Assembly (NCBI RefSeq): GCF_000284035.1
Contig: NC_016887.1
Location: 5,518,001-5,582,000, forward strand
Origin: Nocardia cyriacigeorgica GUH-2
GTDB lineage: Bacteria; Actinomycetota; Actinomycetes; Mycobacteriales; Mycobacteriaceae
Reading direction: 5' to 3'
Length of the DNA stretch: 64,000 nt
In this document: piece after piece, positions 1 through 64,000 of the stretch
Layout: every line of letters begins with the position of its first letter
How positions within the stretch are numbered: the first letter of the stretch is position 1
Program-made: the position numbers and the translations under genes
The notes under the pieces: model-generated
Seen by the model: only the letters and a program-made list of their open reading frames with translations
Told to the model about the DNA's origin: nothing
The model's database searches: none

Positions 1-433
1 CCTCGATGTGCACCGTGCGCAGATACCCCTTGGCCAGTTTGGTGGCCAGGTACTGCGCTTCCAGCGACATCTGCCCGGAGACGTAGAGGGCGATGGCGTC
101 GGGGCCGTGCTGATCGAGGATGGCGCGCAACCGGTTGGCAGCCTCGGTGACGGCGGCGTCGACGTCGATCGCGACAGGCGCCTCGTCTCGGCCGTCACGC
201 CGGTACGCGGTGCGCATGCGGCCATCGGCGCGCATGAGTTCGGCGTGCGTTGCGCCCTTGGTGCACAGCCGGCCCGCGTTCGACGGATGCAGTTTGTCGC
301 CGCTGACCTTGGCGATGACGGTGGCGCCCGAGCCGTCGCGGGTGGTGTCGACGGTGATGCCGCAGCCCACACCGCAGTACGAGCACGCCGTCCTGGTCGT
401 GCCCGGCTGCCGGTTGGTCGCCGCATCGGACAT
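1..433 (-). CDS. Molybdopterin-dependent nitrate reductase, N-terminal part (runs off left edge)
   Basis: Only the first 144 residues are in the window. The N-terminus has a 4Fe-4S ferredoxin-like pattern of the molybdopterin oxidoreductase family: CSYCGVGC at residues 17-24 with a fourth cysteine at 57 in GRLCTKG. This arrangement is typical of assimilatory nitrate reductases and formate dehydrogenase alpha subunits, which pass electrons through this cluster to a bis-MGD molybdenum centre. I favour assimilatory nitrate reductase from the CSYCGVGC motif and lack of a Tat signal, but the catalytic region is outside the window. The ATG at 433 is chosen; an in-frame ATG at 445 is an alternative and neither has a strong ribosome site. 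About 120 bp separates it from menG upstream. Confidence 0.75.
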   Translation of the reverse strand, partial: MSDAATNRQPGTTRTACSYCGVGCGITVDTTRDGSGATVIAKVSGDKLHPSNAGRLCTKGATHAELMRADGRMRTAYRRDGRDEAPVAIDVDAAVTEAANRLRAILDQHGPDAIALYVSGQMSLEAQYLATKLAKGYLRTVHIE

Positions 434-556
434 GCCACCGATCATCGCGGCGCTCGGTTTCAGCTGGTTTGCCCGATGTTATCGACAGATGACGTTTCCG
501 CTCACCACCCGACGTCCACCGCTGTGAGCTGGGCTTTCACCGCGGTGCGACGTATG

Positions 557-1261
557 TCACCCCAGCTTGTAGGCGCGGTGCAGGGCCACGGCACCCAGAC
601 TCAGGTTGCGCCATTTGACCCCTGACCACCCCGCGTCGGCGATCCGCAACGCCAGCTGACGCTGATTCGACCAGTCCGGAATGGACTCGGCCAGGTAGGC
701 GTAGGCCTCCGGATTGCTGCTGGCAACCTTGGCGATCTGCGGGAGGACCTTGGTCAGGTACAGCTTGTAGACGCCGCGGAAGGCAGGCACCACCGGCGTG
801 GAGAATTCGCAGATCACCAGCCGCCCGCCCGGCTTGGTCACCCGCAGCATCTCGCGCAGCGCCAGATCCGGATCGGCCACATTGCGCAGGCCGTAGGAAA
901 TGGTGACCGCGTCGAAGGAGTTGTCGGCGAACGGCAGCGCCATCGCATCGCCGGCGACCATCGGCACATTGCGGAACCGGCCCGCTGCCAACATGCCCTG
1001 GGAGAAATCGGCCGCCACGCACCAGGCGCCGGATTTGGCGAACTCCGCGGTCGACACCCCGGTGCCCGCGGCGAGGTCGAGCACCCGCTCGCCCGGGCGC
1101 GGCGCGATCGCCTTGCGGGTCTCGCGCCGCCAGTACCAGTCCTGCCCACCGGAGATCAGGATGTTGGTGGAGTCGTACCGCTGCGCGACCTCGTCGAACA
1201 TCGCCGCGACCTCATTGGGCTGCTTGTCCAGCGAGGCCCGGACCGAGTGTGTTTTCGCCAC
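557..1261 (-). CDS. menG: Demethylmenaquinone methyltransferase MenG/UbiE
   Basis: This 234-aa class I SAM-dependent methyltransferase performs the last step of menaquinone synthesis, C-methylation of demethylmenaquinone. The SAM-binding motif [12 protein letters not shown], lies at about residues 60-70. The UbiE signature ([12 protein letters not shown] near the N-terminus, then [11 protein letters not shown] and the EFSTP segment) is clear. The start is taken as GTG at 1261, giving the usual family length; the reading frame stays open further upstream, but that part overlaps the next gene and looks non-coding. Other men genes (menD, menB, menE, menA) follow to the right in the window. Confidence 0.93.
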
Positions 1262-1332
1262 GCCACCGACATTAACCGCCCGCCCGCGCGGATCGATGCG
1301 CGCACCGGTGTTGCCTGCATTACCCGTACCGC

Positions 1333-2013
1333 TCACCACAGGTGCTGGTAGTGCACACCGGCGTCGACGAGTAGCGCGAGACCGAGCGCGACGAAGATGA
1401 CGCGCACCGAGATCGGACCGTATTTCGTCAGTACCCGAACCACTTTCCGGTAGACCCGCTGCGCACCCCGCGAGCGTCGGGTGCCCAGCACAAGCACCAG
1501 CAGCGGTGGCAGCAGGGCGAGCGCGCAGTAGGCCACCACGATCGCCGGCCACAGCGCCGGTAGCGGATCGCGGGCCGAGATCATCGCCAGCCCCGCGAGA
1601 TACGGGATGGCGGTCGGCGCCTGCGCGAGCCCGATGGCGACGCCGACGATGCCGAGCAGCCAGGGTTTTCGCCGGAACGCCGTCGCCCACGGCGGCGGCT
1701 GCGCGCGGGCGCCCGAGGGCAGGCAGGCCACAGCGATGAGCGCTACGCCGATCGCCAGTTCACCCCAGGCCCGCACGGTCGGCGTCAGCCGGAAATCGAA
1801 CAGGCCGGTCAGGAAGTTGATGCCGAGCACGGCCAACAGCCCGAACGTGGTGGTGACCGCGAAAACGCCCGCGATGAAACTCAACCCACCGGGCACCGGC
1901 GACCGGCGCCCCAGCTTGCTATCGAACACGATGGCCGTGGTGACCCCGACGAGCAGCAGGTCGAGGGAATCGATGAATGCGAACCCGGCGAGTGCGAGAA
2001 GAAGGGCCAGCAT
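1333..2013 (-). CDS. GAP/Sap-type polytopic membrane protein
   Basis: A 226-aa very hydrophobic protein with about six predicted transmembrane helices. The first runs from residue 2 and contains the [14 protein letters not shown] segment seen in the LysE-like GAP family, whose mycobacterial members are linked to export of surface glycolipids. It has a pair of basic loops, including GRRSP near residue 35 and the central GARAQ/RRKPW region. No operon partner is evident: it lies between menG and a metal-binding DinB-like gene. The substrate cannot be inferred. It could be described only as a small transporter-like membrane protein. Confidence 0.6.
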
Positions 2014-2190
2014 GACCTGGGCCAGCGTACCGGCGCCGCCCGGACCCGCCAGTGGCCGGCGGATGTTCGCGCTCGCCCTAGGCCGACATCACCCGGTCAG
2101 CACCGCTGCGCCAGGCCGGCCGCAACTGGGTGCAGCCCCAGGGGATCTGGTCGCCCGCGCGAGGCCGCCGGATTCACCGACCGCGGCCGA

Positions 2191-2784
2191 TCAGACCCGA
2201 GACCTGGCCGCGGACCAGTCCGCCGCGCGACCGGTGAGCGCCAGCAGCCGGTCGACCTTCGGCGCATCGTCGGAGACCCGGACCACCGGGCCGAACAAGC
2301 CCGGCGTGCCCTCCGCGGGGGTGTCGTGCAGGAACTCCAGCAGCAGGTCCAGGTCCGCGTCCGAGACCGTGATGTCCTGGCCGGTGGCGCGCGCGAGATC
2401 CCAGGCGTGGATCACCAGCTCGTCCAACGCCACGCGGGCCATGATGGGGGCGGGCATGTTGACGCCGCCCGCTTCGGTGTCGCCGTCCCAGGCGTCGTCC
2501 ACCCGCCAGGCGGCGACCAGCGCGTCCAGCTGACGGGGAATGCGGGTGCGCCAATCCGCGGCGAGCGGGTTGTCCGGTCCGGTGGAGGGCGCGACGGACC
2601 CGCCGACGGCTTCCTTGGTGGCGGCCTGCCGGAAGGCTTCGGTCAGATCGACCACATGCGCGAGCAGATCCCGCACGGTGGTGTCGGCGCAGGGGGTGGG
2701 TGCGCCGAGCTGGTCGTCGGTAATACCTGCGACGACGGTGGCGAGGGTGGTGGCGGCCGGTGCGAAATCGAACTCCGGTGTCAT
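2191..2784 (-). CDS. TIGR03086-type DinB-like metal-binding protein
   Basis: A 197-aa protein of the mycothiol-dependent maleylpyruvate isomerase N-terminal (DinB-like four-helix) superfamily. The characteristic pattern DQLGAPTPCADTTVRDLLAHVVD lies near residues 23-46, with the metal-binding histidine in LLAHVVD and a second ELVIHAWDLARATGQ segment later. Such proteins bind a divalent metal and some use mycothiol; the physiological substrate of this subgroup is unknown. A good ribosome site (AGGAG, six bases from the ATG at 2784) fixes the start. It is divergent from the small acidic gene that starts at 2972. Confidence 0.75.
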   Translation of the reverse strand: MTPEFDFAPAATTLATVVAGITDDQLGAPTPCADTTVRDLLAHVVDLTEAFRQAATKEAVGGSVAPSTGPDNPLAADWRTRIPRQLDALVAAWRVDDAWDGDTEAGGVNMPAPIMARVALDELVIHAWDLARATGQDITVSDADLDLLLEFLHDTPAEGTPGLFGPVVRVSDDAPKVDRLLALTGRAADWSAARSRV

Positions 2785-2971
2785 CGTGGCTCCTGGGCGA
2801 GTGGGTGGGCGTCCATTCGTTGAGACGGGACCATCCGCCGGAACTCATCGGTGCCGGCAAACCTCGCGCCGTGGTTGCCGGATCGGGCCGACCGGAGCAT
2901 GCTCGACAGCGTTGGACTGTTGTCCGCCCCGTCGCGGCACCGCGCGGGGCTTACGCGGAGAGGAGCCCACG

Positions 2972-3193
2972 ATGATCCCGAACACCCCCGAACCGGTCCC
3001 GGCCGCCGACCCCGCCGACCTGGCGGAACAGTCGCTCGAGATCGCGCCCGAGGACGAGGACACCGGCCTCGACACCGCCGAGCTCCGCACCAGGGACAAC
3101 TGGAACGCCAACCCGGCCGATGTGGTGGAGCAGTCGATTCCGGTCCCGCTGGACGACGAATACGAGGACGAGGAGTCCGAGGCCCCGGCCTGA
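2972..3193 (+). CDS. Small acidic hypothetical protein with a duplicated motif
   Basis: A 73-aa strongly acidic protein with no signal peptide or membrane segment. It holds two copies of a short motif, DPADLAEQSLEI (residues about 14-25) and NPADVVEQSIPV (about 48-59), separated by an acidic linker with RTRDNWNA. The ATG at 2972 is preceded by a strong GGAGAGGAG ribosome site, which argues it is a real gene although much longer open frames overlap it. I do not recognise a function; the repeated DPAD/NPAD motif suggests a protein-docking peptide used twice, but this is inference. It is convergent with menD. Confidence 0.65.
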   Translation: MIPNTPEPVPAADPADLAEQSLEIAPEDEDTGLDTAELRTRDNWNANPADVVEQSIPVPLDDEYEDEESEAPA

Positions 3194-3247
3194 TCGACCC
3201 GATACGCACGCCGCTGCCCGCACCTCGCGGGCGGCGGCGAATGCGGT

Positions 3248-4882
3248 CTAGCCCGCGATCTTCGCGCGCACCGTCGCGTGCAGTTCGCGCAGGCTCGACC
3301 GTTCGGTCACCACTTCCAGCACCCGGATGCCGTGCGCGTTCCCGGCCAGCTCCACGGCCAGCTTCTCCGGCGTGACCTGCTGATGCGGGATGCGGTAGGC
3401 CGCGCACAGGGCGGCCAGGTCCATGCCGTGCGGGGTGCCGAAGACCCGCTCGAACACGCCCGCGTACTGCGGATCACCCTGTTCGAGCAGTTCGAAGATG
3501 CCGCCGCCGTCGTCATTGGCGACCACGATCGTCAGGTCGGCGGGTCGTGGCTCGCCGCGCCCGATCAACAGCCCGGACGCATCGTGCAGGAAGGTGAGAT
3601 CGCCGATCAGCGCGATGGTGCGACCGCCGTGATGCAGGGCCGCGCCGACCGCGGTGGACACCGTGCCGTCGATACCGGCCACGCCGCGATTGGACAGCAC
3701 CCGGACACCCGGTCGCGGCGCCGACACCAGCGCGGCATCGCGCACCGGGTTGGAGGCGCCCAGCAGCAGCTGATCGCCCTCGCGCAGCGCGTCCATCACC
3801 ACGGCGGCCACGTGCAGACCCGTCGGCTTGGGATGACCCGCCAGTTCCTCGCGCACCACCTGACCGGCCTTGTCGTTCAGATCGCGGCAGTGGGCCAGCC
3901 ATTCCGGACGCGGCTGTCCGGTGGTCACCGCGCGGGTGCCGGTGCCGACGACATTGCCGGAGACGTCGGGCCAGCGCGGGCCGGTGGTCAGCGCGAACAC
4001 CGTGACCTCCGGATCAGCCAGCACCTTCGACACCTGACGGTGCAGCGTCGGCCGTCCGGTGATGATCGCCTGACGCGGCTTCAGCAGCGGCAGCGCCAGC
4101 GGATGCAGGGCCGGACCGTGCATGGGCGCGGTCGGCTCGGCGACGGTGGGCAGTTGCGACAGTTCCGGGCGCAGACCGGCACCGTGGCCGGAGATGACGA
4201 CGGTGTCGGGCGTCAGATCGATATCGAGCGGGACGTCGAGCGTCGCGTAGCGGGTCGCGGTCCACGCGCTGCCGTCGGCGCGGCCCTGCGGCAGCGACTC
4301 CCCGGCCGCGAGGTCGGGCACCAGCGGTTCGCGCAGCGGAATGTCGAAATGCACCGGCCCCGCATTGCCGGAGCGGGTGCCGCGCGCGGCGGCCAGCACC
4401 CGGCAGACCGCCGAGCGCCAGACACTGTTGTGCTGGTCGTAGCCGCCGGCGTCGTCGGTTTCGGCCAGGCCGAGGCTGATGGTCGCGCGCACCTGGCTGC
4501 CGAAGAGGCCGAGCTGTTCCACGGTCTGATTGGCGCCGGTGCCGAGCATTTCGTAGGGCCGGTTCGCGCTGAGCACGATCAGCGGAACCCGCGCGTAGTT
4601 GGCTTCCAGCACGGCCGGTCCGAGGTTGGCCACGGCGGTGCCGGAGGTCATGACGACGGGCACCGGGCAGCCCGAGGCGATGGCCAATCCGACGGCGAGG
4701 AACCCGGCGGTGCGCTCGTCGATGCGCATGTGCAGCCGCAGCCGTCCGGCGGCATCGGCGGCCTGCAAGGCGAAGGCCAGCGGCGCATTACGCGAGCCGG
4801 GGCACAGCACGACATCTCGCACGCCCCCGCGCGCCAGCTCGTCGACGACGACCTGGGCCTGTGCTGTTGACGGGTTCACCAC
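3248..4882 (-). CDS. menD: SEPHCHC synthase MenD (menaquinone biosynthesis)
   Basis: This 544-aa thiamin-diphosphate enzyme condenses isochorismate with 2-oxoglutarate, the first committed step of menaquinone synthesis. It has the normal ThDP-enzyme layout: an N-terminal pyrimidine-binding domain with CPGSRNAPL near residue 28 and the conserved RIDERTAGF segment, a central domain, and a C-terminal PP domain with the metal-binding NDDGGGIF motif at residues 456-463. The length matches the family. Two consecutive GTG codons can start it (4882 or 4879). It is divergent from the siderophore-interacting gene at 4966, with only 83 bp between, so their promoters must be closely packed. Confidence 0.95.
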
Positions 4883-4941
4883 TCCAGCCTCTCAGACCGT
4901 GAGCCGTCCGGACGCGTCAGCCTGCTCACACCCAGCGTTTC

Positions 4942-4960
4942 TTAGGGTTTGCTAACCTAA
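4942..4960 (+). promoter_or_regulatory. IdeR/DtxR iron box
   Basis: The 19-bp sequence TTAGGGTTTGCTAACCTAA matches the known IdeR/DtxR consensus TTAGGTTAGGCTAACCTAA at 16 of 19 positions, and the right half is perfect. It ends five bases before the ATG of the siderophore-interacting gene. Iron-loaded IdeR bound here would cover the promoter and start region, so repression in iron-replete cells is expected. No IdeR gene is in this window. Confidence 0.85.
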
Positions 4961-4965
4961 GTGAC

Positions 4966-5796
4966 ATGGCCAAGCGCACCAAGTACGTCAAGCCGGAAGA
5001 CCGGCGGATCTGCACCGCCGAGGTGGTGGCGAGCAAGCGGGTCAGCCCGCATTTCGTCCGCGTCACCGTTGGCGGGCCCGACCTCGCCGACTTCACCCCG
5101 ATGGGCTACGACCAGTGGTTCCGGCTGTTCCTGCGCCGCCCGCAGCAGAGTGAGCTGCGGCTGCCGACGGCGGCGAACAACCTCTGGTACGCGCAGTACC
5201 TGATGATGAGCAAGGACACCCGGCCGCTGGTGCGCAACTACACCGTGCGCGATTTCCGCCCCGCGGGCGGCGGGCAATTCGGCGAGCACGCCGAGATCGA
5301 TATCGATTTCGTCTCGCACGGCGACGACAGCCCGGCCTCGGCCTGGGCGAACAACGTCAGCACCGGCACCACGGTCGGCCTGTTCGACGAAGGCGTGATG
5401 TATCAGGCGCCGGAGCATACGAATTGGACGCTGCTGGTGGGCGATGAGAGCGCGGTGCCCGCCCTCGCAGGCATCCTGCGGTCGGCGCCGCGCGATCTGC
5501 GTGGCGCGGCCTATCTCGAGATCCCCCATGCCGATGACGTGCAGGAGCTCGGCGAACCCGAAGGCGTGCAGGTGCATTGGCTACCCCGCACCGGCGAATC
5601 GGCGAAGATCGGGGAATTGGCGGCGGCCACGGTGCGCACGGCCGAGTTGCCCGATACGGGCGTGTACGGATTCATCGCCGGCGAACAGGCCCTGGCGTCC
5701 GGCGTGCGGCGCCATCTGGTGAACGAGCGCGGAATCCCCAAGGCGGACGTCACCTTCACCGGCTACTGGCGTTTCGGCAAGGCCGCGCCGAGCTGA
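4966..5796 (+). CDS. Siderophore-interacting protein (ViuB-like, FAD-binding ferric reductase)
   Basis: A 276-aa protein of the SIP/ViuB family, cytoplasmic flavoproteins that reduce ferric siderophores to release iron. Seen: an N-terminal FAD-binding barrel with the flavin motif RNYTVRDF at residues 90-97, a SPASAWA segment, the LLVGDESAVPALAGIL pyridine-nucleotide-type loop near residue 150-165, and the C-terminal ERGIPKADVTFTGYWRFG typical of the family. The ATG at 4966 lies directly behind an IdeR box and has no recognisable ribosome site, so the transcript may be leaderless. It ends facing the DUF6918-type gene, with a strong hairpin between them. Confidence 0.92.
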   Translation: MAKRTKYVKPEDRRICTAEVVASKRVSPHFVRVTVGGPDLADFTPMGYDQWFRLFLRRPQQSELRLPTAANNLWYAQYLMMSKDTRPLVRNYTVRDFRPAGGGQFGEHAEIDIDFVSHGDDSPASAWANNVSTGTTVGLFDEGVMYQAPEHTNWTLLVGDESAVPALAGILRSAPRDLRGAAYLEIPHADDVQELGEPEGVQVHWLPRTGESAKIGELAAATVRTAELPDTGVYGFIAGEQALASGVRRHLVNERGIPKADVTFTGYWRFGKAAPS

Positions 5797-5854
5797 CCCG
5801 CGGAATTCGGTGTGGCCCCGGCCGGTACGAGAAGCCGGGGACCGCACATCAGGT

Positions 5855-5885
5855 GTGGTACCGCCACCGAACGCGGCGGTACCAC
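5855..5885. terminator. Bidirectional terminator hairpin
   Basis: A perfect 11-bp inverted repeat (GTGGTACCGCC, nine-base loop, GGCGGTACCAC) lies between two convergent genes. A second, smaller stem (CCCCGGC/GCCGGGG) sits just left at 5816-5840. No T-run follows, as is common in high-G+C actinobacteria. Confidence 0.75.
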
Positions 5886-5895
5886 CGGGGCGGAA

Positions 5896-6342
5896 TCAGC
5901 CCGCGTGCCGCTGCACCAGGTCGCCGACGCGCGGCAGCGCCTCCACGACGTTCTTCTTGGCCGAGGAACGCATCGAGGAGTAGACCTTCTTGATGGCGGG
6001 CCGGGTGGAGGCTTCGGCCCGCTCGTCGGTCACCGCGAGCAACGCTTCGGCGACCTCATCCGACTTGGCCACGAGCAGGTCGGCGAAGCTACCCGAACCG
6101 GCAGCGGTGTACTCCTGCCAGTAGGGCTCCAGCTGCGCGAGCAGCTTGGGCGCCAGCGACTCCAGCGCGTCGGGCACGATGGACGGGCTGATCTTCTTGA
6201 CCGCCGCGTATCCACCCTTCACAGCCAGGCCGGACGCACCACCCTTGTCCGAGACCTCGGCATCGAGCACCTGGACGGCGTCAGCGAGGAAGGCCGGGCG
6301 CTTGGCCTCGTCGAGCAGGGATTCAGACAGTGCTGCAACCAC
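5896..6342 (-). CDS. DUF6918-type conserved hypothetical protein
   Basis: A 148-aa soluble, mostly helical protein. The pattern of conserved blocks (LADAVQVLDAEVSDKGG, AVKKISPSIVPDALESLAP, LVAKSDEVAEALLAVTDERA, and a final KKNVVEALPRVGDLV) fits a small actinobacterial family that I recall as DUF6918; its function is not known. No signal peptide or catalytic motif is visible. It follows the thioesterase gene on the same strand with a 76-bp gap, so the two may share a transcript, ended by the hairpin at 5855-5885. Confidence 0.7.
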   Translation of the reverse strand: MVAALSESLLDEAKRPAFLADAVQVLDAEVSDKGGASGLAVKGGYAAVKKISPSIVPDALESLAPKLLAQLEPYWQEYTAAGSGSFADLLVAKSDEVAEALLAVTDERAEASTRPAIKKVYSSMRSSAKKNVVEALPRVGDLVQRHAG

Positions 6343-6418
6343 TTTCAGGGTCCTCCGGATCGTTATTTCGATGGACGAGCAGCCGCAACTATACGCATCG
6401 CTTTCGGGCTCGCGTGGG

Positions 6419-7150
6419 CTATGGCTGCCACGGCAGCAACTGCACCATCAGCCCTTCACAATCGGCGAGCACCGTGCCCTGCTCATCGACCAATTCCGCG
6501 CTGATGAAAGTTTTGCGACCTTCGATTCGTTCGACTCGCCCGCGCACGGTCAGCGGGGTCTCCAGCGGAGTCACCTTGCGGTAGTTGACATGCAGGTAGG
6601 CGGTCCGGCTGATGGGCCGGCCGGCGTAGTGCACGATCATGCCGAGCAGATCGTCGAACAGCAGTGGCAGCACGCCACCGTGCGCGGCCGCGTTGCCGCC
6701 GAGGTGGAAGCGGCGGAACACCCCCGTCATCACGATGCCGTCCGGGCCGGCTTCCACGGTGCGCCACGGGAGCAGCAGCAGGCTGCCGCGGCCGGGCAGC
6801 TCCACCGCGCGTCCGGCGGGACCCTGCAATTCGGGTGCGCGGTAGGGCTCGAGCAGTTCGATCAACCGGTTCGCCTGGGCGAGTGCGTCGGCGAGGACGT
6901 CGTCCGGGGCGTCGATGGAGACGGTCAGATCCTGCAAGGTGCGCATGGCTTCGACGAACGGCCCGAAATCGGGGCCGACCCGCGCCGGCGTGATCTTGGG
7001 AAAGCCACCGTGCCGCTCATACCGCGACTCGTCGACGGCTGTGTCCGATGGGCGGCCTCCCGGCTCACTACATGGTGACGCAGGCTGCCGCCTCCGTTCG
7101 CGTCGCTCGCCCGCCGGGTCGTCGATAACCGGTTTCACTCGCTCACTCAT
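6419..7150 (-). CDS. PaaI-family hotdog thioesterase with N-terminal extension
   Basis: A 243-aa protein whose C-terminal half is a PaaI-type hotdog thioesterase, expected to hydrolyse an acyl-CoA. Seen: FHLGGNAAAHGGVLPLLFDD (about residues 148-167), which carries the HGG motif typical of the family active site, and the RTAYLHVNYRKVTPL strand pair. The first 45 residues (ERRERRRQ, a CSEPGG stretch) are arginine-rich and unlike the domain; the DNA there carries TGAGTGAGCGAG-like sequence similar to short repeats upstream of menE, so this part may derive from a repeat or the true start may lie downstream. It is divergent from menB. Confidence 0.8.
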   Translation of the reverse strand: MSERVKPVIDDPAGERRERRRQPASPCSEPGGRPSDTAVDESRYERHGGFPKITPARVGPDFGPFVEAMRTLQDLTVSIDAPDDVLADALAQANRLIELLEPYRAPELQGPAGRAVELPGRGSLLLLPWRTVEAGPDGIVMTGVFRRFHLGGNAAAHGGVLPLLFDDLLGMIVHYAGRPISRTAYLHVNYRKVTPLETPLTVRGRVERIEGRKTFISAELVDEQGTVLADCEGLMVQLLPWQP

Positions 7151-7192
7151 ACCTGCACGCTAACGCGTTTTTTTACACCGTCAAGTCGATGT

Positions 7193-7209
7193 CTCCCGGT
7201 AACCGGGAG
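7193..7209. promoter_or_regulatory. 17-bp palindrome between divergent thioesterase and menB genes
   Basis: CTCCCGG, a TAA spacer, then CCGGGAG forms a perfect 7-bp inverted repeat in the 115-bp region between the two divergent genes. Its location suits an operator; the binding protein is unknown. Confidence 0.4.
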
Positions 7210-7252
7210 TCGAGCCGCTCACACCTGCGCCGGAACCGGACCGCCGCGGGGC

Positions 7253-7258
7253 CATAAT
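7253..7258 (+). promoter_or_regulatory. Putative -10 element of a leaderless menB promoter
   Basis: CATAAT matches the TATAAT consensus at five of six positions and ends seven bases before the menB GTG, with no ribosome site between. The spacing fits a leaderless transcript starting at the start codon. No clear -35 is seen. Confidence 0.45.
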
Positions 7259-7265
7259 CACTGAC

Positions 7266-8159
7266 GTGACGTTCAATCCGACGCTGTGGCGGCCCGTACC
7301 CGGGTTCGAGAACCTGACCGACATCACCTACCACCGGCATATCGAGCAGGGCACCGTCCGAGTCGCCTTCGATCGGGCCGAGGTCCGCAACGCCTTCCGC
7401 CCGCATACCGTCGACGAGCTCTACCGCGTGCTCGACCACGCGCGGATGACCTCCGACGTCGGCGCGGTGCTGCTCACCGGCAACGGCCCCAGCCCCAAGG
7501 ACGGCGGCTGGGCCTTCTGCTCCGGCGGCGACCAGCGCATCCGGGGACGCAGCGGCTACCAGTACGCCAGCGGCGAGACCGCCGACACCGTCGACCAGGC
7601 CCGCGCGGGCCGGCTGCACATCCTCGAGGTGCAGCGGCTCATCCGGTTCATGCCGAAGGTGGTGATCGCACTGGTCAACGGCTGGGCCGCGGGCGGCGGG
7701 CACAGCCTGCACGTGGTCTGCGATCTCACCCTGGCCAGCCGCGAGCACGCCCGCTTCAAGCAGACCGACGCCGATGTGGGCAGCTTCGACGGCGGCTACG
7801 GCAGCGCCTACCTGGCCAAGCTGGTCGGGCAGAAGTTCGCCCGCGAGATCTTCTTCCTCGGCCGCCCCTACACCGCCGAGGAGATGCACCAGATGGGCGC
7901 GGTGAACAAGGTCGTCGACCATGCCGAGCTCGAGGATGTCGCGCTGGAATGGACCGCCGATATCAACGGCAAATCGCCGCAGGCCCAGCGCATGCTGAAG
8001 TACGCGTTCAATCTGGCCGACGACGGCCTGGTCGGCCAGCAGCTGTTCGCCGGCGAGGCGACCCGGATGGCGTACATGACCGATGAGGCCGTCGAGGGCC
8101 GCGACGCCTTCCTGGAAAAGCGGGCACCCGACTGGAGCCCCTACCCCTGGTACTTCTGA
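7266..8159 (+). CDS. menB: 1,4-dihydroxy-2-naphthoyl-CoA synthase MenB
   Basis: This 297-aa crotonase-fold enzyme closes the second ring of the naphthoquinone from o-succinylbenzoyl-CoA. Seen: the N-terminal ITYHRHIEQGTVRVAFDR strand region, the CSGGDQRIRG oxyanion segment, VNGWAAGGGHSLHVVCDL helix, the catalytic region DADVGSFDGGYGSAYLAK, and the C-terminal WSPYPWYF tail typical of MenB. It starts with GTG and lacks a ribosome site but has a -10-like CATAAT seven bases upstream. Downstream are a VOC-family gene and then menE. No menC-like gene is visible between menD and menB. Confidence 0.95.
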   Translation: MTFNPTLWRPVPGFENLTDITYHRHIEQGTVRVAFDRAEVRNAFRPHTVDELYRVLDHARMTSDVGAVLLTGNGPSPKDGGWAFCSGGDQRIRGRSGYQYASGETADTVDQARAGRLHILEVQRLIRFMPKVVIALVNGWAAGGGHSLHVVCDLTLASREHARFKQTDADVGSFDGGYGSAYLAKLVGQKFAREIFFLGRPYTAEEMHQMGAVNKVVDHAELEDVALEWTADINGKSPQAQRMLKYAFNLADDGLVGQQLFAGEATRMAYMTDEAVEGRDAFLEKRAPDWSPYPWYF

Positions 8160-8204
8160 TCGGGCACGACCGCCGGGCGAGGACCCACACCACGAGGGAG
8201 ACCG

Positions 8205-8597
8205 ATGGACATCCTGAGTAGCCGAATCCTGCTGCGACCGGCCGACTACGACCGGACGCTGGCCTTCTACCGCGACGATCTGGGCTTGGCCGTCGCCAGG
8301 GAGTATCCGGGCGGCACGGTCTTCTTCGCCGGGCAGTCGCTGATCGAGATCGCCGGGCACGGCGGTTCGGACGGCCCGTCGAGTTTCGACGGGGCACTGT
8401 GGTTGCAGGTGCGCGACGCGTCGGCGGCCGCGGTGGAACTCGCGCTCAAGGGCGTCACCATCGAACGGCCGCCGGCGCAGGAGCCGTGGGGGTTGATCGA
8501 GATGTGGGTGCGCGATCCCGACGGGGTGGCGATCGTGCTGGTGGAGGTGCCCGACGATCATCCGATCCGGCGCGACAACCGCGGGAAGCCGCAATGA
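8205..8597 (+). CDS. VOC-family (glyoxalase/dioxygenase fold) protein
   Basis: A 130-aa single-unit VOC protein made of two beta-alpha-beta-beta-beta modules. Seen: RILLRPADYDRTLAFYRDDLGLAV at residues 7-30 and the second module ending EMWVRDPDGVAIVLVEVP, the usual metal-site region. The predicted metal ligands are not all the classical His/Glu set, so the activity cannot be assigned; the family includes glyoxalases, antibiotic-resistance proteins and dioxygenases. A ribosome site (AGGGAG) lies upstream. It sits 45 bp after menB and may be co-transcribed. Confidence 0.8.
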   Translation: MDILSSRILLRPADYDRTLAFYRDDLGLAVAREYPGGTVFFAGQSLIEIAGHGGSDGPSSFDGALWLQVRDASAAAVELALKGVTIERPPAQEPWGLIEMWVRDPDGVAIVLVEVPDDHPIRRDNRGKPQ

Positions 8598-8860
8598 GCG
8601 CGGCCACGCCCGGCGCGTGTCGACCGGCCATCGAGTTGCCATTCGGACAGCCGAGGGGAACGATAGCGCTCGGATGGCCGCCCGACCGTCGATGCCCGGG
8701 TGACCGTAGCCCGCGTACATCCGACGAACGAATCGCAGTTTCGATGTTTGGCCTATCCGAGCCTGTTCTCCCCGTGTTTCCGGTGGCGACCGCAGCTGGT
8801 ACGCACCGTCACGGCAACCCGTTCCGCACCCGGTCCCGCGCGCATGACACGATCCCTGTC
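8598..8860. other. Intergenic region between VOC gene and menE, no gene seen
   Basis: About 260 bp with only shadow frames on either strand and no clear hairpin or promoter. It leads into the two mini-ORFs at 8861-8958. Confidence 0.5.
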
Positions 8861-8958
8861 GTGAGCGAGCGTAACGAGGTGGAGTCGTGAGCGAGCGAAC
8901 TCTTGGCACCACCACCATGTCCGCGACGGACCCCAGCGTCGGCGAGGTGCGGTCATGA
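8861..8958 (+). other. Two overlapping mini-ORFs coupled to menE start
   Basis: A nine-codon frame (GTG 8861, stop 8888-8890, peptide VSERNEVES) overlaps a 23-codon frame (GTG 8887, stop 8956-8958, beginning VSERTLGTTT) by GTGA, and that second frame overlaps the menE ATG (8955) by ATGA. Both begin with the direct repeat GTGAGCGAGCG. They may act as a leader for coupled translation or be a residue of a dispersed GTGAGCGAGCG repeat; I cannot tell which. Confidence 0.35.
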
Positions 8959-10112
8959 GTACCCTTCGCACCCTGCCGATGCCGACCGGGTCGGGCATGC
9001 GCGATGTGCTGCCGCATCTGCGCGAGGCCCTCGAGGGCAACGGCCCGGCGTGGCTGCCGATCCCGACCAGCGACCGCCGCGAGGCGCGCAGGCTCAGCAG
9101 TGCGCTCTCGCCCGGCGAGCCGATCGAAGACGATGTCGCGCTGGTGGTCACCACCTCCGGCACCACCGGTGTGCCCAAGGGCGCGATGCTGAGCGCGGCG
9201 GCCCTGCGCGCCAGCGGCAACGCCACCCATGAGCGCCTCGGCGGGCCGGGTAGCTGGCTGCTGGCCCTGCCCACCCACCACATCGCGGGCATCCAGGTGC
9301 TACTGCGCAGCATCCTGGCCGGGATCGAACCGACCGTGCTCGACGTCTCCGGTGGTTTCCTGCCCGAGGCGCTGGCGGGCGCCGTCGCGAGCATGCCCGG
9401 CCCGCGCCGCTACACCTCGCTGGTGCCGACCCAGCTGATCAAGGCCCTCGACGCCCCCGCGGGCGCCGCCGCGCTGGCCCAGCTCGACGCCGTACTGGTC
9501 GGCGGTGCCGCGACGCCGATCCCGGTGTACGAGCGCGCGAAAGCCGCGGGCATCAACGTGGTTCGCACCTACGGCATGAGCGAGACCTGCGGCGGCTGCG
9601 TCTACGACGGGGTCCCGCTCGACGGCGCCAAGGTCCGCATCGAGGACGGCCGGGTGCTGCTCGGCGGCGCGATGCTGGCCTCCGGCTACCGCGGCCTGCC
9701 CGACCATCCCGCCTTCGCCGAACCAGGCTGGTTCCGCACCGAGGACGCCGGCACGTTCGACAACGGGGTGCTCAGCATCGGCGGCCGCCTCGACGAGGCC
9801 ATCATGACCGGCGGGCTGCTCGTCATCCCGCAGGTGGTCGAGGCCGTGCTGGTCACTCATCCGGCGATCAGCGAGGTCGTCGTCCTCGGTCTGCCGGATG
9901 AACGTCTGGGCCAGCGCGTCGCGGTCGCGGTGGTGCCGGCGGCCGGCGCCAACCCGACCCTCGACGAGCTGCGCGACCACGTCCTGCGCGAACTCGACCC
10001 GATCGCCGCACCGCGCGAACTCGCGGTGTTGGACGAGTTGCCGCTGCACGGGCCGGGCAAGCCGGACCGGGCCAAGCTGCGGGAGATCCTGATGGCGGAG
10101 TCGGCACACTAG
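8955..10112 (+). CDS. menE: o-succinylbenzoate-CoA ligase MenE
   Basis: A 385-aa ANL-superfamily adenylate-forming enzyme that makes o-succinylbenzoyl-CoA for MenB. Seen: the P-loop-like TTSGTTGVPKGAM motif near residues 66-78, LPTHHIAGIQVLLRS, RTYGMSETCGGCVYDG in the adenylate-binding region, the GWFRTEDAG hinge region, and a C-terminal GPGKPDRAKLRE catalytic lysine segment. The protein is shorter than general acyl-CoA ligases, as is normal for actinobacterial MenE. Its ATG overlaps the stop of a mini-ORF. It converges on the FMN reductase gene. Confidence 0.93.
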   Translation: MSTLRTLPMPTGSGMRDVLPHLREALEGNGPAWLPIPTSDRREARRLSSALSPGEPIEDDVALVVTTSGTTGVPKGAMLSAAALRASGNATHERLGGPGSWLLALPTHHIAGIQVLLRSILAGIEPTVLDVSGGFLPEALAGAVASMPGPRRYTSLVPTQLIKALDAPAGAAALAQLDAVLVGGAATPIPVYERAKAAGINVVRTYGMSETCGGCVYDGVPLDGAKVRIEDGRVLLGGAMLASGYRGLPDHPAFAEPGWFRTEDAGTFDNGVLSIGGRLDEAIMTGGLLVIPQVVEAVLVTHPAISEVVVLGLPDERLGQRVAVAVVPAAGANPTLDELRDHVLRELDPIAAPRELAVLDELPLHGPGKPDRAKLREILMAESAH

Positions 10113-10159
10113 CGGTACGCCGACCCGGGTCGAACCCACTCAGCGCCGTCGAGATCGCA

Positions 10160-10177
10160 CTCCGCATCGTGGCGGAG
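10160..10177. terminator. Short hairpin between menE and FMN reductase genes
   Basis: CTCCGC and GCGGAG form a six-base stem with a six-base loop between two convergent genes. The stem is short, so this is only a possible terminator. Confidence 0.35.
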
Positions 10178-10188
10178 CACGCCTGCGA

Positions 10189-10761
10189 TCAGGCCGGGTA
10201 CGGCGCTCGCTCTCGTGCCGTGCGCAGCGCGTCGGCCCACCACAGCAGCTGGCGCGCCATCACGTGCAGCGCCTCGGTGGCCGCCTTGTCCGGATACCCG
10301 TCGGCCGGGTCGAGCGATGACCACGGATTGTGCAGGCTGACGGTTTCCCGGACGGTCACCGCGTGCAGTTCCGCCAATACCGGACGCAAAGCCTCGACCG
10401 CTCGCAGTCCACCCGACATTCCGCCGTAGGACACGAATCCGACCGGTTTCGCGCGCAATTCGGGCCCGAGCATGTCGATGGCGGTCTTCAGCGGCCCGGG
10501 ATAGCTGTGGTTGTACTCGGGTGTGATGACGATGAGGGCGTCGGCGCGGCCGATGCGTTCGGTGAGGGTCGCGAAGTCCTCGTGGGCGCCCATCGAGTGC
10601 GGGATGGTCGCCTCGGCCAGATCGAGGAGGTCGACGTCGAGGCCAGCGCCGGTCAGCCGGTCGTGCACCCACGCGCCGATCCGGACGCCGAAGCGGCCGT
10701 CACGGACGCTGCCGATGAGCGCGGCCACACGCAGATCGGGGACTGCGGTCTCAGGATTCAT
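10189..10761 (-). CDS. NADPH-dependent FMN reductase (azo/quinone reductase type)
   Basis: A 190-aa flavodoxin-like flavoprotein. Seen: the N-terminal phosphate loop AALIGSVRDGRFG (FMN binding) and the family motif TPEYNHSYPGPLKTAID near residues 78-94, followed by GFVSYGGMSGGLRAVEALR. Such proteins reduce quinones, azo dyes or free FMN with NADPH; the substrate here is unknown. Divergent from an ABC exporter, with a 16-bp palindrome in the shared upstream region that could control both. Confidence 0.88.
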   Translation of the reverse strand: MNPETAVPDLRVAALIGSVRDGRFGVRIGAWVHDRLTGAGLDVDLLDLAEATIPHSMGAHEDFATLTERIGRADALIVITPEYNHSYPGPLKTAIDMLGPELRAKPVGFVSYGGMSGGLRAVEALRPVLAELHAVTVRETVSLHNPWSSLDPADGYPDKAATEALHVMARQLLWWADALRTARERAPYPA

Positions 10762-10826
10762 CAGATACCTTCGCTGGTCGGAGGGGTTGTTCGACGGCGT
10801 TGAACCGTCACGGGCAACGGTAGAAG

Positions 10827-10842
10827 CTCAACAAATGTTGAG
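10827..10842. promoter_or_regulatory. 16-bp palindromic operator between FMN reductase and ABC exporter
   Basis: CTCAACA, AA, TGTTGAG forms a perfect 7-bp inverted repeat in the 179-bp divergent promoter region. The TCAACAAATGTTGA core looks like operators used by MarR/HxlR-type repressors. No such regulator gene lies next to it in the window. Confidence 0.55.
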
Positions 10843-10940
10843 GTCAATTCGGCGGCCCGGACGCGCTTGCGTCAGCCTTGCGGCGCCCACGCCATCGCGG
10901 TGCAAGCCCGGTGCAAGGACCGCCGCGCACAGTCGTCGGC

Positions 10941-11933
10941 ATGACTGATTACGCATCGACCGGCCCCCTCGCCATCGAGGCCGACGGCCTGGTCAAGATG
11001 TTCGGCGCCCAGCGCGCCGTCGACGGGGTGAGTCTGGCCGTGCCGCAGGGCGCGGTGTACGGGGTGCTCGGTCCGAACGGCGCGGGCAAGACCACCACCA
11101 TCCGCATGCTCGCGACCCTGCTGCGCCCGGACGGCGGTAGCGCCCGCATCTTCGGCCACGACGTGCTCGCCGAACCGGACGCAGTGCGTTCGCTGATCGG
11201 CGTCACCGGCCAGTACGCCTCCGTCGACGAGGACCTCACCGCCTCGGAGAACCTGATGATCTTCTCCCGGTTGCTCGGTCTGTCCCGGGCCGACGCGCGC
11301 CGCAAGACCGCCGAGCTGCTCGACGAATTCGACCTCACCGAGGCCGCGGACAAGGCGTTGAAGAATTTCTCCGGCGGTATGCGCAGGCGACTGGATCTGG
11401 CCGCGAGCCTGATCTCCACCCCGCCGCTGCTGTTCCTGGACGAGCCGACCACCGGCTTGGATCCGCGCACCCGCGCGCAGATGTGGGACACCATCCGCCG
11501 GCTGGTCCGCGAAGGCGCGACGGTGCTGCTCACCACGCAGTACCTGGACGAGGCCGATCAGCTGGCCGACCGGATCGCGGTGATCGACCGCGGCCGGGTG
11601 ATCGCCGACGGCACCGCCGACGAACTGAAATCCTCGGTCGGCCAATCCTCGCTGCACCTGACCCTCACCGACTCCGGCCAACTCGGCGAGGCCCGCCGCA
11701 TCATCGGCGATTTCCTCGGCACCGACGCCGCCGCCTCGCCCGAAGCCGGCCGCCTCACCGCCGCCCTGCCCGACCCCGGAGTCACCGCGGATCTGCTGAT
11801 CCGGTTGCGCGAGTGGGAGATCGGCGTCGAGGAGATCTCGGTCAGCAAGCCGAGCCTGGACGAGGTCTTCCTCACCATCACCGGCCATCCGGCCGACGAC
11901 AACACCGACGAATCCGAACGGAGTGTGGCGTGA
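10941..11933 (+). CDS. Drug-exporter-type ABC transporter, ATP-binding subunit (DrrA-like)
   Basis: A 330-aa nucleotide-binding subunit of the daunorubicin-resistance type. Seen: Walker A GPNGAGKT at about residues 44-51, signature [12 protein letters not shown], Walker [21 protein letters not shown], and the H-loop replaced region [15 protein letters not shown]. The C-terminal extension beyond the ATPase core ([17 protein letters not shown]) is typical of DrrA-like proteins. Its stop overlaps the GTG of the permease gene (GTGA), so the two are translationally coupled. It probably exports a lipid or drug-like compound; the substrate is not evident. Confidence 0.93.
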
Positions 11934-12751
11934 CCACCACCCTGACCACCGCGCCTGCCCAGACCAGGCCGGTCCCACAGCCCGCGGGGCCCATCACCCT
12001 GAAACAGACCTTCGACAACACCTTCACCATGGCCTACCGAGGCCTGCTGAAGATAAAACACAATCCCGAGCAGCTGTTCGATGTGGTGATCCAGCCGATC
12101 ATCTTCACGCTGATGTTCACCTACATCTTCGGCGGCGCCATCTCCGGCGACGTGCACAGCTACCTGCCCGTCATCATCCCCGGCATCCTGGTGCAGACGG
12201 TCATCATGACCTCCATCGTCACCGGTGTGCAGCTCAAGGAAGACATGGAGAAGGGCGTCTTCGATCGCTTCAAATCCCTGCCCATCGCCCGCATCTCGGC
12301 GCTGTCGGGTGCGCTGACCGCCGATATGGTCCGCTACGGCATCGCCTCGGTGCTGACACTGGTCATGGGCGTGCTCATGGGTTTCCGGCCCGACCCGCTC
12401 GGCGCGATCGCCGGTGTCGCGCTGGTGATCGTGTGCTCGTTCGCGACCAGCTGGATCTGGGCGTTCTTCGGCGTCATCGCCAACAAGGCCTCGGCGGTGC
12501 AGGGCTATTCGATGCTGGTGATGTTCCCGCTCACCTTCGCCTCCCCGGCGTTCGTGCCGAAGGAGACCATGCCGGGCTGGTTGCAGGCCTTCATCGACGT
12601 CAACCCGGTCTCGCATCTGGTGTGGGCGTGCCGTGACCTGATGAACGACGGGCATGCCGGCTCGCACGTGGTCTGGTCGCTGGTGGGTGCCGCGGTGATC
12701 ATGATGATCTTCGCGCCGCTGACCGTGCGCGCCTACATGCGGCGGGTCTGA
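11930..12751 (+). CDS. ABC-2-type exporter permease (DrrB-like)
   Basis: A 273-aa membrane permease with about six transmembrane helices, the partner of the DrrA-like ATPase. Seen: a hydrophilic N-terminus, [20 protein letters not shown] (first helix), a short loop with [19 protein letters not shown] that is the conserved coupling segment of DrrB proteins, and a last helix before the terminal RAYMRRV. It begins with GTG overlapping the ATPase stop. It converges on the ATPase-regulator gene, with 81 bp between that include part of a decayed duplication. Confidence 0.9.
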
Positions 12752-12792
12752 ACCTGCGCCACACCCGACTGGGTCCGCTCGCGTTTCACCAT

Positions 12793-12870
12793 GCAAGCGG
12801 GCCCAGTGCGGTCGCACGGGCCGGCTCGTACATCATCGTGCGAGCGGGCCCAATTCGGTCGTACGGGCCG
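12793..12870. repeat. Decayed 47-bp tandem duplication at the regulator gene 3' end
   Basis: A stretch of about 30 bp beginning GCAAGCGGGCCCAGTG at 12793 is repeated with five substitutions at 12840 (GCGAGCGGGCCCAATT...), 47 bp apart. The right copy encodes the last codons of the regulator; the left copy lies past its stop codon. It looks like a duplication of the gene end. Confidence 0.6.
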
Positions 12871-15694
12871 CGATCACCTTCAGCAGGGTCATGATCCGGT
12901 CGGCGGCGACCAGCCTGCGCAAGCCCGCCACCTCGGCCGTCGCCCGATCGATGCGGTCCAGGCCGACGGTGTCGCGGTGCAGCTGACGATGCCGCGCCAG
13001 CTCCATGACCGGATAGTCCTGTCTGGCCTTGGCGGCCGGTGCCAGCGCGAGCAACTCCAGCCCGACGGCGCTGTCCGGTTCGATGACGAGCCGATGCGAA
13101 CCCACCGCGCAGGCCACCGCACCGATCTGCGGCACATCCCAGAACTGGATGAGCCGTTCGACGGCGATATCGGCCAGTTGCTCGGCCATCCCCGTCATCT
13201 CGGCGGCGTGTCCATAAAGGGTGTGCGCGTCGAGCATCGCTCCGCACAGCATCATCACCCCGGGACCGGGCACGAACTCGCGGCCCGGCCAGCCGACCAG
13301 TTCGAGCGAGCGGCGGAACAGCCACAGGCCACGTTCCCGATTGCCTTCGGCGAGTTCGATTTCGGCCAGGCTGGCCGCGACCGTGGACAGCCGGTGATTG
13401 CGCCGCACACCCGGATCGTCGAGGGCGGCCAGCCGGGAGCCGCCGGCGTCGGTGAGGCCGAGCGCGTGCTCGAGTTCGGCGCGCGCCCGACGACTCTGCC
13501 CGTCCCCGGTGAGCGCGGCGGCGAGGAAGCTGCGCATCTCCAAGCTCTCCTCGTAGGCGCCCAGCCTGCGTAGCTGCTCGGCGGCGATCTCGTAGTACCC
13601 GACGGCTTCGCGATAGCGGGCGTTCTGGCCGGCCAGGCCACCGAGGTGCTGATTGATCATCGCGCCGGACCACACGTTGTCGTCGGTGATCAGCGACGCG
13701 GCGATCCGCGCGTCCCGCGTCGAACCACGCAGTTGCCCGTGGTTCTCCCAGGAATTGGCGCGAATGATCAACGCCGCCAGCGCGGTATCGCGATCGGCCG
13801 AGCGGGACGCGTCGGCGAGCAGCCGGGCCACGGCCCAGCCGTCGATCGGGCAGGTGATGAACCTGCCGAAGAAACGGGCGGCTTCGCTGAGTTCGCCGGC
13901 CCGGCGCAGCAACCGCCGTGCCCGCGTGCGCACCGTCGCCGCGTCGCGCAGGTCGCTTTCCATGTACATCAGATGCAGACCGCTGTAGACGTAGCCGAGC
14001 ATCTCCAGGTCGACCTCGATCCCGCGGCCATCCGGCGGCGGTTCCATCGGCAGCATCCGGCGTACCCACGCGATGAGTTCCATATGCGCACCGCGCATCA
14101 CCCACAGCATGGCGGCGATCGGGAACACGGTGTACATCGTCCGGGCGTCGCGGCGCTCATCGGCCAAGCGCAGTACCGCAGTGAGATTGTCCATCTCGGC
14201 GGCGACGGTGAGGACAATCGTCACCTGGTCGGAATCGTGGTAGCGGCGGGCCGCGTTCAAGGCGAAAGCGCGGGCCCAGCCGCACATTCGCTGGGCGACC
14301 AACTCCGCTTCGTCCGGCGGGCTGCCGAGCGAATCGCCATGTTCGGTCCGCGTAGCGGCGGTTACGGTTTCGGAATGGCCGGTCTCCGTCGACCGAGTGC
14401 CTGACTGCGCGGCAAGTTGTTCCTCGCCGAATTCCCGGACCGTCTCGAGCATCCGGTAGCGCAGCGGAAGGTCGACCTCGGGATCGGGCCGATCGTCCTC
14501 GAGCACCGTCAGCAGCGACTGCCCGACCAGGCCCTCCACCGCGGCCACCACATCGCCGACCTCCGGGCCGCCGGCCACGAATTCCGCCGCGGCGAGGGTG
14601 AATCCGGCCGGGAACCGGCACAGTCTACGCAGCGCGATCTGCTGCGGTTCATCGAGCAGATTCCAGCTCCACGCGATCACCGCGTGCAGGGTGCGGTGGC
14701 GTTCCGGCGAAGAGCGGTCGCCGCTGCGCAACAGGGCGAAACGATGCTCGAGCCGGGCGTCGATCTCCTCCACGCTCATCGTCCGCACCCGCGCGGCAGC
14801 CAGCTCGATGGCCAGTGGCAGGCCATCGAGCCGATGACACAGCCGCGCCACGACCTCCGGATTCAGCCGCGCGGTCGGCCGCACTGCCTTGGCCCTGGCC
14901 AGGAACAATTCGGTGGCCGGGGAACCGGCGGCATCGATGGCCAGCGGCGCCAGCGGATACACCGCCTCGGCCGTGATCGCCAGCGGTGCGCGGCTGGTGG
15001 TGAGCACGGTCAGCTGATCGCAGCTGCCGACCAGATCGGCGACCACCTCCGCCACCGCGTCGATCAGATGTTCGCAGTTGTCCAGGATCAGCAGCATCGG
15101 CCGCTCCGACAACGCATCCCGCAACCGCTGCCGCAGCTCCACCTTGATCCCGGCCCGGATCAACAGCGGATCCCGCGCGAAATCCCCCAGCCCGAGCACC
15201 GCCCCGATCGCCGCCTCGACCTCACCCCGGGCTTCCGCGGACCCGTCGGCCCGCACCGAAGCCAGCTCCACCAGCACCACCGGCTGGTTTCGTGCCATCC
15301 GAGCACCGAGTTCATTGGCGACGCGGGTCTTTCCGGTACCGCCCGGGCCGAGCACGGTGGTGACGCGGGAGGTTCGCAGCAGGTCTTCCAAGGCGAGCAG
15401 ATCGTCCGCCCGGCCCAGCAGCGCGTTCGGTGCCGCGCGTACCCCGATCGCGGAGGGTCGCTGCGCCTGTTCGCGGCGGGCAGACGATGACAGGCGGTCG
15501 ACGTCAGGCCACTGCGCCGGCTCGCCGCGCACCGCTGACACCGCCCCATCGTCAGCAGGCCACCGCACCGGTTCGCCACGCACCGCCGACACCGGGCCGC
15601 CATCAACCGGTTGCCACGCCGGTTCGCCGCGGACCGCCGACGCCGACCCGTCCCCAGCCTGCCGATGCGTCAAATCGCCGCGGACGACTGACAC
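12833..15694 (-). CDS. ATPase/TPR portion of a frameshifted SARP-type regulator
   Basis: A 953-residue frame encoding the signal-transduction part of an AfsR-like regulator. Seen: a linker of 17-residue repeats (residues 2-69), a P-loop GPGGTGKT at 116-123, Walker B LLILDNCEHL, the ATSRAPL-like sensor region TTSRAPLAI, GLPLAIELAAARV typical of NB-ARC/STAND ATPases, and a long helical C-terminal half resembling TPR repeats. The first ATG/GTG at 15694 falls inside the repeat linker and is not a natural start. The frame is open up to 15856 and there meets the BTAD frame, one base out of register at a run of four G (15849-15852). Together they would form one protein of about 1266 aa. Confidence 0.8.
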   Translation of the reverse strand: MSVVRGDLTHRQAGDGSASAVRGEPAWQPVDGGPVSAVRGEPVRWPADDGAVSAVRGEPAQWPDVDRLSSSARREQAQRPSAIGVRAAPNALLGRADDLLALEDLLRTSRVTTVLGPGGTGKTRVANELGARMARNQPVVLVELASVRADGSAEARGEVEAAIGAVLGLGDFARDPLLIRAGIKVELRQRLRDALSERPMLLILDNCEHLIDAVAEVVADLVGSCDQLTVLTTSRAPLAITAEAVYPLAPLAIDAAGSPATELFLARAKAVRPTARLNPEVVARLCHRLDGLPLAIELAAARVRTMSVEEIDARLEHRFALLRSGDRSSPERHRTLHAVIAWSWNLLDEPQQIALRRLCRFPAGFTLAAAEFVAGGPEVGDVVAAVEGLVGQSLLTVLEDDRPDPEVDLPLRYRMLETVREFGEEQLAAQSGTRSTETGHSETVTAATRTEHGDSLGSPPDEAELVAQRMCGWARAFALNAARRYHDSDQVTIVLTVAAEMDNLTAVLRLADERRDARTMYTVFPIAAMLWVMRGAHMELIAWVRRMLPMEPPPDGRGIEVDLEMLGYVYSGLHLMYMESDLRDAATVRTRARRLLRRAGELSEAARFFGRFITCPIDGWAVARLLADASRSADRDTALAALIIRANSWENHGQLRGSTRDARIAASLITDDNVWSGAMINQHLGGLAGQNARYREAVGYYEIAAEQLRRLGAYEESLEMRSFLAAALTGDGQSRRARAELEHALGLTDAGGSRLAALDDPGVRRNHRLSTVAASLAEIELAEGNRERGLWLFRRSLELVGWPGREFVPGPGVMMLCGAMLDAHTLYGHAAEMTGMAEQLADIAVERLIQFWDVPQIGAVACAVGSHRLVIEPDSAVGLELLALAPAAKARQDYPVMELARHRQLHRDTVGLDRIDRATAEVAGLRRLVAADRIMTLLKVIAARTTELGPLAR
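15488..15691. repeat. Four imperfect 51-bp tandem repeats in the regulator linker
   Basis: The linker between the BTAD and ATPase parts is built of four 17-residue units, read leftward: SVVRGDLTHRQAGDGSA, SAVRGEPAWQPVDGGPV, SAVRGEPVRWPADDGAV and SAVRGEPAQWPDVDRLS. Units two and three are closest. Such in-frame repeats expand and contract by slippage and keep the frame because the unit is 51 bp. Confidence 0.85.
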
Positions 15695-15795
15695 CGGCCC
15701 GCCCGCCGCCGGTGGCCGCGTCGGATCATCGCCACCCGGCGGACCTGCTTGCCGATCGGCCGACCGCCCGGCACCGAGATCGCCTCGCGGATCGG

Positions 15796-16632
15796 TCAGT
15801 TGCTCGCTCGCCGACGACGCGTGCCCGGCAGTCGACTCCGAGGCCGGAGGGGAAAGTCACCGCGGAGGATCGCGGTGTTCAACTCGGCCACGGCCGGGCC
15901 GGGGTCGGTGCCGAGGTGGTCGGCCAAGGCGGCGCGGAGGGTGGCGAAGACGTCGAGGGCCTCGTTGGTGTGGCCCGCGGTGGCGAGCAGGCGCATCAGG
16001 GTGCGGGCGGCCGGTTCGCTGAGGGGGTCGGCGGATGCGGTGGCGCGGGCGAGGCTGAGCGCGCCGTTCAGGTCGCCGATGGCCTCGCGGGCGGTGAGCT
16101 CGAGCGCGTCCAGCGCGGCCCAGCGGTCGGCCGCCGCCGTGGCGAGTTCGTCAGCGAGCGGCCCTGCGGTGAGGTCGGCTCCTGGTTCGCCGCGCCACAG
16201 GGACCGGGCCTGGGCCACCAGGTCGAGACATCGGGTGTGATCGTGCGTCGCGCGGGCCTGCGTGAGCAGCAGCGTCACCGCGCTGAGATCCACCTGCTCG
16301 GCGGTCAATCCCAGCCGGTAGCCTGCCGGGCCGATCTCGACAGCGCCCTCAGGCAGCGCGGCGCGCAACCGGGAGACCTGCGTGTGCAGGGCGTTCATCG
16401 GTGCGCGCGGTGGTTGCTCGCCCCACACGTCGTCGATCAAGGCTTGCGCGCTGCGGCTGCGGCCGGGCGTCACCGCGAGCGCGGCCAGCAGCATCCGGGC
16501 CCGCACGCCGGGCAGCGGCACCAGCGCCCCGTCGCGGCGCAGCGCGACCTCACCCAGCAGCCCCACCACAACCGAGTCTGCGGGCGTCACCACCGGTATT
16601 CGGCCGCTCGGACCGCTGCGCTCAGAAACCAT
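15796..16632 (-). CDS. BTAD/SARP DNA-binding portion of the frameshifted regulator
   Basis: A 278-aa frame with the two modules of a Streptomyces antibiotic regulatory protein: an OmpR-like winged helix (VVVGLLGEVALRRDGALVPLPGVRARMLLAALAV, then a recognition-helix region LIDDVWGEQPPRAPMNALHTQVSRLRAAL) at residues 20-95 and a BTAD domain (RGEPGADLTAGPLAD through LGTDPGPAVAELNTAILRGDFP) at 105-265. The last 19 residues are arginine-rich and unlike the neighbours; one base earlier the other frame reads naturally into the ATPase linker. It therefore looks truncated by a frameshift. It is divergent from the SRPBCC gene. Confidence 0.8.
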   Translation of the reverse strand: MVSERSGPSGRIPVVTPADSVVVGLLGEVALRRDGALVPLPGVRARMLLAALAVTPGRSRSAQALIDDVWGEQPPRAPMNALHTQVSRLRAALPEGAVEIGPAGYRLGLTAEQVDLSAVTLLLTQARATHDHTRCLDLVAQARSLWRGEPGADLTAGPLADELATAAADRWAALDALELTAREAIGDLNGALSLARATASADPLSEPAARTLMRLLATAGHTNEALDVFATLRAALADHLGTDPGPAVAELNTAILRGDFPLRPRSRLPGTRRRRASN

Positions 16633-16717
16633 GCCGTGGTCATCGTATGCGCTGGTCCGGCCGCGAAGCGCGCCGATTCGGCTGCGGCCCGACCGGTCGG
16701 TCGCCTAGGCTGGGCCA

Positions 16718-17185
16718 ATGGCCGAATTCGAGGTGGTGCGCCAGATCGTCATCGCGGCCGAACCGGCCCGCGTGCACGCGCTGATCAACGACTTCCACAA
16801 CTGGGTCGAGTGGTCGCCGTGGGAAGATCTCGACCCGGAGTTGCGCCGCATGTACAGCGGCCCGGACGCCGGCGTCGGCGCCCGCTACGCCTGGGAGGGC
16901 AACCGCAAGGCCGGCCGCGGCACGATGCAGATCACCTCGAGCACCGACCAGGAAATCCGCATCACGCTGGACTTCGAGAAGCCATTCAAATCCAGCAACA
17001 ACGTCGTGTTCACCATCATGCCCGCCGAAGCAGGCGGCACCCAGGTGGTCTGGCGGATGAACGGTGAGCAGCGCGGATTGATGGCGCTGATGGGCAAGGT
17101 CATCTCGATGGACAGCCTGATCGGCAAGGATTTCGAGAAGGGTCTGGGCCGGCTGCGAGTGGCCGCCGAAGCCGCGCCCGCCTAG
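16718..17185 (+). CDS. SRPBCC-family (polyketide cyclase/START-like) protein
   Basis: A 155-aa helix-grip fold protein of the SRPBCC superfamily, soluble and without signal peptide. Seen: the N-terminal VVRQIVIAAEPARVHALINDFHNWVEWSPWEDLDP, in which the W-WSPWE block is characteristic, GARYAWEGNRKAGRGTM, and the C-terminal amphipathic helix MDSLIGKDFEKGLGRLRVAAE. Such proteins bind a hydrophobic ligand; none can be named here. It lies 21 bp before menA on the same strand, so the two are probably co-transcribed. Confidence 0.85.
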   Translation: MAEFEVVRQIVIAAEPARVHALINDFHNWVEWSPWEDLDPELRRMYSGPDAGVGARYAWEGNRKAGRGTMQITSSTDQEIRITLDFEKPFKSSNNVVFTIMPAEAGGTQVVWRMNGEQRGLMALMGKVISMDSLIGKDFEKGLGRLRVAAEAAPA

Positions 17186-17206
17186 CGCGCCAATTAGGCT
17201 GCGGAC

Positions 17207-18082
17207 ATGGCTACCGCAGCGCAATGGATCGAGGGCGCCCGGCCCCGCACCCTGCCGAACGCTATCGCCCCGGTCATCGCAGGTACCGGCGCCGCCGCGT
17301 CCATCGACGGGCTGGTGTGGTGGAAAGCGATTCTGGCGCTGCTGGTCTCGCTGGCGCTGATCGTCGGCGTGAACTACGCCAACGACTACTCCGACGGTAT
17401 CCGCGGCACCGACGACGAACGCGTCGGCCCGCTGCGTCTGGTCGGCTCCGGTCTGGCCTCGCCCACGGCCGTCCGCACCGCCGCCATCGTCAGCCTGGGC
17501 ATCGGCGCGGTCTTCGGTCTCGTCCTGGTTGCGCTGACCGCGTGGTGGCTGATCCTCATCGGCGCCGCCTGCCTGGCCGGCGCCTGGTTCTACACCGGCG
17601 GCAGCAAGCCCTACGGCTACAGCGGTTTCGGCGAGATCGCCGTCTTCGTCTTCTTCGGTCTGATCGGCGTGCTCGGCACCCAGTTCGTCCAGGCCGAGCG
17701 CATCGACTGGGTGGGTGCGGTGCTCGCGGTGGCCGTCGGCTCGTTCTCCAGCGCCGTCCTGGTGGCCAACAACCTGCGCGATATCCGCACCGACACCGAA
17801 TCCGGCAAGGTCACCCTCGCCGTCAAACTCGGCGACCCCCGCACCCGCACCCTGCACCTGGCCCTGCTCGCCGTGCCCTTCGTAGCGACACTCCTCCTGG
17901 TCGCCCGCTCCCCCTTCGCCCTGATAGGCCTGCTCGCCATCCCCCTCGCCGTCCGCGCCAACGCCCCCGTCCGCTCCGGCCGAGCCGGCCTCGAACTGAT
18001 CCCCGCCCTACGCGACTCCGGCCTCGCCCTCCTCGCCTGGTCCACCCTGACCGCCGCAGCCCTCGCCCTCGCCACCCTCTGA
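17207..18082 (+). CDS. menA: 1,4-dihydroxy-2-naphthoate polyprenyltransferase MenA
   Basis: A 291-aa UbiA-family membrane prenyltransferase that attaches the polyprenyl tail to 1,4-dihydroxy-2-naphthoate. Seen: about nine transmembrane helices, the first Asp-rich motif [15 protein letters not shown] (residues about 61-75) that binds the Mg-diphosphate, and the second, [22 protein letters not shown] (about 189-210). [17 protein letters not shown] at the N-terminus is typical of MenA. The start is ATG at 17207. A complex hairpin at 18089-18158 follows the stop. Confidence 0.95.
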
Positions 18083-18088
18083 ACTGAA

Positions 18089-18158
18089 CCCCCGACGAGG
18101 GAGACATGAGACTGGCCCGCCCGGCGTGTCGCCGGCCTCATGTCCACGTCGTCGGGGG
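18089..18158 (+). terminator. Nested hairpin terminator after menA
   Basis: Three nested stems are present: CCCCCGACGA with TCGTCGGGGG (10 bp, outer), GACATGAG with CTCATGTC, and CCGGCG with CGCCGG. The outer stem begins six bases after the menA stop, so this is a strong candidate terminator. Confidence 0.75.
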
Positions 18159-18281
18159 AGGGCCGAGCAGTATCGGGCCGGACAGCCGTCACCCACAGTG
18201 CTCGAACCCTTGTCGCCCTGCTGCGAAATGAGTGCGACCGGCTCACCTACTGACGCATGGATCGCGCCCGAAAAGTGTGGC

Positions 18282-18329
18282 AGCGCCGTACTGTTGAAGA
18301 AGGGGCGAGGGGCTCGGCAGTACGGCGCT
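18282..18329. repeat. Perfect 12-bp inverted repeat upstream of the nuclease-like gene
   Basis: AGCGCCGTACTG, a 24-base loop, CAGTACGGCGCT. It ends 22 bases before the AGGAGG ribosome site of the next gene, so it lies in its 5' untranslated or promoter region. It could be an attenuator, an operator, or a second terminator for menA. Confidence 0.7.
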
Positions 18330-18360
18330 TCAAGTGGTCTCGCCATCGCTAGGAGGGACC

Positions 18361-20874
18361 ATGTCGGAGGCCGGCGACCGCGAAGACACCGCGCAGCAAT
18401 CCGAGTCGCCGACTGGTTCGGCCGAGCCGAAACCGCCACCTCTCGGACACCAGCCTGCTTCGTTCCCACCGCCTGGGCCCTACAACGCACCACAACCGGT
18501 CCCGTACCCCGCCCCGCAACAAGGAATTTCGACTCAGCCTCCCTATGGGCCCCTACCGCCTGGCGGACACATGCCAGGCGTCGCTCCTTCCCCACCGTCG
18601 CCCGGCAGACAAGGGCCAGGCAGTGGGCCGGCGCTCCCGCCGCCCGGTGGGCAAGCATCCACCGGCGGGCAGTCTCCGCAACCACCGGGCGGGCATCGAC
18701 CAACCAATGAACCGTTCCACCCCGGCCAACACTGGCCGAGTGGCGGCCAAATGCCTCCGCAACCAGGCGGGGCATGGCCAGGGGGCGGGCAGTTTCCTCC
18801 GCAACCAGGCGGGGCATGGTCGGGCGGCGGGCAGATTCCGCCACCGCCCGGTGGACGCGTTCCCGGCGGACCCTTTCCTCCGCCTCCGTTTCCGGGGCCG
18901 GGGTACGGGTTCGGCCCGCAGATTGGGGGTTCGATGCCCACCGAAGCCCCGTCGGCTCGCTCGCGACGGCGGCTGTGGTTGGTCGCTTCGCTGGTGATTC
19001 TGGTCGTGTGTGCGCTCGGGGTCGGTGGAGTGGTGGTCTTGCTGGGTGGCGGCGACGGGCCGAGCGTCGAGCAGCGGGGGCGGTCGGCGTTGGCGGTGGC
19101 GCAGTTGCGGTTGCTGGATACGCCTGCCACGCATTTCACCGGGACGGTGAAGCCGAGTGGGGCTTCAGCGGGACGGTTGCGGGTGGATCTCACGGTGACG
19201 AACGTGGGGGATGCGACCGGGACGGTGGCGGTGCGCGAGGGCGTCGAGATGGACTATCTCGGCGTGGGCGGGAAGTCGTTTCTGCGGGGTAGCGAGCAGG
19301 AGTGGCTGGCCTTCGGCGAACCTCCCGAGGATGCCGCCCGTTACGCGGATGTTCCGGTGCTGATCGGGCCCGAGCGTTTCGGATTCGATCTGGCGAGCAC
19401 TTTGGCGCCGGCGCGGCTGGCGTTGGCGTTGGATCCGGAGGCGGAGCGGGGCGCGGACGTCACCGTTGGTGAGCCGATCGAGATCGACGGGCACGAATCC
19501 ACGCCGGTCACCAGCGGCTCGATCACCACCTATCTGAGCGACTTCGATCCCGCCGAGCCCAGCGGCGACGGGTCCGACCGGCCGGCCATCGACCGCATCG
19601 TCAGCGCGTCATCGTCGGGTGAATCCGGCGAGGACGAGCTGCCGGAGTTCACGTTGGAACCGGAACCGGAGGAGGCCGACGACGCCCTCGGCATCTACGA
19701 GGAGCTGCCGGGCCGGGTGAACGATCTGGGCAATGCCGTCGATTCGCGGATTTCGGTGGGCGGCAACGTCAACGGGCAGTTCTTGCAGAACCCTTGCCTG
19801 GGCGTCTGCACGATTCAGTTCGTCATCACCAATACGGTGAACACCTCGCGGGACATCCGGGTCACCACCGTCCGATTCGACTACACCGTCAGCATGCAGT
19901 CGTCGGTGCCGGTGGCGCTCGGTCCGGGCTGCAACGGCAGCGGCACCATGCCCGCCAACGGCTCCACCACGCTGACGTGCAGCGCGACCTACGATCCCCA
20001 GCTCATCCCGGCCGGGCAGACCCGCCCGATCACGGCCAGCATCCAGGTCACGGTGCGCGCGCTCGATCCACAGCAGGTCACCGAGCTCCAGGACAAGACC
20101 GCCGACCGCGGCCGGCAGGTCAAGGACATCACCCAGGATGCGCCGAACAGCTACCGTCGCTACGCCGAGTCCGGCGGCACCCTCCCGCAGCCGAAGTGGA
20201 CCCAGCGCTACGACCGGACCAGCACCTCCGCACAGGAACGGGGCGGCGCCGGGAAACCGATGCGGGAGGACCAGGTCGCGGCGGTATCGAGCGTCATGGA
20301 CCGCCTCGGCATCTCCGGGCCGGATAAACAGAAAACGATCCAGGCCTTGCGCAATGCCAACAGCAGTCCGATGGGCGCCGAGGCCGCCGACATCATCGGC
20401 AAGGGGCATCTCGCCGGGGCGGAAGGTTTCAAGGATCTGGTGTCGAAGTTCCGCGGACCATCGGCCGCGCGCCCCGCGGCGATGCAGGAGCTGCGCCTCG
20501 GCGACGAGCTGTACCGGCGGGGCCATCGCGACCTGGTGTTCGGCCGGACGAAAGAAGGCCAGGGACGCTTCGACATCGACGTCGGCATCAAGGGCCCCGA
20601 CGGCCGGGTGACCTTCGCCTATCAGGCCAAGGAGGTCGCCTCGATCAAGGGGCTGCGGTCGGCCACATCGTCGGTGGTCAAACAGCTGATGGACGCGCCG
20701 GCCGAACGAAAGGTCGGCGTGCTCGAGGTGGCCGCGCCGTCGACCGCGCTGGATACCGATACGCTGCGTTCGCTGACCGACCGGTCCAATGCCAGCGGTA
20801 TCGCGTTCGTACTGCGCTTCTCCGACGACAAGGAGCTGATCATTCCCGACGGCGCGAAAGTCTTCCCGGAATGA
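18361..20874 (+). CDS. Proline-rich membrane-anchored protein with C-terminal nuclease-like (toxin-like) domain
   Basis: An 837-aa protein with four parts. Residues 1-200 are Pro/Gly-rich and disordered, with tandem GGQFPPQPGGAW-type repeats. A single transmembrane helix follows at about 205-228 after Arg-Arg-Arg, which predicts an N-in topology with the rest outside. Residues about 238-400 resemble a lipoprotein-like beta domain and 460-580 hold an Ig-like region with paired cysteines (CLGVC, and CNGSG/LTCSAT). The last 150 residues look like a PD-(D/E)XK nuclease: FDIDVGI at 737-743 and YQAKEV at 754-759 (D740, Q755, K757), as in restriction-endonuclease-fold toxins. The start ATG has an AGGAGG site at 18351. 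Its stop overlaps the next gene by ATGA. I infer a toxin; the activity is not shown. Confidence 0.7.
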   Translation: MSEAGDREDTAQQSESPTGSAEPKPPPLGHQPASFPPPGPYNAPQPVPYPAPQQGISTQPPYGPLPPGGHMPGVAPSPPSPGRQGPGSGPALPPPGGQASTGGQSPQPPGGHRPTNEPFHPGQHWPSGGQMPPQPGGAWPGGGQFPPQPGGAWSGGGQIPPPPGGRVPGGPFPPPPFPGPGYGFGPQIGGSMPTEAPSARSRRRLWLVASLVILVVCALGVGGVVVLLGGGDGPSVEQRGRSALAVAQLRLLDTPATHFTGTVKPSGASAGRLRVDLTVTNVGDATGTVAVREGVEMDYLGVGGKSFLRGSEQEWLAFGEPPEDAARYADVPVLIGPERFGFDLASTLAPARLALALDPEAERGADVTVGEPIEIDGHESTPVTSGSITTYLSDFDPAEPSGDGSDRPAIDRIVSASSSGESGEDELPEFTLEPEPEEADDALGIYEELPGRVNDLGNAVDSRISVGGNVNGQFLQNPCLGVCTIQFVITNTVNTSRDIRVTTVRFDYTVSMQSSVPVALGPGCNGSGTMPANGSTTLTCSATYDPQLIPAGQTRPITASIQVTVRALDPQQVTELQDKTADRGRQVKDITQDAPNSYRRYAESGGTLPQPKWTQRYDRTSTSAQERGGAGKPMREDQVAAVSSVMDRLGISGPDKQKTIQALRNANSSPMGAEAADIIGKGHLAGAEGFKDLVSKFRGPSAARPAAMQELRLGDELYRRGHRDLVFGRTKEGQGRFDIDVGIKGPDGRVTFAYQAKEVASIKGLRSATSSVVKQLMDAPAERKVGVLEVAAPSTALDTDTLRSLTDRSNASGIAFVLRFSDDKELIIPDGAKVFPE
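18754..18819 (+). repeat. 42-bp tandem repeats in the proline-rich region
   Basis: An identical 24-bp stretch (starting CCTCCGCAACCAGGCGGG) occurs at 18754 and again 42 bp later at 18796, with a third, degenerate copy following. It encodes the PPQPGGAW repeat of the nuclease-like protein. Confidence 0.8.
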
Positions 20875-21518
20875 CCGCGGCCGAACCGCTGCGCGCACCG
20901 GCGTTCTCGTTCGTCTGGACCTGGTGGCCGGTCGGTGTGGGGCGCGGGGTGGCGGCCCAGTTCGAGTTGGCCCAAGGGCTGACGGCCTGTACCGAGCGGC
21001 ACGGGGTTTTGTCGGCGTCGCGGGTGAGTTGCCGCTGGCTGGTGGACGGCCGGATCGTGCCGGGCGCGCATACCTCGGTGGCGGTGGCGGGCGGTCTCGC
21101 CGATCCGGAACTGCCCGCGCTGCTCGAATCCGCCCGTCCCGCCGATCTTCCCGGGCAGGCGCGCATCGGTGACATCACCGTCACCGGCCCCGGCACCCGC
21201 CTCGACGCGGCCGGAATCCCGCACATCCAGGACGATCTGATGCGGCTGGGCATCGACCTGACCGGCACCGAACCGATGGTCGATCTGGAGGTCTACCACG
21301 ATATCTGGCTGACCCACGACTTCCGCGGCCGACCGCAACCGCAGGTCCACCATGGCAATGCGCCCCGATTGGCCGCCACCCTCGCCGATTTCGACGCGTT
21401 GCTGGATGTGGCGGCCGAACCCGGTCCGCCGTCGACCTTCGGCACTCCGCGACCGCGCGGTATCGAGCCACCGCTCGACGACGACGGCGAACCGATGGAC
21501 GTCAGCGAATGGTTGTAA
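20871..21518 (+). CDS. Unknown 215-aa protein coupled to the nuclease-like gene (possible immunity protein)
   Basis: Its ATG overlaps the stop of the preceding gene (ATGA), so both are translated as a unit. The protein is soluble, without signal peptide or transmembrane helix. The N-terminus is tryptophan-rich (FSFVWTWWPVGVGRGV), the centre has an IGDITVTGPGTRLDAAG strand region, and a middle segment reads MVDLEVYHDIWLTHDFRGRPQ; the C-terminus is acidic. I do not recognise a family. Size, cytoplasmic nature and translational coupling to a toxin-like nuclease gene fit an immunity protein, but this is inferred from context alone. Confidence 0.65.
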   Translation: MTAAEPLRAPAFSFVWTWWPVGVGRGVAAQFELAQGLTACTERHGVLSASRVSCRWLVDGRIVPGAHTSVAVAGGLADPELPALLESARPADLPGQARIGDITVTGPGTRLDAAGIPHIQDDLMRLGIDLTGTEPMVDLEVYHDIWLTHDFRGRPQPQVHHGNAPRLAATLADFDALLDVAAEPGPPSTFGTPRPRGIEPPLDDDGEPMDVSEWL

Positions 21519-21528
21519 CAGCCCGCGC

Positions 21529-21912
21529 TCAGTCCCGGTCGGGCACCAGCACACCCAGCAGCCAGTTGACCACCGTGACGATGATGGCGCCCCAGAATGC
21601 GGCCCAGAAGCCGTCGATGCGCAGGCCGTAGTCGGTGAATTCGGTGATCCAGGCCGTCAGCCACAGCATCAGGGCATTGACCACCAGCAGGAACAGGCCG
21701 AGGGTCACGATGACCAGTGGCAGCGACAGCAGCTGCACGATCGGCTTGATGAGGGCGTTCACCAGGGTGAACACGGCCGCGACCGCCAGCAGCGTGACGA
21801 TCTTGGCGCCGTTGCCCTGGTCCTCCGGACTGATGATGTCGATCTTGTCGATCCACGTCGCGGCCAGCCAGATGGCGAAGGCGTTGATGACCAACCGAAG
21901 CACAAGCTGCAT
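21529..21912 (-). CDS. Phage-holin-superfamily (mycobacterial 4-TMS) membrane protein
   Basis: A 127-aa integral membrane protein with four hydrophobic helices. Seen: the N-terminal LVLRLVINAFAIWLAATWID, VNALIKPIVQLLSLPLVIVTLGLFLLVVNALMLWLTAWI and a final FWAAFWGAIIVTVVNWLLG. The NALIKPIVQLLSLPL motif marks the family of four-TMS proteins grouped with phage holins by sequence; they are widespread chromosomal genes of unknown role and do not imply a prophage. It is convergent with the putative immunity gene, ten bases away. Confidence 0.85.
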   Translation of the reverse strand: MQLVLRLVINAFAIWLAATWIDKIDIISPEDQGNGAKIVTLLAVAAVFTLVNALIKPIVQLLSLPLVIVTLGLFLLVVNALMLWLTAWITEFTDYGLRIDGFWAAFWGAIIVTVVNWLLGVLVPDRD

Positions 21913-21971
21913 GGAGCCATGCTAGAGCCCGGAGCTCGGATGCGGGCGGTACCGAGCCGAACCCGGGCGGT

Positions 21972-22550
21972 TCAGGCGGCGCGGTCCAGCAGGGCGTGCA
22001 CTCGGGTGCGCAGCGCCTCGACCTGCTCGTCTGCGCCGATCAGCGCCGTTGTCGTCGCGTTCGGCGCGCGCAGGATCGCCAGCAGGATGTGCCCGGATTC
22101 GATGCCCTTGTCCTTGCGCGCCAAGGCCTCCCGCAGCGCGAGCTCGAGTGTCTTCTTCGCGTCGCGGGAGAAGCGGATGTGGCCGAACTTCATTGCGCCG
22201 CGACCGAAACGTCCGCGGGGTTCCGGTGGTTCGGCGCGGTCGAGCGCGTCCTCGCCGAAGGTGGCCTCGAGGCTGTCGCGCACCGCGTCGAGGTCGATGC
22301 CGATGGAGCGCAGCGCTTCGGCGTCACGGTCGCCGAGCGGTGCGTTCTTACCGTCCTCCGCGAGGGCGGCAGCCACGTCGGCATGCGTGAGGCCGGCGGC
22401 GGCCAGCGTTTCCCGCATCGCGGGTTCGGCCTGCGACAGCACCCCGAGCAGCACATGCTCGACGCGGATCTCGGGCGCGCGCAACTGCCGGGCCTCTTCC
22501 TGCGCCACGACCACGGCCATCCGGGCGTTGTTGCTGAACCGTTCGAACAT
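21972..22550 (-). CDS. Stand-alone Clp N-terminal-domain protein
   Basis: A 192-aa protein made of two Clp-N type repeats without the AAA ATPase part. Seen: MFERFSNNARMAVVVAQEEARQLRAPEIRVEHVLLGVL (repeat 1, residues 1-38) and FSRDAKKTLELALREALARKDKGIESGHILLAILR (repeat 2, about 130-165). In ClpC these repeats bind adaptors or substrates, so this protein may act as an adaptor or decoy. It overlaps the upstream HTH gene by TGATG, and both probably form one leaderless transcript. The longer frame that extends upstream is the HTH coding region in another frame. Confidence 0.9.
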   Translation of the reverse strand: MFERFSNNARMAVVVAQEEARQLRAPEIRVEHVLLGVLSQAEPAMRETLAAAGLTHADVAAALAEDGKNAPLGDRDAEALRSIGIDLDAVRDSLEATFGEDALDRAEPPEPRGRFGRGAMKFGHIRFSRDAKKTLELALREALARKDKGIESGHILLAILRAPNATTTALIGADEQVEALRTRVHALLDRAA

Positions 22551-22768
22551 CAGCGGCCCCTGCCTCTCCGGTATTTCTGATGCACCGCTTGCTTGCTGAC
22601 CTCGAGCGAGTCTGCGATCGCCTGCCACGACCAGCCCTGATCCCTGGCATTGGCCACCTGGATCGCTTCGAGCCGTTCGAGCAGCCGGCGCAACGCCAGC
22701 ACGGCCCGTAGCCCGACTTGCGGGTCCGGGCTGCCGGCCGCCGCTGCCAGCGTGGTTGCTTCCGTCAT
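22550..22768 (-). CDS. Small HTH DNA-binding protein, partner of the Clp-N gene
   Basis: A 72-aa protein with a C-terminal helix-turn-helix: ERLEAIQVANARDQGWSWQAIADSLEVSKQAVHQKYRR, in which the GWSWQAIADSLEVSKQAVHQ turn-recognition unit is clear. It is probably the repressor of its own operon: two 18-bp palindromes cover the predicted -35 and -10. The start is ATG at 22768; a start 102 bp further up is also in frame but would sit in the operators. There is no ribosome site, fitting a leaderless transcript. The stop overlaps the Clp-N start. Confidence 0.85.
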   Translation of the reverse strand: MTEATTLAAAAGSPDPQVGLRAVLALRRLLERLEAIQVANARDQGWSWQAIADSLEVSKQAVHQKYRRGRGR

Positions 22769-22770
22769 GG

Positions 22771-22788
22771 CGTCAATTTTGATTGACG
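22771..22788 (-). promoter_or_regulatory. Operator 2 and -10 region of the HTH/Clp-N promoter
   Basis: On the coding strand this 18-bp site is CGTCAATCAAAATTGACG, with perfect seven-base arms. It covers a -10-like CAAAAT (22776-22781), which ends seven bases before the ATG at 22768. Confidence 0.75.
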
Positions 22789-22798
22789 ATCGCCGGTC

Positions 22799-22816
22799 TG
22801 TCAACAAAGATTGACA
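22799..22816 (-). promoter_or_regulatory. Operator 1 and -35 region of the HTH/Clp-N promoter
   Basis: On the coding strand this 18-bp site is TGTCAATCTTTGTTGACA. It shares the TGTCAATC/TTGACR pattern with operator 2 and is centred 28 bp away. Its right half is a consensus -35, TTGACA (22799-22804), 17 bases from the CAAAAT -10. Confidence 0.75.
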
Positions 22817-22831
22817 CAGCGGGCATGATGA

Positions 22832-22897
22832 AGCGCCCCCGGCCGGTCTCGATTCCCGCCGCGTCGCCACACGACCGAAACCGAGAACCGGGGCGCT
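22832..22897 (-). terminator. Terminator of the acyl-CoA ligase gene
   Basis: AGCGCCCCCGGCCGGTCTCG at 22832-22851 pairs with CGAGAACCGGGGCGCT at 22882-22897, a long stem with a small bulge. It lies between the end of the leftward ligase gene and the promoter of the HTH gene, insulating the two. Confidence 0.7.
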
Positions 22898-22918
22898 ATC
22901 GAACCGGTGCCGCGACGA

Positions 22919-24454
22919 TCAGCCCACGCTCAACTGCTCACGCAGTTGGTACTTCAGCACCTTGCCCGAGGCATTGCGTGGCAGCGCGTCGACGAACTCC
23001 AGCCGCAGCGGCACCTTGTAGCCGGCGAGTTCGGCGCGGGCGAATTCGCGCAGCTCGTCCAGCGTCAGCGTGGCGTCCGGTTGCAGGGCGACGACCGCCG
23101 TCACCGCCTCACCCCACTTCTCGTGCGGCAGGCCGAGCACCGCGACCTCGGCGACCGCTGGATGCCGGTAGAGCACGTTCTCCACCTCGGCCGGGTAGAC
23201 GTTCTCACCGCCGGTGATGACCATGTCCTTGACCCGATCGACCACGTAGACGAAGCCGTCGGCATCGGCCTGACCGACATCGCCGGTGTGGAACCAGCCC
23301 TCGGCGTCGATCACCGCGTCGGTCGCGGCCTGATTGCGCCAGTAGCCCTTCATGACCTGCGGTCCACGCACACAGATCTCGCCGCGCTCACCGGCAGGCA
23401 CCGGGTTGTTGTCCAGGTCGACCAAGCGCACCTCCGACAGCGGCAGCACCTGATGTCCGGCCGCGCCGACCCGGGTCGCCACCTGATCGGTGGACAGCAC
23501 CAACGCCAGCGGCGCGGTCTCGGTGAGCCCGTAGCCTTGGGCGAACGGGATACCGCGCTCGCCGTATCGGGTGATGAGCGCTTCCGGCACCGGCGCGCCG
23601 CCGCAGATGAAGCTGCGCACACTGGACAGATCGGTACTCGCGAACTCCGGTACCTGCGCCATGAACAGGAACATCGCCGGCACACCGAACATGGTGGTCA
23701 CCTTGTACTCGGCGATGAGCGCCAGCGCACGCGCGGGATCGAAGGCGGGCATGAGCACCAGATGCGCACCCTTCTGCAACGACACCAGCGTGGTGACGTT
23801 CAGCCCGCCGATATGGAACAGCGGCGCGCAGACCAGCGACACATCCTGCTGGCTGGTATCGAACGACAGCAGCGCATTGACGTTGTTCCAGAACAGATTT
23901 CCGTGCGTGAGCATGGCGCCCTTCGGGCGTCCTGTCGTGCCAGAGGTGTACATGATCACCGCGACGTCGTCGGCGGCCGGATGCCGCGGCTCGGCGATCG
24001 GCGCGCGCACTGCGAGCAGTTCGTCCAGCGTCTGCCAGCCGGGCCGCCCGGCGTGCGACATCGCGCGCCGCACGCCGGATTCGGCCAGCACCGGATCCAC
24101 CACCTCGGCGTGCGCGGTATCGGCGATCAGCGTATGCACGCCGGCATCGCCGATGATGTAGCCGAGTTCCGCCGCGGTGAGCCGGAAGTTGAGCGGGACG
24201 AAGATCGCGCCGGCGCGGGACGCGGCGAACAGCGTCACCAGGAAATCCGGATGGTTCAGCCCGAGGTAGCCGACCCGGTCGCCGGGCTCCACCCCGCCGG
24301 CGATCAACTCCGCGGCCAGCCGATCGATGCGGTCGAGGAGTTCGCCGTAGGTCTGGGTGCGGCCCTCGAAGGTGATCGCCGGGCGATCCGGGCCGGACGC
24401 GGCCCTGCGCGCGATCCAGGATCCGAGGTCGGTGGGCGGCGTGATCATCGGCAT
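22919..24454 (-). CDS. Fatty-acid or carboxylic-acid CoA ligase (FadD type)
   Basis: A 511-aa adenylate-forming enzyme. Seen: the ATP/AMP signature MYTSGTTGRPKGAMLTHGN, the A5 motif GYGLTETAPLALVLS, the hinge GWFHTGDVGQADADGFVYVVDRVKDMVITGGENVYPAEVE, and the C-terminal catalytic lysine region LPRNASGKVLKYQLRE. It resembles FadD13-type long-chain acyl-CoA synthetases; the substrate is not determined. It is divergent from a TetR gene, with an inverted repeat in the 125-bp gap, so it is probably repressed by that TetR protein. Confidence 0.92.
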   Translation of the reverse strand: MPMITPPTDLGSWIARRAASGPDRPAITFEGRTQTYGELLDRIDRLAAELIAGGVEPGDRVGYLGLNHPDFLVTLFAASRAGAIFVPLNFRLTAAELGYIIGDAGVHTLIADTAHAEVVDPVLAESGVRRAMSHAGRPGWQTLDELLAVRAPIAEPRHPAADDVAVIMYTSGTTGRPKGAMLTHGNLFWNNVNALLSFDTSQQDVSLVCAPLFHIGGLNVTTLVSLQKGAHLVLMPAFDPARALALIAEYKVTTMFGVPAMFLFMAQVPEFASTDLSSVRSFICGGAPVPEALITRYGERGIPFAQGYGLTETAPLALVLSTDQVATRVGAAGHQVLPLSEVRLVDLDNNPVPAGERGEICVRGPQVMKGYWRNQAATDAVIDAEGWFHTGDVGQADADGFVYVVDRVKDMVITGGENVYPAEVENVLYRHPAVAEVAVLGLPHEKWGEAVTAVVALQPDATLTLDELREFARAELAGYKVPLRLEFVDALPRNASGKVLKYQLREQLSVG

Positions 24455-24520
24455 ACCTCCAGCTCACCGTCGGCAGCGGCGGCGCCACTGTGACGGACAT
24501 CTCTCCAGATTTCGCGACAG

Positions 24521-24551
24521 CCTATTACGGACGCAGCCCGTCGTAAATAGG
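24521..24551. promoter_or_regulatory. Inverted repeat in the ligase/TetR divergent promoter
   Basis: CCTATTACG at 24521-24529 and CGTAAATAGG at 24542-24551 form an imperfect inverted repeat placed 29 bp from the TetR start. It is a candidate operator for the adjacent TetR protein. Confidence 0.55.
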
Positions 24552-24579
24552 AAAATGAGACCGGTGCCACAATGTTGCG

Positions 24580-25233
24580 GTGGTTGAGACGCGACGAGCC
24601 GGGCGCCCGCGTGATCCGGAGCTGGAACACCGCGCCCATCAGGCCGCGCGGGCGGTCTACGCCGAACGCGGCTGGAGTGGGTACACCCTCGACGAGGTGG
24701 CCCGGCGTTCCGGCATCGGCAAGGGCTCGCTGTACCTGCGCTGGTCGTCGAAGGAAGAGCTGCTGGTGGAGGCGGTGCGGGCGCGCATCCGGTTCATCGC
24801 CGATATCGACACCGGCGATCTGCGCTCGGATCTGATCGAATTCGCCACCAGCTGGATGGCCCACGAAAGCACCGACGACGGATCGCTGGCCCGTCAGCTC
24901 TCCGCCGACGCGCATCGGGTGGCGAAACTGCGCGAGGCCTTCGCGGGCGATCCCTATCCGGAGCATCTGCGCGCCACCCGTGCGATCATCCGTCGCGGTA
25001 TCGAGCGCGCGGAACTTCCGCCGAAGACGTCGGTGGCGCTGGTCGCGGATCTGATCGCCGGCGCGGTGAGCAACCACGTCACGGTGACGCCGCCGCATCT
25101 GCGCGAGCGGGCGAGCGCCGAATCAGCCGGCTACATCGTCGCTCTGGTGGACACCATCATCGCGGGGGTGCGCGCTACGTCCGACGATCGGGAGCAGCGG
25201 CATATGGAGGCCGAGCGCACCGGGCCCCGCTGA
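24580..25233 (+). CDS. TetR-family transcriptional regulator
   Basis: A 217-aa TetR protein. The DNA-binding domain is at the N-terminus: RGWSGYTLDEVARRSGIGKGSLYLRWSSKEELL (residues about 30-62) is a clear TetR helix-turn-helix. The C-terminal ligand domain has no known signature. It starts with GTG at 24580. It is divergent from the acyl-CoA ligase gene, so its ligand may be an acyl-CoA or fatty acid (inference). Confidence 0.9.
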   Translation: MVETRRAGRPRDPELEHRAHQAARAVYAERGWSGYTLDEVARRSGIGKGSLYLRWSSKEELLVEAVRARIRFIADIDTGDLRSDLIEFATSWMAHESTDDGSLARQLSADAHRVAKLREAFAGDPYPEHLRATRAIIRRGIERAELPPKTSVALVADLIAGAVSNHVTVTPPHLRERASAESAGYIVALVDTIIAGVRATSDDREQRHMEAERTGPR

Positions 25234-25273
25234 CGAGCCGCGCGCGACGCCGGTCCCGGGCGCATTCGGCTGA

Positions 25274-26359
25274 TCAGCCGCGCCAGATGCCGGTGGCGGC
25301 GAAATCTTCCAGCACCGCGGTCGGTTCGGCGAGGTCGAGCCCCTGCGCGGCCACCCAGCCGTCGTCGAAATACGTTCCGGCATAGCGATCCCCGCCGTCG
25401 CAGAGCAGGGTGACCACACTGCCGGTGCGCCCGGCCGCCAGCATTTCGGCGACCAGGGCGAACGCGCCCCACAGGTTGGTGCCCGTCGAGCCGCCGACGC
25501 GGCGCCCCAGCACGCGACTGGCATGGCGCGCGGTGGCGATGGACGCGGCGTCGGGCACCTCGATCATCCGGTCCACCACCTGCGCGATGAACGACGGCTC
25601 CACCCGCGGCCGTCCGATCCCCTCGATCCGCGACGGCATCCCGGTCTGATATCCGGGATCGCCGGTTTCGTAGCCGCCGTAGAACGCCGAGTTCTCCGGG
25701 TCGACGATGGCCAGTTTCGTCGCATGCCTGCGGTAGCGGATGTAGCGGCCGATGGTGGCGCCGGTGCCGCCGGTGCCCGCGCCGGTGACGATCCACTCCG
25801 GCACCGCGTGCGTCTCCAGTTTCAGCTGCTCGAAGATGGATTCGGCGATGTTGTTGTTGCCGCGCCAGTCCGTCGCGCGCTCGGCGTGAGTGAACTGATC
25901 CATGTAGTGACCACCGCATTCGGCGGCCAGCCGGGCCGCCTCGGTGTACATCTCCGGTGGACGCTGCACGAAATGGCAACGCCCGCCCTGCGCCTCGATC
26001 AACGCGATCTTCTGCGGCGACGTGCTCGCCGGCATCACCGCGACGAAATCCAGTCCGAGCAGTTTCGCGAAGTACGCCTCGCTCACCGCCGTCGACCCCG
26101 ACGACGCCTCCACCACGGTGGTGTTCTCGGTGATCCAGCCATTGCACAGGGCATAGAGGAACAGCGAGCGCGCCAGGCGATGTTTCAGGCTGCCGGTGAT
26201 ATGGGTGGATTCGTCCTTCAGATACAGCTGGATATCCCACTCGACCGGCAGCGGATAGCGCAGCAGATGGGTGTCGGCGCTGCGCTGGGTGTCGGCGTCG
26301 ATGAGCCGCACGGCGTTGTCGACCCAGGCACGCGGCGCGCTCCGGTCGACGTACTTCAC
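25274..26359 (-). CDS. PLP-dependent cysteine desulfhydrase-like protein (Cds1 type)
   Basis: A 361-aa fold-type II PLP enzyme of the cysteine synthase family. Seen: [18 protein letters not shown] with the PLP lysine at K59, an [16 protein letters not shown] block, the glycine-rich phosphate-binding loop [16 protein letters not shown], and a C-terminal [20 protein letters not shown]. This matches the mycobacterial Cds1 group, reported to release sulfide from L-cysteine; cysteine synthase activity cannot be excluded. The start overlaps the stop of the preceding DUF4229-type gene by ATGA. Confidence 0.88.
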
Positions 26360-26715
26360 GCCTTCGACCCGCCCTGATCGCTGGGTTCGTCACCGCGCAG
26401 GCGGGCGCGCAGCTGCGCCTTGTCCTGCCTGCGGCGCTCGTCGACCACGGCGATGTCCTCGTTGACCTTGGTGCGCAGGCTCTTGAACAGCACCAGCGAC
26501 AGCGGCATGGCGATGATGAGCGCGAACAGCGCGGCCACCACCAGCGGGATCTCTACGTCGATCAACCGCGCGGCGAACATGATCACCACGGTGATCAGCG
26601 CGACCAAGCCGAGCCGGGCCACCGTGTACAAGGCCAGGTTGCGGGCCAATCGCCCACCCGTCGAACCACTGGTTTGCCGGGCGGATGCCCCTTCCGGTCG
26701 CGATGCGTCACTCAC
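26356..26715 (-). CDS. DUF4229-type small membrane protein
   Basis: A 119-aa protein with two transmembrane helices ([26 protein letters not shown] and [21 protein letters not shown]) followed by a charged C-terminal tail with [16 protein letters not shown]. The layout fits the actinobacterial DUF4229 family; function unknown. It starts with GTG at 26715 and overlaps the cysteine desulfhydrase gene by ATGA, so it is the first gene of a two-gene operon. Confidence 0.75.
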
Positions 26716-26905
26716 GATGTCCAGAGTAGGCGGCGGGTCTGCGGGGATCGGACCCGGCGCTCCGAACGGCGGATGCGCACTATATCCGATTTGTCTATTA
26801 CCTCCCCTTTACCAACAGTAGGTCATTCGAGTACCTGGGGGTCGCGGTGCGACTATGGCGGCATCTTGATGAGGGATAGTTACTGTCGAGAACGGAGAGT
26901 TTGCT

Positions 26906-27115
26906 ATGACCGCGATCACCGTCGGCGGCCAGGACACCCTGCTGACGCCCGGCCAGGTTGCCGCCCTGTTCCACGTCGACCCGAAGACCGTCACCCGGTG
27001 GGCGCACGCCGGTCGGCTCGGGTCGCTGCGCACCCCGGGTGGGCACCGCCGGTTCCGTGAGTCCGAGGTCATGCAGCTGCTGAAGTCGCTCACCACCGAG
27101 GCCACCGCCCGCTGA
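26906..27115 (+). CDS. bldC: BldC-family developmental HTH regulator
   Basis: A 69-aa protein that is essentially one MerR-type winged helix. Seen: LLTPGQVAALFHVDPKTVTRWAHAGRLGSLRTPGGHRRFRESEV (residues about 12-55), nearly the canonical BldC sequence. BldC binds direct repeats cooperatively and controls development in Streptomyces; in non-sporulating relatives its role is less clear. The start has a GGAGAG site eight bases upstream. A perfect 13-bp hairpin lies after the stop. Confidence 0.93.
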   Translation: MTAITVGGQDTLLTPGQVAALFHVDPKTVTRWAHAGRLGSLRTPGGHRRFRESEVMQLLKSLTTEATAR

Positions 27116-27129
27116 CCCGGCCTCGAATC

Positions 27130-27170
27130 ACCCGCCACGACACGGCCCGTCCGCGGCTGTCGTGGCGGGT
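27130..27170 (+). terminator. Terminator after bldC
   Basis: ACCCGCCACGACA and TGTCGTGGCGGGT form a perfect 13-bp stem with a 15-base loop that starts 15 bp after the bldC stop codon. Confidence 0.85.
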
Positions 27171-27234
27171 ATCGCACGTCTCGATGCGCGCGGGCCCGGG
27201 GCGGGTCTACCCTCGGTAGCAGGAGGTGAGCGAC

Positions 27235-27441
27235 GTGACGTACCTGTTGGCACTCATCGCGGTCGTGGCGATCGCGGTGCTGTGCTGGAAGGCGTTCGGC
27301 CCCGACCGAGGTGCGGGCTACTCCGCACCGATGCGGCGCGCCCCCAAGCGCGTGGTCGGCCCGGATGACGACCCCGAATTCCTCTGGCGCATCTCCCGCC
27401 AGCAGCACCGCGACAGCGATCCCGGCCCCGCCGAACACTGA
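27235..27441 (+). CDS. Small single-helix membrane protein
   Basis: A 68-aa protein with one N-terminal transmembrane helix (YLLALIAVVAIAVLCWKAFG) and a basic, then acidic cytoplasmic tail. It begins with GTG at 27235 because an AGGAGG site lies eight bases upstream; an alternative GTG at 27226 overlaps that site. I do not recognise the family and no partner gene is evident. Confidence 0.65.
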   Translation: MTYLLALIAVVAIAVLCWKAFGPDRGAGYSAPMRRAPKRVVGPDDDPEFLWRISRQQHRDSDPGPAEH

Positions 27442-27449
27442 CGCCCGGA

Positions 27450-27716
27450 TCAGTCGCGCGAGTGCTCGCGTGACGAGTCGACACGGCCGTCGCCGTCCAT
27501 CCGCGGCGCCGGCCCGTCACCGTCCTCCCGCAACTCCCCCGCGTCATCCAAGAGCGGCAACCCTTCACTGACGCGCAGCCGGTCGGCGATCATCACCAGA
27601 TACCGCTGCGCCTCCTCCGACAACCCGCTCGCCACTCGCACCAACCGAGCCAGGGCACTCTCGCCCGGGCCCTCGGCAACCAATCCCCCGGCGAAGTCCC
27701 CAGCATCCACGCGCAA
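27450..27716 (-). CDS. Hypothetical 88-aa protein
   Basis: An 88-aa frame with a plausible helical centre (ARLVRVASGLSEEAQRYLVMIADRLRVSEGLPLL) and an acidic, glycine-rich tail. It resembles no family I can name. Its stop is nine bases from the convergent small membrane gene. It lies downstream of the lipase terminator and has no obvious own ribosome site, so it may be real but minor. Confidence 0.5.
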   Translation of the reverse strand: MRVDAGDFAGGLVAEGPGESALARLVRVASGLSEEAQRYLVMIADRLRVSEGLPLLDDAGELREDGDGPAPRMDGDGRVDSSREHSRD

Positions 27717-27868
27717 CCCTCCTCGAGCTTCGGCGCACCGGCACAGCGCACTACTTCGAACGACACGGGTCCGCGCGGATCGGCACGCCCCTCACCAGTG
27801 ACATATGCCACGACCGCGCGGCTCGAGCGGCGCGCACAGGCTCGCCGCCGGAACATCCCGGAAAAGAC

Positions 27869-27905
27869 CGCATGCCACCCCACGCGAGTCGAGGGGTGGC
27901 ATGCG
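27869..27905 (-). terminator. Terminator of the secreted lipase gene
   Basis: CGCATGCCACCCC and GGGGTGGCATGCG form a perfect 13-bp stem with an 11-base loop, 16 bp beyond the stop of the leftward lipase gene. Confidence 0.88.
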
Positions 27906-27920
27906 GAACGATTCGCCGGC

Positions 27921-29318
27921 CTACCGTGCCCCGATCGGCTTGCCGAAGAACGAGGCCACGGTCTCACCGAGCATCGAGCCGACGTATTCGAGCTGGCCCG
28001 GTGTGCCCATCATCGAGGGGACGTCGGTGGTGGTGCAGCCGGGGGCGGCGGGGACACCGTTGAGGCGGTCGCGCATCCACAGCAGGGCGGTGGGGCCGCC
28101 GGTCACTTCGGCGACGATGTGTTCGCTCGCGTGGTCGCGGGTGTAGGTGACCTGGGCGCTCGGGTCCTTGCAATAGGTGTCGACGAGCTGGTTGGTCGAG
28201 TGCAGCGGGAGGATCTCGTCCCAGGCGGAATGCCAGATGAACATGGGCATCCCGGGGGCCGACTTACCCATGCGGGTGTCGTCGAGCATCGGGACCACCG
28301 CGGGATCGTGCAACGGGTCGCCTGGAGTGCGCATCATGCCCTTCATGTTCAGGAACGGGAGCAGGTTGGACTGATACTGCACGCACAGTGGGGCTTTGAT
28401 GGTGCGCAGGGCCTGACCGAGCGGATCGAGGTTGCGGTCGAGGAACGCGGCGAATTCGGGATATTCCCGCGAAAGCCCGATGACGGCGGCGAACACCAGC
28501 CCCGAGGTGGCCTGGTTGTTCGACATGTTCAGTGCGGCACCGAGATCGGCGCCGACCCCGCCCATCGCGGTGGCGGCGATGTTGAGTTCGGGCGCGTAGG
28601 ACTCGTGCAGTTCGGCGGCGTGCCCGGTGGCGATGGAACCGCCAGAGTAGCCGTACATGCCGACCGGCGCGTCCGGCCCGACCTCCAGCGGCGCGAACGA
28701 CGTGGCGGCACGGATGCCGTCGAGGGTGATGCGCCCGGCCAGCGGTCCCGCGGCGTAGGCGGAGTTCGGGCCCTGATGGTCGGGGATCACGACCGCCCAG
28801 CCCTGCTGGAGCGCGGCCTGCGCGAAGAGGAACTCGGCCGGCGCGACGATCTGGCCGACGAACGGGGCGACCGAAAGATGTTGCAGCGCATACGACGGCG
28901 TGCAGTAGCCCGCGGTGGAATCCTCGGCGATCTGCACCGACAGCAGTTTGCGCGGCTGCGGAGCGGTGCCGCGCGGCTTGATCAGGGTGGCCACGGCCGG
29001 GATGGCCTCGTCACGGCTGTTGTTGGAGCGATAGGACACCTGCCAGGCGTCGACATTGAGCGGGATGAGCCCGAAGTTGGCGACGTTCACCTGCCGCACC
29101 GCGATGATCTCGCCGGGCGCCTTGGCACCGAACACTTCGGCGGGCGGATGGTAGAAACCCGGATCCAGTTCCGGCGGCAACGGCAGCACCCTGGCCGGTT
29201 CGATGGCCGGCGGTGGTGCGGGCTCGGCACCCGCGGTCGGGCCGGCCACCGCGAACGCGGCGACGGCACTCAGGGACAACGTGCAGATTCGGCGAACCCA
29301 CCCCGGTTTGGTCTTCAT
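27921..29318 (-). CDS. Secreted alpha/beta-hydrolase lipase
   Basis: A 465-aa secretory lipase. Residues 1-31 form a signal peptide (basic start, hydrophobic LSAVAAFAVAG, cleavage near AGA). The nucleophile elbow is GYSGG with S225; a candidate acid lies in HSAWDEILPLH and the histidine in TRDHASEHIVAE near the C-terminus. The family is the secretory-lipase (LIP) group that includes Nocardia and Candida lipases. It is 85 bp below a TetR gene on the same strand, with a 20-bp palindrome between, suggesting repression. A strong terminator follows. Confidence 0.88.
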   Translation of the reverse strand: MKTKPGWVRRICTLSLSAVAAFAVAGPTAGAEPAPPPAIEPARVLPLPPELDPGFYHPPAEVFGAKAPGEIIAVRQVNVANFGLIPLNVDAWQVSYRSNNSRDEAIPAVATLIKPRGTAPQPRKLLSVQIAEDSTAGYCTPSYALQHLSVAPFVGQIVAPAEFLFAQAALQQGWAVVIPDHQGPNSAYAAGPLAGRITLDGIRAATSFAPLEVGPDAPVGMYGYSGGSIATGHAAELHESYAPELNIAATAMGGVGADLGAALNMSNNQATSGLVFAAVIGLSREYPEFAAFLDRNLDPLGQALRTIKAPLCVQYQSNLLPFLNMKGMMRTPGDPLHDPAVVPMLDDTRMGKSAPGMPMFIWHSAWDEILPLHSTNQLVDTYCKDPSAQVTYTRDHASEHIVAEVTGGPTALLWMRDRLNGVPAAPGCTTTDVPSMMGTPGQLEYVGSMLGETVASFFGKPIGAR

Positions 29319-29342
29319 CGACCCACATCCTTACCCAGCCTT

Positions 29343-29362
29343 TTGAGACGCCAACGTCTCAA
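29343..29362. promoter_or_regulatory. 20-bp palindromic operator upstream of the lipase gene
   Basis: TTGAGACG, CCAA, CGTCTCAA is a perfect 8-bp inverted repeat lying between the TetR gene stop and the lipase start, 25 bp from the lipase ATG. It is a probable TetR operator. Confidence 0.7.
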
Positions 29363-29403
29363 CTTCGGCGCTCACTATCGCACGAATGTGTCCGAGCTCG
29401 CAA

Positions 29404-30045
29404 TCAGCCGTCGATGGTGTCCGGCAGCACCAGCGCCCGCAGCAGCGTCGACAGCACGTCGAGCAGGTCGTCCACCGGCGGGCGCGGCTCGCTTCGGCTC
29501 CAGCGATGCGCCGAGGCGTTGACCGCGCCGATGAACGCCGCCATCGCCAACCCCCAGCCACCGGGCGGGGTGCGGGAACCCGGGACGGCCGTGGCGGTGT
29601 CCTCGATCAACCGCACCCATTCATCGCGAATCTCGAGCCGGTGCCGCTCGACCGTATCGCTGACGCCCACGATCTCGACGAAGGCGATCTGCGCGCACCG
29701 GATGTCGTCGGTGACGGCGTGCACGTAGGCGCGGGTGGCCGCGGCCAGCATCTCTCGCGGATCGCTGCCCGCCGCGGTGGCCAGCCCCTCCACCAGGGCA
29801 GCGCGGGCCCGGTGCTGCACCTGGTCGTAGATGTCGATCAGCAGCGCTTCCCTGCTGGAGTACTGCTCGTAGAACTGCCGCCGAGACAGCCCCGCCGCCG
29901 CGCACACATCGGAGATCGAGCTCGCGGCGTAACTCTTCTCCGCGAAGACCGTCAGCCCCGCTTCGATGAACAGCGCACGCCGCTCGGCCCGCCGCTCCTG
30001 CACCGATCGCCCGGCATAGTTGTGCCTGGTCCGCGCCGTGGTCAC
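29404..30045 (-). CDS. TetR-family regulator of the lipase region
   Basis: A 213-aa TetR protein. Seen: the N-terminal helix-turn-helix FAEKSYAASSISDVCAAAGLSRRQFYEQYSSREALL (residues about 34-69). The remaining helices form the ligand domain, unknown. It starts with GTG. It lies 15 bp after the ccsB stop on the same strand and immediately before the lipase gene, whose promoter region has a perfect palindrome; the most likely target is the lipase. Confidence 0.9.
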   Translation of the reverse strand: MTTARTRHNYAGRSVQERRAERRALFIEAGLTVFAEKSYAASSISDVCAAAGLSRRQFYEQYSSREALLIDIYDQVQHRARAALVEGLATAAGSDPREMLAAATRAYVHAVTDDIRCAQIAFVEIVGVSDTVERHRLEIRDEWVRLIEDTATAVPGSRTPPGGWGLAMAAFIGAVNASAHRWSRSEPRPPVDDLLDVLSTLLRALVLPDTIDG

Positions 30046-30060
30046 CGCTAGCGCCCGGCC

Positions 30061-31038
30061 TCAGTTCAGTCCGGCGTAGGAGTGCAGGCCGCTCACCACC
30101 ATGTTGATGATGAACAGGTTGAACAGCATCGCCACGAAACCGGCGACGTTGATCCAGGCGGCCTTGGTGTCGCGCCAGCCGGAGGTGGCGCGGGCGTGCA
30201 GGTAGGCGGCGTAGAGGACCCAGGCGATGAACGAGCAGGTCTCCTTCGGGTCCCAGCCCCAGAACCGCCCCCAGGCCGCCTCCGCCCAGATCGCGCCGAG
30301 GATGACGCCGGCGCCGAACAGCGGGAAGCCGATGATGGTGGTCTTGTAGGCGATCCGGTCCAGCGTGCGCGCGTCGGGCAGGCGACGGGCGATGGTGCCG
30401 AAGATGTTGTCCGACTCCTGCCCCTGCGGCTGCCGGATCCGGTACAGGAACAGCAGACTCGCCACACCCGACACCATGAACACGCCGCTGCCGACGCTGA
30501 CGATGGTCACGTGGATCGGCAGCCAGAACGACTTGAGCGCGGGCACCACGGGCGCGGCGTCGGCATAGAGCACGGTGCCGGCCAGGAACATCAGGATGAG
30601 CAGCGGCACCAGCAGGAACACCCACATGGCCCGGTATTTCTGGTCGCGCAGGAAGATCAGGCCGACTACGGCGGTGGCGGCGGTGGCCATGGTGACGAAT
30701 TCGTACATGTTGCCCAGCGGGAACCGATGGGTGGCGAAGCCGCGCAACACGATCGACAGCACATGCAGCGCGACTGCGACGAACAGCACCGAGAACGCCA
30801 TATTGCCCAGCCGCTCCGACAGCGGCAGCCGCGGCGCCTCGACGACCTTGCCGGGAACCGCCGGATCGACGGTGACCGAACCACCGCCCGCGGTCACCAG
30901 CTCGCGTTCGACCACCTTGCGGGTGCGCACCGACGCGTACTGCACGATCAGCAGTACGAGCACCAGCGCGTACACGAAGATCGCGGACATGTACGCGAAG
31001 TCGCTGTAGCGCGCGAGGGTCTCGTCGATCTGCATCAT
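30061..31038 (-). CDS. ccsB: Cytochrome c biogenesis protein CcsB (ResC/CcsA type)
   Basis: A 325-aa membrane protein with about eight transmembrane helices, the heme-handling half of the System II cytochrome c synthase. The tryptophan-rich heme-binding WWD motif is WGRFWGWDPKE, near residue 255, and conserved histidines occur in FATHRFP and LHARAT. It forms a complex with ResB and attaches heme to apocytochrome c outside the membrane. Its start ATG overlaps the resB stop (ATGATG), consistent with coupling. Confidence 0.93.
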   Translation of the reverse strand: MMQIDETLARYSDFAYMSAIFVYALVLVLLIVQYASVRTRKVVERELVTAGGGSVTVDPAVPGKVVEAPRLPLSERLGNMAFSVLFVAVALHVLSIVLRGFATHRFPLGNMYEFVTMATAATAVVGLIFLRDQKYRAMWVFLLVPLLILMFLAGTVLYADAAPVVPALKSFWLPIHVTIVSVGSGVFMVSGVASLLFLYRIRQPQGQESDNIFGTIARRLPDARTLDRIAYKTTIIGFPLFGAGVILGAIWAEAAWGRFWGWDPKETCSFIAWVLYAAYLHARATSGWRDTKAAWINVAGFVAMLFNLFIINMVVSGLHSYAGLN

Positions 31039-32711
31039 CTATCTCCCGTGGTCTTCCCATTCGGCGACGGCGCCGGCGCGTCGTCGGGCGCGGCATCGCC
31101 GAGCAGACGTGCGCGCAACCGATCGAACTCCCCGCCCCATCCGGCCTGATCGGACCTGGCGAGTCCACCCATCTCTACTACGACGCGTCGTTGGTCCACG
31201 GTACCCGCTCCGGCCTCGGCCGGGTACACGCGCAGCCAGATCCGCCGGCGCGAGACCAGCAGCGAGACCAGCAGACCGGCCATCATGGTCACCGCGCTCA
31301 CCAGTACCCACTGCTGCGCCGGATCGTGTGAGACCTGCAGGTTGACGAATTCCTCGGCGCCGTCGAAGGTCACCACCGTGCCGTTCGACAGCGTGGTGGA
31401 TTCGCCGGGACGCAGGTTGACCCTGGCTTCCTTGGTCAGCCGCTCCTGCCGGATCAGCTCCTGGTCGAGCGCGAACAGCGACTGCGGGCGTCCGGTATCG
31501 AGGCCGGTGTCGCCGCGGTAGATGTCGACGGCGACGGCCGGATCGGTCATTTCCGGGTACGACGACGTCAGCAACGTGCCGTGCAGGTTCGCGGTGGGCG
31601 CGAACAGGCCCTCGATCGCGATCTGGTTGTTGCGGCGCTCCTCCTCGGTGGGGTAGAGCCCGCCGGGCGGATCGATGCGCAGCACACCGCTGGACAGGAA
31701 GGTGGTGGCGTCGTCGGGGCGCCACTGCACGGTTTCGGTCCGGGTCTCGCCATTCGGGAATTTCACCGTGAACGTCGGCGCGTACCCGTGGCCTTGCAGG
31801 TAGATCCGGTCGCCGGCGACGCGCAGCGGGTGATTCACCCGGATCTCGGTCTCGCGCCAGGTGCCGGTCGCGAAATCCTCGCCGGCCTGGTAGGCGATAT
31901 TGGACCGGAACATCTCGGCCTGGCCGTTGTCGAGGTAGTCGGCGTGGAAGTCCTTGACCCGCACGCAGATCGGCGTCATGCCGGTGCCGTCGTTGGCCGA
32001 ACCGGTCCGGAACGAGTCGAACGCCGCGGGCGAGGTGCTGCAGAAGCCGGGGCCGTTGTTCGCGATGACGATGACGCTGCCCTCGTAGCCGAACAGCTTG
32101 CCCACCGCGATCGACACCAGCAGCCCCACCAGCGCCAGATGGAAGACCAGGTTGCCGAACTCGCGCGCGTACCCCTTCTCCGCCGACAGCGTGACCTCGC
32201 CGTCGCGATCGCCCGGCCGGACCTCGGTCCGCCAGCGGCGCAGCTGTCCGCGTGCCGTGGCGATCACCTCGTCCGGCGTGCCGTCGGCGGTCGCGGAATA
32301 GTGGTGCGGCAGCCGCTTCAGATTGCGCGGCACCCGCACCGGCGGCGTACGCAGCGCCCGGTAGTGGTCGACCGCGCGCGGCAGGATGCAGCCGACCAGC
32401 GAGATGAACAGCAGCGCGTAGATCGCGGTGAACCAGGAGCTGGAGAACACGTCGAACAGCTGGACGCGGTCCATCCAGGGACCGAGTGTGGGCCGGTTCG
32501 CGATGTACTCGGCGACCTTGCCCTCGTTGAGCTCACGCTGGGGCAGCAGCGCGCCCGGGATGGCGGCCAGCGCCAGCAGGAACAGCAGCACCAGCGCGGT
32601 ACGCATGCTGGTGAGCCCACGCCAGGTATTGCGCACGAAAGCCAGGACCCGACCTGGTAGCGATTGGCGCGGTGGCCGCGCCGGAGCGTCGGGACGGTCG
32701 ATCACGGTCAT
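31035..32711 (-). CDS. resB: Cytochrome c biogenesis protein ResB
   Basis: A 558-aa ResB-domain protein. Seen: a short cytoplasmic N-terminus, two early transmembrane segments (TALVLLFLLALAAIPGALLPQ and FTAIYALLFISLVGCILPR), a third around FGNLVFHLALVGLLVSIAVG, then a long extracytoplasmic domain and a last helix near QWVLVSAVTMMAGLLVSLLVS. The start is ATG at 32711, where it overlaps the ccdA stop by ATGA. It works with CcsB to ligate heme to apocytochrome c. Confidence 0.92.
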   Translation of the reverse strand: MTVIDRPDAPARPPRQSLPGRVLAFVRNTWRGLTSMRTALVLLFLLALAAIPGALLPQRELNEGKVAEYIANRPTLGPWMDRVQLFDVFSSSWFTAIYALLFISLVGCILPRAVDHYRALRTPPVRVPRNLKRLPHHYSATADGTPDEVIATARGQLRRWRTEVRPGDRDGEVTLSAEKGYAREFGNLVFHLALVGLLVSIAVGKLFGYEGSVIVIANNGPGFCSTSPAAFDSFRTGSANDGTGMTPICVRVKDFHADYLDNGQAEMFRSNIAYQAGEDFATGTWRETEIRVNHPLRVAGDRIYLQGHGYAPTFTVKFPNGETRTETVQWRPDDATTFLSSGVLRIDPPGGLYPTEEERRNNQIAIEGLFAPTANLHGTLLTSSYPEMTDPAVAVDIYRGDTGLDTGRPQSLFALDQELIRQERLTKEARVNLRPGESTTLSNGTVVTFDGAEEFVNLQVSHDPAQQWVLVSAVTMMAGLLVSLLVSRRRIWLRVYPAEAGAGTVDQRRVVVEMGGLARSDQAGWGGEFDRLRARLLGDAAPDDAPAPSPNGKTTGDR

Positions 32712-33556
32712 ATCGGCAGGGTCACCTCGGAGACGAACGCGTCGCGCACCCATGCCACGAACTGATCCCAGGCCCCGGTCACCAGCGCGATACCGACGGC
32801 CACCAGCAGCAGCCCGCCGATCACCTGAATGGTGCGGGAATTACGCCGCAGCCAGCCCACCCCGCGCAGCGCGCTGGCCGAGCCGAACGCCAGGATCACG
32901 AACGGCAGGCCCAGCCCCAGGCAGTAGGCCACGATCAGCGCGACGCCACGGGCCGCGGTGGTGCCTTCGGTGCCGGCCGCCACCGCCATCACGCCGGACA
33001 GCGTCGGACCGAGGCACGGCGTCCAGCCGAGCGCGAACACCCCGCCGAGCAGTGGGGCGCCCGCGATGCTGGTCAGCCTGCGCGGTTCCATCCTGGTGTC
33101 GCGTTGCAGCGCGGGAACCAGGCCGATGAACACCAGGCCCATCAGGATGGTGACGACGCCGCCGAGCCGCATCAGCAGCTCACGGTTGACGTTCAACGTC
33201 TGAATCACACCGAACACGGTCGCCGTCGCGAGCACGAACACCACGGTGAACCCGGCCACGAACAATCCGGCCGCGCCCGCGACGCGCATCCGAGCCGCTT
33301 TCACCGGCGCGCGCTGGGCCAGCGCGACCGACGATCCCGACCCGGTCTTGCTTTTCGCCTCGGCCACCGTGGCGGGCGGCGCCTCGGCCCCGACCAGCCC
33401 GGCCAGATACGACAGATAGCCCGGTACCAGCGGCACCACGCACGGCGAGGCGAACGAGACCAGTCCGGCGAGCAGGCAGGCGCCCAGCGCCAGCAGCAGC
33501 GGCCCGGTCGCCGCCGTCTGCTGGAACGATTCACCCACCCCGGCCAGTACGGTCAC
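32708..33556 (-). CDS. ccdA: Cytochrome c biogenesis thiol-disulfide transporter CcdA
   Basis: A 282-aa membrane protein of about six helices that carries reducing equivalents across the membrane to the thioredoxin-like protein. The two conserved cysteines are visible: SFASPCVVPLVPGYLSYLAG (residue about 39) and ALGWTPCLGPTLSG (about 180). A charged loop, AEAKSKTGSGSSVALAQRAPVK, separates the first helices. It begins with GTG overlapping the preceding 68-aa ORF (GTGA). Confidence 0.93.
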   Translation of the reverse strand: MTVLAGVGESFQQTAATGPLLLALGACLLAGLVSFASPCVVPLVPGYLSYLAGLVGAEAPPATVAEAKSKTGSGSSVALAQRAPVKAARMRVAGAAGLFVAGFTVVFVLATATVFGVIQTLNVNRELLMRLGGVVTILMGLVFIGLVPALQRDTRMEPRRLTSIAGAPLLGGVFALGWTPCLGPTLSGVMAVAAGTEGTTAARGVALIVAYCLGLGLPFVILAFGSASALRGVGWLRRNSRTIQVIGGLLLVAVGIALVTGAWDQFVAWVRDAFVSEVTLPI

Positions 33557-33759
33557 CTCTGCTCCGGCTCGGCCGCCGGTTCGGCGGCCTCGTGTTCGTC
33601 ATCGGGGCGGGTCAGCGCCGCGGACGCGGGAGCGGTGCGGTATTCGAGCACCCAGTGCCCGAGGGAGGAGCGAACCATCACCTCCGCGCGCACACCGCGG
33701 GGCGGACGGGTCGACGGGTAGCGGCGGCGCACCGCCGTCCGGCTGCGGACCGGTTTCAT
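33553..33759 (-). CDS. Small basic protein in the cytochrome c operon
   Basis: A 68-aa protein without signal or membrane segment. It has an arginine-rich N-terminus (RSRTAVRRRYPSTRPPRG), a centre VMVRSSLGHWVLEYRTAP, and an acidic tail. Its stop overlaps the ccdA start by GTGA and it starts 34 bp after the thioredoxin gene, so it is an operon member. I do not recognise it; the close packing is the best evidence it is real. Confidence 0.6.
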   Translation of the reverse strand: MKPVRSRTAVRRRYPSTRPPRGVRAEVMVRSSLGHWVLEYRTAPASAALTRPDDEHEAAEPAAEPEQR

Positions 33760-33790
33760 CGTCTCTCCTGTAAGGCTTCCTGGAGGGTGT

Positions 33791-34450
33791 TCATCGCCCC
33801 TCCGGCGCGTGACTGACGGTCCCCCCGGCAGGTTCCTCGCGAGCGATGCTCTCGACGACAGGCTGTAGATCTTCGGCCAGCACCGCGCGCAGGAAGATCG
33901 CGGCGACCCGGTGCTGACGATCGAGGACCAGCGTCGTCGGGATGACGCTGGTAGGGAAGTTCCCGCCGAGCGCGAGCAGGGTGCGCATGGACGGGTCGTA
34001 GATCGACGGATAGCCGACCTTGTTGTCGACGACGAAATCCTGCGCCCTATCGCGCTGGTTGTCGCGGACGTTGATGCCGAGGAAGGCGACCCCGGAGTCC
34101 TTGGTCTGTTCGTAGACCTGTTCCAGCGCGGGCGCCTCGGCGCGGCACGGCCCGCACCACTGACCCCACAGATTGAGCACCACCACCTGGCCGGCGAAAT
34201 CCGAGAGCGCGATATCGGAGCCCTCGTTCATCAGATCCGGGCCCGACATTGCGCCGATGGTGCCGCGTGAGCTGGGCGGGTTGTAGAAGATCTCGGTCTT
34301 GCCGCCGGGTGAGACGAATTCGAAGGTGCCGCCGGAGGCGACCGCGTCATCCCCGGTCGCGCAGCCGGTGACGGCCGCGGCGACCAGGGTCAGACAGGCC
34401 AGCAGGACCGGCATCAGCCGGGCCCGCCGTGACGACACCTTGCTTCTCAT
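33791..34450 (-). CDS. ResA/TlpA-like thioredoxin lipoprotein
   Basis: A 219-aa membrane-bound thiol reductant of cytochrome c assembly. Residues 1-30 are a lipoprotein signal ending in VTGC with C30 the lipidated cysteine; the thioredoxin fold follows, with active site WCGPC at 98-102 and the cis-Pro region near SVIPTTLVLDRQHRVAA. It keeps the apocytochrome cysteines reduced and is recharged by CcdA. The start at 34450 overlaps the histidine phosphatase stop by ATGA. Confidence 0.9.
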   Translation of the reverse strand: MRSKVSSRRARLMPVLLACLTLVAAAVTGCATGDDAVASGGTFEFVSPGGKTEIFYNPPSSRGTIGAMSGPDLMNEGSDIALSDFAGQVVVLNLWGQWCGPCRAEAPALEQVYEQTKDSGVAFLGINVRDNQRDRAQDFVVDNKVGYPSIYDPSMRTLLALGGNFPTSVIPTTLVLDRQHRVAAIFLRAVLAEDLQPVVESIAREEPAGGTVSHAPEGR

Positions 34451-35454
34451 GCCCCGTGCACCGTGGGATCCGACCCGCCCGCGGGCTCGGAGTAGACGAT
34501 GTCGACGAGGGTGTCGCCCTGATAGACCAGCGAGGTCAGCGACGCCAGCGAGCACTGGCGCTGACGCGGATCGTGCCAGAGCCGCTGGCCCTGGAGGAAC
34601 CGGCGCAGCGTCCAGACGGGCAGCTGATGCGAGACCAGCACCGCTTCCCGTCCGGTGGCCTCGGCGCGCGCCTTGTTCACCGCGGCCAGCATGCGGTGCG
34701 CGATCTGCAGGTACGGCTCGCCCCACGACGGGGTGAACGGATCGCGCAGCTTCCACCAGTGCCGCGGCTTGCGCAGCGCGCCGTCGCCGACGGATACGCG
34801 CAGGCCCTCGAAGGTGTTGCCCGCCTCGATCAGGTTCTCGTCGGTGCGCACGATCAGCCCGTGCTGGGCCGCGATCGGCTCGGCGGTCTCCTGCGCGCGC
34901 TGCAACGGCGAGGCGATGACGACGGCGATGTCGTGGTCGGCCAGCGCCCGCGCCACCGCACCGGCCTGCGCCCGGCCCGACACCGACAGCCCGAAACCGG
35001 GCAGCCGGCCGTAGAGGATGCCCTTCGGGTTGTGCACCTCACCGTGGCGCAGCACATGCACGATGGTTTCGACGGCGGCGCCGCCGTCGTGGATGCGCGG
35101 CTGGGATGCGGCCACCGCGGACGAGCCGTCCTCGGCGGCGGATTCGGCGGCGGCCAGTGCCGCGGCGGCCTCGGCAGCGGCGGTTTCGGCGGCGGCCTCG
35201 GCGACCACGGCCTCGGCCATCGCGGTCTCGGCGGCGGTGGTCTGCGCGACGGCCTCGGCCATGGCGGCGGGATCGGATTCCGCGGCGGCGACGGCGGCCG
35301 CGGTTTCGGCGGCGGCCTTGGCGACCTCGGCGTCGGCGGCGGCGTTCTCGGCTACCGCCTTGGCCGCGGCGGCCTTGGCGGTGGCGGCCTCGACGGCCGA
35401 GGCCGCGTCAGCGGTGTTCTCGGTGGGTTCGCGCTCGGAATCGGGCTGGCTCAC
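34447..35454 (-). CDS. Histidine phosphatase (phosphoglycerate mutase family) with alanine-rich N-terminus
   Basis: A 335-aa protein. The C-terminal 210 residues are a histidine phosphatase: the catalytic RHG is [10 protein letters not shown] with H137, and [17 protein letters not shown] and [16 protein letters not shown] supply the remaining catalytic residues. Residues 18-116 are almost entirely Ala with Glu, Lys and Thr spacing ([11 protein letters not shown]-type), predicted as a long helix. Related proteins I know in this operon position are about 200 aa, so this extension is unusual. It begins with GTG at 35454 overlapping the hemL stop (GTGA). Confidence 0.82.
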
Positions 35455-36788
35455 GCGCGGGTTCCTTCGGGTGTGGCGGCCGCGGCCGCGTGTGCGGCGG
35501 CGGGCAGGGCGGCGGCGATACGGGCGAATGCGTCCTCGTCGAGCGCCGCGGACACGAACCACGCTTCGAACGCGCTCGGCGGCGCGTAGACCCCGCCCTC
35601 GAGCAGGGCGTGGAAGAAGGCGGGATAACGCCAGGTCTGGCTCGCCTTGGCGGTGGCGTAGTCGATGACCGGGGAGTCGGCGAAGAACACGCTCACCATA
35701 TTGCCTGCGAACTGAACCTGGTGCTCGACCCCTGCCTCACCCAGCGCCTCGGCGAACAGGATGCCCAGCCGTTCGGAGTTGCGGTTCAGCGTCGCGTACA
35801 CCTCGTCGTCGGCCGCACGCAGCGTGGCCAGGCCCGCGGCCACCGCGACCGGATTCCCGGACAGGGTGCCGGCCTGATAGACCGGGCCCAGCGGAGCCAG
35901 ATGATTCATGATCTCGGCGCGGCCACCGAACGCCGCCGCGGGCAGGCCGCCGCTCATCACCTTGCCGAAGGTGTACAGATCGCCCGCGACGCCGTCGAGC
36001 CCGAACCAGCCCGACGGGCTCACCCGGAAACCGGTCATCACTTCGTCCATGATCAGCAGCGCGCCGTGCTCGATGGTCAGCTTGCGCAGGCCGGCGTTGA
36101 AACCCGGCAGCGGCGCGACCGCGCCCATATTGCCCGCGGCCGCCTCGGTGATCACGCAGGCGATCTCACCGGGGTTCGCCTCGAACGCGGCCGTCACGGC
36201 CTCGAGATCGTTGTAGGGCAGCACGATGGTGTCGGCGGCCTGCGCGCCGGTCACGCCGGGCGAGGTGGGCAGGCCGAGGGTGGCGACACCCGAACCCGCG
36301 TCGGCCAGCAGCGCATCCACGTGGCCGTGGTAGCAGCCGGCGAACTTGATGATCTTGGTGCGGCCGGTGTAGCCGCGGGCGAGCCGGACCGCGCTCATGG
36401 TGGCCTCGGTGCCGGAATTGACCAGCCGGACCCGATCAACCGGCGCGACCCGCCCGGCGATGTGCTCGGCGAGTTCGATCTCGGCCTCGGTCGGCGCGCC
36501 GAACGACAAGCCGCCCGTGGCCGCCTTCTGTACCGCCTCGACGACGGCGGGATGGGCGTGCCCGAGAATCATCGGCCCCCAGGAACACACCAGGTCGACG
36601 TAGTCGTTGCCATCGGCGTCGGTGAGGGTGCAGCCGTTGGCCGAGGCGATGAAGCGGGGCGTGCCGCCCACCGACTGGAAGGCCCGCACCGGCGAGTTGA
36701 CACCGCCGGGAATGACGGCGGTGGCTCGTTCGAAGAGCTGAGCGGAAACCGGCACCGTTGCCCTGGTCACGCGCGGAGAAGAACTCAC
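35451..36788 (-). CDS. hemL: Glutamate-1-semialdehyde 2,1-aminomutase HemL
   Basis: A 445-aa class III PLP aminotransferase that makes 5-aminolevulinate for heme. Seen: the start motif [34 protein letters not shown] substrate loop, [13 protein letters not shown], the PLP lysine in TFGKVMSGG (K276), and GFRVSPSGW. The length is normal for the family. The stop overlaps the histidine phosphatase gene, placing it first in the leftward operon that continues through thioredoxin, ccdA, resB and ccsB. Confidence 0.95.
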
Positions 36789-36873
36789 GCGTTCCAGTCT
36801 GGCAGCCGTGCCCGATCGAGTCGACGACAGGGTGTAGTGGAGTGACCCACACCGCAGCCGGAATCGGCCTCGA

Positions 36874-37419
36874 TCAGGTGTACATGCAGGGCACGGAGGC
36901 CGAGATCGTGTGCAGCCAGCACATGACGTTGTTGTAGACGCCCGCCGAACCGGTCTCCGGCGCGAACACCGCGGCCGGTGGCGCGGGCTCGAGCGGCAGG
37001 CCGGGAGCCGCGACCGCCGGTGCGGCGGCGAAACCGATCGCCGCGACCGCCGCTACCGCCGCACAGGTCCTCATTACCAGCCGATTCATGGCCTCATCCT
37101 TCGCTAGGTCGTCCCCCGGGCCCAGACGGTAGCCGAATCCGATTCTGCCGCAAAAAACATTCCGGTCGGAATCGTTTGGCCTGACGGCACGGACGATCCG
37201 GGTGACTAGATCGATCAACGCCAGCCCCGCCGCGGCGATCAGCAGCGCCGCCAGCACCAGCCACGGACCCGAATACCGGGTGGCGGTGAAACCGGGCACC
37301 TCACCCATCGGGGCGAACTGCGTCGTTTGCACGCCTTGACGCCAACTGAGCACGGCCGCAACGACACACACCACCGCGAGCACCGCGTCCACGGCCATCA
37401 ATACGGTTCGTCGGTTCAT
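36874..37419 (-). CDS. Membrane protein continuous in frame with a small secreted protein
   Basis: The open frame of 181 aa starts with a two-helix membrane segment ([18 protein letters not shown], and [19 protein letters not shown]), passes through about 30 odd residues, and then enters a second unit starting MNRLVMRTC at 37089. That 71-aa unit has its own signal peptide ([19 protein letters not shown]) and ends [19 protein letters not shown], so it looks like a separate small secreted protein with its own AAGGATGAGG ribosome site. The frame between the two lacks a stop. It overlaps the preceding gene by ATGA at 37416-37419. Function unknown; two genes with a lost stop codon is my preferred reading. 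Confidence 0.65.
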
Positions 37420-38003
37420 CCGTCGGCTCCGTTCTCGTCGGGACGCTCGACCACCGGATCCGCGGAATCCCGGGAACCCGCACCGCCTCCCGCGGTGCCG
37501 TCACCCGGCCGCGAATCGAGCGTCCGCTGATCCAATGCGGCGGTCAACGCGGCGCGCAGGCCGCGGTGATCGCGGGCCCACGCCTGCACCACCTCGCCGT
37601 CGGTGCGCCGCAGCCCGATACCGGTGCGGCGGCGCGGCACGCCGGACAGTTCGCCGAGCGCACGCGCGGACTCCCAGGGTTCCTCATCCCAGCTCTGCTC
37701 ATCGGCTTCGCCGAGGACCGCGTCGATGGCGGTCAGCGGCAACGTCTCGGTGCCGTTGCGCAGCGCGTGCGGGGTGAGTTCGACGCTGACATGGCGGCGC
37801 GCGGCCACCACTTGCAGTGCGACGAAGGCGGCGATCAGCACGGCACAGAACACGAGGGCGAACCAGTGCGGAGTGCTTCCGGTCGCGAGTTCCAGAACGA
37901 GGATGAGCAGGCACAGCGCGGGCCCGTAGGCGACCGCGCGCCAGCGTCCGCCGGGTTCGGCGAACAGGACGGTCCCGGAATCGTTCATGACAGCACCGCT
38001 CAT
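37416..38003 (-). CDS. Membrane protein with a cytoplasmic C-terminal domain (unknown)
   Basis: A 195-aa protein with two close transmembrane helices (VAYGPALCLLILVLELATG and WFALVFCAVLIAAFVALQVVAAR) and a soluble domain with VELTPHALRNGTETLPLTAIDAVLG and LSGVPRRRTGIGLRRTDGEVVQAWARDH, a PH-like arrangement that recurs in actinobacterial small membrane proteins. No function is known to me. An internal ATG at 37988 is an alternative start. It overlaps the next gene by ATGA, so the two are likely one transcript. Confidence 0.7.
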   Translation of the reverse strand: MSGAVMNDSGTVLFAEPGGRWRAVAYGPALCLLILVLELATGSTPHWFALVFCAVLIAAFVALQVVAARRHVSVELTPHALRNGTETLPLTAIDAVLGEADEQSWDEEPWESARALGELSGVPRRRTGIGLRRTDGEVVQAWARDHRGLRAALTAALDQRTLDSRPGDGTAGGGAGSRDSADPVVERPDENGADG

Positions 38004-38037
38004 GACGACCGGAACCGGAATAGCGGCTGGGAAGAAA

Positions 38038-38157
38038 TCAGCCGAGGAGGCTGGGGATCAGCAGGACGGCGACGGTGACCAGACCGAACAGCACCAGCAG
38101 GCTCAATACGAGCAGATCCCGCCGAACGCTCTGTGGCTGTTGGATCACCACTCGCAT
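38038..38157 (-). CDS. Very small single-helix membrane protein (39 aa)
   Basis: The 39-aa sequence MRVVIQQPQSVRRDLLVLSLLVLFGLVTVAVLLIPSLLG has a short basic start and one transmembrane helix. A strong GGAGG ribosome site lies six bases before the ATG at 38157, which chooses this start over the longer frame. It precedes the 195-aa membrane gene by 34 bp and may be in the same operon. Confidence 0.6.
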   Translation of the reverse strand: MRVVIQQPQSVRRDLLVLSLLVLFGLVTVAVLLIPSLLG

Positions 38158-38302
38158 TACTGCCTCCGATCTCCCGGAGCAGTCGCGACGTCCATATCCG
38201 AACGTTCGGGCGACAACTTCGGGTTCCCACTCCTGCTGTGACAACCCTCACGATACATGCCGCCGCAGCGCCGACAAACTCACCCCGAGCGCCGGCAACC
38301 GT

Positions 38303-38821
38303 TCACCGCCGGTTCATCTGGAAGTAGCGAGTCGAGTCCGGACGGTGACTCAGGTAGATCGCGCCCGCCGCGAGCACGCCCTGCACGATGGCCGCACCAC
38401 CGGCCACCAGCGAGGCGATGCCACTCACCGCGTCCAGCGCGAATAGCGAGCCGATGGCCATGAACACCAGCCAGACACCGGCGAAGGTGAGCACCGCACG
38501 CGCCCAGCCCTTGCCGCGCGCGAGTTGATGCACCACCAGCAGGCCGATGCCCGCGATCACCAGGCCGAACACCACCACCAGTGCGAACGCGATCGTCACC
38601 ATCAGCTCGGCGGTCGCCTCGCTGAACTGCGGATCGGTCGCGCGGGCCTGTTCGAGCATGTCGGCGGTGAAGCTGTCGCGCTGGTCGATGGCGGTGATCA
38701 CCGAGGCGATCAGCTGCACCAGACCGACCGCGATGGCGGCCCACCACAGCTGGCGCGCGGTGCCCACGTCTTCGGGCATGACCGGTGCCGGGTCGGCGCC
38801 CGGCGGTTTCGGCATACTCAC
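38303..38821 (-). CDS. Four-helix membrane protein following hemB
   Basis: A 172-aa membrane protein with four helices: [68 protein letters not shown] and [23 protein letters not shown]. Its start GTG overlaps the hemB stop by GTGA. In M. tuberculosis a membrane protein also follows hemB, so this is a conserved neighbour, but its role in heme synthesis is unknown. Confidence 0.75.
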
Positions 38822-39795
38822 GACAGCCAGTGCGCCGCCTCGGTCGCCCAGTAGGTGAGCACGATGTCCGCACCCGCCCGGCGGATACCGATCAGCGATT
38901 CGAGGATGGCGCCGCGACGGTCGATCCAGCCGCGTTCGGCGGCGGCGGTGATCATCGCGTACTCGCCGGAGATCTGATAGGCCGCGACCGGCACCGTGGA
39001 GCGGTCGGCGACCTCGCGCAGGATGTCCAGGTAGGACATGGCCGGCTTCACCATCACCAGGTCGGCGCCTTCGGCCAGGTCCAGTTCCACCTCGCGCAGC
39101 GATTCGCGGCGGTTGGCCGGATCCTGCTGGTAGGTGCGCCGGTCGCCCTGGAGCGAGGAGCCGACGGCCTCCCGGAAGGGCCCGTAGAAGGCCGAGGCGT
39201 ATTTCGCGGCGTAGGCGAGGATCCCGGTATCGAGGTGGCCGGTGGCGTCGAGACCGCCGCGGATCGCGCCGACCTGGCCGTCCATCATGCCGCTGGTGCC
39301 GAGCAGATCGGCGCCGGCCTCGGCTTGGGCGATGGCCATCTCGACGTAGCGGTCGAGGGTGGCGTCGTTGTCCACCGAGCCGTCGTCGGCCAGCACACCG
39401 CAGTGGCCGTGATCGGTGAACTCGTCCAGGCAGGTGTCGGCCATGATCACCGTGGCGGAGCCGACCTCCTCGGCAAGGGCGCGCAGTCCGCGGTTCAGAA
39501 TGCCGTCCGGATCGGTGGCCCCGCTGCCGGTGGCGTCCTTGTCCTCCGGACGCGGCACCCCGAACAGCATCAGCCCGCCGACACCGGCCGATACCGCCTC
39601 GACCGCGGCCTTGCGCAGCGAATCCATCGAATGCTGCTGCACACCCGGCATGGATCCGATCTCGCGCGGTGCGTCGATGCCGTCGGCCACGAACATCGGC
39701 AGCACCAGATGCCGCGGCTCGAGCGAGGTCTCCGCCACCAGCCGCCGGATCGCAGGGGTACGCCGCAGCCGGCGCGGACGTTCCGTTCCCGTCAT
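38818..39795 (-). CDS. hemB: Delta-aminolevulinic acid dehydratase HemB (porphobilinogen synthase)
   Basis: A 325-aa enzyme that joins two aminolevulinate molecules into porphobilinogen. Seen: [34 protein letters not shown] at the N-terminus, [18 protein letters not shown] with the cysteine/zinc-type region, and the Schiff-base lysines in [16 protein letters not shown] and [13 protein letters not shown]. The start at 39795 fits the family; the frame extends 37 codons further up without good support. Divergent from the next gene at 39994. Confidence 0.95.
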
Positions 39796-39993
39796 AGCCC
39801 GCACGATACGCCTGCGGTGTGGTTCGCGTTCAGCCGCGTCGACGCCCTCCGATCGCCGCGATCGCGCCCGTATCCGCCGGTCGAGCGGCCGAAAGTCGTT
39901 GCGCACAACGAAGTTTGTCGGTGGTCGCGGGTAGAATCGAAGACATGTTCGAAGGGGTCCGCGTGCCCCGGATCACCACGGGAGGGATGTCAG

Positions 39994-40263
39994 ATGGCCT
40001 CGAAGACCGCTCGCATCGACCACGTCCACGCCGCACCCGCACGGCGCCCGCTACCGGCCGGGCGGCCGCGCTCCTGGTACATCCTGCACAACCGGCGGCG
40101 CAAGGCGATGCGGCTGGCCATCGCGCTGCTCGATTCGGGCGTCTACGCGCCGGGCTATGCCACCGACCGCAAGATCCGCGCCGCCGCCGAGGTCGCCGGG
40201 GTGCGCCCGCCCTCCGACGCCACCTGTGAGCTGGTGCGCACGCTGCTACGTCAGCACCGCTGA
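39994..40263 (+). CDS. Conserved-looking hypothetical 89-aa protein
   Basis: A small basic protein with a GGAGGG site just upstream of the ATG at 39994. The middle part, SWYILHNRRRKAMRLAIALLDSGVYAPGYATDRKIRAAAEVAGVRPPSDATCELVRTLL, is a single compact helical block; the arginine content suggests nucleic-acid contact, but no known fold is recognised. It lies divergent from hemB and 190 bp before the large duplicated-domain gene. A hairpin follows. Confidence 0.65.
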   Translation: MASKTARIDHVHAAPARRPLPAGRPRSWYILHNRRRKAMRLAIALLDSGVYAPGYATDRKIRAAAEVAGVRPPSDATCELVRTLLRQHR

Positions 40264-40271
40264 GCGGCGGT

Positions 40272-40301
40272 GAGCCTGCGCCGCCGCGGTCGCGCAGGCT
40301 C
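40272..40301 (+). terminator. Terminator after the 89-aa gene
   Basis: GAGCCTGCGC and GCGCAGGCTC form a perfect 10-bp stem with a 10-base loop, beginning nine bases past the stop codon. Confidence 0.8.
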
Positions 40302-40453
40302 GCCCCGTGGGCGATCGGCGTCGAATGACGCTCACCGGCCGGAGTTTTCGGCGTACAACACCTGTCGGCCCGCTCGTGTGCTGACTACCATCGGTCTCCG
40401 CCCACGAGCGCGGGGACCACCACCGCTCGCCCACAGACGAATTCGGATCAACG

Positions 40454-43036
40454 ATGACATCCGCAGATGCCGTGCACGCCATGCTGCTCGGATTCGCCGG
40501 CCGTATCCCGGACCGGTACCTGACCGATCTTCGCTACGGCCTGAGTCTCGGCGATCAGCGCGAGATCGCCTTCGCCGTCGAGGCGATCGCGCGGCGCCGC
40601 AAGATCGCGCTACGCCCGGCCGAGCTCACGGTGCTGGCCGATATCCTCGGCACCCGTTTCACCCGCTGGGGCAGGCGCGATGTCGTGGCGCCGGGGCTCA
40701 ATGACCGGGTTCCGTTCGAATTCACCCCGCTGCTACCGGAATCGGCCGAGCTGTCGGTGTCACCGATGCCGCGCGCGCTCGACCTGACCGGCGTCACCGG
40801 GAGCGTCGTTCATACACCGGACGCCACCGATGCCGCTGCGGTCGAGGCGGCTCGGGCGCACGCGTCGGTGGTTGGTGTCTGGCGGTCCTGGCGGCGGCCC
40901 GCGCAATCCGACCAGGACGACTGGACGCAGGCGCCGCGCCGGGTCTATCTGGTCGAGGTCGGCGGCGCCGCCCCGCCGTGGGTCGTCGCCGCCGACGTGG
41001 CCTCGGCGCTGCATACCGCGGGTGAGGCCGATGGTCAGGTCGAGGTGTACACCACCGGTGACGACCTGCCGCGTTACCAGCGCACCGCCCGATTGCGCTC
41101 GTGCCTGCTGTGGGCCGCCTCCGGCACCGCGCCGCGCGTGCCCGAGCCGTTCACCGAACATCCGGTCCGCTTCGCGGCCAATCATCCGCGGATGGACGAC
41201 AGCCGGGCCGCGCTGCGTTATCTGCGTAGCGCCCCGATGGTGTGCCGGGCCTCCGGGGTGCCCGATACGGTCGAACCGGAATCGGCTGTGCCGGTGCCGA
41301 TGACGATCCGCACCGACGGTCGTTGGGTGTGGCCGGAAGCTGCTGCGCACTACCTCGACGAGTACGGGCTGGCGCCGGACCCCGCGCTCGTCGAACATCT
41401 GCGAACTGCTGGTCCGCCACCGCTGTTCGTCGACGGTGTTGCGGAATTCCGCGCCGGGATCGTCGGGCGCAACCTGCCGGGGCCGCGCAGCATCGTCAAC
41501 GCGGTTTCGCCGGTGCCGCAACGTCATCGGTATCTGCCCGTGGCGGCGCCCGTCGCGCGGGTGGCGTGGTCGCGGCTGCCGCGCCGGCTCGATCTGACCG
41601 ATCGCTCCGGCTTCGGCGATCTGGTCGATCTGCTGATCGATCGCGCCGACGAGACGGTGCTGGCGGCGGTGCGCGAGATCGGTGTGGGCGTGGGCCTGTG
41701 GCGGGCCTGGCGGTATCCCGCGCACCAGCCGCCGCAGCGCGGGCATCGGCACTATCTGGTGGAAGTGAGTTCGATGAACGCCTTCCATCGCGCCGCGGGG
41801 CCGCGCTGGATCGAACGAACCACCGCCGCTGCCCGTCGATTCGACGGACTGCCGGTCACCATCGACGTGCACGCAACCGGCGCACCTCGCTCCACCGCCC
41901 AGAACCGGGTATTCGACAATGGCGCACTGCTGTGGGCCCGGACCCGTTCGGAATCGCGCACGATCACCCGGATGCGCGCCTTCGTCACCCCGGCCGACCT
42001 GCAAGACGGCGTGCTGCGGTTCCGCGCCGAGATCGCCGCGCAGGAGCGCCGCGCACCGGCCGCCGATTACTGGGCCGAGTTGCGCCGCAATCGCGACGTC
42101 ATCGGTGATATCGCACCGGAACCCGAACCCGCCGACCTTCACGCGCCGGACACCACGCCCCGCCGCGCCCCGGGCGAAACTGCCAGAAGAACCGGCAAAT
42201 TCGTCCTGCGCAGCCTTTTCGCCCTCCCCCTGGCCATCATCGGCTGGGTGCTGCTCGCCGACCATCCAGACGCCGCGGCTTGGTACTTCTACGGCATGTG
42301 CGGCTGGTTCCTCGCCACCCTGATCCTCGGCCTGCTCCTGCTCGAAATCGGCTCCCACCAACAGCGCCGCCCCATCGAAGCCGCCGCCCGCCTCCGCCGC
42401 CGAGCCACCACCGAACGCGCTCAACGCCTGGAGAAATGGCAACGCGCCGCCACCGGCTCGATGATCGAACTCCCCGACTCCCTGGCGGACTTGTACGCCG
42501 AACTACGGCGAACCAGCCACCCGCTCCTGTCCGAGCACCATCGCGACGCCGCCGAGAAGACCGAATCGGCCATCGCGAGTGGCAGCGCCGGCGTCATTGG
42601 CGGGAACGGACGCGACGACCGTACGCGCCGAAACCGTGGCGGCGCCGAGACTTCCGGTAGGCGAAGCGGCAGCCACACAAGCGGGTCGGGCCATAGCTGG
42701 TTCGACGGCAATTCGCGTCACGGAGGCTTACGCGGCCGCGCAACTGTCGACGACGACAACCCACGCGACGGATCCCGCCGCGATGACGCAGTCGGCGGTC
42801 GATCACGCTCCGGTGCTGCGGCACACAGCGTTTCGCGCACCCGGACTTCCCGCGGGGATAGTTCGTCCACGGGCGGTGGCTGGTTCAGCTCGGCCGCAGG
42901 TGCTGCGGCCGGGGACAGCTGGGGCGCCGACGACTCGACCGGGGGCAGCTGGAGCAGCGAGAGTTCCGGCGGAGGGTGGAGCGGCGGAGACTCCGGCGGC
43001 GGGGGCGGTGGCGGCTGTGGTGGTGGCAGTGGATGA
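40454..43036 (+). CDS. Large membrane protein with a duplicated domain and Gly-rich tail (unknown)
   Basis: An 860-aa protein. A domain occurs twice, at about residues 105-240 and 380-520: each copy has VGVWRSWRRP/GVGLWRAWRYP, then YLVEVG/YLVEVS, and a shared LLWA block. Between them lies TIRTDGRWVWPEAAAHYLDEYGLAPD. Two transmembrane helices follow at about 586-603 and 611-633 (LFALPLAIIGWVLLA and WFLATLILGLLLLEIG). The C-terminal third is cytoplasmic-looking and ends in a Gly/Ser-rich tail. I do not recognise the family. It sits between hemB and the hemACD operon; its role there is unknown. A perfect hairpin follows. Confidence 0.7.
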   Translation: MTSADAVHAMLLGFAGRIPDRYLTDLRYGLSLGDQREIAFAVEAIARRRKIALRPAELTVLADILGTRFTRWGRRDVVAPGLNDRVPFEFTPLLPESAELSVSPMPRALDLTGVTGSVVHTPDATDAAAVEAARAHASVVGVWRSWRRPAQSDQDDWTQAPRRVYLVEVGGAAPPWVVAADVASALHTAGEADGQVEVYTTGDDLPRYQRTARLRSCLLWAASGTAPRVPEPFTEHPVRFAANHPRMDDSRAALRYLRSAPMVCRASGVPDTVEPESAVPVPMTIRTDGRWVWPEAAAHYLDEYGLAPDPALVEHLRTAGPPPLFVDGVAEFRAGIVGRNLPGPRSIVNAVSPVPQRHRYLPVAAPVARVAWSRLPRRLDLTDRSGFGDLVDLLIDRADETVLAAVREIGVGVGLWRAWRYPAHQPPQRGHRHYLVEVSSMNAFHRAAGPRWIERTTAAARRFDGLPVTIDVHATGAPRSTAQNRVFDNGALLWARTRSESRTITRMRAFVTPADLQDGVLRFRAEIAAQERRAPAADYWAELRRNRDVIGDIAPEPEPADLHAPDTTPRRAPGETARRTGKFVLRSLFALPLAIIGWVLLADHPDAAAWYFYGMCGWFLATLILGLLLLEIGSHQQRRPIEAAARLRRRATTERAQRLEKWQRAATGSMIELPDSLADLYAELRRTSHPLLSEHHRDAAEKTESAIASGSAGVIGGNGRDDRTRRNRGGAETSGRRSGSHTSGSGHSWFDGNSRHGGLRGRATVDDDNPRDGSRRDDAVGGRSRSGAAAHSVSRTRTSRGDSSSTGGGWFSSAAGAAAGDSWGADDSTGGSWSSESSGGGWSGGDSGGGGGGGCGGGSG

Positions 43037-43046
43037 CCCGAACGCA

Positions 43047-43077
43047 CCAGCAGCGCGATCATCGATCGCGCTGCTGG
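43047..43077. terminator. Bidirectional terminator between the 860-aa gene and hemD
   Basis: CCAGCAGCGCGAT and ATCGCGCTGCTGG form a perfect 13-bp stem with a five-base loop between two convergent genes. Confidence 0.88.
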
Positions 43078-43109
43078 GTCGAACTGTGTTGTGCCGTGCG
43101 GCGGCCGGG

Positions 43110-44672
43110 CTAGCGGCTGCGGCGGCTCTTCTTGCGCGGCGGGGGCAGCAGGCCCTCGGCGCGCAGCCGGGCGGCATGCTCGGCCAGGGCCTCCACCAGC
43201 GGGCCGACCTGGGCGGTTTCCGGCTGCACGTCCACGCGCAGGCCGAACTCGATGGCGGTCTCGGCGGTCTTGGGGCCGATGCACGCGACGATGGTGCGGG
43301 CGTGCGGCTTACCGGCGATACCGACCAGGTTGCGGACGGTGGAGGACGAGGTGAACAGGACCGCGTCGAAACCACCGGTCTTGATCATCTCGCGGGTCTC
43401 GGCCGGCGGCGGCGAGGCACGCACCGTGCGGTAGGCGGTGACGTCGTCGATTTCCCAGCCGCGGTCGCGCAGCCCCTCGGCCAGCGTCTCGGTGGCGATA
43501 TCGGCGCGCGGCAGCAGCACCCGGTTCACCGGATCGAACACGTCGTCGTAGGGCGGGAAGTCGGCGAGCAGGCCCTCGGAGGACTGTTCACCGCTGGGCA
43601 GCAGTTCCGGGTTGATGCCGAACGAGCGCACCTTGTCCGCGGTGGCCTCGCCGACGCAGGCGATCTTCACCCCGGAGAACGCCCGCGCGTCCAGTCCGAA
43701 CTCGGAGAACTTCTCCCACACCGCGCGCACCGCGTTGGTGGAGGTGAACACCACCCACTGGTAGCGGCCGTCGACCAGGCCCTTGACCGCGCGCTCCATC
43801 TGCGCGGGGCTGCGCGGCGGCTCGACCGCGATGGTCGGCACTTCCATCGGGATGGCGCCGTGGGTGACCAGGCGCTCGCTCATCTCGGCGGCCTGATCCT
43901 TGGTGCGCGGCACCAGCACGGTCCAGCCGTACAGTGCCCGCGATTCCCACCACGACATCTTCGACCGCTGCGCGACCACCTTGCCGATGGTCACCACCAG
44001 TGGGCCCACCAGTTCGGAGGCGGCGCTGTTGAGCGTGGCCAGGGTGGCTTCGATGGTGCGCTGCTGCCGGGTGGTGCCGCGCACGGTCACCGCGACCGGC
44101 GTCTGCGGGGCCATACCGTGCTCGACCAGCGCGCTGGCGGTCTCGGCCAGGTGTCCGGAGGTGGCGTGCAGCACCAGCGGCCCGGGCGCGGCGGCCAGTG
44201 CCGCCCAGTCCACCTCGCCGCGCACATCGGCCTCGGTGTGGCCCGATCCCAGTGCGATACCGGCGTAGCTCGGCACCGCCGACCCACCGGGCAGACCCGG
44301 CAGCACCTCGAACACCATGTGCGAGCGAGTCACGGTGGTGACCTCGGCGATCACCGCGTCGGTGGTCAGCGGATCGCCGGCGACCACGCGCACCACATCG
44401 TGTCCGGCGCGGGCCTCGGCGATCAGCGTCTTGGCGACCTCGGCCGGCTCACCGAGAGCGGGCCGCACGTCGACGGCGGGCTCGCCGTCGGGTCCCGGCT
44501 CGACGGCCGTGCCGATCAGGGCGAGCACACCCTTGTCGACATCGGGGTCGGTGAAGGCGAGCGTTGCCCGGCCGAGCACCTCGCGGGCCCGCACGGTGAG
44601 CAGCGCCGGATCTCCTGGACCCGACCCGACGAACAGGATCCGACCGGGATGCTTCTTAGCGGCTCGACTCAT
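43110..44672 (-). CDS. hemD: Bifunctional uroporphyrinogen-III C-methyltransferase/synthase (CobA-HemD)
   Basis: A 520-aa fusion. The N-terminal half is a SUMT-like methyltransferase, with [18 protein letters not shown] (residues 12-29), [11 protein letters not shown] and [19 protein letters not shown]; the C-terminal half (from about 250, [19 protein letters not shown]) is uroporphyrinogen-III synthase. The N-terminal part lacks some residues of a classic SUMT, as in other actinobacteria where the fusion serves mainly in heme synthesis. It ends the leftward rex-hemA-hemC-hemD series and overlaps the hemC stop. Confidence 0.92.
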
Positions 44673-45706
44673 CGGTTGTTCTCCATTGGACTGGGATCGG
44701 TGACGTCTGTGGGGGCGGCCGCTACCGGGGCGGGTTCGGCGGCGAGCAATTCGCGCGCGCCGAGCTCCAGCAGCTCGCGGGCCAGCGCCCGCCCCAATTC
44801 GGCGGCATCAGCGGGCGCACCCACCACCGACGCGCGCAGCACGTCGGAGCCGTCGATGGCCGCCGCGCATCCGCGCAGCGAGAGTTCCTCGACGATGCGA
44901 CCGTCGTCGTCGAGGGATTCGACCACCTCGGCGATGGCGCCGACCGGTGCGGTACAGCCGGCCTCCAGTTCGGCCAGCAACGCTCGTTCGGCGATCACGG
45001 CGGCGCGGGTGGCGGCATCGTCGAGCTGGGTGAGCAGCTCGATCAGGTCGGTGTCGTCGCTGCGGCATTCCACGGCGAGGGCGCCCTGCGCGGGCGCGGG
45101 CAGCATCTGCACCGGTTCGAGCGCTTCGGTGACGGCGTCGAGGCGGCCGATGCGCGAGAGTCCGGCGCGGGCCACCACGATCGCGTCGAGTTCGCCCTCG
45201 CTGACCTTGCGTAGCCGCGAGTCCAGGTTGCCGCGCAGCGGCACGATCTCCAGGCCGAGGCCGAGCGCGCGCAGCTGGGCGCCGCGGCGCGGGGCGGAGG
45301 TGCCGACCACCGAGCCGACGGGCAGTTCACCGAGTACCAGGCCGTCGCGGGCGACGAGGGCATCGCGCGGGTCCTCGCGCTGCGGGATGGCGGCGATAGT
45401 GAAGCGCTCGTCCGGCGCGGTGGGCAGGTCTTTGTAGGAGTGCACGGCGATGTCGACGGTGCCTGCGGCGAGTTCGTCGCGCAGCGCCGAGGTGAAGACG
45501 CCGACGCCGATCTTCTCCACCGGGTCCGAGGACAGATCGCCGGGTGTCTTGACCACGATCAGTTCCGCGGGCCGTCCGGCGGCGATCAGCGCGTCGCGCA
45601 CGGTCCCGGCCTGGGTCAGCGCGAGCAGGCTGCCCCTGGTGCCGATCCGCAACGGGGTGCGCACATCCGACGCCGACCGCGTGGTGGCCGTCATCGATGC
45701 ATTCAT
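44669..45706 (-). CDS. hemC: Porphobilinogen deaminase HemC
   Basis: A 345-aa enzyme that polymerises four porphobilinogens into hydroxymethylbilane. Seen: [16 protein letters not shown] at residues 19-34, the dipyrromethane-cofactor cysteine in [11 protein letters not shown] (C251), and the substrate-binding region [12 protein letters not shown]. It overlaps hemD by about four bases (ATGA) and its own ATG overlaps the hemA stop. Confidence 0.95.
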
Positions 45707-47142
45707 GCCGTCTGCTCCTCTTCGTCGCCGAGATGACCGGCGGTGAAATCGTCGGCCAGGGTGACCTCGCCGTCCTCGGCCGCGAGGACCAATCCCTTGC
45801 CCTCACCCGGTGCCGGGACCGCGTGGATTTCCATCGGGGCGGCAACCGCCTGCGCCGCACCGGGTTTGAGTTCGAACAATTCGCGTAGCGCCTCGGCGTA
45901 GCTGTCGCCACCCGGGGTGGAGGCCAGCTGCTTGACCCGCACCGTCGGCGCGTGCAGCAGCTTGTCCACCACTCGGCGCACGGTGCGCGCGACCTCGTCG
46001 CGTTCCGGGTCGGCCAGGCCGGGCAGCCGCGAATCCAGCCGCATCAGTTCGGCTTCCACCACTTCGGCGGCCCGCTGACGCAGCGCCGCGACGGTCGGGG
46101 TGACCTCGGCCATCCGCTGGCCGGCCAGGTACTTGGCCAGCTCGTCGGCCACGATCGTGCGGGCGGCCACGGTGTCGTCGGCGGCCGCGCCCGCGGCGGG
46201 ATCGCGCTGCAAGGTCTCGATATCGATGACGGTCACGCCCGGCAGCCCGGCCACCGCGTGCTCCACATCGCGGGGCAGGCCCAGGTCGCAGAACACCAGC
46301 GGACGTTCGCCCGCCCGGTCGCGCGCGGCCAGCGCGGTGTGCGTATCGGCCAGGTTCACCACGGCCCCAACCGCACCGGTACAGGTGATCACCACATCGG
46401 CGGCCGCCATGGCCTCGGGCAGCCGCGACAGTTCCATCGCCTCGGCCTCGACGCCGTGCGTGCCCGCGGTGGCGGCGAGCCGCTGGGCCCGCTCCATGGT
46501 CCGGTTGACGACGACGATGCGCCCGATCCCCGCCCGCGACAGATGCGCGACGGCCAGCCCGCCCATCGCACCGGCGCCGACGACCACCGCGGTCCGCCCG
46601 GCGAGCGGTCCGAGCACGGTGGCGGCCCGGTCGAGCGCGACCGACACCACCGAGGCACCGGCCCGGTCGATCCCGGTCTCCGAATGCACCCGCTTGCCGA
46701 CCCGCAGCGCGTGCTGGGCCAGTTCGTGCAGGGTGCGCCCGACGGCCTGCTGGGCGTCGGCGGTGGCGTAGGCGCTGCGGATCTGGCTGAGCACCTGCTG
46801 CTCGCCGATCACCATCGAGTCCAGTCCGCTGGAGACCGCGAACAGATGCTCGGCCGCGGCCTCGCTGTAGCGGACGTAGGCGTGCTTGGTCAGGTCGGGC
46901 AGCGGTAGCCCGGAGTGCTTGGTCAGCAGGTCGCCGACCTCGGCGAGGCCGCCGTGGAAGGCGTCGACCACCGCGTAGACCTCGACTCGGTTGCAGGTGG
47001 AGACGATCATCGCCTCGGAGACATGGCTCGAGGTGAGCAGGCGGTCGATCAGCTTGGGCCGGTCGGAGTCGGTGATCGCGACCTTCTCCAGCACCGAGAC
47101 CGGCGCACTGCGATGGGAGATGCCGACGAGAAGAACACTCAT
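45703..47142 (-). CDS. hemA: Glutamyl-tRNA reductase HemA
   Basis: A 479-aa enzyme that reduces glutamyl-tRNA to glutamate-1-semialdehyde, the first step of heme synthesis. Seen: the N-terminal catalytic cysteine in [10 protein letters not shown] (C50), [13 protein letters not shown], and an NADPH Rossmann domain ([20 protein letters not shown]). The C-terminal 60 residues are a natural extension. It overlaps the rex gene end by about four bases and the hemC start by ATGA. Confidence 0.95.
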
Positions 47143-48113
47143 GGTGTGACCACCGATCCCTTGCTGGTTGGCTCCGTTGCCGAATGCGAGGTTGCCGGAT
47201 GCTGCGGGGTTGCCGGATGCTGCGGGGTTGCCGGATGCTGCGTGGCCGGCGCCGGGTGGGCGCGGCCGGGATGAGCGGGCTGCGGATGCGTGTTCGAGGC
47301 CCGGCGGGCGACCCGGCCCGATCCGAGCGGGTGGGCCACCGGAATGGAGTCGCCGCGTTCGCCGACCGCGGCCGGTTGATCGGCCTCGGCGTTGCGGACC
47401 CGCTCGAACGACAGCATCTGCATCTCGACGGCGAGATCGACCCGGCGCACCTCGACCGTGGGCGGAACGACCAGCTCACAGGGGGCGAAGCTCAGAATCG
47501 ATTGCAGACCCGCCGCCACCAGGCCGTCACAGACCTGCTGGGCGGCGTCGTCGGGAACCGCGATGACGGCGATGGTGGGTTCCAGGGTGGCGATCGCGCC
47601 GGCCAGATCGGCGGCGTCGCGGACCCGATGCCCGGCGACCGTGCGCCCGATCACCGCGGGATCGTTGTCGAACAACCCGACCACGGTGAAGCCGCGCCGC
47701 CGGAACCCGCCGTAGCCGACCAGCGCGCGACCGAGATTTCCCGCGCCGACCAGCACGACGCGGTGCCCCTCGGACAAGCCGAGCACATCTTCGATCCTGG
47801 TCCGCAGCTTGGCGACGTCGTAGCCGACGCCGCGAACTCCGTTGGGGCCGAGGAACGACAGGTCCTTGCGCAGCTTCGCGGAATTGACACCCGCCGCGAC
47901 AGCGAGTTCCTCACTCGATACGATGAGCACACCGTCGTCGGCCAACATGGCGAGGACTCGGAGGTAGGTGGCCAGCCGTGCCACCGTCGCCTGCGGAATG
48001 TCCTTATGGGTACGATTGGCGGCCTCGTGGTTCCGCGAGCTGCCGCCTTCGGGCCCGTCGCTCGACCGCAGAGCTTTGGAGGCGCCACCCGGCGCCTCAT
48101 GGTGCTCTGTCAC
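47139..48113 (-). CDS. rex: Redox-sensing repressor Rex with extended C-terminus
   Basis: A 324-aa Rex protein that senses NADH/NAD and represses respiratory genes when NAD is high. Seen: a winged-helix N-terminus with [19 protein letters not shown] and [23 protein letters not shown], a Rossmann domain with [19 protein letters not shown], and the VGLFDNDP turn. After residue about 245 comes a tail of about 75 residues with ALPQHPATP-type repeats that standard Rex proteins lack. The gene overlaps hemA, and a Rex operator lies upstream at 48298, indicating autoregulation. Confidence 0.9.
47191..47244. repeat. Three tandem 18-bp repeats in the rex 3' end
   Basis: GTTGCCGGATGCTGCGGG occurs in three tandem copies (47191, 47209 and 47227), the last with one change. 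In the leftward rex frame they encode the QHPATP repeats of the tail. Confidence 0.9.
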
Positions 48114-48226
48114 GTCCTCGGCTCCTCGCCCGTCCTGAATTCAGGTCCGGTTCGTCTGTGACCTCCGTCCCGGGCTGCTCCGGTGACGGGATCGAATGTC
48201 GGGTTGATTCACCGCGCGCCGGCACA

Positions 48227-48259
48227 CTCGAGAACGCTGCTCGAGAACGCTCTCGAGAA
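48227..48259. repeat. Three CTCGAGAA units upstream of rex
   Basis: CTCGAGAACGCT at 48227 and 48240, and CTCGAGAA at 48252, are spaced 13 and 12 bp, so they fall on nearly the same helical face after each turn. Each contains the palindrome CTCGAG. They lie between the Rex operator and the rex start codon. They may be operator sites for another regulator or a local repeat. Confidence 0.5.
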
Positions 48260-48297
48260 TCCTCGGCCCGCGGGTCGCGTGCCACCACCGTAACCGC

Positions 48298-48315
48298 TTG
48301 TGAAGCCCTGCACAA
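48298..48315. promoter_or_regulatory. Rex operator (ROP) upstream of rex-hemACD
   Basis: TTGTGAAGCCCTGCACAA matches the known Rex site TTGTGAA-N4-TTCACAA with one change in the right arm. It lies 185 bp upstream of the rex start and 61 bp downstream of the glutaredoxin stop, so it can only serve the leftward rex transcript. Confidence 0.8.
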
Positions 48316-48375
48316 AGTCGGTGAAATTGGCCTCATTTTCCCCCGCGACCAGCGCGGCGCCGCTCGGCGCGCCGA

Positions 48376-48660
48376 TCATCGGCTCAGGTCGGCCCGCAAT
48401 CGGGGTTCGTCGACGTCGAAATAGCTGTGCTCACGACCGTTGAGCAGCACCACAGGCAGCCGGTCGCCGTATTCGGCGCGCAGGCCGGGGTCGGTGGCGG
48501 CGGCCTCGTCGACGTCGACGGTGCCGACCTCGATTCCGTAATCGGCGCAGATGGTGCGCAGCTGTTCGAGTGCGATTGCGCACATTCCGCAACCCGCCCT
48601 GGTCAGCAGCGTTACCGACGGCTGCGCATCCGGCCCGGCGCTTTCTGTGGGATTGGTCAT
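48376..48660 (-). CDS. Glutaredoxin-like protein
   Basis: A 94-aa thioredoxin-fold protein. The redox motif is LLTRAGCGMCAIALEQL with CGMC near residue 24, followed by a VDVDEAAATDPGLRAEYGDRLPVVLLNGREHSYFDVDEPRL, where PVVLLNG is the cis-proline region. It belongs to the small actinobacterial glutaredoxin/mycoredoxin-like group found next to hemA. Its exact electron donor is not evident. Confidence 0.88.
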   Translation of the reverse strand: MTNPTESAGPDAQPSVTLLTRAGCGMCAIALEQLRTICADYGIEVGTVDVDEAAATDPGLRAEYGDRLPVVLLNGREHSYFDVDEPRLRADLSR

Positions 48661-48845
48661 GAACGTTATTAAATCCCCTCGCCACGCCAGTGCGACTGGG
48701 CACGGTCCAGGGGTCAGCGGGCCGGAATCCGGTTACTGTTGGACGTGGCTTGCGCCTGGCAGGTCACGGCCGGGCGGCGGTGGAATGTGCCACCACGCGG
48801 GCCCGGTCAGGCGCGAAGCGAACAGCGCGACGGGCGGAGGTACTG

Positions 48846-49880
48846 GTGCCGGAACGATCGAGGGTGGCGAGGACCGGATTCATCGCGGGGCGGTTCGGCG
48901 AGTTTCCGGCGCGGTGGAATCTCGGCCCGCTCGGCCAGGGCCTGACCGATCAGCTCGCCCGTATTTCGCGCAGCCCGTTCGGCCCCAGCGAAGAGGAGCT
49001 ACGGGCCAATCTGGCCGGTGAGGCCAGTGCCGACGCGGCGCTGGCGCTGCACGACGCAGAGCTGGCCTCGGCGGGCGAGGAACAGGCCGCGGGCCCCGAG
49101 GTTCCGCGCGATCTGACGGCGGCGGCGTTTTTCGACGTCGACAACACCATGGTGCAGGGCGCCTCCATCGTGCATTTCGCGCGCGGGCTGGCCGCGCGCA
49201 AATACTTCAAGACCTCGGATCTGGTCGATATCGCCTGGAAACAGGTGAAGTTCCGGGTGACCGGAAAAGAGAACAGCACCGATATGGCCTCGGGTAAGGA
49301 AAAGGCGCTCGAATTCATCGCGGGCCGTTCCACCGCCGAACTGGCCGCGCTCGGTGAGGAGATCTACGACGAGATCATCGCCGACAAGATCTGGCCGGGC
49401 ACCCGGGCGCTGGCGCAGATGCATCTGGACGCAGGCCAGCAGGTGTGGCTGGTCACCGCGACGCCGGTGGAGCTGGCGCAGGTGATCGCCAAGCGGCTCG
49501 GGCTCACCGGAGCGCTCGGCACGGTGGCCGAGAGCGTGGACGGCAAGTTCACCGGCCGCCTGGTCGGCGACATCCTGCACGGGCTGGGCAAAGCGCATGC
49601 GGTGCGCACCCTGGCCATTCGCGAGGGCCTCAATCTGAAGCGCTGCACCGCCTATTCCGACAGCCACAACGATGTGCCGATGTTGTCGCTGGTCGGTACG
49701 GCGGTGGCGATCAACCCGGATTCGGATCTGCGCGAGGTCGCCAAGAACCGCGGCTGGGAGATCCGCGATTTCCGCACCGGACGCAAGGCCGCCAAGATCG
49801 GCGTCCCGACGGCGTTGGCGCTGGGCGCCGCCGGCGGTGCGGTGGCGGCGGCAATCACACGGCGGCGCGAACTGCACTGA
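48846..49880 (+). CDS. HAD-IB hydrolase (SerB1-like phosphatase)
   Basis: A 344-aa HAD-superfamily phosphatase. The nucleophile motif is [13 protein letters not shown] (DVDNT near residue 98), motif [11 protein letters not shown] and motif [16 protein letters not shown] are present, and a short hydrophobic C-terminal helix ([15 protein letters not shown]) may anchor it. It is annotated in relatives as a SerB1-like phosphoserine phosphatase, but the substrate is uncertain. GTG at 48846 was chosen because of the GGAGG site five bases before it. It converges on the acyltransferase gene, 27 bp away. Confidence 0.85.
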
Positions 49881-49907
49881 TCCCGACGGGACCAGCGCAT
49901 CGGCGAC

Positions 49908-50918
49908 CTACCCCGTGAACGGGTTGCGGCGCTTGGTGAGCAGCTTGTAGAGGGTCTGCTGGATGGTCTCGCGGACCTGGTCGGTGACCTCGAACATCGT
50001 CATCGGATCGTCGGCCGCTTCGGGCTCGTATTCGGTGGTGGCGATCGGCTTGCCGAATTCGATGTACCACTTCGACGGCAACGGCATCGCGCCCAGCGGA
50101 CCCAGGTGCGGGAACAGCGGCGTCACCGGGAAGTAGGGCAGCCCGAGCAGGCGCGCCAGCGGCTTGATATCGCCGAGCTTCGGGTAGATCTCCTCGGACC
50201 CGACGATCGAGCACGGAATGATCGGGACCCCGGTGCGCACGGCGGCGGCCACGAATCCGCCGCGACCGAACCGCTGCAACTTGTACCGGTCGGCGTATTT
50301 CTTGCCAACGCCTTTGAAGCCCTCGGGGAACACGCCCGTCAGCTCACCCGAGCGCAAGAGGCGCTCGGCATCGGGGCGGCAGGCCAGGGTGTGGCCGGCC
50401 TTGCGGGCCAGCACGCCGAGCACCGGCGTCTCGAAGACCAGATCGGCCGCCAGCAGGCGTAGCGCGCGCTGCTTGGGGTGATGGTCGTGGATGGCGAGCT
50501 GGAGCATGAGCCCGTCCAGCGGTACGGTGCCCGCGTGGTTGGACACGATCAGCGCGCCGCCCACCTCCGGAATGTTCTCCATGCCGCTGACCTGCACCCG
50601 GAACCAGAAGTCCGACAGCGGGCGCAGCGCGGGCAGGATCACCGATTCGAGCAGGTGCTCATCGAAGCCGAATTCGTCCACCTGGTAGTCGCCGGTCAGC
50701 CTGCGACGGGCGAATTCGGCGGTTTTGCTGATCTGCTTGCCGAGCGCACCGCGCATCAGCTCCGCCAGCGATTGCGGTGCGGCGGGTGCGGCGGCGGCCA
50801 GCCGCTCGGTCAGCGACGTCACGGTCGGCACCGGTGTGCTCCACTCCCGTGGCGCGGGCCGGGGCCGTGGTTCCACGGCGAGGTCGTGCAGCTGAATGAC
50901 TTTCGCTACGTCGTTCAT
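49908..50918 (-). CDS. Lysophospholipid/acyl acyltransferase (PlsC family)
   Basis: A 336-aa PlsC-like glycerol/lysophospholipid acyltransferase. Seen: the catalytic histidine-aspartate motif VSNHAGTVPLDG (block I), VFPEGFKGVGKKY (block III) and a hydrophobic stretch that suggests peripheral or single-span membrane association. A 60-residue N-terminal segment precedes the domain. The ATG at 50918 overlaps the epimerase stop by ATGA. The substrate is not determined; the neighbour epimerase may act on a related lipid or sugar-lipid. Confidence 0.85.
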   Translation of the reverse strand: MNDVAKVIQLHDLAVEPRPRPAPREWSTPVPTVTSLTERLAAAAPAAPQSLAELMRGALGKQISKTAEFARRRLTGDYQVDEFGFDEHLLESVILPALRPLSDFWFRVQVSGMENIPEVGGALIVSNHAGTVPLDGLMLQLAIHDHHPKQRALRLLAADLVFETPVLGVLARKAGHTLACRPDAERLLRSGELTGVFPEGFKGVGKKYADRYKLQRFGRGGFVAAAVRTGVPIIPCSIVGSEEIYPKLGDIKPLARLLGLPYFPVTPLFPHLGPLGAMPLPSKWYIEFGKPIATTEYEPEAADDPMTMFEVTDQVRETIQQTLYKLLTKRRNPFTG

Positions 50919-51997
50919 GTATGTGCTCCCGTACCGGCCCCTACCAGGCCGAGCAGTTTGTTTTCCGCGGCATCGATCCACTCGGGATCGATGACGGGTC
51001 GCAGCGCTGCGCCCCCGATGAAGTCGTCGAACGCCTGTACCGTCGTCCAGCGCGGCTCGAATCCGAGCTCGGTCCGCATCCGAGTGGTGTCCAGGCCACA
51101 TCCGAAATGGAAGTAGTCGAGCTGCTCGGCGCTGAAATCGCGCATCACCGGGCCCATCAAACTCCGGCCGATGGTGCGGAACAGCGCCCACGGGACCGGC
51201 ATAGCGACCCGGCCCGCGCGACGAACTGCCTGCGACAGGGCCAGCGCCCCATCGCCCGCGATGTTGAACGTTCCTCCCGGTGCACCCAGCGCCGCATGCA
51301 CCAGCGCGGCGACCGCGTCTTCTTCGTGCAACAACTGCATCCGTGCGTCGCGGCCGAGCACCGTCGGTGTCAGCGGCGAGCGCAGGATCTGGACGCCACG
51401 TCCCGCCAGTCTAGGCCCGACGATGGGAGCGAAGCGCAGAATCGGCGCGGCGATATCCGGACGACGCCGCGCCAGCCCGCGGACGAAGCCTTCGATTTCG
51501 ATCATGTCGCGCGCGAACGCGCCGCTGGGCGGGGTGCGGGCGCCCATTTCCTCGGTGAACTTCGCCGGATCCTTGGCACTGCCGCCGTACACCGCCGACG
51601 ACGAACGCAGCACCACCCGGCGTACCGCGGGCGCCTTCTGGCACACCGCGAACAACTGCATGGCGCCCAGGACGTTGAGATCCTTCATCGCGGCCCGGCT
51701 GCCACCGGCCGGCGGATGCGACAGCACCGCGGCGTGCACCACGGTGTCGACGTCGTTGCCCGCGATCACCTTGCGGATCAACGGGTTACGGATATCGGCG
51801 CGGATGAACTCGGCCCGGCCCATCCGGCGGCGCAGCTCGGGGCTCGGGGTGAGCGAATCGACGGCGATGACGCGCTCGATCCGCTCGTCCTGCGCCAGCC
51901 GGGAAACCACGTCACCGCCGAAGAACCTGGCCGCGCCGGTCACCATCACCACGCCGGGCAATCGTGCGCCCCTACTAGCCTCAACGTCCATACGCAC
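50915..51997 (-). CDS. NAD-dependent epimerase/dehydratase
   Basis: A 360-aa extended SDR enzyme. Seen: the NAD motif MVTGAARFFGGDVVSRL near the N-terminus, ADIRNPLIRKVI, VVHAAVLSHPP, and the region SSSAVYGGSAKD that takes the place of the YxxxK catalytic strand; the classical Tyr is not obvious, which may mean an altered activity. It starts with GTG at 51997 or ATG at 51991. The stop overlaps the acyltransferase gene, so the two form an operon. Confidence 0.8.
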   Translation of the reverse strand: MRMDVEASRGARLPGVVMVTGAARFFGGDVVSRLAQDERIERVIAVDSLTPSPELRRRMGRAEFIRADIRNPLIRKVIAGNDVDTVVHAAVLSHPPAGGSRAAMKDLNVLGAMQLFAVCQKAPAVRRVVLRSSSAVYGGSAKDPAKFTEEMGARTPPSGAFARDMIEIEGFVRGLARRRPDIAAPILRFAPIVGPRLAGRGVQILRSPLTPTVLGRDARMQLLHEEDAVAALVHAALGAPGGTFNIAGDGALALSQAVRRAGRVAMPVPWALFRTIGRSLMGPVMRDFSAEQLDYFHFGCGLDTTRMRTELGFEPRWTTVQAFDDFIGGAALRPVIDPEWIDAAENKLLGLVGAGTGAHT

Positions 51998-52145
51998 CGG
52001 GCCGTCCCACCTTCGAGCCCCCTCGGATTTATTCCCGTTCCAGACTAACTGCTGCCGTACCCACCGCCGGGAAATTTAACCGGCTTCTAACGATGACTTC
52101 AGTCACCGGAAACACGCCAGATTTCAAATCTGAATATTTCAAAAC

Positions 52146-52180
52146 GAAGGGCCCGCCACCTGATCGGTGACGGGCCCTTC
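52146..52180 (-). terminator. Terminator of the bS22 gene
   Basis: GAAGGGCCCG-N-CACC and GGTG-N-CGGGCCCTTC form a 14-bp stem with one mismatch, and the leftward strand continues with CGTTTTG, a short T-run. It lies 16 bp beyond the bS22 stop codon. Confidence 0.88.
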
Positions 52181-52195
52181 TGCTGTCATCAGCGC

Positions 52196-52297
52196 TTACT
52201 TGCCGAGTTTGCGCCGCTGCACGCGGGTACGACGAAGCAGCTTGCGGTGCTTCTTCTTCGACATGCGCTTACGGCGCTTCTTGATCACAGAACCCAT
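52196..52297 (-). CDS. 30S ribosomal protein bS22 (short, basic)
   Basis: The 33-aa protein [20 protein letters not shown] with tail [12 protein letters not shown] is almost entirely Lys and Arg and matches the actinobacterial bS22 ribosomal protein. It was missed by ordinary length cut-offs. A strong terminator follows and an HTH gene lies upstream on the same strand. Confidence 0.93.
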
Positions 52298-52483
52298 AGG
52301 GTGTTCCTCGCGTTCTCTCTACTCGGCGCGCACGCACTCACGTACGCCAACTGTCCGGTCGCTCGGCAAGCCTCACTCCCAATGTTCGCGCCACCTGGGC
52401 CAACGAACATGCGGTAGCCGCGGTGCGTGAACACGAACCGAGGGTCCATCGTACCGGCCCGGACACAGGCGCCGGTAATCGAC

Positions 52484-52729
52484 TCATCCCGCGTCGAAGT
52501 AGGACGTCTCGAGGTATTCGTGCACCGCTTTGGCATGCACCCGGAACGACCGGCCGACGCGTACCGCGGGTAGTTCACCCGAGTGCACCAGCCGATACAC
52601 CGTCATTTTCGACACCCGCATCAGATTCGCGACCTCGGCGACAGTGAGGAACTGCGTCCCTCCGCCGAGCACGGGTTGTCCCTGTGGCGAACCGCCACCA
52701 CTTGGAGACATCTTGTTCGAAGACATCAT
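52484..52729 (-). CDS. Excisionase-type HTH DNA-binding protein
   Basis: An 81-aa protein with a MerR-like helix-turn-helix: FLTVAEVANLMRVSKMTVYRLVHSGELPAVRVGRSFRVHAKAVHEYLETSYFDAG is the whole C-terminal part and is highly typical of the mycobacterial gene next to proC. It probably regulates a nearby gene but the target is not known. ATG at 52729 is chosen (an adjacent ATG at 52726 is equally possible); the frame also extends to 52792. Confidence 0.88.
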   Translation of the reverse strand: MMSSNKMSPSGGGSPQGQPVLGGGTQFLTVAEVANLMRVSKMTVYRLVHSGELPAVRVGRSFRVHAKAVHEYLETSYFDAG

Positions 52730-52874
52730 CGCACCACTGACCTCCGGCACGTCCGCGCCGCTGGCTTCCCCACCGGCGGAACAGACACGCACGTGCTCCT
52801 TGAAGCTTAGCGGGACCAGTGGGATTGCTGCGACGGGTGTGAGAAATCGGCCGATATTGCGCTTCTACCGGCGG

Positions 52875-53693
52875 CTACTCCGCGGCCACACCCTGTTCGA
52901 TCGACCGTTGCTTGGCCGCGTGCAGCGCTTCGAGGAACGCCGAACGCACGCCGCCGCGCTCGAGCTCGCGCAAAGCGGCCGCGGTGGTGCCCGCGGGCGA
53001 GGTGACCGCCGCGCGCAGATCGGCCGCGTGCTGACCGGATTCCTCCAGCAGGGCCGCCGAACCCACCAGGGTCTGCACCACCAGCTGGGTGGCCACATCG
53101 CGGGTCAGTCCGAGCCCGACGCCCGCGTCGACCATGGCCTCGACGACGAGGAAGAAATACGCGGGGCCGGAACCGGAGACCGCGGTGACGGCGTCCATCT
53201 GGGTTTCCGGGACGACCGCGACCTTGCCGACAGCGCCGAGCACCTCGGAGACCAGCTCCAGCTGATCGGCCTTGGCGTAGCGACCGGGGGCGAGCACGCT
53301 CATGCCCTGCCCGACCAGCATCGGCGTATTCGGCATCACCCGCACCACCGGGAAACCGGCGGGCAACTTGTTCTCCAGCCGCGCCGTCGGCACGCCGGCG
53401 GCCAGCGAGACCAGCACCTGATCGCGGTCGCCGCCGAGTTCGGCCTTGCCGAGATCGGTCAGCACCGCGTCGACGTCACCGGGTTTCACCGCGATCACCA
53501 GCAGGTCCGCGCCGACGGCGGCGTCGGTCACCGAATCGGTCACCCGGATACCGAACCGGTCCGCGAGCACCTCACCGCGGTCCGGGTGGGTCTCCACGAC
53601 CACCAGATCCTTGACGGCCCGTCCGGATTCGAGCAAACCCGCGATCAACGCCTCGCCGATGCGCCCGCCACCGATCACAGCAATTCTGGTCAT
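52875..53693 (-). CDS. proC: Pyrroline-5-carboxylate reductase ProC
   Basis: A 272-aa enzyme that makes proline. Seen: the N-terminal dinucleotide motif RIAVIGGGRIGEALIAGLL, VVRVMPNTPMLVGQGM, and the family signature AVSGSGPAYFFLVVEAMVDAGVGLGLTRDVA. The start is ATG at 53693; the upstream in-frame extension is not supported. It is 75 bp after the thioesterase gene on the same strand. Confidence 0.95.
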   Translation of the reverse strand: MTRIAVIGGGRIGEALIAGLLESGRAVKDLVVVETHPDRGEVLADRFGIRVTDSVTDAAVGADLLVIAVKPGDVDAVLTDLGKAELGGDRDQVLVSLAAGVPTARLENKLPAGFPVVRVMPNTPMLVGQGMSVLAPGRYAKADQLELVSEVLGAVGKVAVVPETQMDAVTAVSGSGPAYFFLVVEAMVDAGVGLGLTRDVATQLVVQTLVGSAALLEESGQHAADLRAAVTSPAGTTAAALRELERGGVRSAFLEALHAAKQRSIEQGVAAE

Positions 53694-53768
53694 GGGCCAT
53701 AAGGCTAGACGGCCGACAGTCCGGACTGCCAACAGTCGCAGCTCGGCGCCGTGCGGGCTTGGAAGAAC

Positions 53769-54662
53769 CTAGCGACGCGGGACGGGCATCAACGCCAGCT
53801 GACGGCTCTGCGCGACGACGGCACCGGTGGAGTCGATGACGAGCTGGTCCTCGTCGAACATCCGCCCGCCCACCTCATGGGTGGTGGCGATGATGCGCAA
53901 CCAGCCGGGGGCCGGCCTGCGCCGCAGGTAGGTGGTCATCTGCACGGTCGGCGCCCAGCCGAAGCTGCCGAGGTTCGCCGGCACCGGCGGACTCATATCG
54001 GCGGCCATCATGGCGAAGTACATCGACACGTCCGGATCGTTCTGGTCGCCCTCGCGCGGGCGCATCCACAGCCGCAGCCGGGGCTCTCCGGTCTCGCCGG
54101 CGAGGAAGCGCGCCCACTCGGAGTCGATGCACAGATCGGCGCCCTGAGCGACGTGCACGATCTGCCCCATCGGCGATTCCGGGTCGTAGGCGAGCGCGGT
54201 GGCGCCGGGTTCGGCGGGCATATCGGTGTGCGCGGGCGCGTAGGCGGGCGGGGTATCGGCGTCGTCGAGGTGGCCGAAGGTGAAGGCGGTGCGCACCATG
54301 GCCTTACCGGCCTGGCTCAGCGTGGCGTCGAGCAAGCAGATCTGGCGGCCGACCTTGCGCACGCGCACCTCGTACTCGACCTCGCCGGGTTCCGGGGCGC
54401 CGAGGAAGTCCGAGCTGGCGGCGATCGGGGCCATGCCGGTGCGTTCGGGGTCGATGGTGCGCAGCCAGGTGGTGGCGGCGGCCGCGGAGGCGGCGACCAT
54501 GGTGCCGCCGTGCACCTTGGGGCCGATGGTCCAGATCGGATCGATGGTGCCCGCGTAGCGGCCGGTGCCGGCGTCGGTGGTGGTGAGCTCGGTGAGCGCA
54601 CACACCTGGCCGAAGGGGGCGGCGGTGGCCTGATCGGGGTCGGCGGTCAGCTCCGTCGTCAT
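53769..54662 (-). CDS. Double-hotdog acyl-CoA thioesterase family protein
   Basis: A 297-aa protein of two hotdog modules. Seen: an N-terminal IDPIWTIGPKVHGGTMVAASAAAATTWL (VHGG motif) and EVRVRKVGRQICLLDATLSQAGKAMVRTAFTFG, and a C-terminal module with FGWAPTVQMTTYLRRRPAPGWLRI. It resembles TesB-type thioesterases; the acyl substrate is unknown. The start at 54662 (ATG) has an AGGAG site five bases upstream. Confidence 0.82.
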   Translation of the reverse strand: MTTELTADPDQATAAPFGQVCALTELTTTDAGTGRYAGTIDPIWTIGPKVHGGTMVAASAAAATTWLRTIDPERTGMAPIAASSDFLGAPEPGEVEYEVRVRKVGRQICLLDATLSQAGKAMVRTAFTFGHLDDADTPPAYAPAHTDMPAEPGATALAYDPESPMGQIVHVAQGADLCIDSEWARFLAGETGEPRLRLWMRPREGDQNDPDVSMYFAMMAADMSPPVPANLGSFGWAPTVQMTTYLRRRPAPGWLRIIATTHEVGGRMFDEDQLVIDSTGAVVAQSRQLALMPVPRR

Positions 54663-54748
54663 CGTCACTCCTGTCGTTCGGCCTGCTCCGTCGTTCGTAC
54701 AGCGTACAAGTCGAGGTATACGGTCCCGTATTCCCGGTACCGGAAGGA

Positions 54749-55717
54749 TCAGGCGGATTCGCTGCGCGGCGAGGGCGGCATCGGCGCCGGGGCGAGCCCG
54801 TTGAGATGCTGACGCGCAAAGGCGAGGGTGCGCGCGAGCATGGCGGCGCGGTCGGCGGTGGTGCGGGCGTTCTGGGTGTTGATCTCGGCGACGGCGTGCC
54901 CGGAGAACCCGGACTCCACCAGCGCGTTGCACACCTGCACGCACGGCTGGGTGCCGTCGCCGGGAACCAGATGCTCGTCGTGGGCGGCGCCGCGGCCGTC
55001 GGCCAGATGCAGATGCGCCAGGCCCGGACCCATGCGCGCGGCCAGTGCCAGCGGATCGGCGCCCGCGGTGGCGGTGTGCGACAGGTCGAGGGTGTAGTGC
55101 GCGAAGCCGGTATCGGTCGGGTCGTAGGAGGGGCTGAACGCCGTCAGCGCCAGTCCGGGGCCGCCGCGTCGCTCCAGGCGCTTGGCCGCACCGCCGCGGC
55201 GGCCGAACAGGGTGTCGGCGCGCATGGGAAACATGTTCTCCACGGCGACCACCACGGAACTGTCGGCCTCGAGTTCGGCGACCTGGGCCGGGAAGTTCTC
55301 GGCGTAGCGCCGCTGCCAGCGGAACGGCGGATGCACCACGACGGTGTCGGCCCCGAGCGCTTCGGCGGTGCGCACACTGCGCTCGAGTTTGGCGACGGGA
55401 TCGGAACCCCACACCCGCTGCGAGATGAGCAGGCACGGCGCGTGCACGGCCAGCACCGGCACCGAATACTTGCGGGCATAGGACTGCACGATGGCAATGC
55501 TCTGGCTGGCCGGCTCGGCCCACACCATCAATTCGACACCGTCATAACCCAATTCGGCGGCATAACGGAACGCCGACTCGGTGTTCTGCGGATACACCGA
55601 CGCCGTGGACAGACCGACGCGAATGCGGCCCCGGCCGGGCGCGGCAGCCGACTCCCCTGCCGCGCTCGCGTGGCCCGGCACCACCCTGGTCTCGTCCGCC
55701 TGCCCGATGTTCCCCAC
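54749..55717 (-). CDS. Sugar phosphate isomerase/epimerase-like TIM barrel protein
   Basis: A 322-aa TIM-barrel protein of the AP-endonuclease-2/xylose-isomerase-like family. Seen: VGLSTASVYPQNTESAFRYAAELGYDGVELMVW near residue 34, VVVHPPFRWQRRYAENFP, and TLDLSHTATAGADP, where His/Asp metal ligands fall. The M. tuberculosis homolog at this position is of unknown function. The Gly/Ala-rich first 30 residues are probably disordered. No partner gene overlaps it; the long disordered membrane gene follows 14 bp upstream. Confidence 0.8.
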   Translation of the reverse strand: MGNIGQADETRVVPGHASAAGESAAAPGRGRIRVGLSTASVYPQNTESAFRYAAELGYDGVELMVWAEPASQSIAIVQSYARKYSVPVLAVHAPCLLISQRVWGSDPVAKLERSVRTAEALGADTVVVHPPFRWQRRYAENFPAQVAELEADSSVVVAVENMFPMRADTLFGRRGGAAKRLERRGGPGLALTAFSPSYDPTDTGFAHYTLDLSHTATAGADPLALAARMGPGLAHLHLADGRGAAHDEHLVPGDGTQPCVQVCNALVESGFSGHAVAEINTQNARTTADRAAMLARTLAFARQHLNGLAPAPMPPSPRSESA

Positions 55718-55730
55718 AGCCGCTCCCTAC

Positions 55731-57851
55731 TCAGTTCGTACTGAGAAGAAAGGCTAGCGGTCCCAGCGTCACAAAGATGCCGACCACGACAGCGATCACA
55801 GTGCTGAGGATGTCATCGGTGCGGCGCAGGATCCGCACCAGCGCGACCAGACCGAGGATGACGACCATGGCCAGCGCCAGCGCCACCCAGGGCAGCATCT
55901 CCCACATCCGCTCGAAACCCTTGAACAGCAACATTCCCGCGACCGCGGCGCCCGCGCTCTGGCCGCCGAGGATCATCCACTGCCGCTTGTTGGCCTCGTA
56001 CTCGGCCTTGCGGGCGCTACGCGAACCGCGCGCGGCCGGTGCCGCGGCGGCGGTCTTGCTTGCGGTGGATTTCTTGCTCAGGGCGGCCGCTTTGGCGCCG
56101 GCCAGCGACGTCACCTTGCCGAGCGCACCGGCCTTGCGGCGCAGCGACGACGAGGTGCGGCTGAGGGCGGCAGTGCGGCGGCCCCAGGACGATTCGGCTT
56201 CCTCGTCGTCGAACTCGTCGTCGTCGAGTTCATCGTCGTCGAGTAGCTCGTCGTCGTAGAAGTCCTCGGCGTCGTCGTCGGGATCCGTCTCCGGGGCGAC
56301 GGGCGAGTAGACGTCGGTGCGCTGGTCGTCGGGCTCGACGACGTCGGCGGGTTTCGGGCGGGCGCCGAATCGCCCGCGGCCCTTGCGGTCGGCCTCGGCC
56401 CGTGCGGCGCCGTCGCGGAGCAGGTCGCCGGCCACGGTCTGGCCCGACAGCAGCTGCTGGTCCTGATTGGCCAGCGACCATGCGGCGGTCGGGATGCCGC
56501 CGGTCTCGGGTCCGCTGGAACCGGGACGATGCCGTCGCGCCGACCAGGCAGGTAGGCCGTTCTCGCCCTGCGCCTCCCGCCGACGCGGTAGTTCGGGGCG
56601 GGTATCGCGGGGTGGGGCTTCGGGTTCGGCCACACCGGCGCCGAAGCCGGCCGGCGACCACGCGGCCGTCGGCGGGCCCTCGTCCGGGCGTTGCGGACCG
56701 GGCGAGTATCCGTCGACCGGGGGTGGCGTCCAGGTGGGGATCGCCGGTTTCGGTTCGGGTTGGCTCGGCGGGGGCGCGAATCCCTTGACCGTCGGGGCCC
56801 ATGCGGCCGTGGCCGGGCCGGGATCAGCCAGGCCGGGAGGCGCTGGCGGGCCGATCTGCTCGGTGGGCTGCCAGCCCGTCTGCACGGTGGGGCCGTAGCC
56901 GTTCGCGGGCGGGGTCCAGGCCGCGGTGGGGCCGGCGTCGGCGCGGGCGGATCTGGCCTGGGCGACCTTGGCTTTCGCGGCGGCCTCGGCTTCCGCGGCC
57001 GCCCGGGCCTGTGCCTCGGCGGCGGCCTGAGCTTCCGCGGCAGCCTGCGCTTCGGCCGCCTCGGCGGCGCGGCGACGAGCGGCCCGGCCACTGACCGAGC
57101 TGTCGCGACCGGTGGGCGCCTCGGGGGCGGGCTGCCAGCCGCGGCGCATCGGATCGGTGTCGTGGCCGGTCGTGGCCTGCGGGTCGATGTCGTATTCGTC
57201 GTCGGGGTCCGCGCGCCTGCGACGACGTCCGGTGCGCCCGGATCCGAGCGCCTCGGCGACGATCGGCGAGGGCGCCTCGGCCGCGGGCCCCGCATCCGAT
57301 TCCGCCGCGCTGTGCCGGGAGCGATGACGTTCGCGCGGCTCGGTATCGGCGTCACCGGCGAGTGGGTCGAAGCGGGTGATCGGGCCCGACATCGGTGAGT
57401 AGACCGGCTCTGGATCCGGAGTCTGCGGGGTAACCGGGGCGAGGAATTGCGTGGCGCCGGAAGCGGATCCGTACCCGTTCGCGCCGTAGGAACCGTTGCT
57501 GCCATTCGAACCGTAGGAACCGGCGCCGTTGGACGAGTCACTCGAACCGTAGGAACCGTTCGCGCCCGCGCCGTAACCACCGCCATTGACCCCGGGCGAA
57601 CCGCCGGCACCGTACCCACCCTCGACGCCGTGCGTCCCACCATCCGCGGCGGGTGCCTGCTCCTCATCGTCGTCGGGTGCCGAATGTGCGGATCGTCCGC
57701 TGTCGATCACCGGCAGGTCGCCGGTCAGTTCGGCGACCGAGAGCCCGCGTCCGGCTCGGCGGCGCCGGCCACCACCGGACGAGGCCGCGCCCTGCTGGCC
57801 GTTGCGGGCCAGTAGTTCGGCGACCGACAGCTGTTTGGAATCCTCACTCAT
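55731..57851 (-). CDS. Long disordered protein with C-terminal membrane helices (actinobacterial, unknown)
   Basis: A 706-aa protein with an extreme composition. It begins [17 protein letters not shown], and a second LSVAEL copy occurs at residue 37; this short motif is found in other actinobacterial proteins. A Gly/Asn/Ser/Tyr-rich repeat stretch (GSYGSNGSNG) follows, then an Ala-rich helix (AAEAQAAAEAQARAAAEAEAA) and Pro-rich segments, and finally three hydrophobic helices (SAGAAVAGMLLFKGF, LPWVALALAMVVILGLVALVRIL, ILSTVIAVVVGIFVTLGPLAFLL). The related M. tuberculosis gene, as I recall it, is far shorter, so this is an expansion. It overlaps the exopolyphosphatase stop. Function unknown. 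Confidence 0.75.
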   Translation of the reverse strand: MSEDSKQLSVAELLARNGQQGAASSGGGRRRRAGRGLSVAELTGDLPVIDSGRSAHSAPDDDEEQAPAADGGTHGVEGGYGAGGSPGVNGGGYGAGANGSYGSSDSSNGAGSYGSNGSNGSYGANGYGSASGATQFLAPVTPQTPDPEPVYSPMSGPITRFDPLAGDADTEPRERHRSRHSAAESDAGPAAEAPSPIVAEALGSGRTGRRRRRADPDDEYDIDPQATTGHDTDPMRRGWQPAPEAPTGRDSSVSGRAARRRAAEAAEAQAAAEAQAAAEAQARAAAEAEAAAKAKVAQARSARADAGPTAAWTPPANGYGPTVQTGWQPTEQIGPPAPPGLADPGPATAAWAPTVKGFAPPPSQPEPKPAIPTWTPPPVDGYSPGPQRPDEGPPTAAWSPAGFGAGVAEPEAPPRDTRPELPRRREAQGENGLPAWSARRHRPGSSGPETGGIPTAAWSLANQDQQLLSGQTVAGDLLRDGAARAEADRKGRGRFGARPKPADVVEPDDQRTDVYSPVAPETDPDDDAEDFYDDELLDDDELDDDEFDDEEAESSWGRRTAALSRTSSSLRRKAGALGKVTSLAGAKAAALSKKSTASKTAAAAPAARGSRSARKAEYEANKRQWMILGGQSAGAAVAGMLLFKGFERMWEMLPWVALALAMVVILGLVALVRILRRTDDILSTVIAVVVGIFVTLGPLAFLLSTN

Positions 57852-58879
57852 GAAGGCACCGTTTCGATCGGGCCCGCCGACGCGGCGCCGCCGGGCGAGG
57901 CCGCGCTGAGGTCAGCGGCCGTACCCGGTGTGCCTGTGACAAGCGGTCCACCGTTCATATCGGTATCCAGTTTGCGCAGGATCAGTCCCTCCCGCAGCGC
58001 CCATGGACAAATTTCGATGCTATCCAGCGATAGAGCCCGCATACTCGCCTCCGCGACCAATGCACCGGCCACCAGTTGCTGCGACCGGTCCGAACTCACG
58101 CCCTCCAACTCCGCCCGGTCCGAGGCGGTCATCCGGGAGATGAAGCCGATCAGTTGACGAAGACCTGAGCTGGTGAGTGTACGTCGAACCCGCGGGCCCG
58201 CGCCCGAGGGCGCCGCTCCGGTGAGCCGCGCCAGCGAACGGAAGGTCTTGGAGGTGCCGACGGCCAGATCCGGTGCGCCCGCATCGATCACCTGTTTGGC
58301 CGGGGCCACCAGCTCCGCGTCCAGCCAGTCGCGCAGCACCGCGACCCGACGTTTGCCCGGCGGGTCCTCGTGTAACCATTCCCTGGTCAGCCGGCCCGCG
58401 CCGAGTTGCAGCGACAGCGCCACATCGGGGTCTTCGTCGGCGCCGTTGGTGATCTCCAGCGAGCCGCCGCCGATATCGAGATTGAGAATGCGGCCCGCGC
58501 TCCAGCCGTACCAGCGGCGCACCGCGAGGAAGGTCAGCCGGGCCTCGTCCTCACCGGAGAGCACCCGCAGATCGACGCCGGCCTCGGTGCGGACCCGGGC
58601 GAGGACTTCCTCGGAATTGGTGGCATCGCGCACCGCGGAGGTGGCGAACGGCATCAGCTCCACACACCGCGAGGTCTCTGCGATACTGGCGAATTCCTTG
58701 ACCGTGGCGATCAGCCGTTCGGCGCCGGCGGGGGTGAGTTTCCCCTCGTCATCCATGTTTTCCGAGAGCCGCAACGTCGCTTTGGTCGAGCTCATCGGCA
58801 TCGGATGGCCACCCCGATGCGCGTCCACCACCAACAGGTGAACGGTATTGCTTCCCACATCGAGTACCCCGAGACGCAC
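57848..58879 (-). CDS. Exopolyphosphatase / Ppx-GppA phosphatase
   Basis: A 343-aa ASKHA-fold phosphatase of the Ppx/GppA family, which hydrolyses polyphosphate or pppGpp. Seen: [17 protein letters not shown] (phosphate 1 motif), [32 protein letters not shown] (phosphate 2 motif) and a [19 protein letters not shown] helical region. The C-terminal 40 residues are Gly/Pro/Ala-rich. The stop overlaps the start of the next gene by ATGA. Confidence 0.9.
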
Positions 58880-58980
58880 ATGAACACGGTACTCGCGACC
58901 GAGCGAACAGACCGTATGCGGTCATCCGGCGGTGGATGCGCGCTTCAGCTCAGGCGACCGAACTGTTAGCGTCGACAGCT

Positions 58981-59859
58981 GTGACGGCAGGCGCAGCGGC
59001 ATCCGGCCAGACCCGGCCGCGACCAGCGGGAAAGATGGACCCGACTCCCGAAGTCGACCTCGATTTCCCGCGCGAGTGGATCGAATTCGTCGATCCGGCA
59101 AACGACGAGCATCTCATCGTCGCCGACCTCACTTGGCTGCTGTCACGATGGACGTGCGTGTTCGGCACGCCGGCCTGCCAAGGCATCCTCGACGACCGGC
59201 CCGATGACGGCTGCTGCTCGCACGGCGCCTTCCTCGCCGACACCGACGACCGCAAGCGGCTGCAAAAGGCTGTGAAAATGCTCACACCCGAGGATTGGCA
59301 GCTGATGGACCGGGCCCGCAATGCCGAGGGCAAGGTCAGCAAGAAGGGCTATCTGGAACTCGACGAGCTCGAGGACGAGCCCGCTCTGCGCACCCGCCGC
59401 TACGACGGCGCCTGCATCTTTCTCAACCGTCCCGGTTTCGCGGGCGGGGTCGGCTGCGCGCTGCACACGATGGCGTTGCGGCGCGGGATCGAACCGCTCG
59501 AGGTGAAGCCGGATGTGTGCTGGCAGTTGCCGATCCGGCGCACCCAGGACTGGGTGGATCGTCCCGACGGCGTGCAGATCCTGCGCACCGTGATCACCGA
59601 GTACGACCGCCGCGGCTGGGGTCCCGGCGGTGAGGACCTGCACTGGTACTGCTCCGGTTCACCGGACGCCCACGTCGGCGCCCGCCCGGTCTGGCAGTCG
59701 TACGGTCCCGAGCTCACCGAGTTGCTCGGCAAGCCCGCCTACGACGAGCTGGCCCGGCACTGCAAGCGCCGCGAAGGGCTCGGGCTGATCGCCGTGCATC
59801 CGGCGACGGTGCACGCCGACCGGATGCGGGATCACGCCGCGACCGAACAATCCGCGTAA
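58981..59859 (+). CDS. Conserved cysteine-rich hypothetical protein
   Basis: A 292-aa protein matching the conserved gene divergent from exopolyphosphatase in M. tuberculosis. It has many cysteines: [32 protein letters not shown] and VCWQLP, suggesting a metal or Fe-S site similar to the YkgJ-type zinc/iron-chelating proteins. An in-frame ATG at 59035 could be the true start; I chose GTG at 58981, since the intervening residues are lower-complexity. It is convergent with regX3. Confidence 0.75.
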
Positions 59860-59919
59860 TCCCTGCCCGCATCGACCCGCGCGTTCCCCGCCGCCACGTT
59901 TTTGCGCAGGCGGCTCGGG

Positions 59920-59955
59920 GCGCACAGCACCGGCCGGCCGGCCGGCTGCGTGCGC
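59920..59955. terminator. Terminator between the cysteine-rich gene and regX3
   Basis: GCGCAC and GTGCGC flank a run of four CCGG units, all self-complementary. This gives a long imperfect stem between two convergent genes. Confidence 0.6.
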
Positions 59956-59962
59956 TCGGGTA

Positions 59963-60652
59963 TCAGGCCTCGAGCTTGTAACCCAGCCCGCGCACCGTCA
60001 CCAGGTGCTCCGGCCGTGCCGGATCGGCCTCGATCTTCGAACGCAGCCGCTTGACGTGCACATCGAGGGTCTTGGTGTCGCCGACGTAGTCCGCGCCCCA
60101 CACCCGGTCGATGAGCTGGCCGCGGGTCAGCACCCGGCCGGAGTTGCGCAGCAGGTATTCGAGCAGGTCGAACTCCTTGAGCGGCAGCGTCACCGGCTTG
60201 CCGTTCACCAGCACCGTGTGCCGGTCGACGTCCATGCGCACCGGACCGGCCTCGAGCACGCCGTTCTCGCTGCCGCCGTCGAGCTCGTCGCCTGCACCCC
60301 GGCGCAGCACCGCGCGGATGCGGGCGATGAGTTCGCGGGCCGAGTACGGCTTGGTGACGTAGTCGTCGGCGCCCAGCTCCAGGCCGACCACCTTGTCGAT
60401 CTCGCTGTCGCGGGCGGTCACCATGATCACCGGCACGCCGCTGCGGGTGCGCAGCTGCTTGCACACGTCGGTGCCGCTCATACCGGGCAGCATCAGGTCG
60501 AGCAGCACGATGTCGGCGCCGGACCGATCGAATTCGGCGAGCGCGGACGGGCCGTCGCCCACCACGGTGACCTCGAAACCTTCCTTCTTCAGCAGGAAGG
60601 CGAGCGGGTCGGCCAGCGACTCCTCATCCTCGACGATCAACACACTCGTCAT
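59963..60652 (-). CDS. regX3: Phosphate-responsive response regulator RegX3
   Basis: A 229-aa OmpR-family response regulator. The receiver domain has the phosphorylated aspartate D52 in [12 protein letters not shown] and the conserved VTARD and [12 protein letters not shown]. The C-terminal winged helix ([40 protein letters not shown]...) binds DNA. Its ATG overlaps the senX3 stop (ATGA), unlike M. tuberculosis where repeats separate the two genes. Confidence 0.95.
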
Positions 60653-61884
60653 CTGCGTGCCTCCACACCATTGGTTCGGCCCGGCGTCGTCGGACGCGGG
60701 CTGGTTTCCTTCTTGCTCATCACCACGCCGCCGGCTTCGTCCTCGCCGTCGGTTTCGTGATGTGCCGGTATCCGCAGCGTGAAAGTCGAGCCGGTGCCCA
60801 ACTTGCTCCACAGCGTGATCTCACCGTTGTGGTTGGCGGCCACGTGCTTGACGATAGCCAGTCCGAGGCCGGTGCCGCCGGTGGAGCGCGAACGCGCCTT
60901 GTCCGAGCGGAAGAATCGTTCGAAGACCCGTTCCTGGTCTTCCTTGGCGATGCCGATGCCGCGGTCGGTGACGGCCATGGCGACGTGATCGCCGCGCAGC
61001 GACCGGCTGACCGAGACGTGCGAACCGGCCGGTGAGTACGCGATGGCGTTCTCCACCAGGTTCGACAGCGCCGTCACCAGCAGTGTTTCATCGCCGAGCA
61101 CCTCGAGCCCGCTGGGCCGGTCGGTGCTGACGGTGATGCCCGCGGCTTCGGCGGTGGTGCGGGAGCGGTCCACCGCCTGCATCACCACGGTGTCGACGTC
61201 GACCACTTCCAGCTGCGGCAGCTTCTCCGCACCTTGCAGCCGCGACAGCGCGATCAGTTCGGTGACCATCTTGCCGAGCCTGCGCGATTCGCCGAGCACC
61301 CGTTCACCGAAGTGGCGCACGGCGTCGGGATCGTCGGCCGATTCCAGCAGCGCTTCGGCGAGCAGGCTCATCGCGCCGACCGGCGTCTTGAGTTCGTGGC
61401 TGACATTGGCCACGAAGTCGCGCCGGGTGGCTTCCATGCGCGCCTGCTCGGAGTCGTCGTCGGCGAACAGGACGGTGAAGTTGGTTTCCTCGCGCGACAG
61501 CGGCCGGGCCACACCGCGCACCGCGATGCGGCTGCGGCCGGGCACCGGGTTCTTGGCAGTCAGGTCGAACTCGGCGGATTCGCCGCTGGCGAGCACCTTC
61601 TCCACGGCCGCCCAGGCGCGCTCGTCGAGCAGCCGGTTGCGGACCAGGCCGAGTTCCTCGGCGCGCGGGTTCACCAGCACGACGTCGCGGTACTCGTCGA
61701 CGACCGCGATACCGCTTTCGGAAGCCAGCACGATGAGGTCGAGCACCTGCGACATGGTGAGCCCGGATTCGGCTTGCCTGCGCGCGGCCTGCCTGGCGTT
61801 CATATACGGGATGAGCAGCCCGCCGATGGCCAGTCCGACGACAGCCGCGACGACTGCCAGCAACACGGCCTGGGGAACACTCAC
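60649..61884 (-). CDS. senX3: Sensor histidine kinase SenX3
   Basis: A 411-aa phosphate-limitation sensor kinase. Seen: one or two N-terminal membrane helices ([23 protein letters not shown]), a PAS-like region, the phosphoacceptor H163 in [10 protein letters not shown], and a HATPase domain with [26 protein letters not shown] and [12 protein letters not shown]. It starts with GTG at 61884. It passes phosphate to RegX3, encoded directly downstream. Confidence 0.95.
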
Positions 61885-61977
61885 ACCTTGAATCGTACGG
61901 TCGCCGGCCACGGCCGCGACGCCAGGTCCACGAAGTTTCACGCAGGTCACAGCCGCTTACAGCGACGTTAGCCAGGC

Positions 61978-61995
61978 GTTCACTTGTTGTTCGGC
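61978..61995 (-). promoter_or_regulatory. Possible RegX3/PHO box upstream of senX3
   Basis: On the senX3 strand this is GCCGAAC-N4-AGTGAAC, which matches the mycobacterial RegX3 repeat GGTGAAC-N4-GGTGAAC at 11 of 14 positions. It lies 94 bp upstream of the senX3 start and points in its direction. Confidence 0.45.
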
Positions 61996-62049
61996 CAAAG
62001 CCGGGCGTAACCGGGCAACGCCGTGGTTACGGCGTGTCGTGCATGGGTC

Positions 62050-62082
62050 GGCGCGGCGATTCCCCTCCGTGATCGCCGCGCC
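62050..62082 (-). terminator. Terminator of the CocE-like gene
   Basis: GGCGCGGCGAT and ATCGCCGCGCC form a perfect 11-bp stem with an 11-base loop, 27 bp beyond the stop of the leftward hydrolase gene. Confidence 0.85.
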
Positions 62083-62109
62083 CGGATCAGGGACAGCCGA
62101 GGGCGGGCA

Positions 62110-64000
62110 TCACCAGCCGGTATTGCCCCGCACCGGGATGTTGACGAAGCTGGGGCGCTGCGGGTCCAGCTGGACGTGCTGCGGCTTCAGTTCGGTGTCG
62201 ACCAGCATGGGCAGCACGGGCAGGCCCTTCGGGAAGTTGCCCGCGTAGACGTCCACGCGCAGGCGGTGGCCCGGCTTCAGCAGCGCCTCGGTGGCCGGCA
62301 GGCCGATGTCGAGGGTGGTGGCCTCGCCGGGGACGGTGGGCTTGCGCTTGCTGATCGAGGTGAACGGGCGCGGGTCGGTGTAGTCGCCGTTGGCCGAGCG
62401 GCTGCTGTTGGCCTGGTCGACCTCACGCAGCGAGGCCATCAGCTGACCGGACGACAGCACCGTCGACTGGCCGTCGGGCGCCACATCGTTGACCGTCACC
62501 ACCCAGTAGCCGTCGGCGGCGTCCTGAACGGTGTTGAGCCGCACCGCGATCGGGCCGGAGATGGTGGTCGCCTCGGCGACCGGCGCACTGGTGAAGGTCA
62601 GGCCGTTGAGTTCCTGGATGCGGGAGTCCTTGGCGCAGCCGTCGATGATCGACAGCACGCCCGCGGTGCCCTGCGCGGCGTCGTTGGAGCACAGGCTGGT
62701 GAGGCCGGGCGCAACGGTCAGGCGGGCGGTGTCGGCATTGGGACCCGCGGTGAGCGAGCCGTCGTGCACGCTGCGCGCGGTACCGCTCGGCGCGGCCGAC
62801 AGGTACATCCGCCGGTGCTCGGCACGCTGGTCGGCCGGGGCCGATTCGCCGAAGCCGTCACGGGTGACCCAGCCGCCGCCCTGCTGGCGCAACGTCACCG
62901 GGCCGTAGCTGTCGATGCCGTTGTCGATGCCCTTGAGCCACTTGTCGAACCACGCGCGCTGCAACACGTCCAGGCGCGGCGGCAGACCCGGCTTGCCGTA
63001 CTCGTTGCCGGAGTTCAGGTGATAGGTGTTGCCCATCAGCAGCTGCTTCTGGCCCGGCGGCAGCGAAATCTTGTTGTAGATCTTGGATTCGGAGTAGGTG
63101 AACAGATCGTGCCAGCCGCCGACCACGAAGGTGGGCGTCTTGATCTTGGACGGATCACCCAGCCACGCTTGCCGTTCCGGGCTGGTGTGGTCGAGCATCC
63201 CGTGCAGGCGCGGATCGATGTCGTTGATGTTCACCTTGGTGTAAGCGTTGAGGAAGACGTCGAGATAGGTGAACGGCGAGGCCATCCGGTCGGTCAGCCA
63301 CTGCTGATCGAAGGTGCCCAGTACGAGTGAGGACACATCCGGCACCCACTTGAGGCCGTTGATCGCGGTCAGCCACAGCGGGATGAAGTTGAAGCCGAAG
63401 CCGCCGCCGGGCATGAGCACGTCATTGGCCAGGTCGCTGCCGGGAACCACCGGGAAGATCGCCTTCAGCGCGGCCGGCTGCTTCTCGGCGGCCTGCACCT
63501 GGTTGATGCCGGAGTAGGAGATGCCGTTCATGCCGACCTTGCCGGTCGACCACGGCTGCTTCGAGGCCCAGTCGATCACCTCGACGGTGTCCTGCTGTTC
63601 CCGATCGCGCAGCATGTCCCAGACACCTTGGGAGAAGCCGGTTCCGCGCACATCGACCACGACCTGCGAGTAGCCGCTCTTCACCAGCTGCCGGTCGACG
63701 GCGAAATTGCGCAGCTCACCACCGGCGAAGGCCTTGGTCAGGTCGGTGACGCCGGACAGCGGCGTGCCGCTGAAGTCGATGTCGCGCAACAGTTGCAGCA
63801 GCGCGTCCGACAGACCGGGGATGGACCCGGCGTGATCGGCCAGATTCGACACCAACTTGGTGTAGGGCGTCATGTTGACGATGGTGGGCGTCTTCGTATC
63901 GACGGGACGCCCGGACTCGTCGGCGGGACGGTAGACATTGCCCTTGAGCACCGTGCCGTCGCTCATCGTGATGGGCACGTCCCATTCGATGTGGATCTTG
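62110..64000 (-). CDS. CocE/NonD-family X-Pro acyl hydrolase (runs off right edge)
   Basis: At least 630 residues are in the window; the N-terminus lies beyond 64000. Seen: a DGTVLKGNVYRPADESGRPV hydrolase start, VVVDVRGTGFSQGVWD, the nucleophile elbow GMNGISYSGINQ, GSDLANDVLMPGGGFGFN, and the C-terminal jelly-roll domain typical of X-Pro dipeptidyl-peptidases and cocaine esterase, here read as LRVDVYAGNFPKGLP. It is expected to be secreted, as many nocardial and mycobacterial members are, but the signal peptide is outside the window. Confidence 0.88.
   Translation of the reverse strand, partial: KIHIEWDVPITMSDGTVLKGNVYRPADESGRPVDTKTPTIVNMTPYTKLVSNLADHAGSIPGLSDALLQLLRDIDFSGTPLSGVTDLTKAFAGGELRNFAVDRQLVKSGYSQVVVDVRGTGFSQGVWDMLRDREQQDTVEVIDWASKQPWSTGKVGMNGISYSGINQVQAAEKQPAALKAIFPVVPGSDLANDVLMPGGGFGFNFIPLWLTAINGLKWVPDVSSLVLGTFDQQWLTDRMASPFTYLDVFLNAYTKVNINDIDPRLHGMLDHTSPERQAWLGDPSKIKTPTFVVGGWHDLFTYSESKIYNKISLPPGQKQLLMGNTYHLNSGNEYGKPGLPPRLDVLQRAWFDKWLKGIDNGIDSYGPVTLRQQGGGWVTRDGFGESAPADQRAEHRRMYLSAAPSGTARSVHDGSLTAGPNADTARLTVAPGLTSLCSNDAAQGTAGVLSIIDGCAKDSRIQELNGLTFTSAPVAEATTISGPIAVRLNTVQDAADGYWVVTVNDVAPDGQSTVLSSGQLMASLREVDQANSSRSANGDYTDPRPFTSISKRKPTVPGEATTLDIGLPATEALLKPGHRLRVDVYAGNFPKGLPVLPMLVDTELKPQHVQLDPQRPSFVNIPVRGNTGW

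Follow-up and report, generated by a model that had tools for sequence, protein, structure and literature searches.

A two-gene HTH/Clp_N operon of Nocardia cyriacigeorgica as a probable split counterpart of the autorepressor ClpC2

Introduction

In mycobacteria, ClpC1 is a drug target, and ClpC2 blunts the action of cyclomarin-type compounds and BacPROTACs. Experiments have established that mycobacterial ClpC2 (Rv2667) represses its own promoter, which is predicted to be leaderless, through CGTCAAC-n5-GTTGACG sites lying over the -35 and -10 elements (Taylor et al. 2023, PMC10030653). Binding of cyclomarin A to the Clp_N domain of ClpC2 relieves this repression, and the additional ClpC2 in turn protects ClpC1 (PMC10030653). 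Part of the DNA binding has been placed in the Clp_N domain, since R185A/R189A mutants weaken binding in EMSA, and the operator alignment of the same study includes a Nocardia operator (PMC10030653). Two other proteins are relevant for comparison. The HTH similarity between ClpC2 and the antitoxin RelI (Rv2664, PDB 9SDC) has already been noted (PMC13284704). Two papers mention ClpC3 of M. smegmatis, a small Clp protein that reportedly binds both cyclomarin and ecumicin and is induced together with ClpC2 (PMC10864484, PMC10914731).

Here we describe an operon in a window of 64,000 nucleotides from the genome of N. cyriacigeorgica GUH-2, in which a small HTH gene precedes a gene for a stand-alone Clp_N protein. 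We read this operon as a split ClpC2, with a probability of about 0.65.

Results

Two operators are embedded in the promoter of an HTH/Clp_N operon

An earlier note on this DNA had proposed two palindromes 28 bp apart, overlaid on a TTGACA/CAAAAT promoter in front of an HTH/Clp-N gene pair, and all of these features are present (Table 1). On the plus strand, the proximal palindrome reads CGTCAATTTTGATTGACG, with 7 of 9 pairs complementary, and the distal one reads TGTCAACAAAGATTGACA, with 6 of 9; 28 bp separate the centers of the two 18-bp elements. From 22816 to 22766 the minus strand runs TGTCAATCTTTGTTGACA-GACCGGCGAT-CGTCAATCAAAATTGACG-CC-ATG. The note's distance of seven bases to the ATG holds for the CAAAAT hexamer, while the proximal palindrome instead ends 2 nt before the start codon. 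CAAAAT is a weak match for a -10 element. The combination of TTGACA, a 17-nt spacer and CAAAAT is the sole promoter-like site in the surrounding 600 bp, where shuffled sequences average 0.0.

Table 1. Positions of the operators and genes of the operon within the window.
Feature	Position	Strand	Remarks
Distal operator TGTCAATCTTTGTTGACA	22799..22816	-	Right half is the -35 hexamer TTGACA (22804-22799)
Proximal operator CGTCAATCAAAATTGACG	22771..22788	-	Contains -10 CAAAAT (22781-22776); 2 nt 5' of ATG
HTH gene, 72 aa, predicted autorepressor	22550..22768	-	ATG at 22768, the expected leaderless start; stop ends at 22550
Clp_N gene, 192 aa, stand-alone double Clp_N	21972..22550	-	ATG at 22550

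The stop codon of the HTH gene and the start codon of the Clp_N gene overlap as TGATG. The Clp_N gene product matches Pfam Clp_N with 46 bits and has no ATPase. The HTH protein falls below the curated Pfam cut-offs (HTH_23, 22.6 versus 24.6 bits; Sigma70_r4_2, 22.4 versus 25.7 bits). Directly downstream of the Clp_N gene, 21529-21912 on the minus strand encodes a small membrane protein of PF04020, the mycobacterial 4 TMS holin-like family.

The pattern GTCAAYN4RTTGAC occurs twice in the window, compared to none in 100 dinucleotide shuffles, and pattern searches of the whole genome (6.19 Mb) returned exactly two sites, both at this operon. The same genome encodes a separate fused ClpC2 of 239 aa. 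Its promoter reads CGTCAAC-caacg-GTTGACG, 9 bp, CGTCAAC-ctatg-GTTGACG, c, ATG, and shares the 28-bp two-operator layout of the window operon. Within the genome, the window operon is alone in having perfect n4 sites and clpC2 alone in having perfect n5 sites, which makes the two appear to be separate switches. We found no wider regulon in this genome, because a near-match pair at 254,245-254,304, rejected as a further target, lies before a TetR-type gene, and the remaining one-mismatch n4 sites are mostly inside ORFs. At that location (G000:C1:254245-254318; L011, L012), overlapping GTCAACA.../TGTTG(G/A)C palindromes sit directly 5' of the TetR-type regulator gene, which is unrelated to the split-HTH family.

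The operators and the start codon are conserved in Nocardia

The Clp_N protein is 88-90% identical to N. cyriacigeorgica, and on that basis the genus was taken to be Nocardia. Of 59 genomes in this genus, 58 encode a relative of the HTH protein. Among 33 Nocardia loci, some of them near-duplicates, the proximal operator is kept in all 33 and the distal operator, hence the pair, in 31. Operator centers lie 27-29 bp apart, and the ATG follows the proximal 16-bp core after 2-4 nt. The tight junction between the HTH stop and the Clp_N start is altered at a single locus (L044). Because the flanking DNA is not comparably conserved, selection appears to act on the operators and on the start codon at 22768.

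The two-gene form extends across Actinomycetota

A seven-sequence profile found matches in 97 of 296 phylum-wide Actinomycetota genomes and in 211 of 296 class-wide genomes, counts that include weaker matches to fused ClpC2 and to other HTH proteins. At 187 of the 233 loci analyzed, 30 of which form the Nocardia set, an HTH gene is followed by a Clp_N gene, and Clp_N is the partner gene in nearly every strong profile match. By this survey of sequences, the two-gene form is common in Actinobacteria. Phage records contained no recognizable HTH relative. One locus (L136) was considered as a natural HTH-Clp_N fusion within the split family and rejected as a frameshift of the usual pair; no natural fusion was found in the family.

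We scanned the 187 HTH/Clp_N loci, without assuming a motif, for two like palindromes 26-30 bp apart, using mononucleotide shuffles as controls. The operator pair scored above every shuffled control at 164 of them. All 164 of these split loci have n4 half-site spacing (16-bp sites), compared to n5 (17-bp sites) in all 18 fused clpC2 promoters that scored above control. The two operators lie 27-29 bp apart at 163 of these 164 loci and 28-29 bp apart in the fused form. TAnnnT appears at positions 8-13 of the proximal site in 92/164 loci and of the distal site in 15/164. The first in-frame start lies 2-5 nt past the proximal site in 163/164, and SD-like 4-mers precede 13/164 HTH starts versus 137/164 Clp_N starts. 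The pattern seen in the split loci is that of a predicted leaderless first gene followed by an SD-initiated second gene. For the leaderless transcript suggested earlier, the start-operator distance and the scarcity of SD-like motifs provide strong in silico support.

Elsewhere the HTH family and its paired GTCAA operators precede genes other than Clp_N (L144, L147 and L149; also L151 and L265). Among these partners are membrane proteins of ABC transporters (at L144, PF00664) and, at other loci, an AAA ATPase and a SIR2 gene, the latter with one operator site. Since the HTH gene occurs with its operators before such varied genes, the repressor module appears to have been swapped between partners.

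The HTH protein is the probable operator reader

The HTH recognition helices and their operators form distinct classes (GTCAA, GTCAG and GCAAC), often as paralogues in one cell. In a set of 150 distinct HTH sequences, base 5 of the half-site can be predicted from the residue that follows Q60, which is A61 in the window protein. A majority G at this base is never paired with Ala61 (0 of 109 sequences; 108 have A and 1 has T), and each of the 18 sequences with Ser61 or Thr61 is paired with GTCAG. Base 6 likewise varies with residue 64, and base 2 with residues 42 and 58, as in the pairing of TRQA with AGCAAC. Where paralogues share a genome, recognition helix and operator differ together. On a FastTree tree, the covariation comes down to 6-7 changes, and only 2 independent pairs sit on branches with good support; it is not phylogenetically significant on its own, there being too few changes for power. 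The link between residue 61 and operator base 5 makes it very probable that the HTH protein reads the operator. Autorepression by this protein at two promoter-embedded operators, as the earlier note envisaged, gains strong in silico support from the conservation, the paired operators and the residue-base covariation, and we hold it to be highly likely.

Upstream regions of the AGCAAC class (L076-L079, L081, L082) have GCAAC as outer half-sites and GTTGACTA/TAGTCAAC as inner ones. With this arrangement, both operators also make one large palindrome around the promoter spacer.

The AlphaFold model of the HTH protein (mean pLDDT 90.8) has a long helix at residues 16-43, followed by HTH helices at 48-55 and 59-67. 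A Foldseek search with this model gave no significant match. In VIA-align the best match was Fis (Z 5.5; rmsd 4.9 with 64 residues aligned), a level that common arrangements also reach; 8ADA and 9SDC are absent from that output, which has no bearing on their sequence match.

The window HTH protein and the N-terminus of ClpC2 are homologous (39% over 41 aa). The profile of the split HTH family matches the ClpC2 N-domain structure 8ADA and, more strongly, RelI (9SDC, E 2.3e-8). The match to 8ADA reaches its final residue, V72, immediately before the recognition helix. The end of the solved fragment at this point is a possible reason why the N-domain was characterized as no more than a four-helix dimerization bundle and DNA binding was assigned to Clp_N. 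Our analysis suggests that the DNA binding of ClpC2 also resides in its N-terminal HTH, in which case the published Clp_N assignment would be revised.

The Clp_N partner resembles the ClpC1 receptor domain

In Foldseek, the AlphaFold model of the Clp_N protein (mean pLDDT 86.7) groups with ClpC1-NTD structures, including rufomycin-, cyclomarin- and ecumicin-bound forms. The cyclomarin-contact residues of ClpC1, F2, F80 and E89, are kept in the window protein and in 79 of 124 members of the GTCAA class, 1 of 22 in the GTCAG class and 1 of 18 in the GCAAC class, the loss in the latter two being partly due to alignment gaps. The position of ClpC2 R189 is Ala in the window protein and usually not Arg across the split family. 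M. smegmatis ClpC3 could be a member of this family.

Discussion

A proposed mechanism and its alternatives

In the mechanism we propose, the HTH protein would form a dimer, as its relatives ClpC2 and RelI suggest. The dimer would bind the two GTCAAY-N4-RTTGAC operators covering the -35 and -10 elements of the putative leaderless promoter and repress its own operon; promoter anatomy and covariation are consistent with this. The co-translated Clp_N protein would present a ClpC1-NTD-like pocket. By analogy with ClpC2, a rise in pocket ligands, such as unfolded or tagged clients or ClpC1-targeting peptide antibiotics, would induce the operon, and the extra Clp_N would compete with or shield ClpC1. 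Among the conceivable routes to relief, we favor one in which Clp_N contacts the HTH protein and the repressing complex falls apart when Clp_N takes up its ligand; for ClpC2, such a step has been proposed to occur within a single chain. Such a ClpC2-like sensor or decoy role for Clp_N is, on this analogy, reasonably probable; ligand relief through HTH-Clp_N contact is plausible, at somewhat below even odds. The Clp_N protein had previously been cast as an adaptor for proteolysis. We do not favor that role over a sensor or decoy, since ClpC2, the nearest studied relative, competes for ClpC1-NTD ligands and soaks them up (PMC10030653).

Relief need not involve Clp_N at all. The HTH protein alone might be the repressor, with Clp_N a purely downstream effector (decoy or holdase) and induction following from loss of the HTH protein, for instance through degradation by ClpC1P1P2. 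Operator specificity does follow the HTH protein alone, and since the HTH gene also stands, together with these operator pairs, in front of ABC transporter genes and others that are not Clp_N, it can work without Clp_N. However, Clp_N is its partner in nearly every strong match, and ClpC2 unites both domains in one chain in which a Clp_N-bound ligand lifts repression (PMC10030653), so we regard this alternative as unlikely while granting it appreciable weight. The opposite division of labor, with DNA read mainly by the Clp_N domain (compare ClpC2 R185/R189) and the HTH only dimerizing or recruiting it, draws on the weakening of ClpC2 binding by R185A/R189A in EMSA (PMC10030653). It is very improbable given that R189 is replaced by Ala in the window protein and Arg is usually missing there from the split family, that changes in the HTH recognition helix go together with changes in the operator bases, and that operators are kept at orphan HTH genes without Clp_N.

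The two remaining explanations borrow from relatives. Fused ClpC2, encoded elsewhere in the genome, could bind the window operators in trans, as the nearly identical half-site and the shared 28-bp spacing would allow. The division into n4 split and n5 fused sites is without exception, though, and each perfect site is restricted to its own operon in the genome, which makes this a shade less probable still. A toxin-antitoxin pair, in which the HTH protein would be a RelI-like antitoxin to a Clp_N toxin, would fit the RelI profile match and the small overlapping genes with predicted autoregulation. We give it the least credence of all: Clp_N is a substrate- or ligand-binding domain rather than a nuclease, a RelS-type neighbor was not seen among the flanking ORFs, and strains producing ClpC2 grow normally (PMC10030653).

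Significance

The reading as a split ClpC2 implies that a widespread two-gene counterpart of ClpC2 could be an unrecognized layer of tolerance or sensing. More tentatively, and we think doubtfully, the family may comprise phylum-wide two-protein Clp_N sensor/decoy switches in which both sides have diversified in parallel. Under parallel diversification, the Clp_N pockets of the GTCAG and GCAAC classes would, from their residues, no longer be of the cyclomarin-binding type, and Actinobacteria would hold several separately wired sensing or defense lines for molecules and clients acting at the ClpC1 receptor.

Comparison with known systems

As worded, the claim that such a self-controlled system would be a novelty in this group is incorrect: ClpC2 follows the same logic in the same phylum, and a Nocardia operator already stands in the published alignment (PMC10030653). 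The regulatory logic is thus known; the two-gene form, its breadth, the spacing signature and the HTH-operator code appear undescribed in the searchable literature, and our search of open-licence papers found no published description of an HTH + Clp_N two-gene system.

Like RelI, the window HTH protein is short, belongs to the same HTH family and has a long dimerizing helix, but the partner of RelI is the toxin RelS (PMC13284704) and here it is Clp_N. The window Clp_N protein resembles the ClpC1 N-terminal domain in modeled fold and pocket residues; unlike ClpC1, it lacks AAA+ modules, and a long charged linker separates its two repeats. With ClpC2 the window operon shares a Clp_N without ATPase, all three cyclomarin-contact residues (F2, F80 and E89) and a homologous N-terminal HTH region, as well as a pair of GTCAA/TTGAC operators, spaced by about 28 bp, that cover the -35 and -10 of a predicted leaderless promoter adjoining the ATG. 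It differs in that HTH and Clp_N are encoded by two overlapping ORFs rather than one polypeptide, in that n4 rather than n5 separates the half-sites, and in that its Clp_N, without R189, is nearer in sequence to the ClpC1-NTD than to the ClpC2 C-domain.
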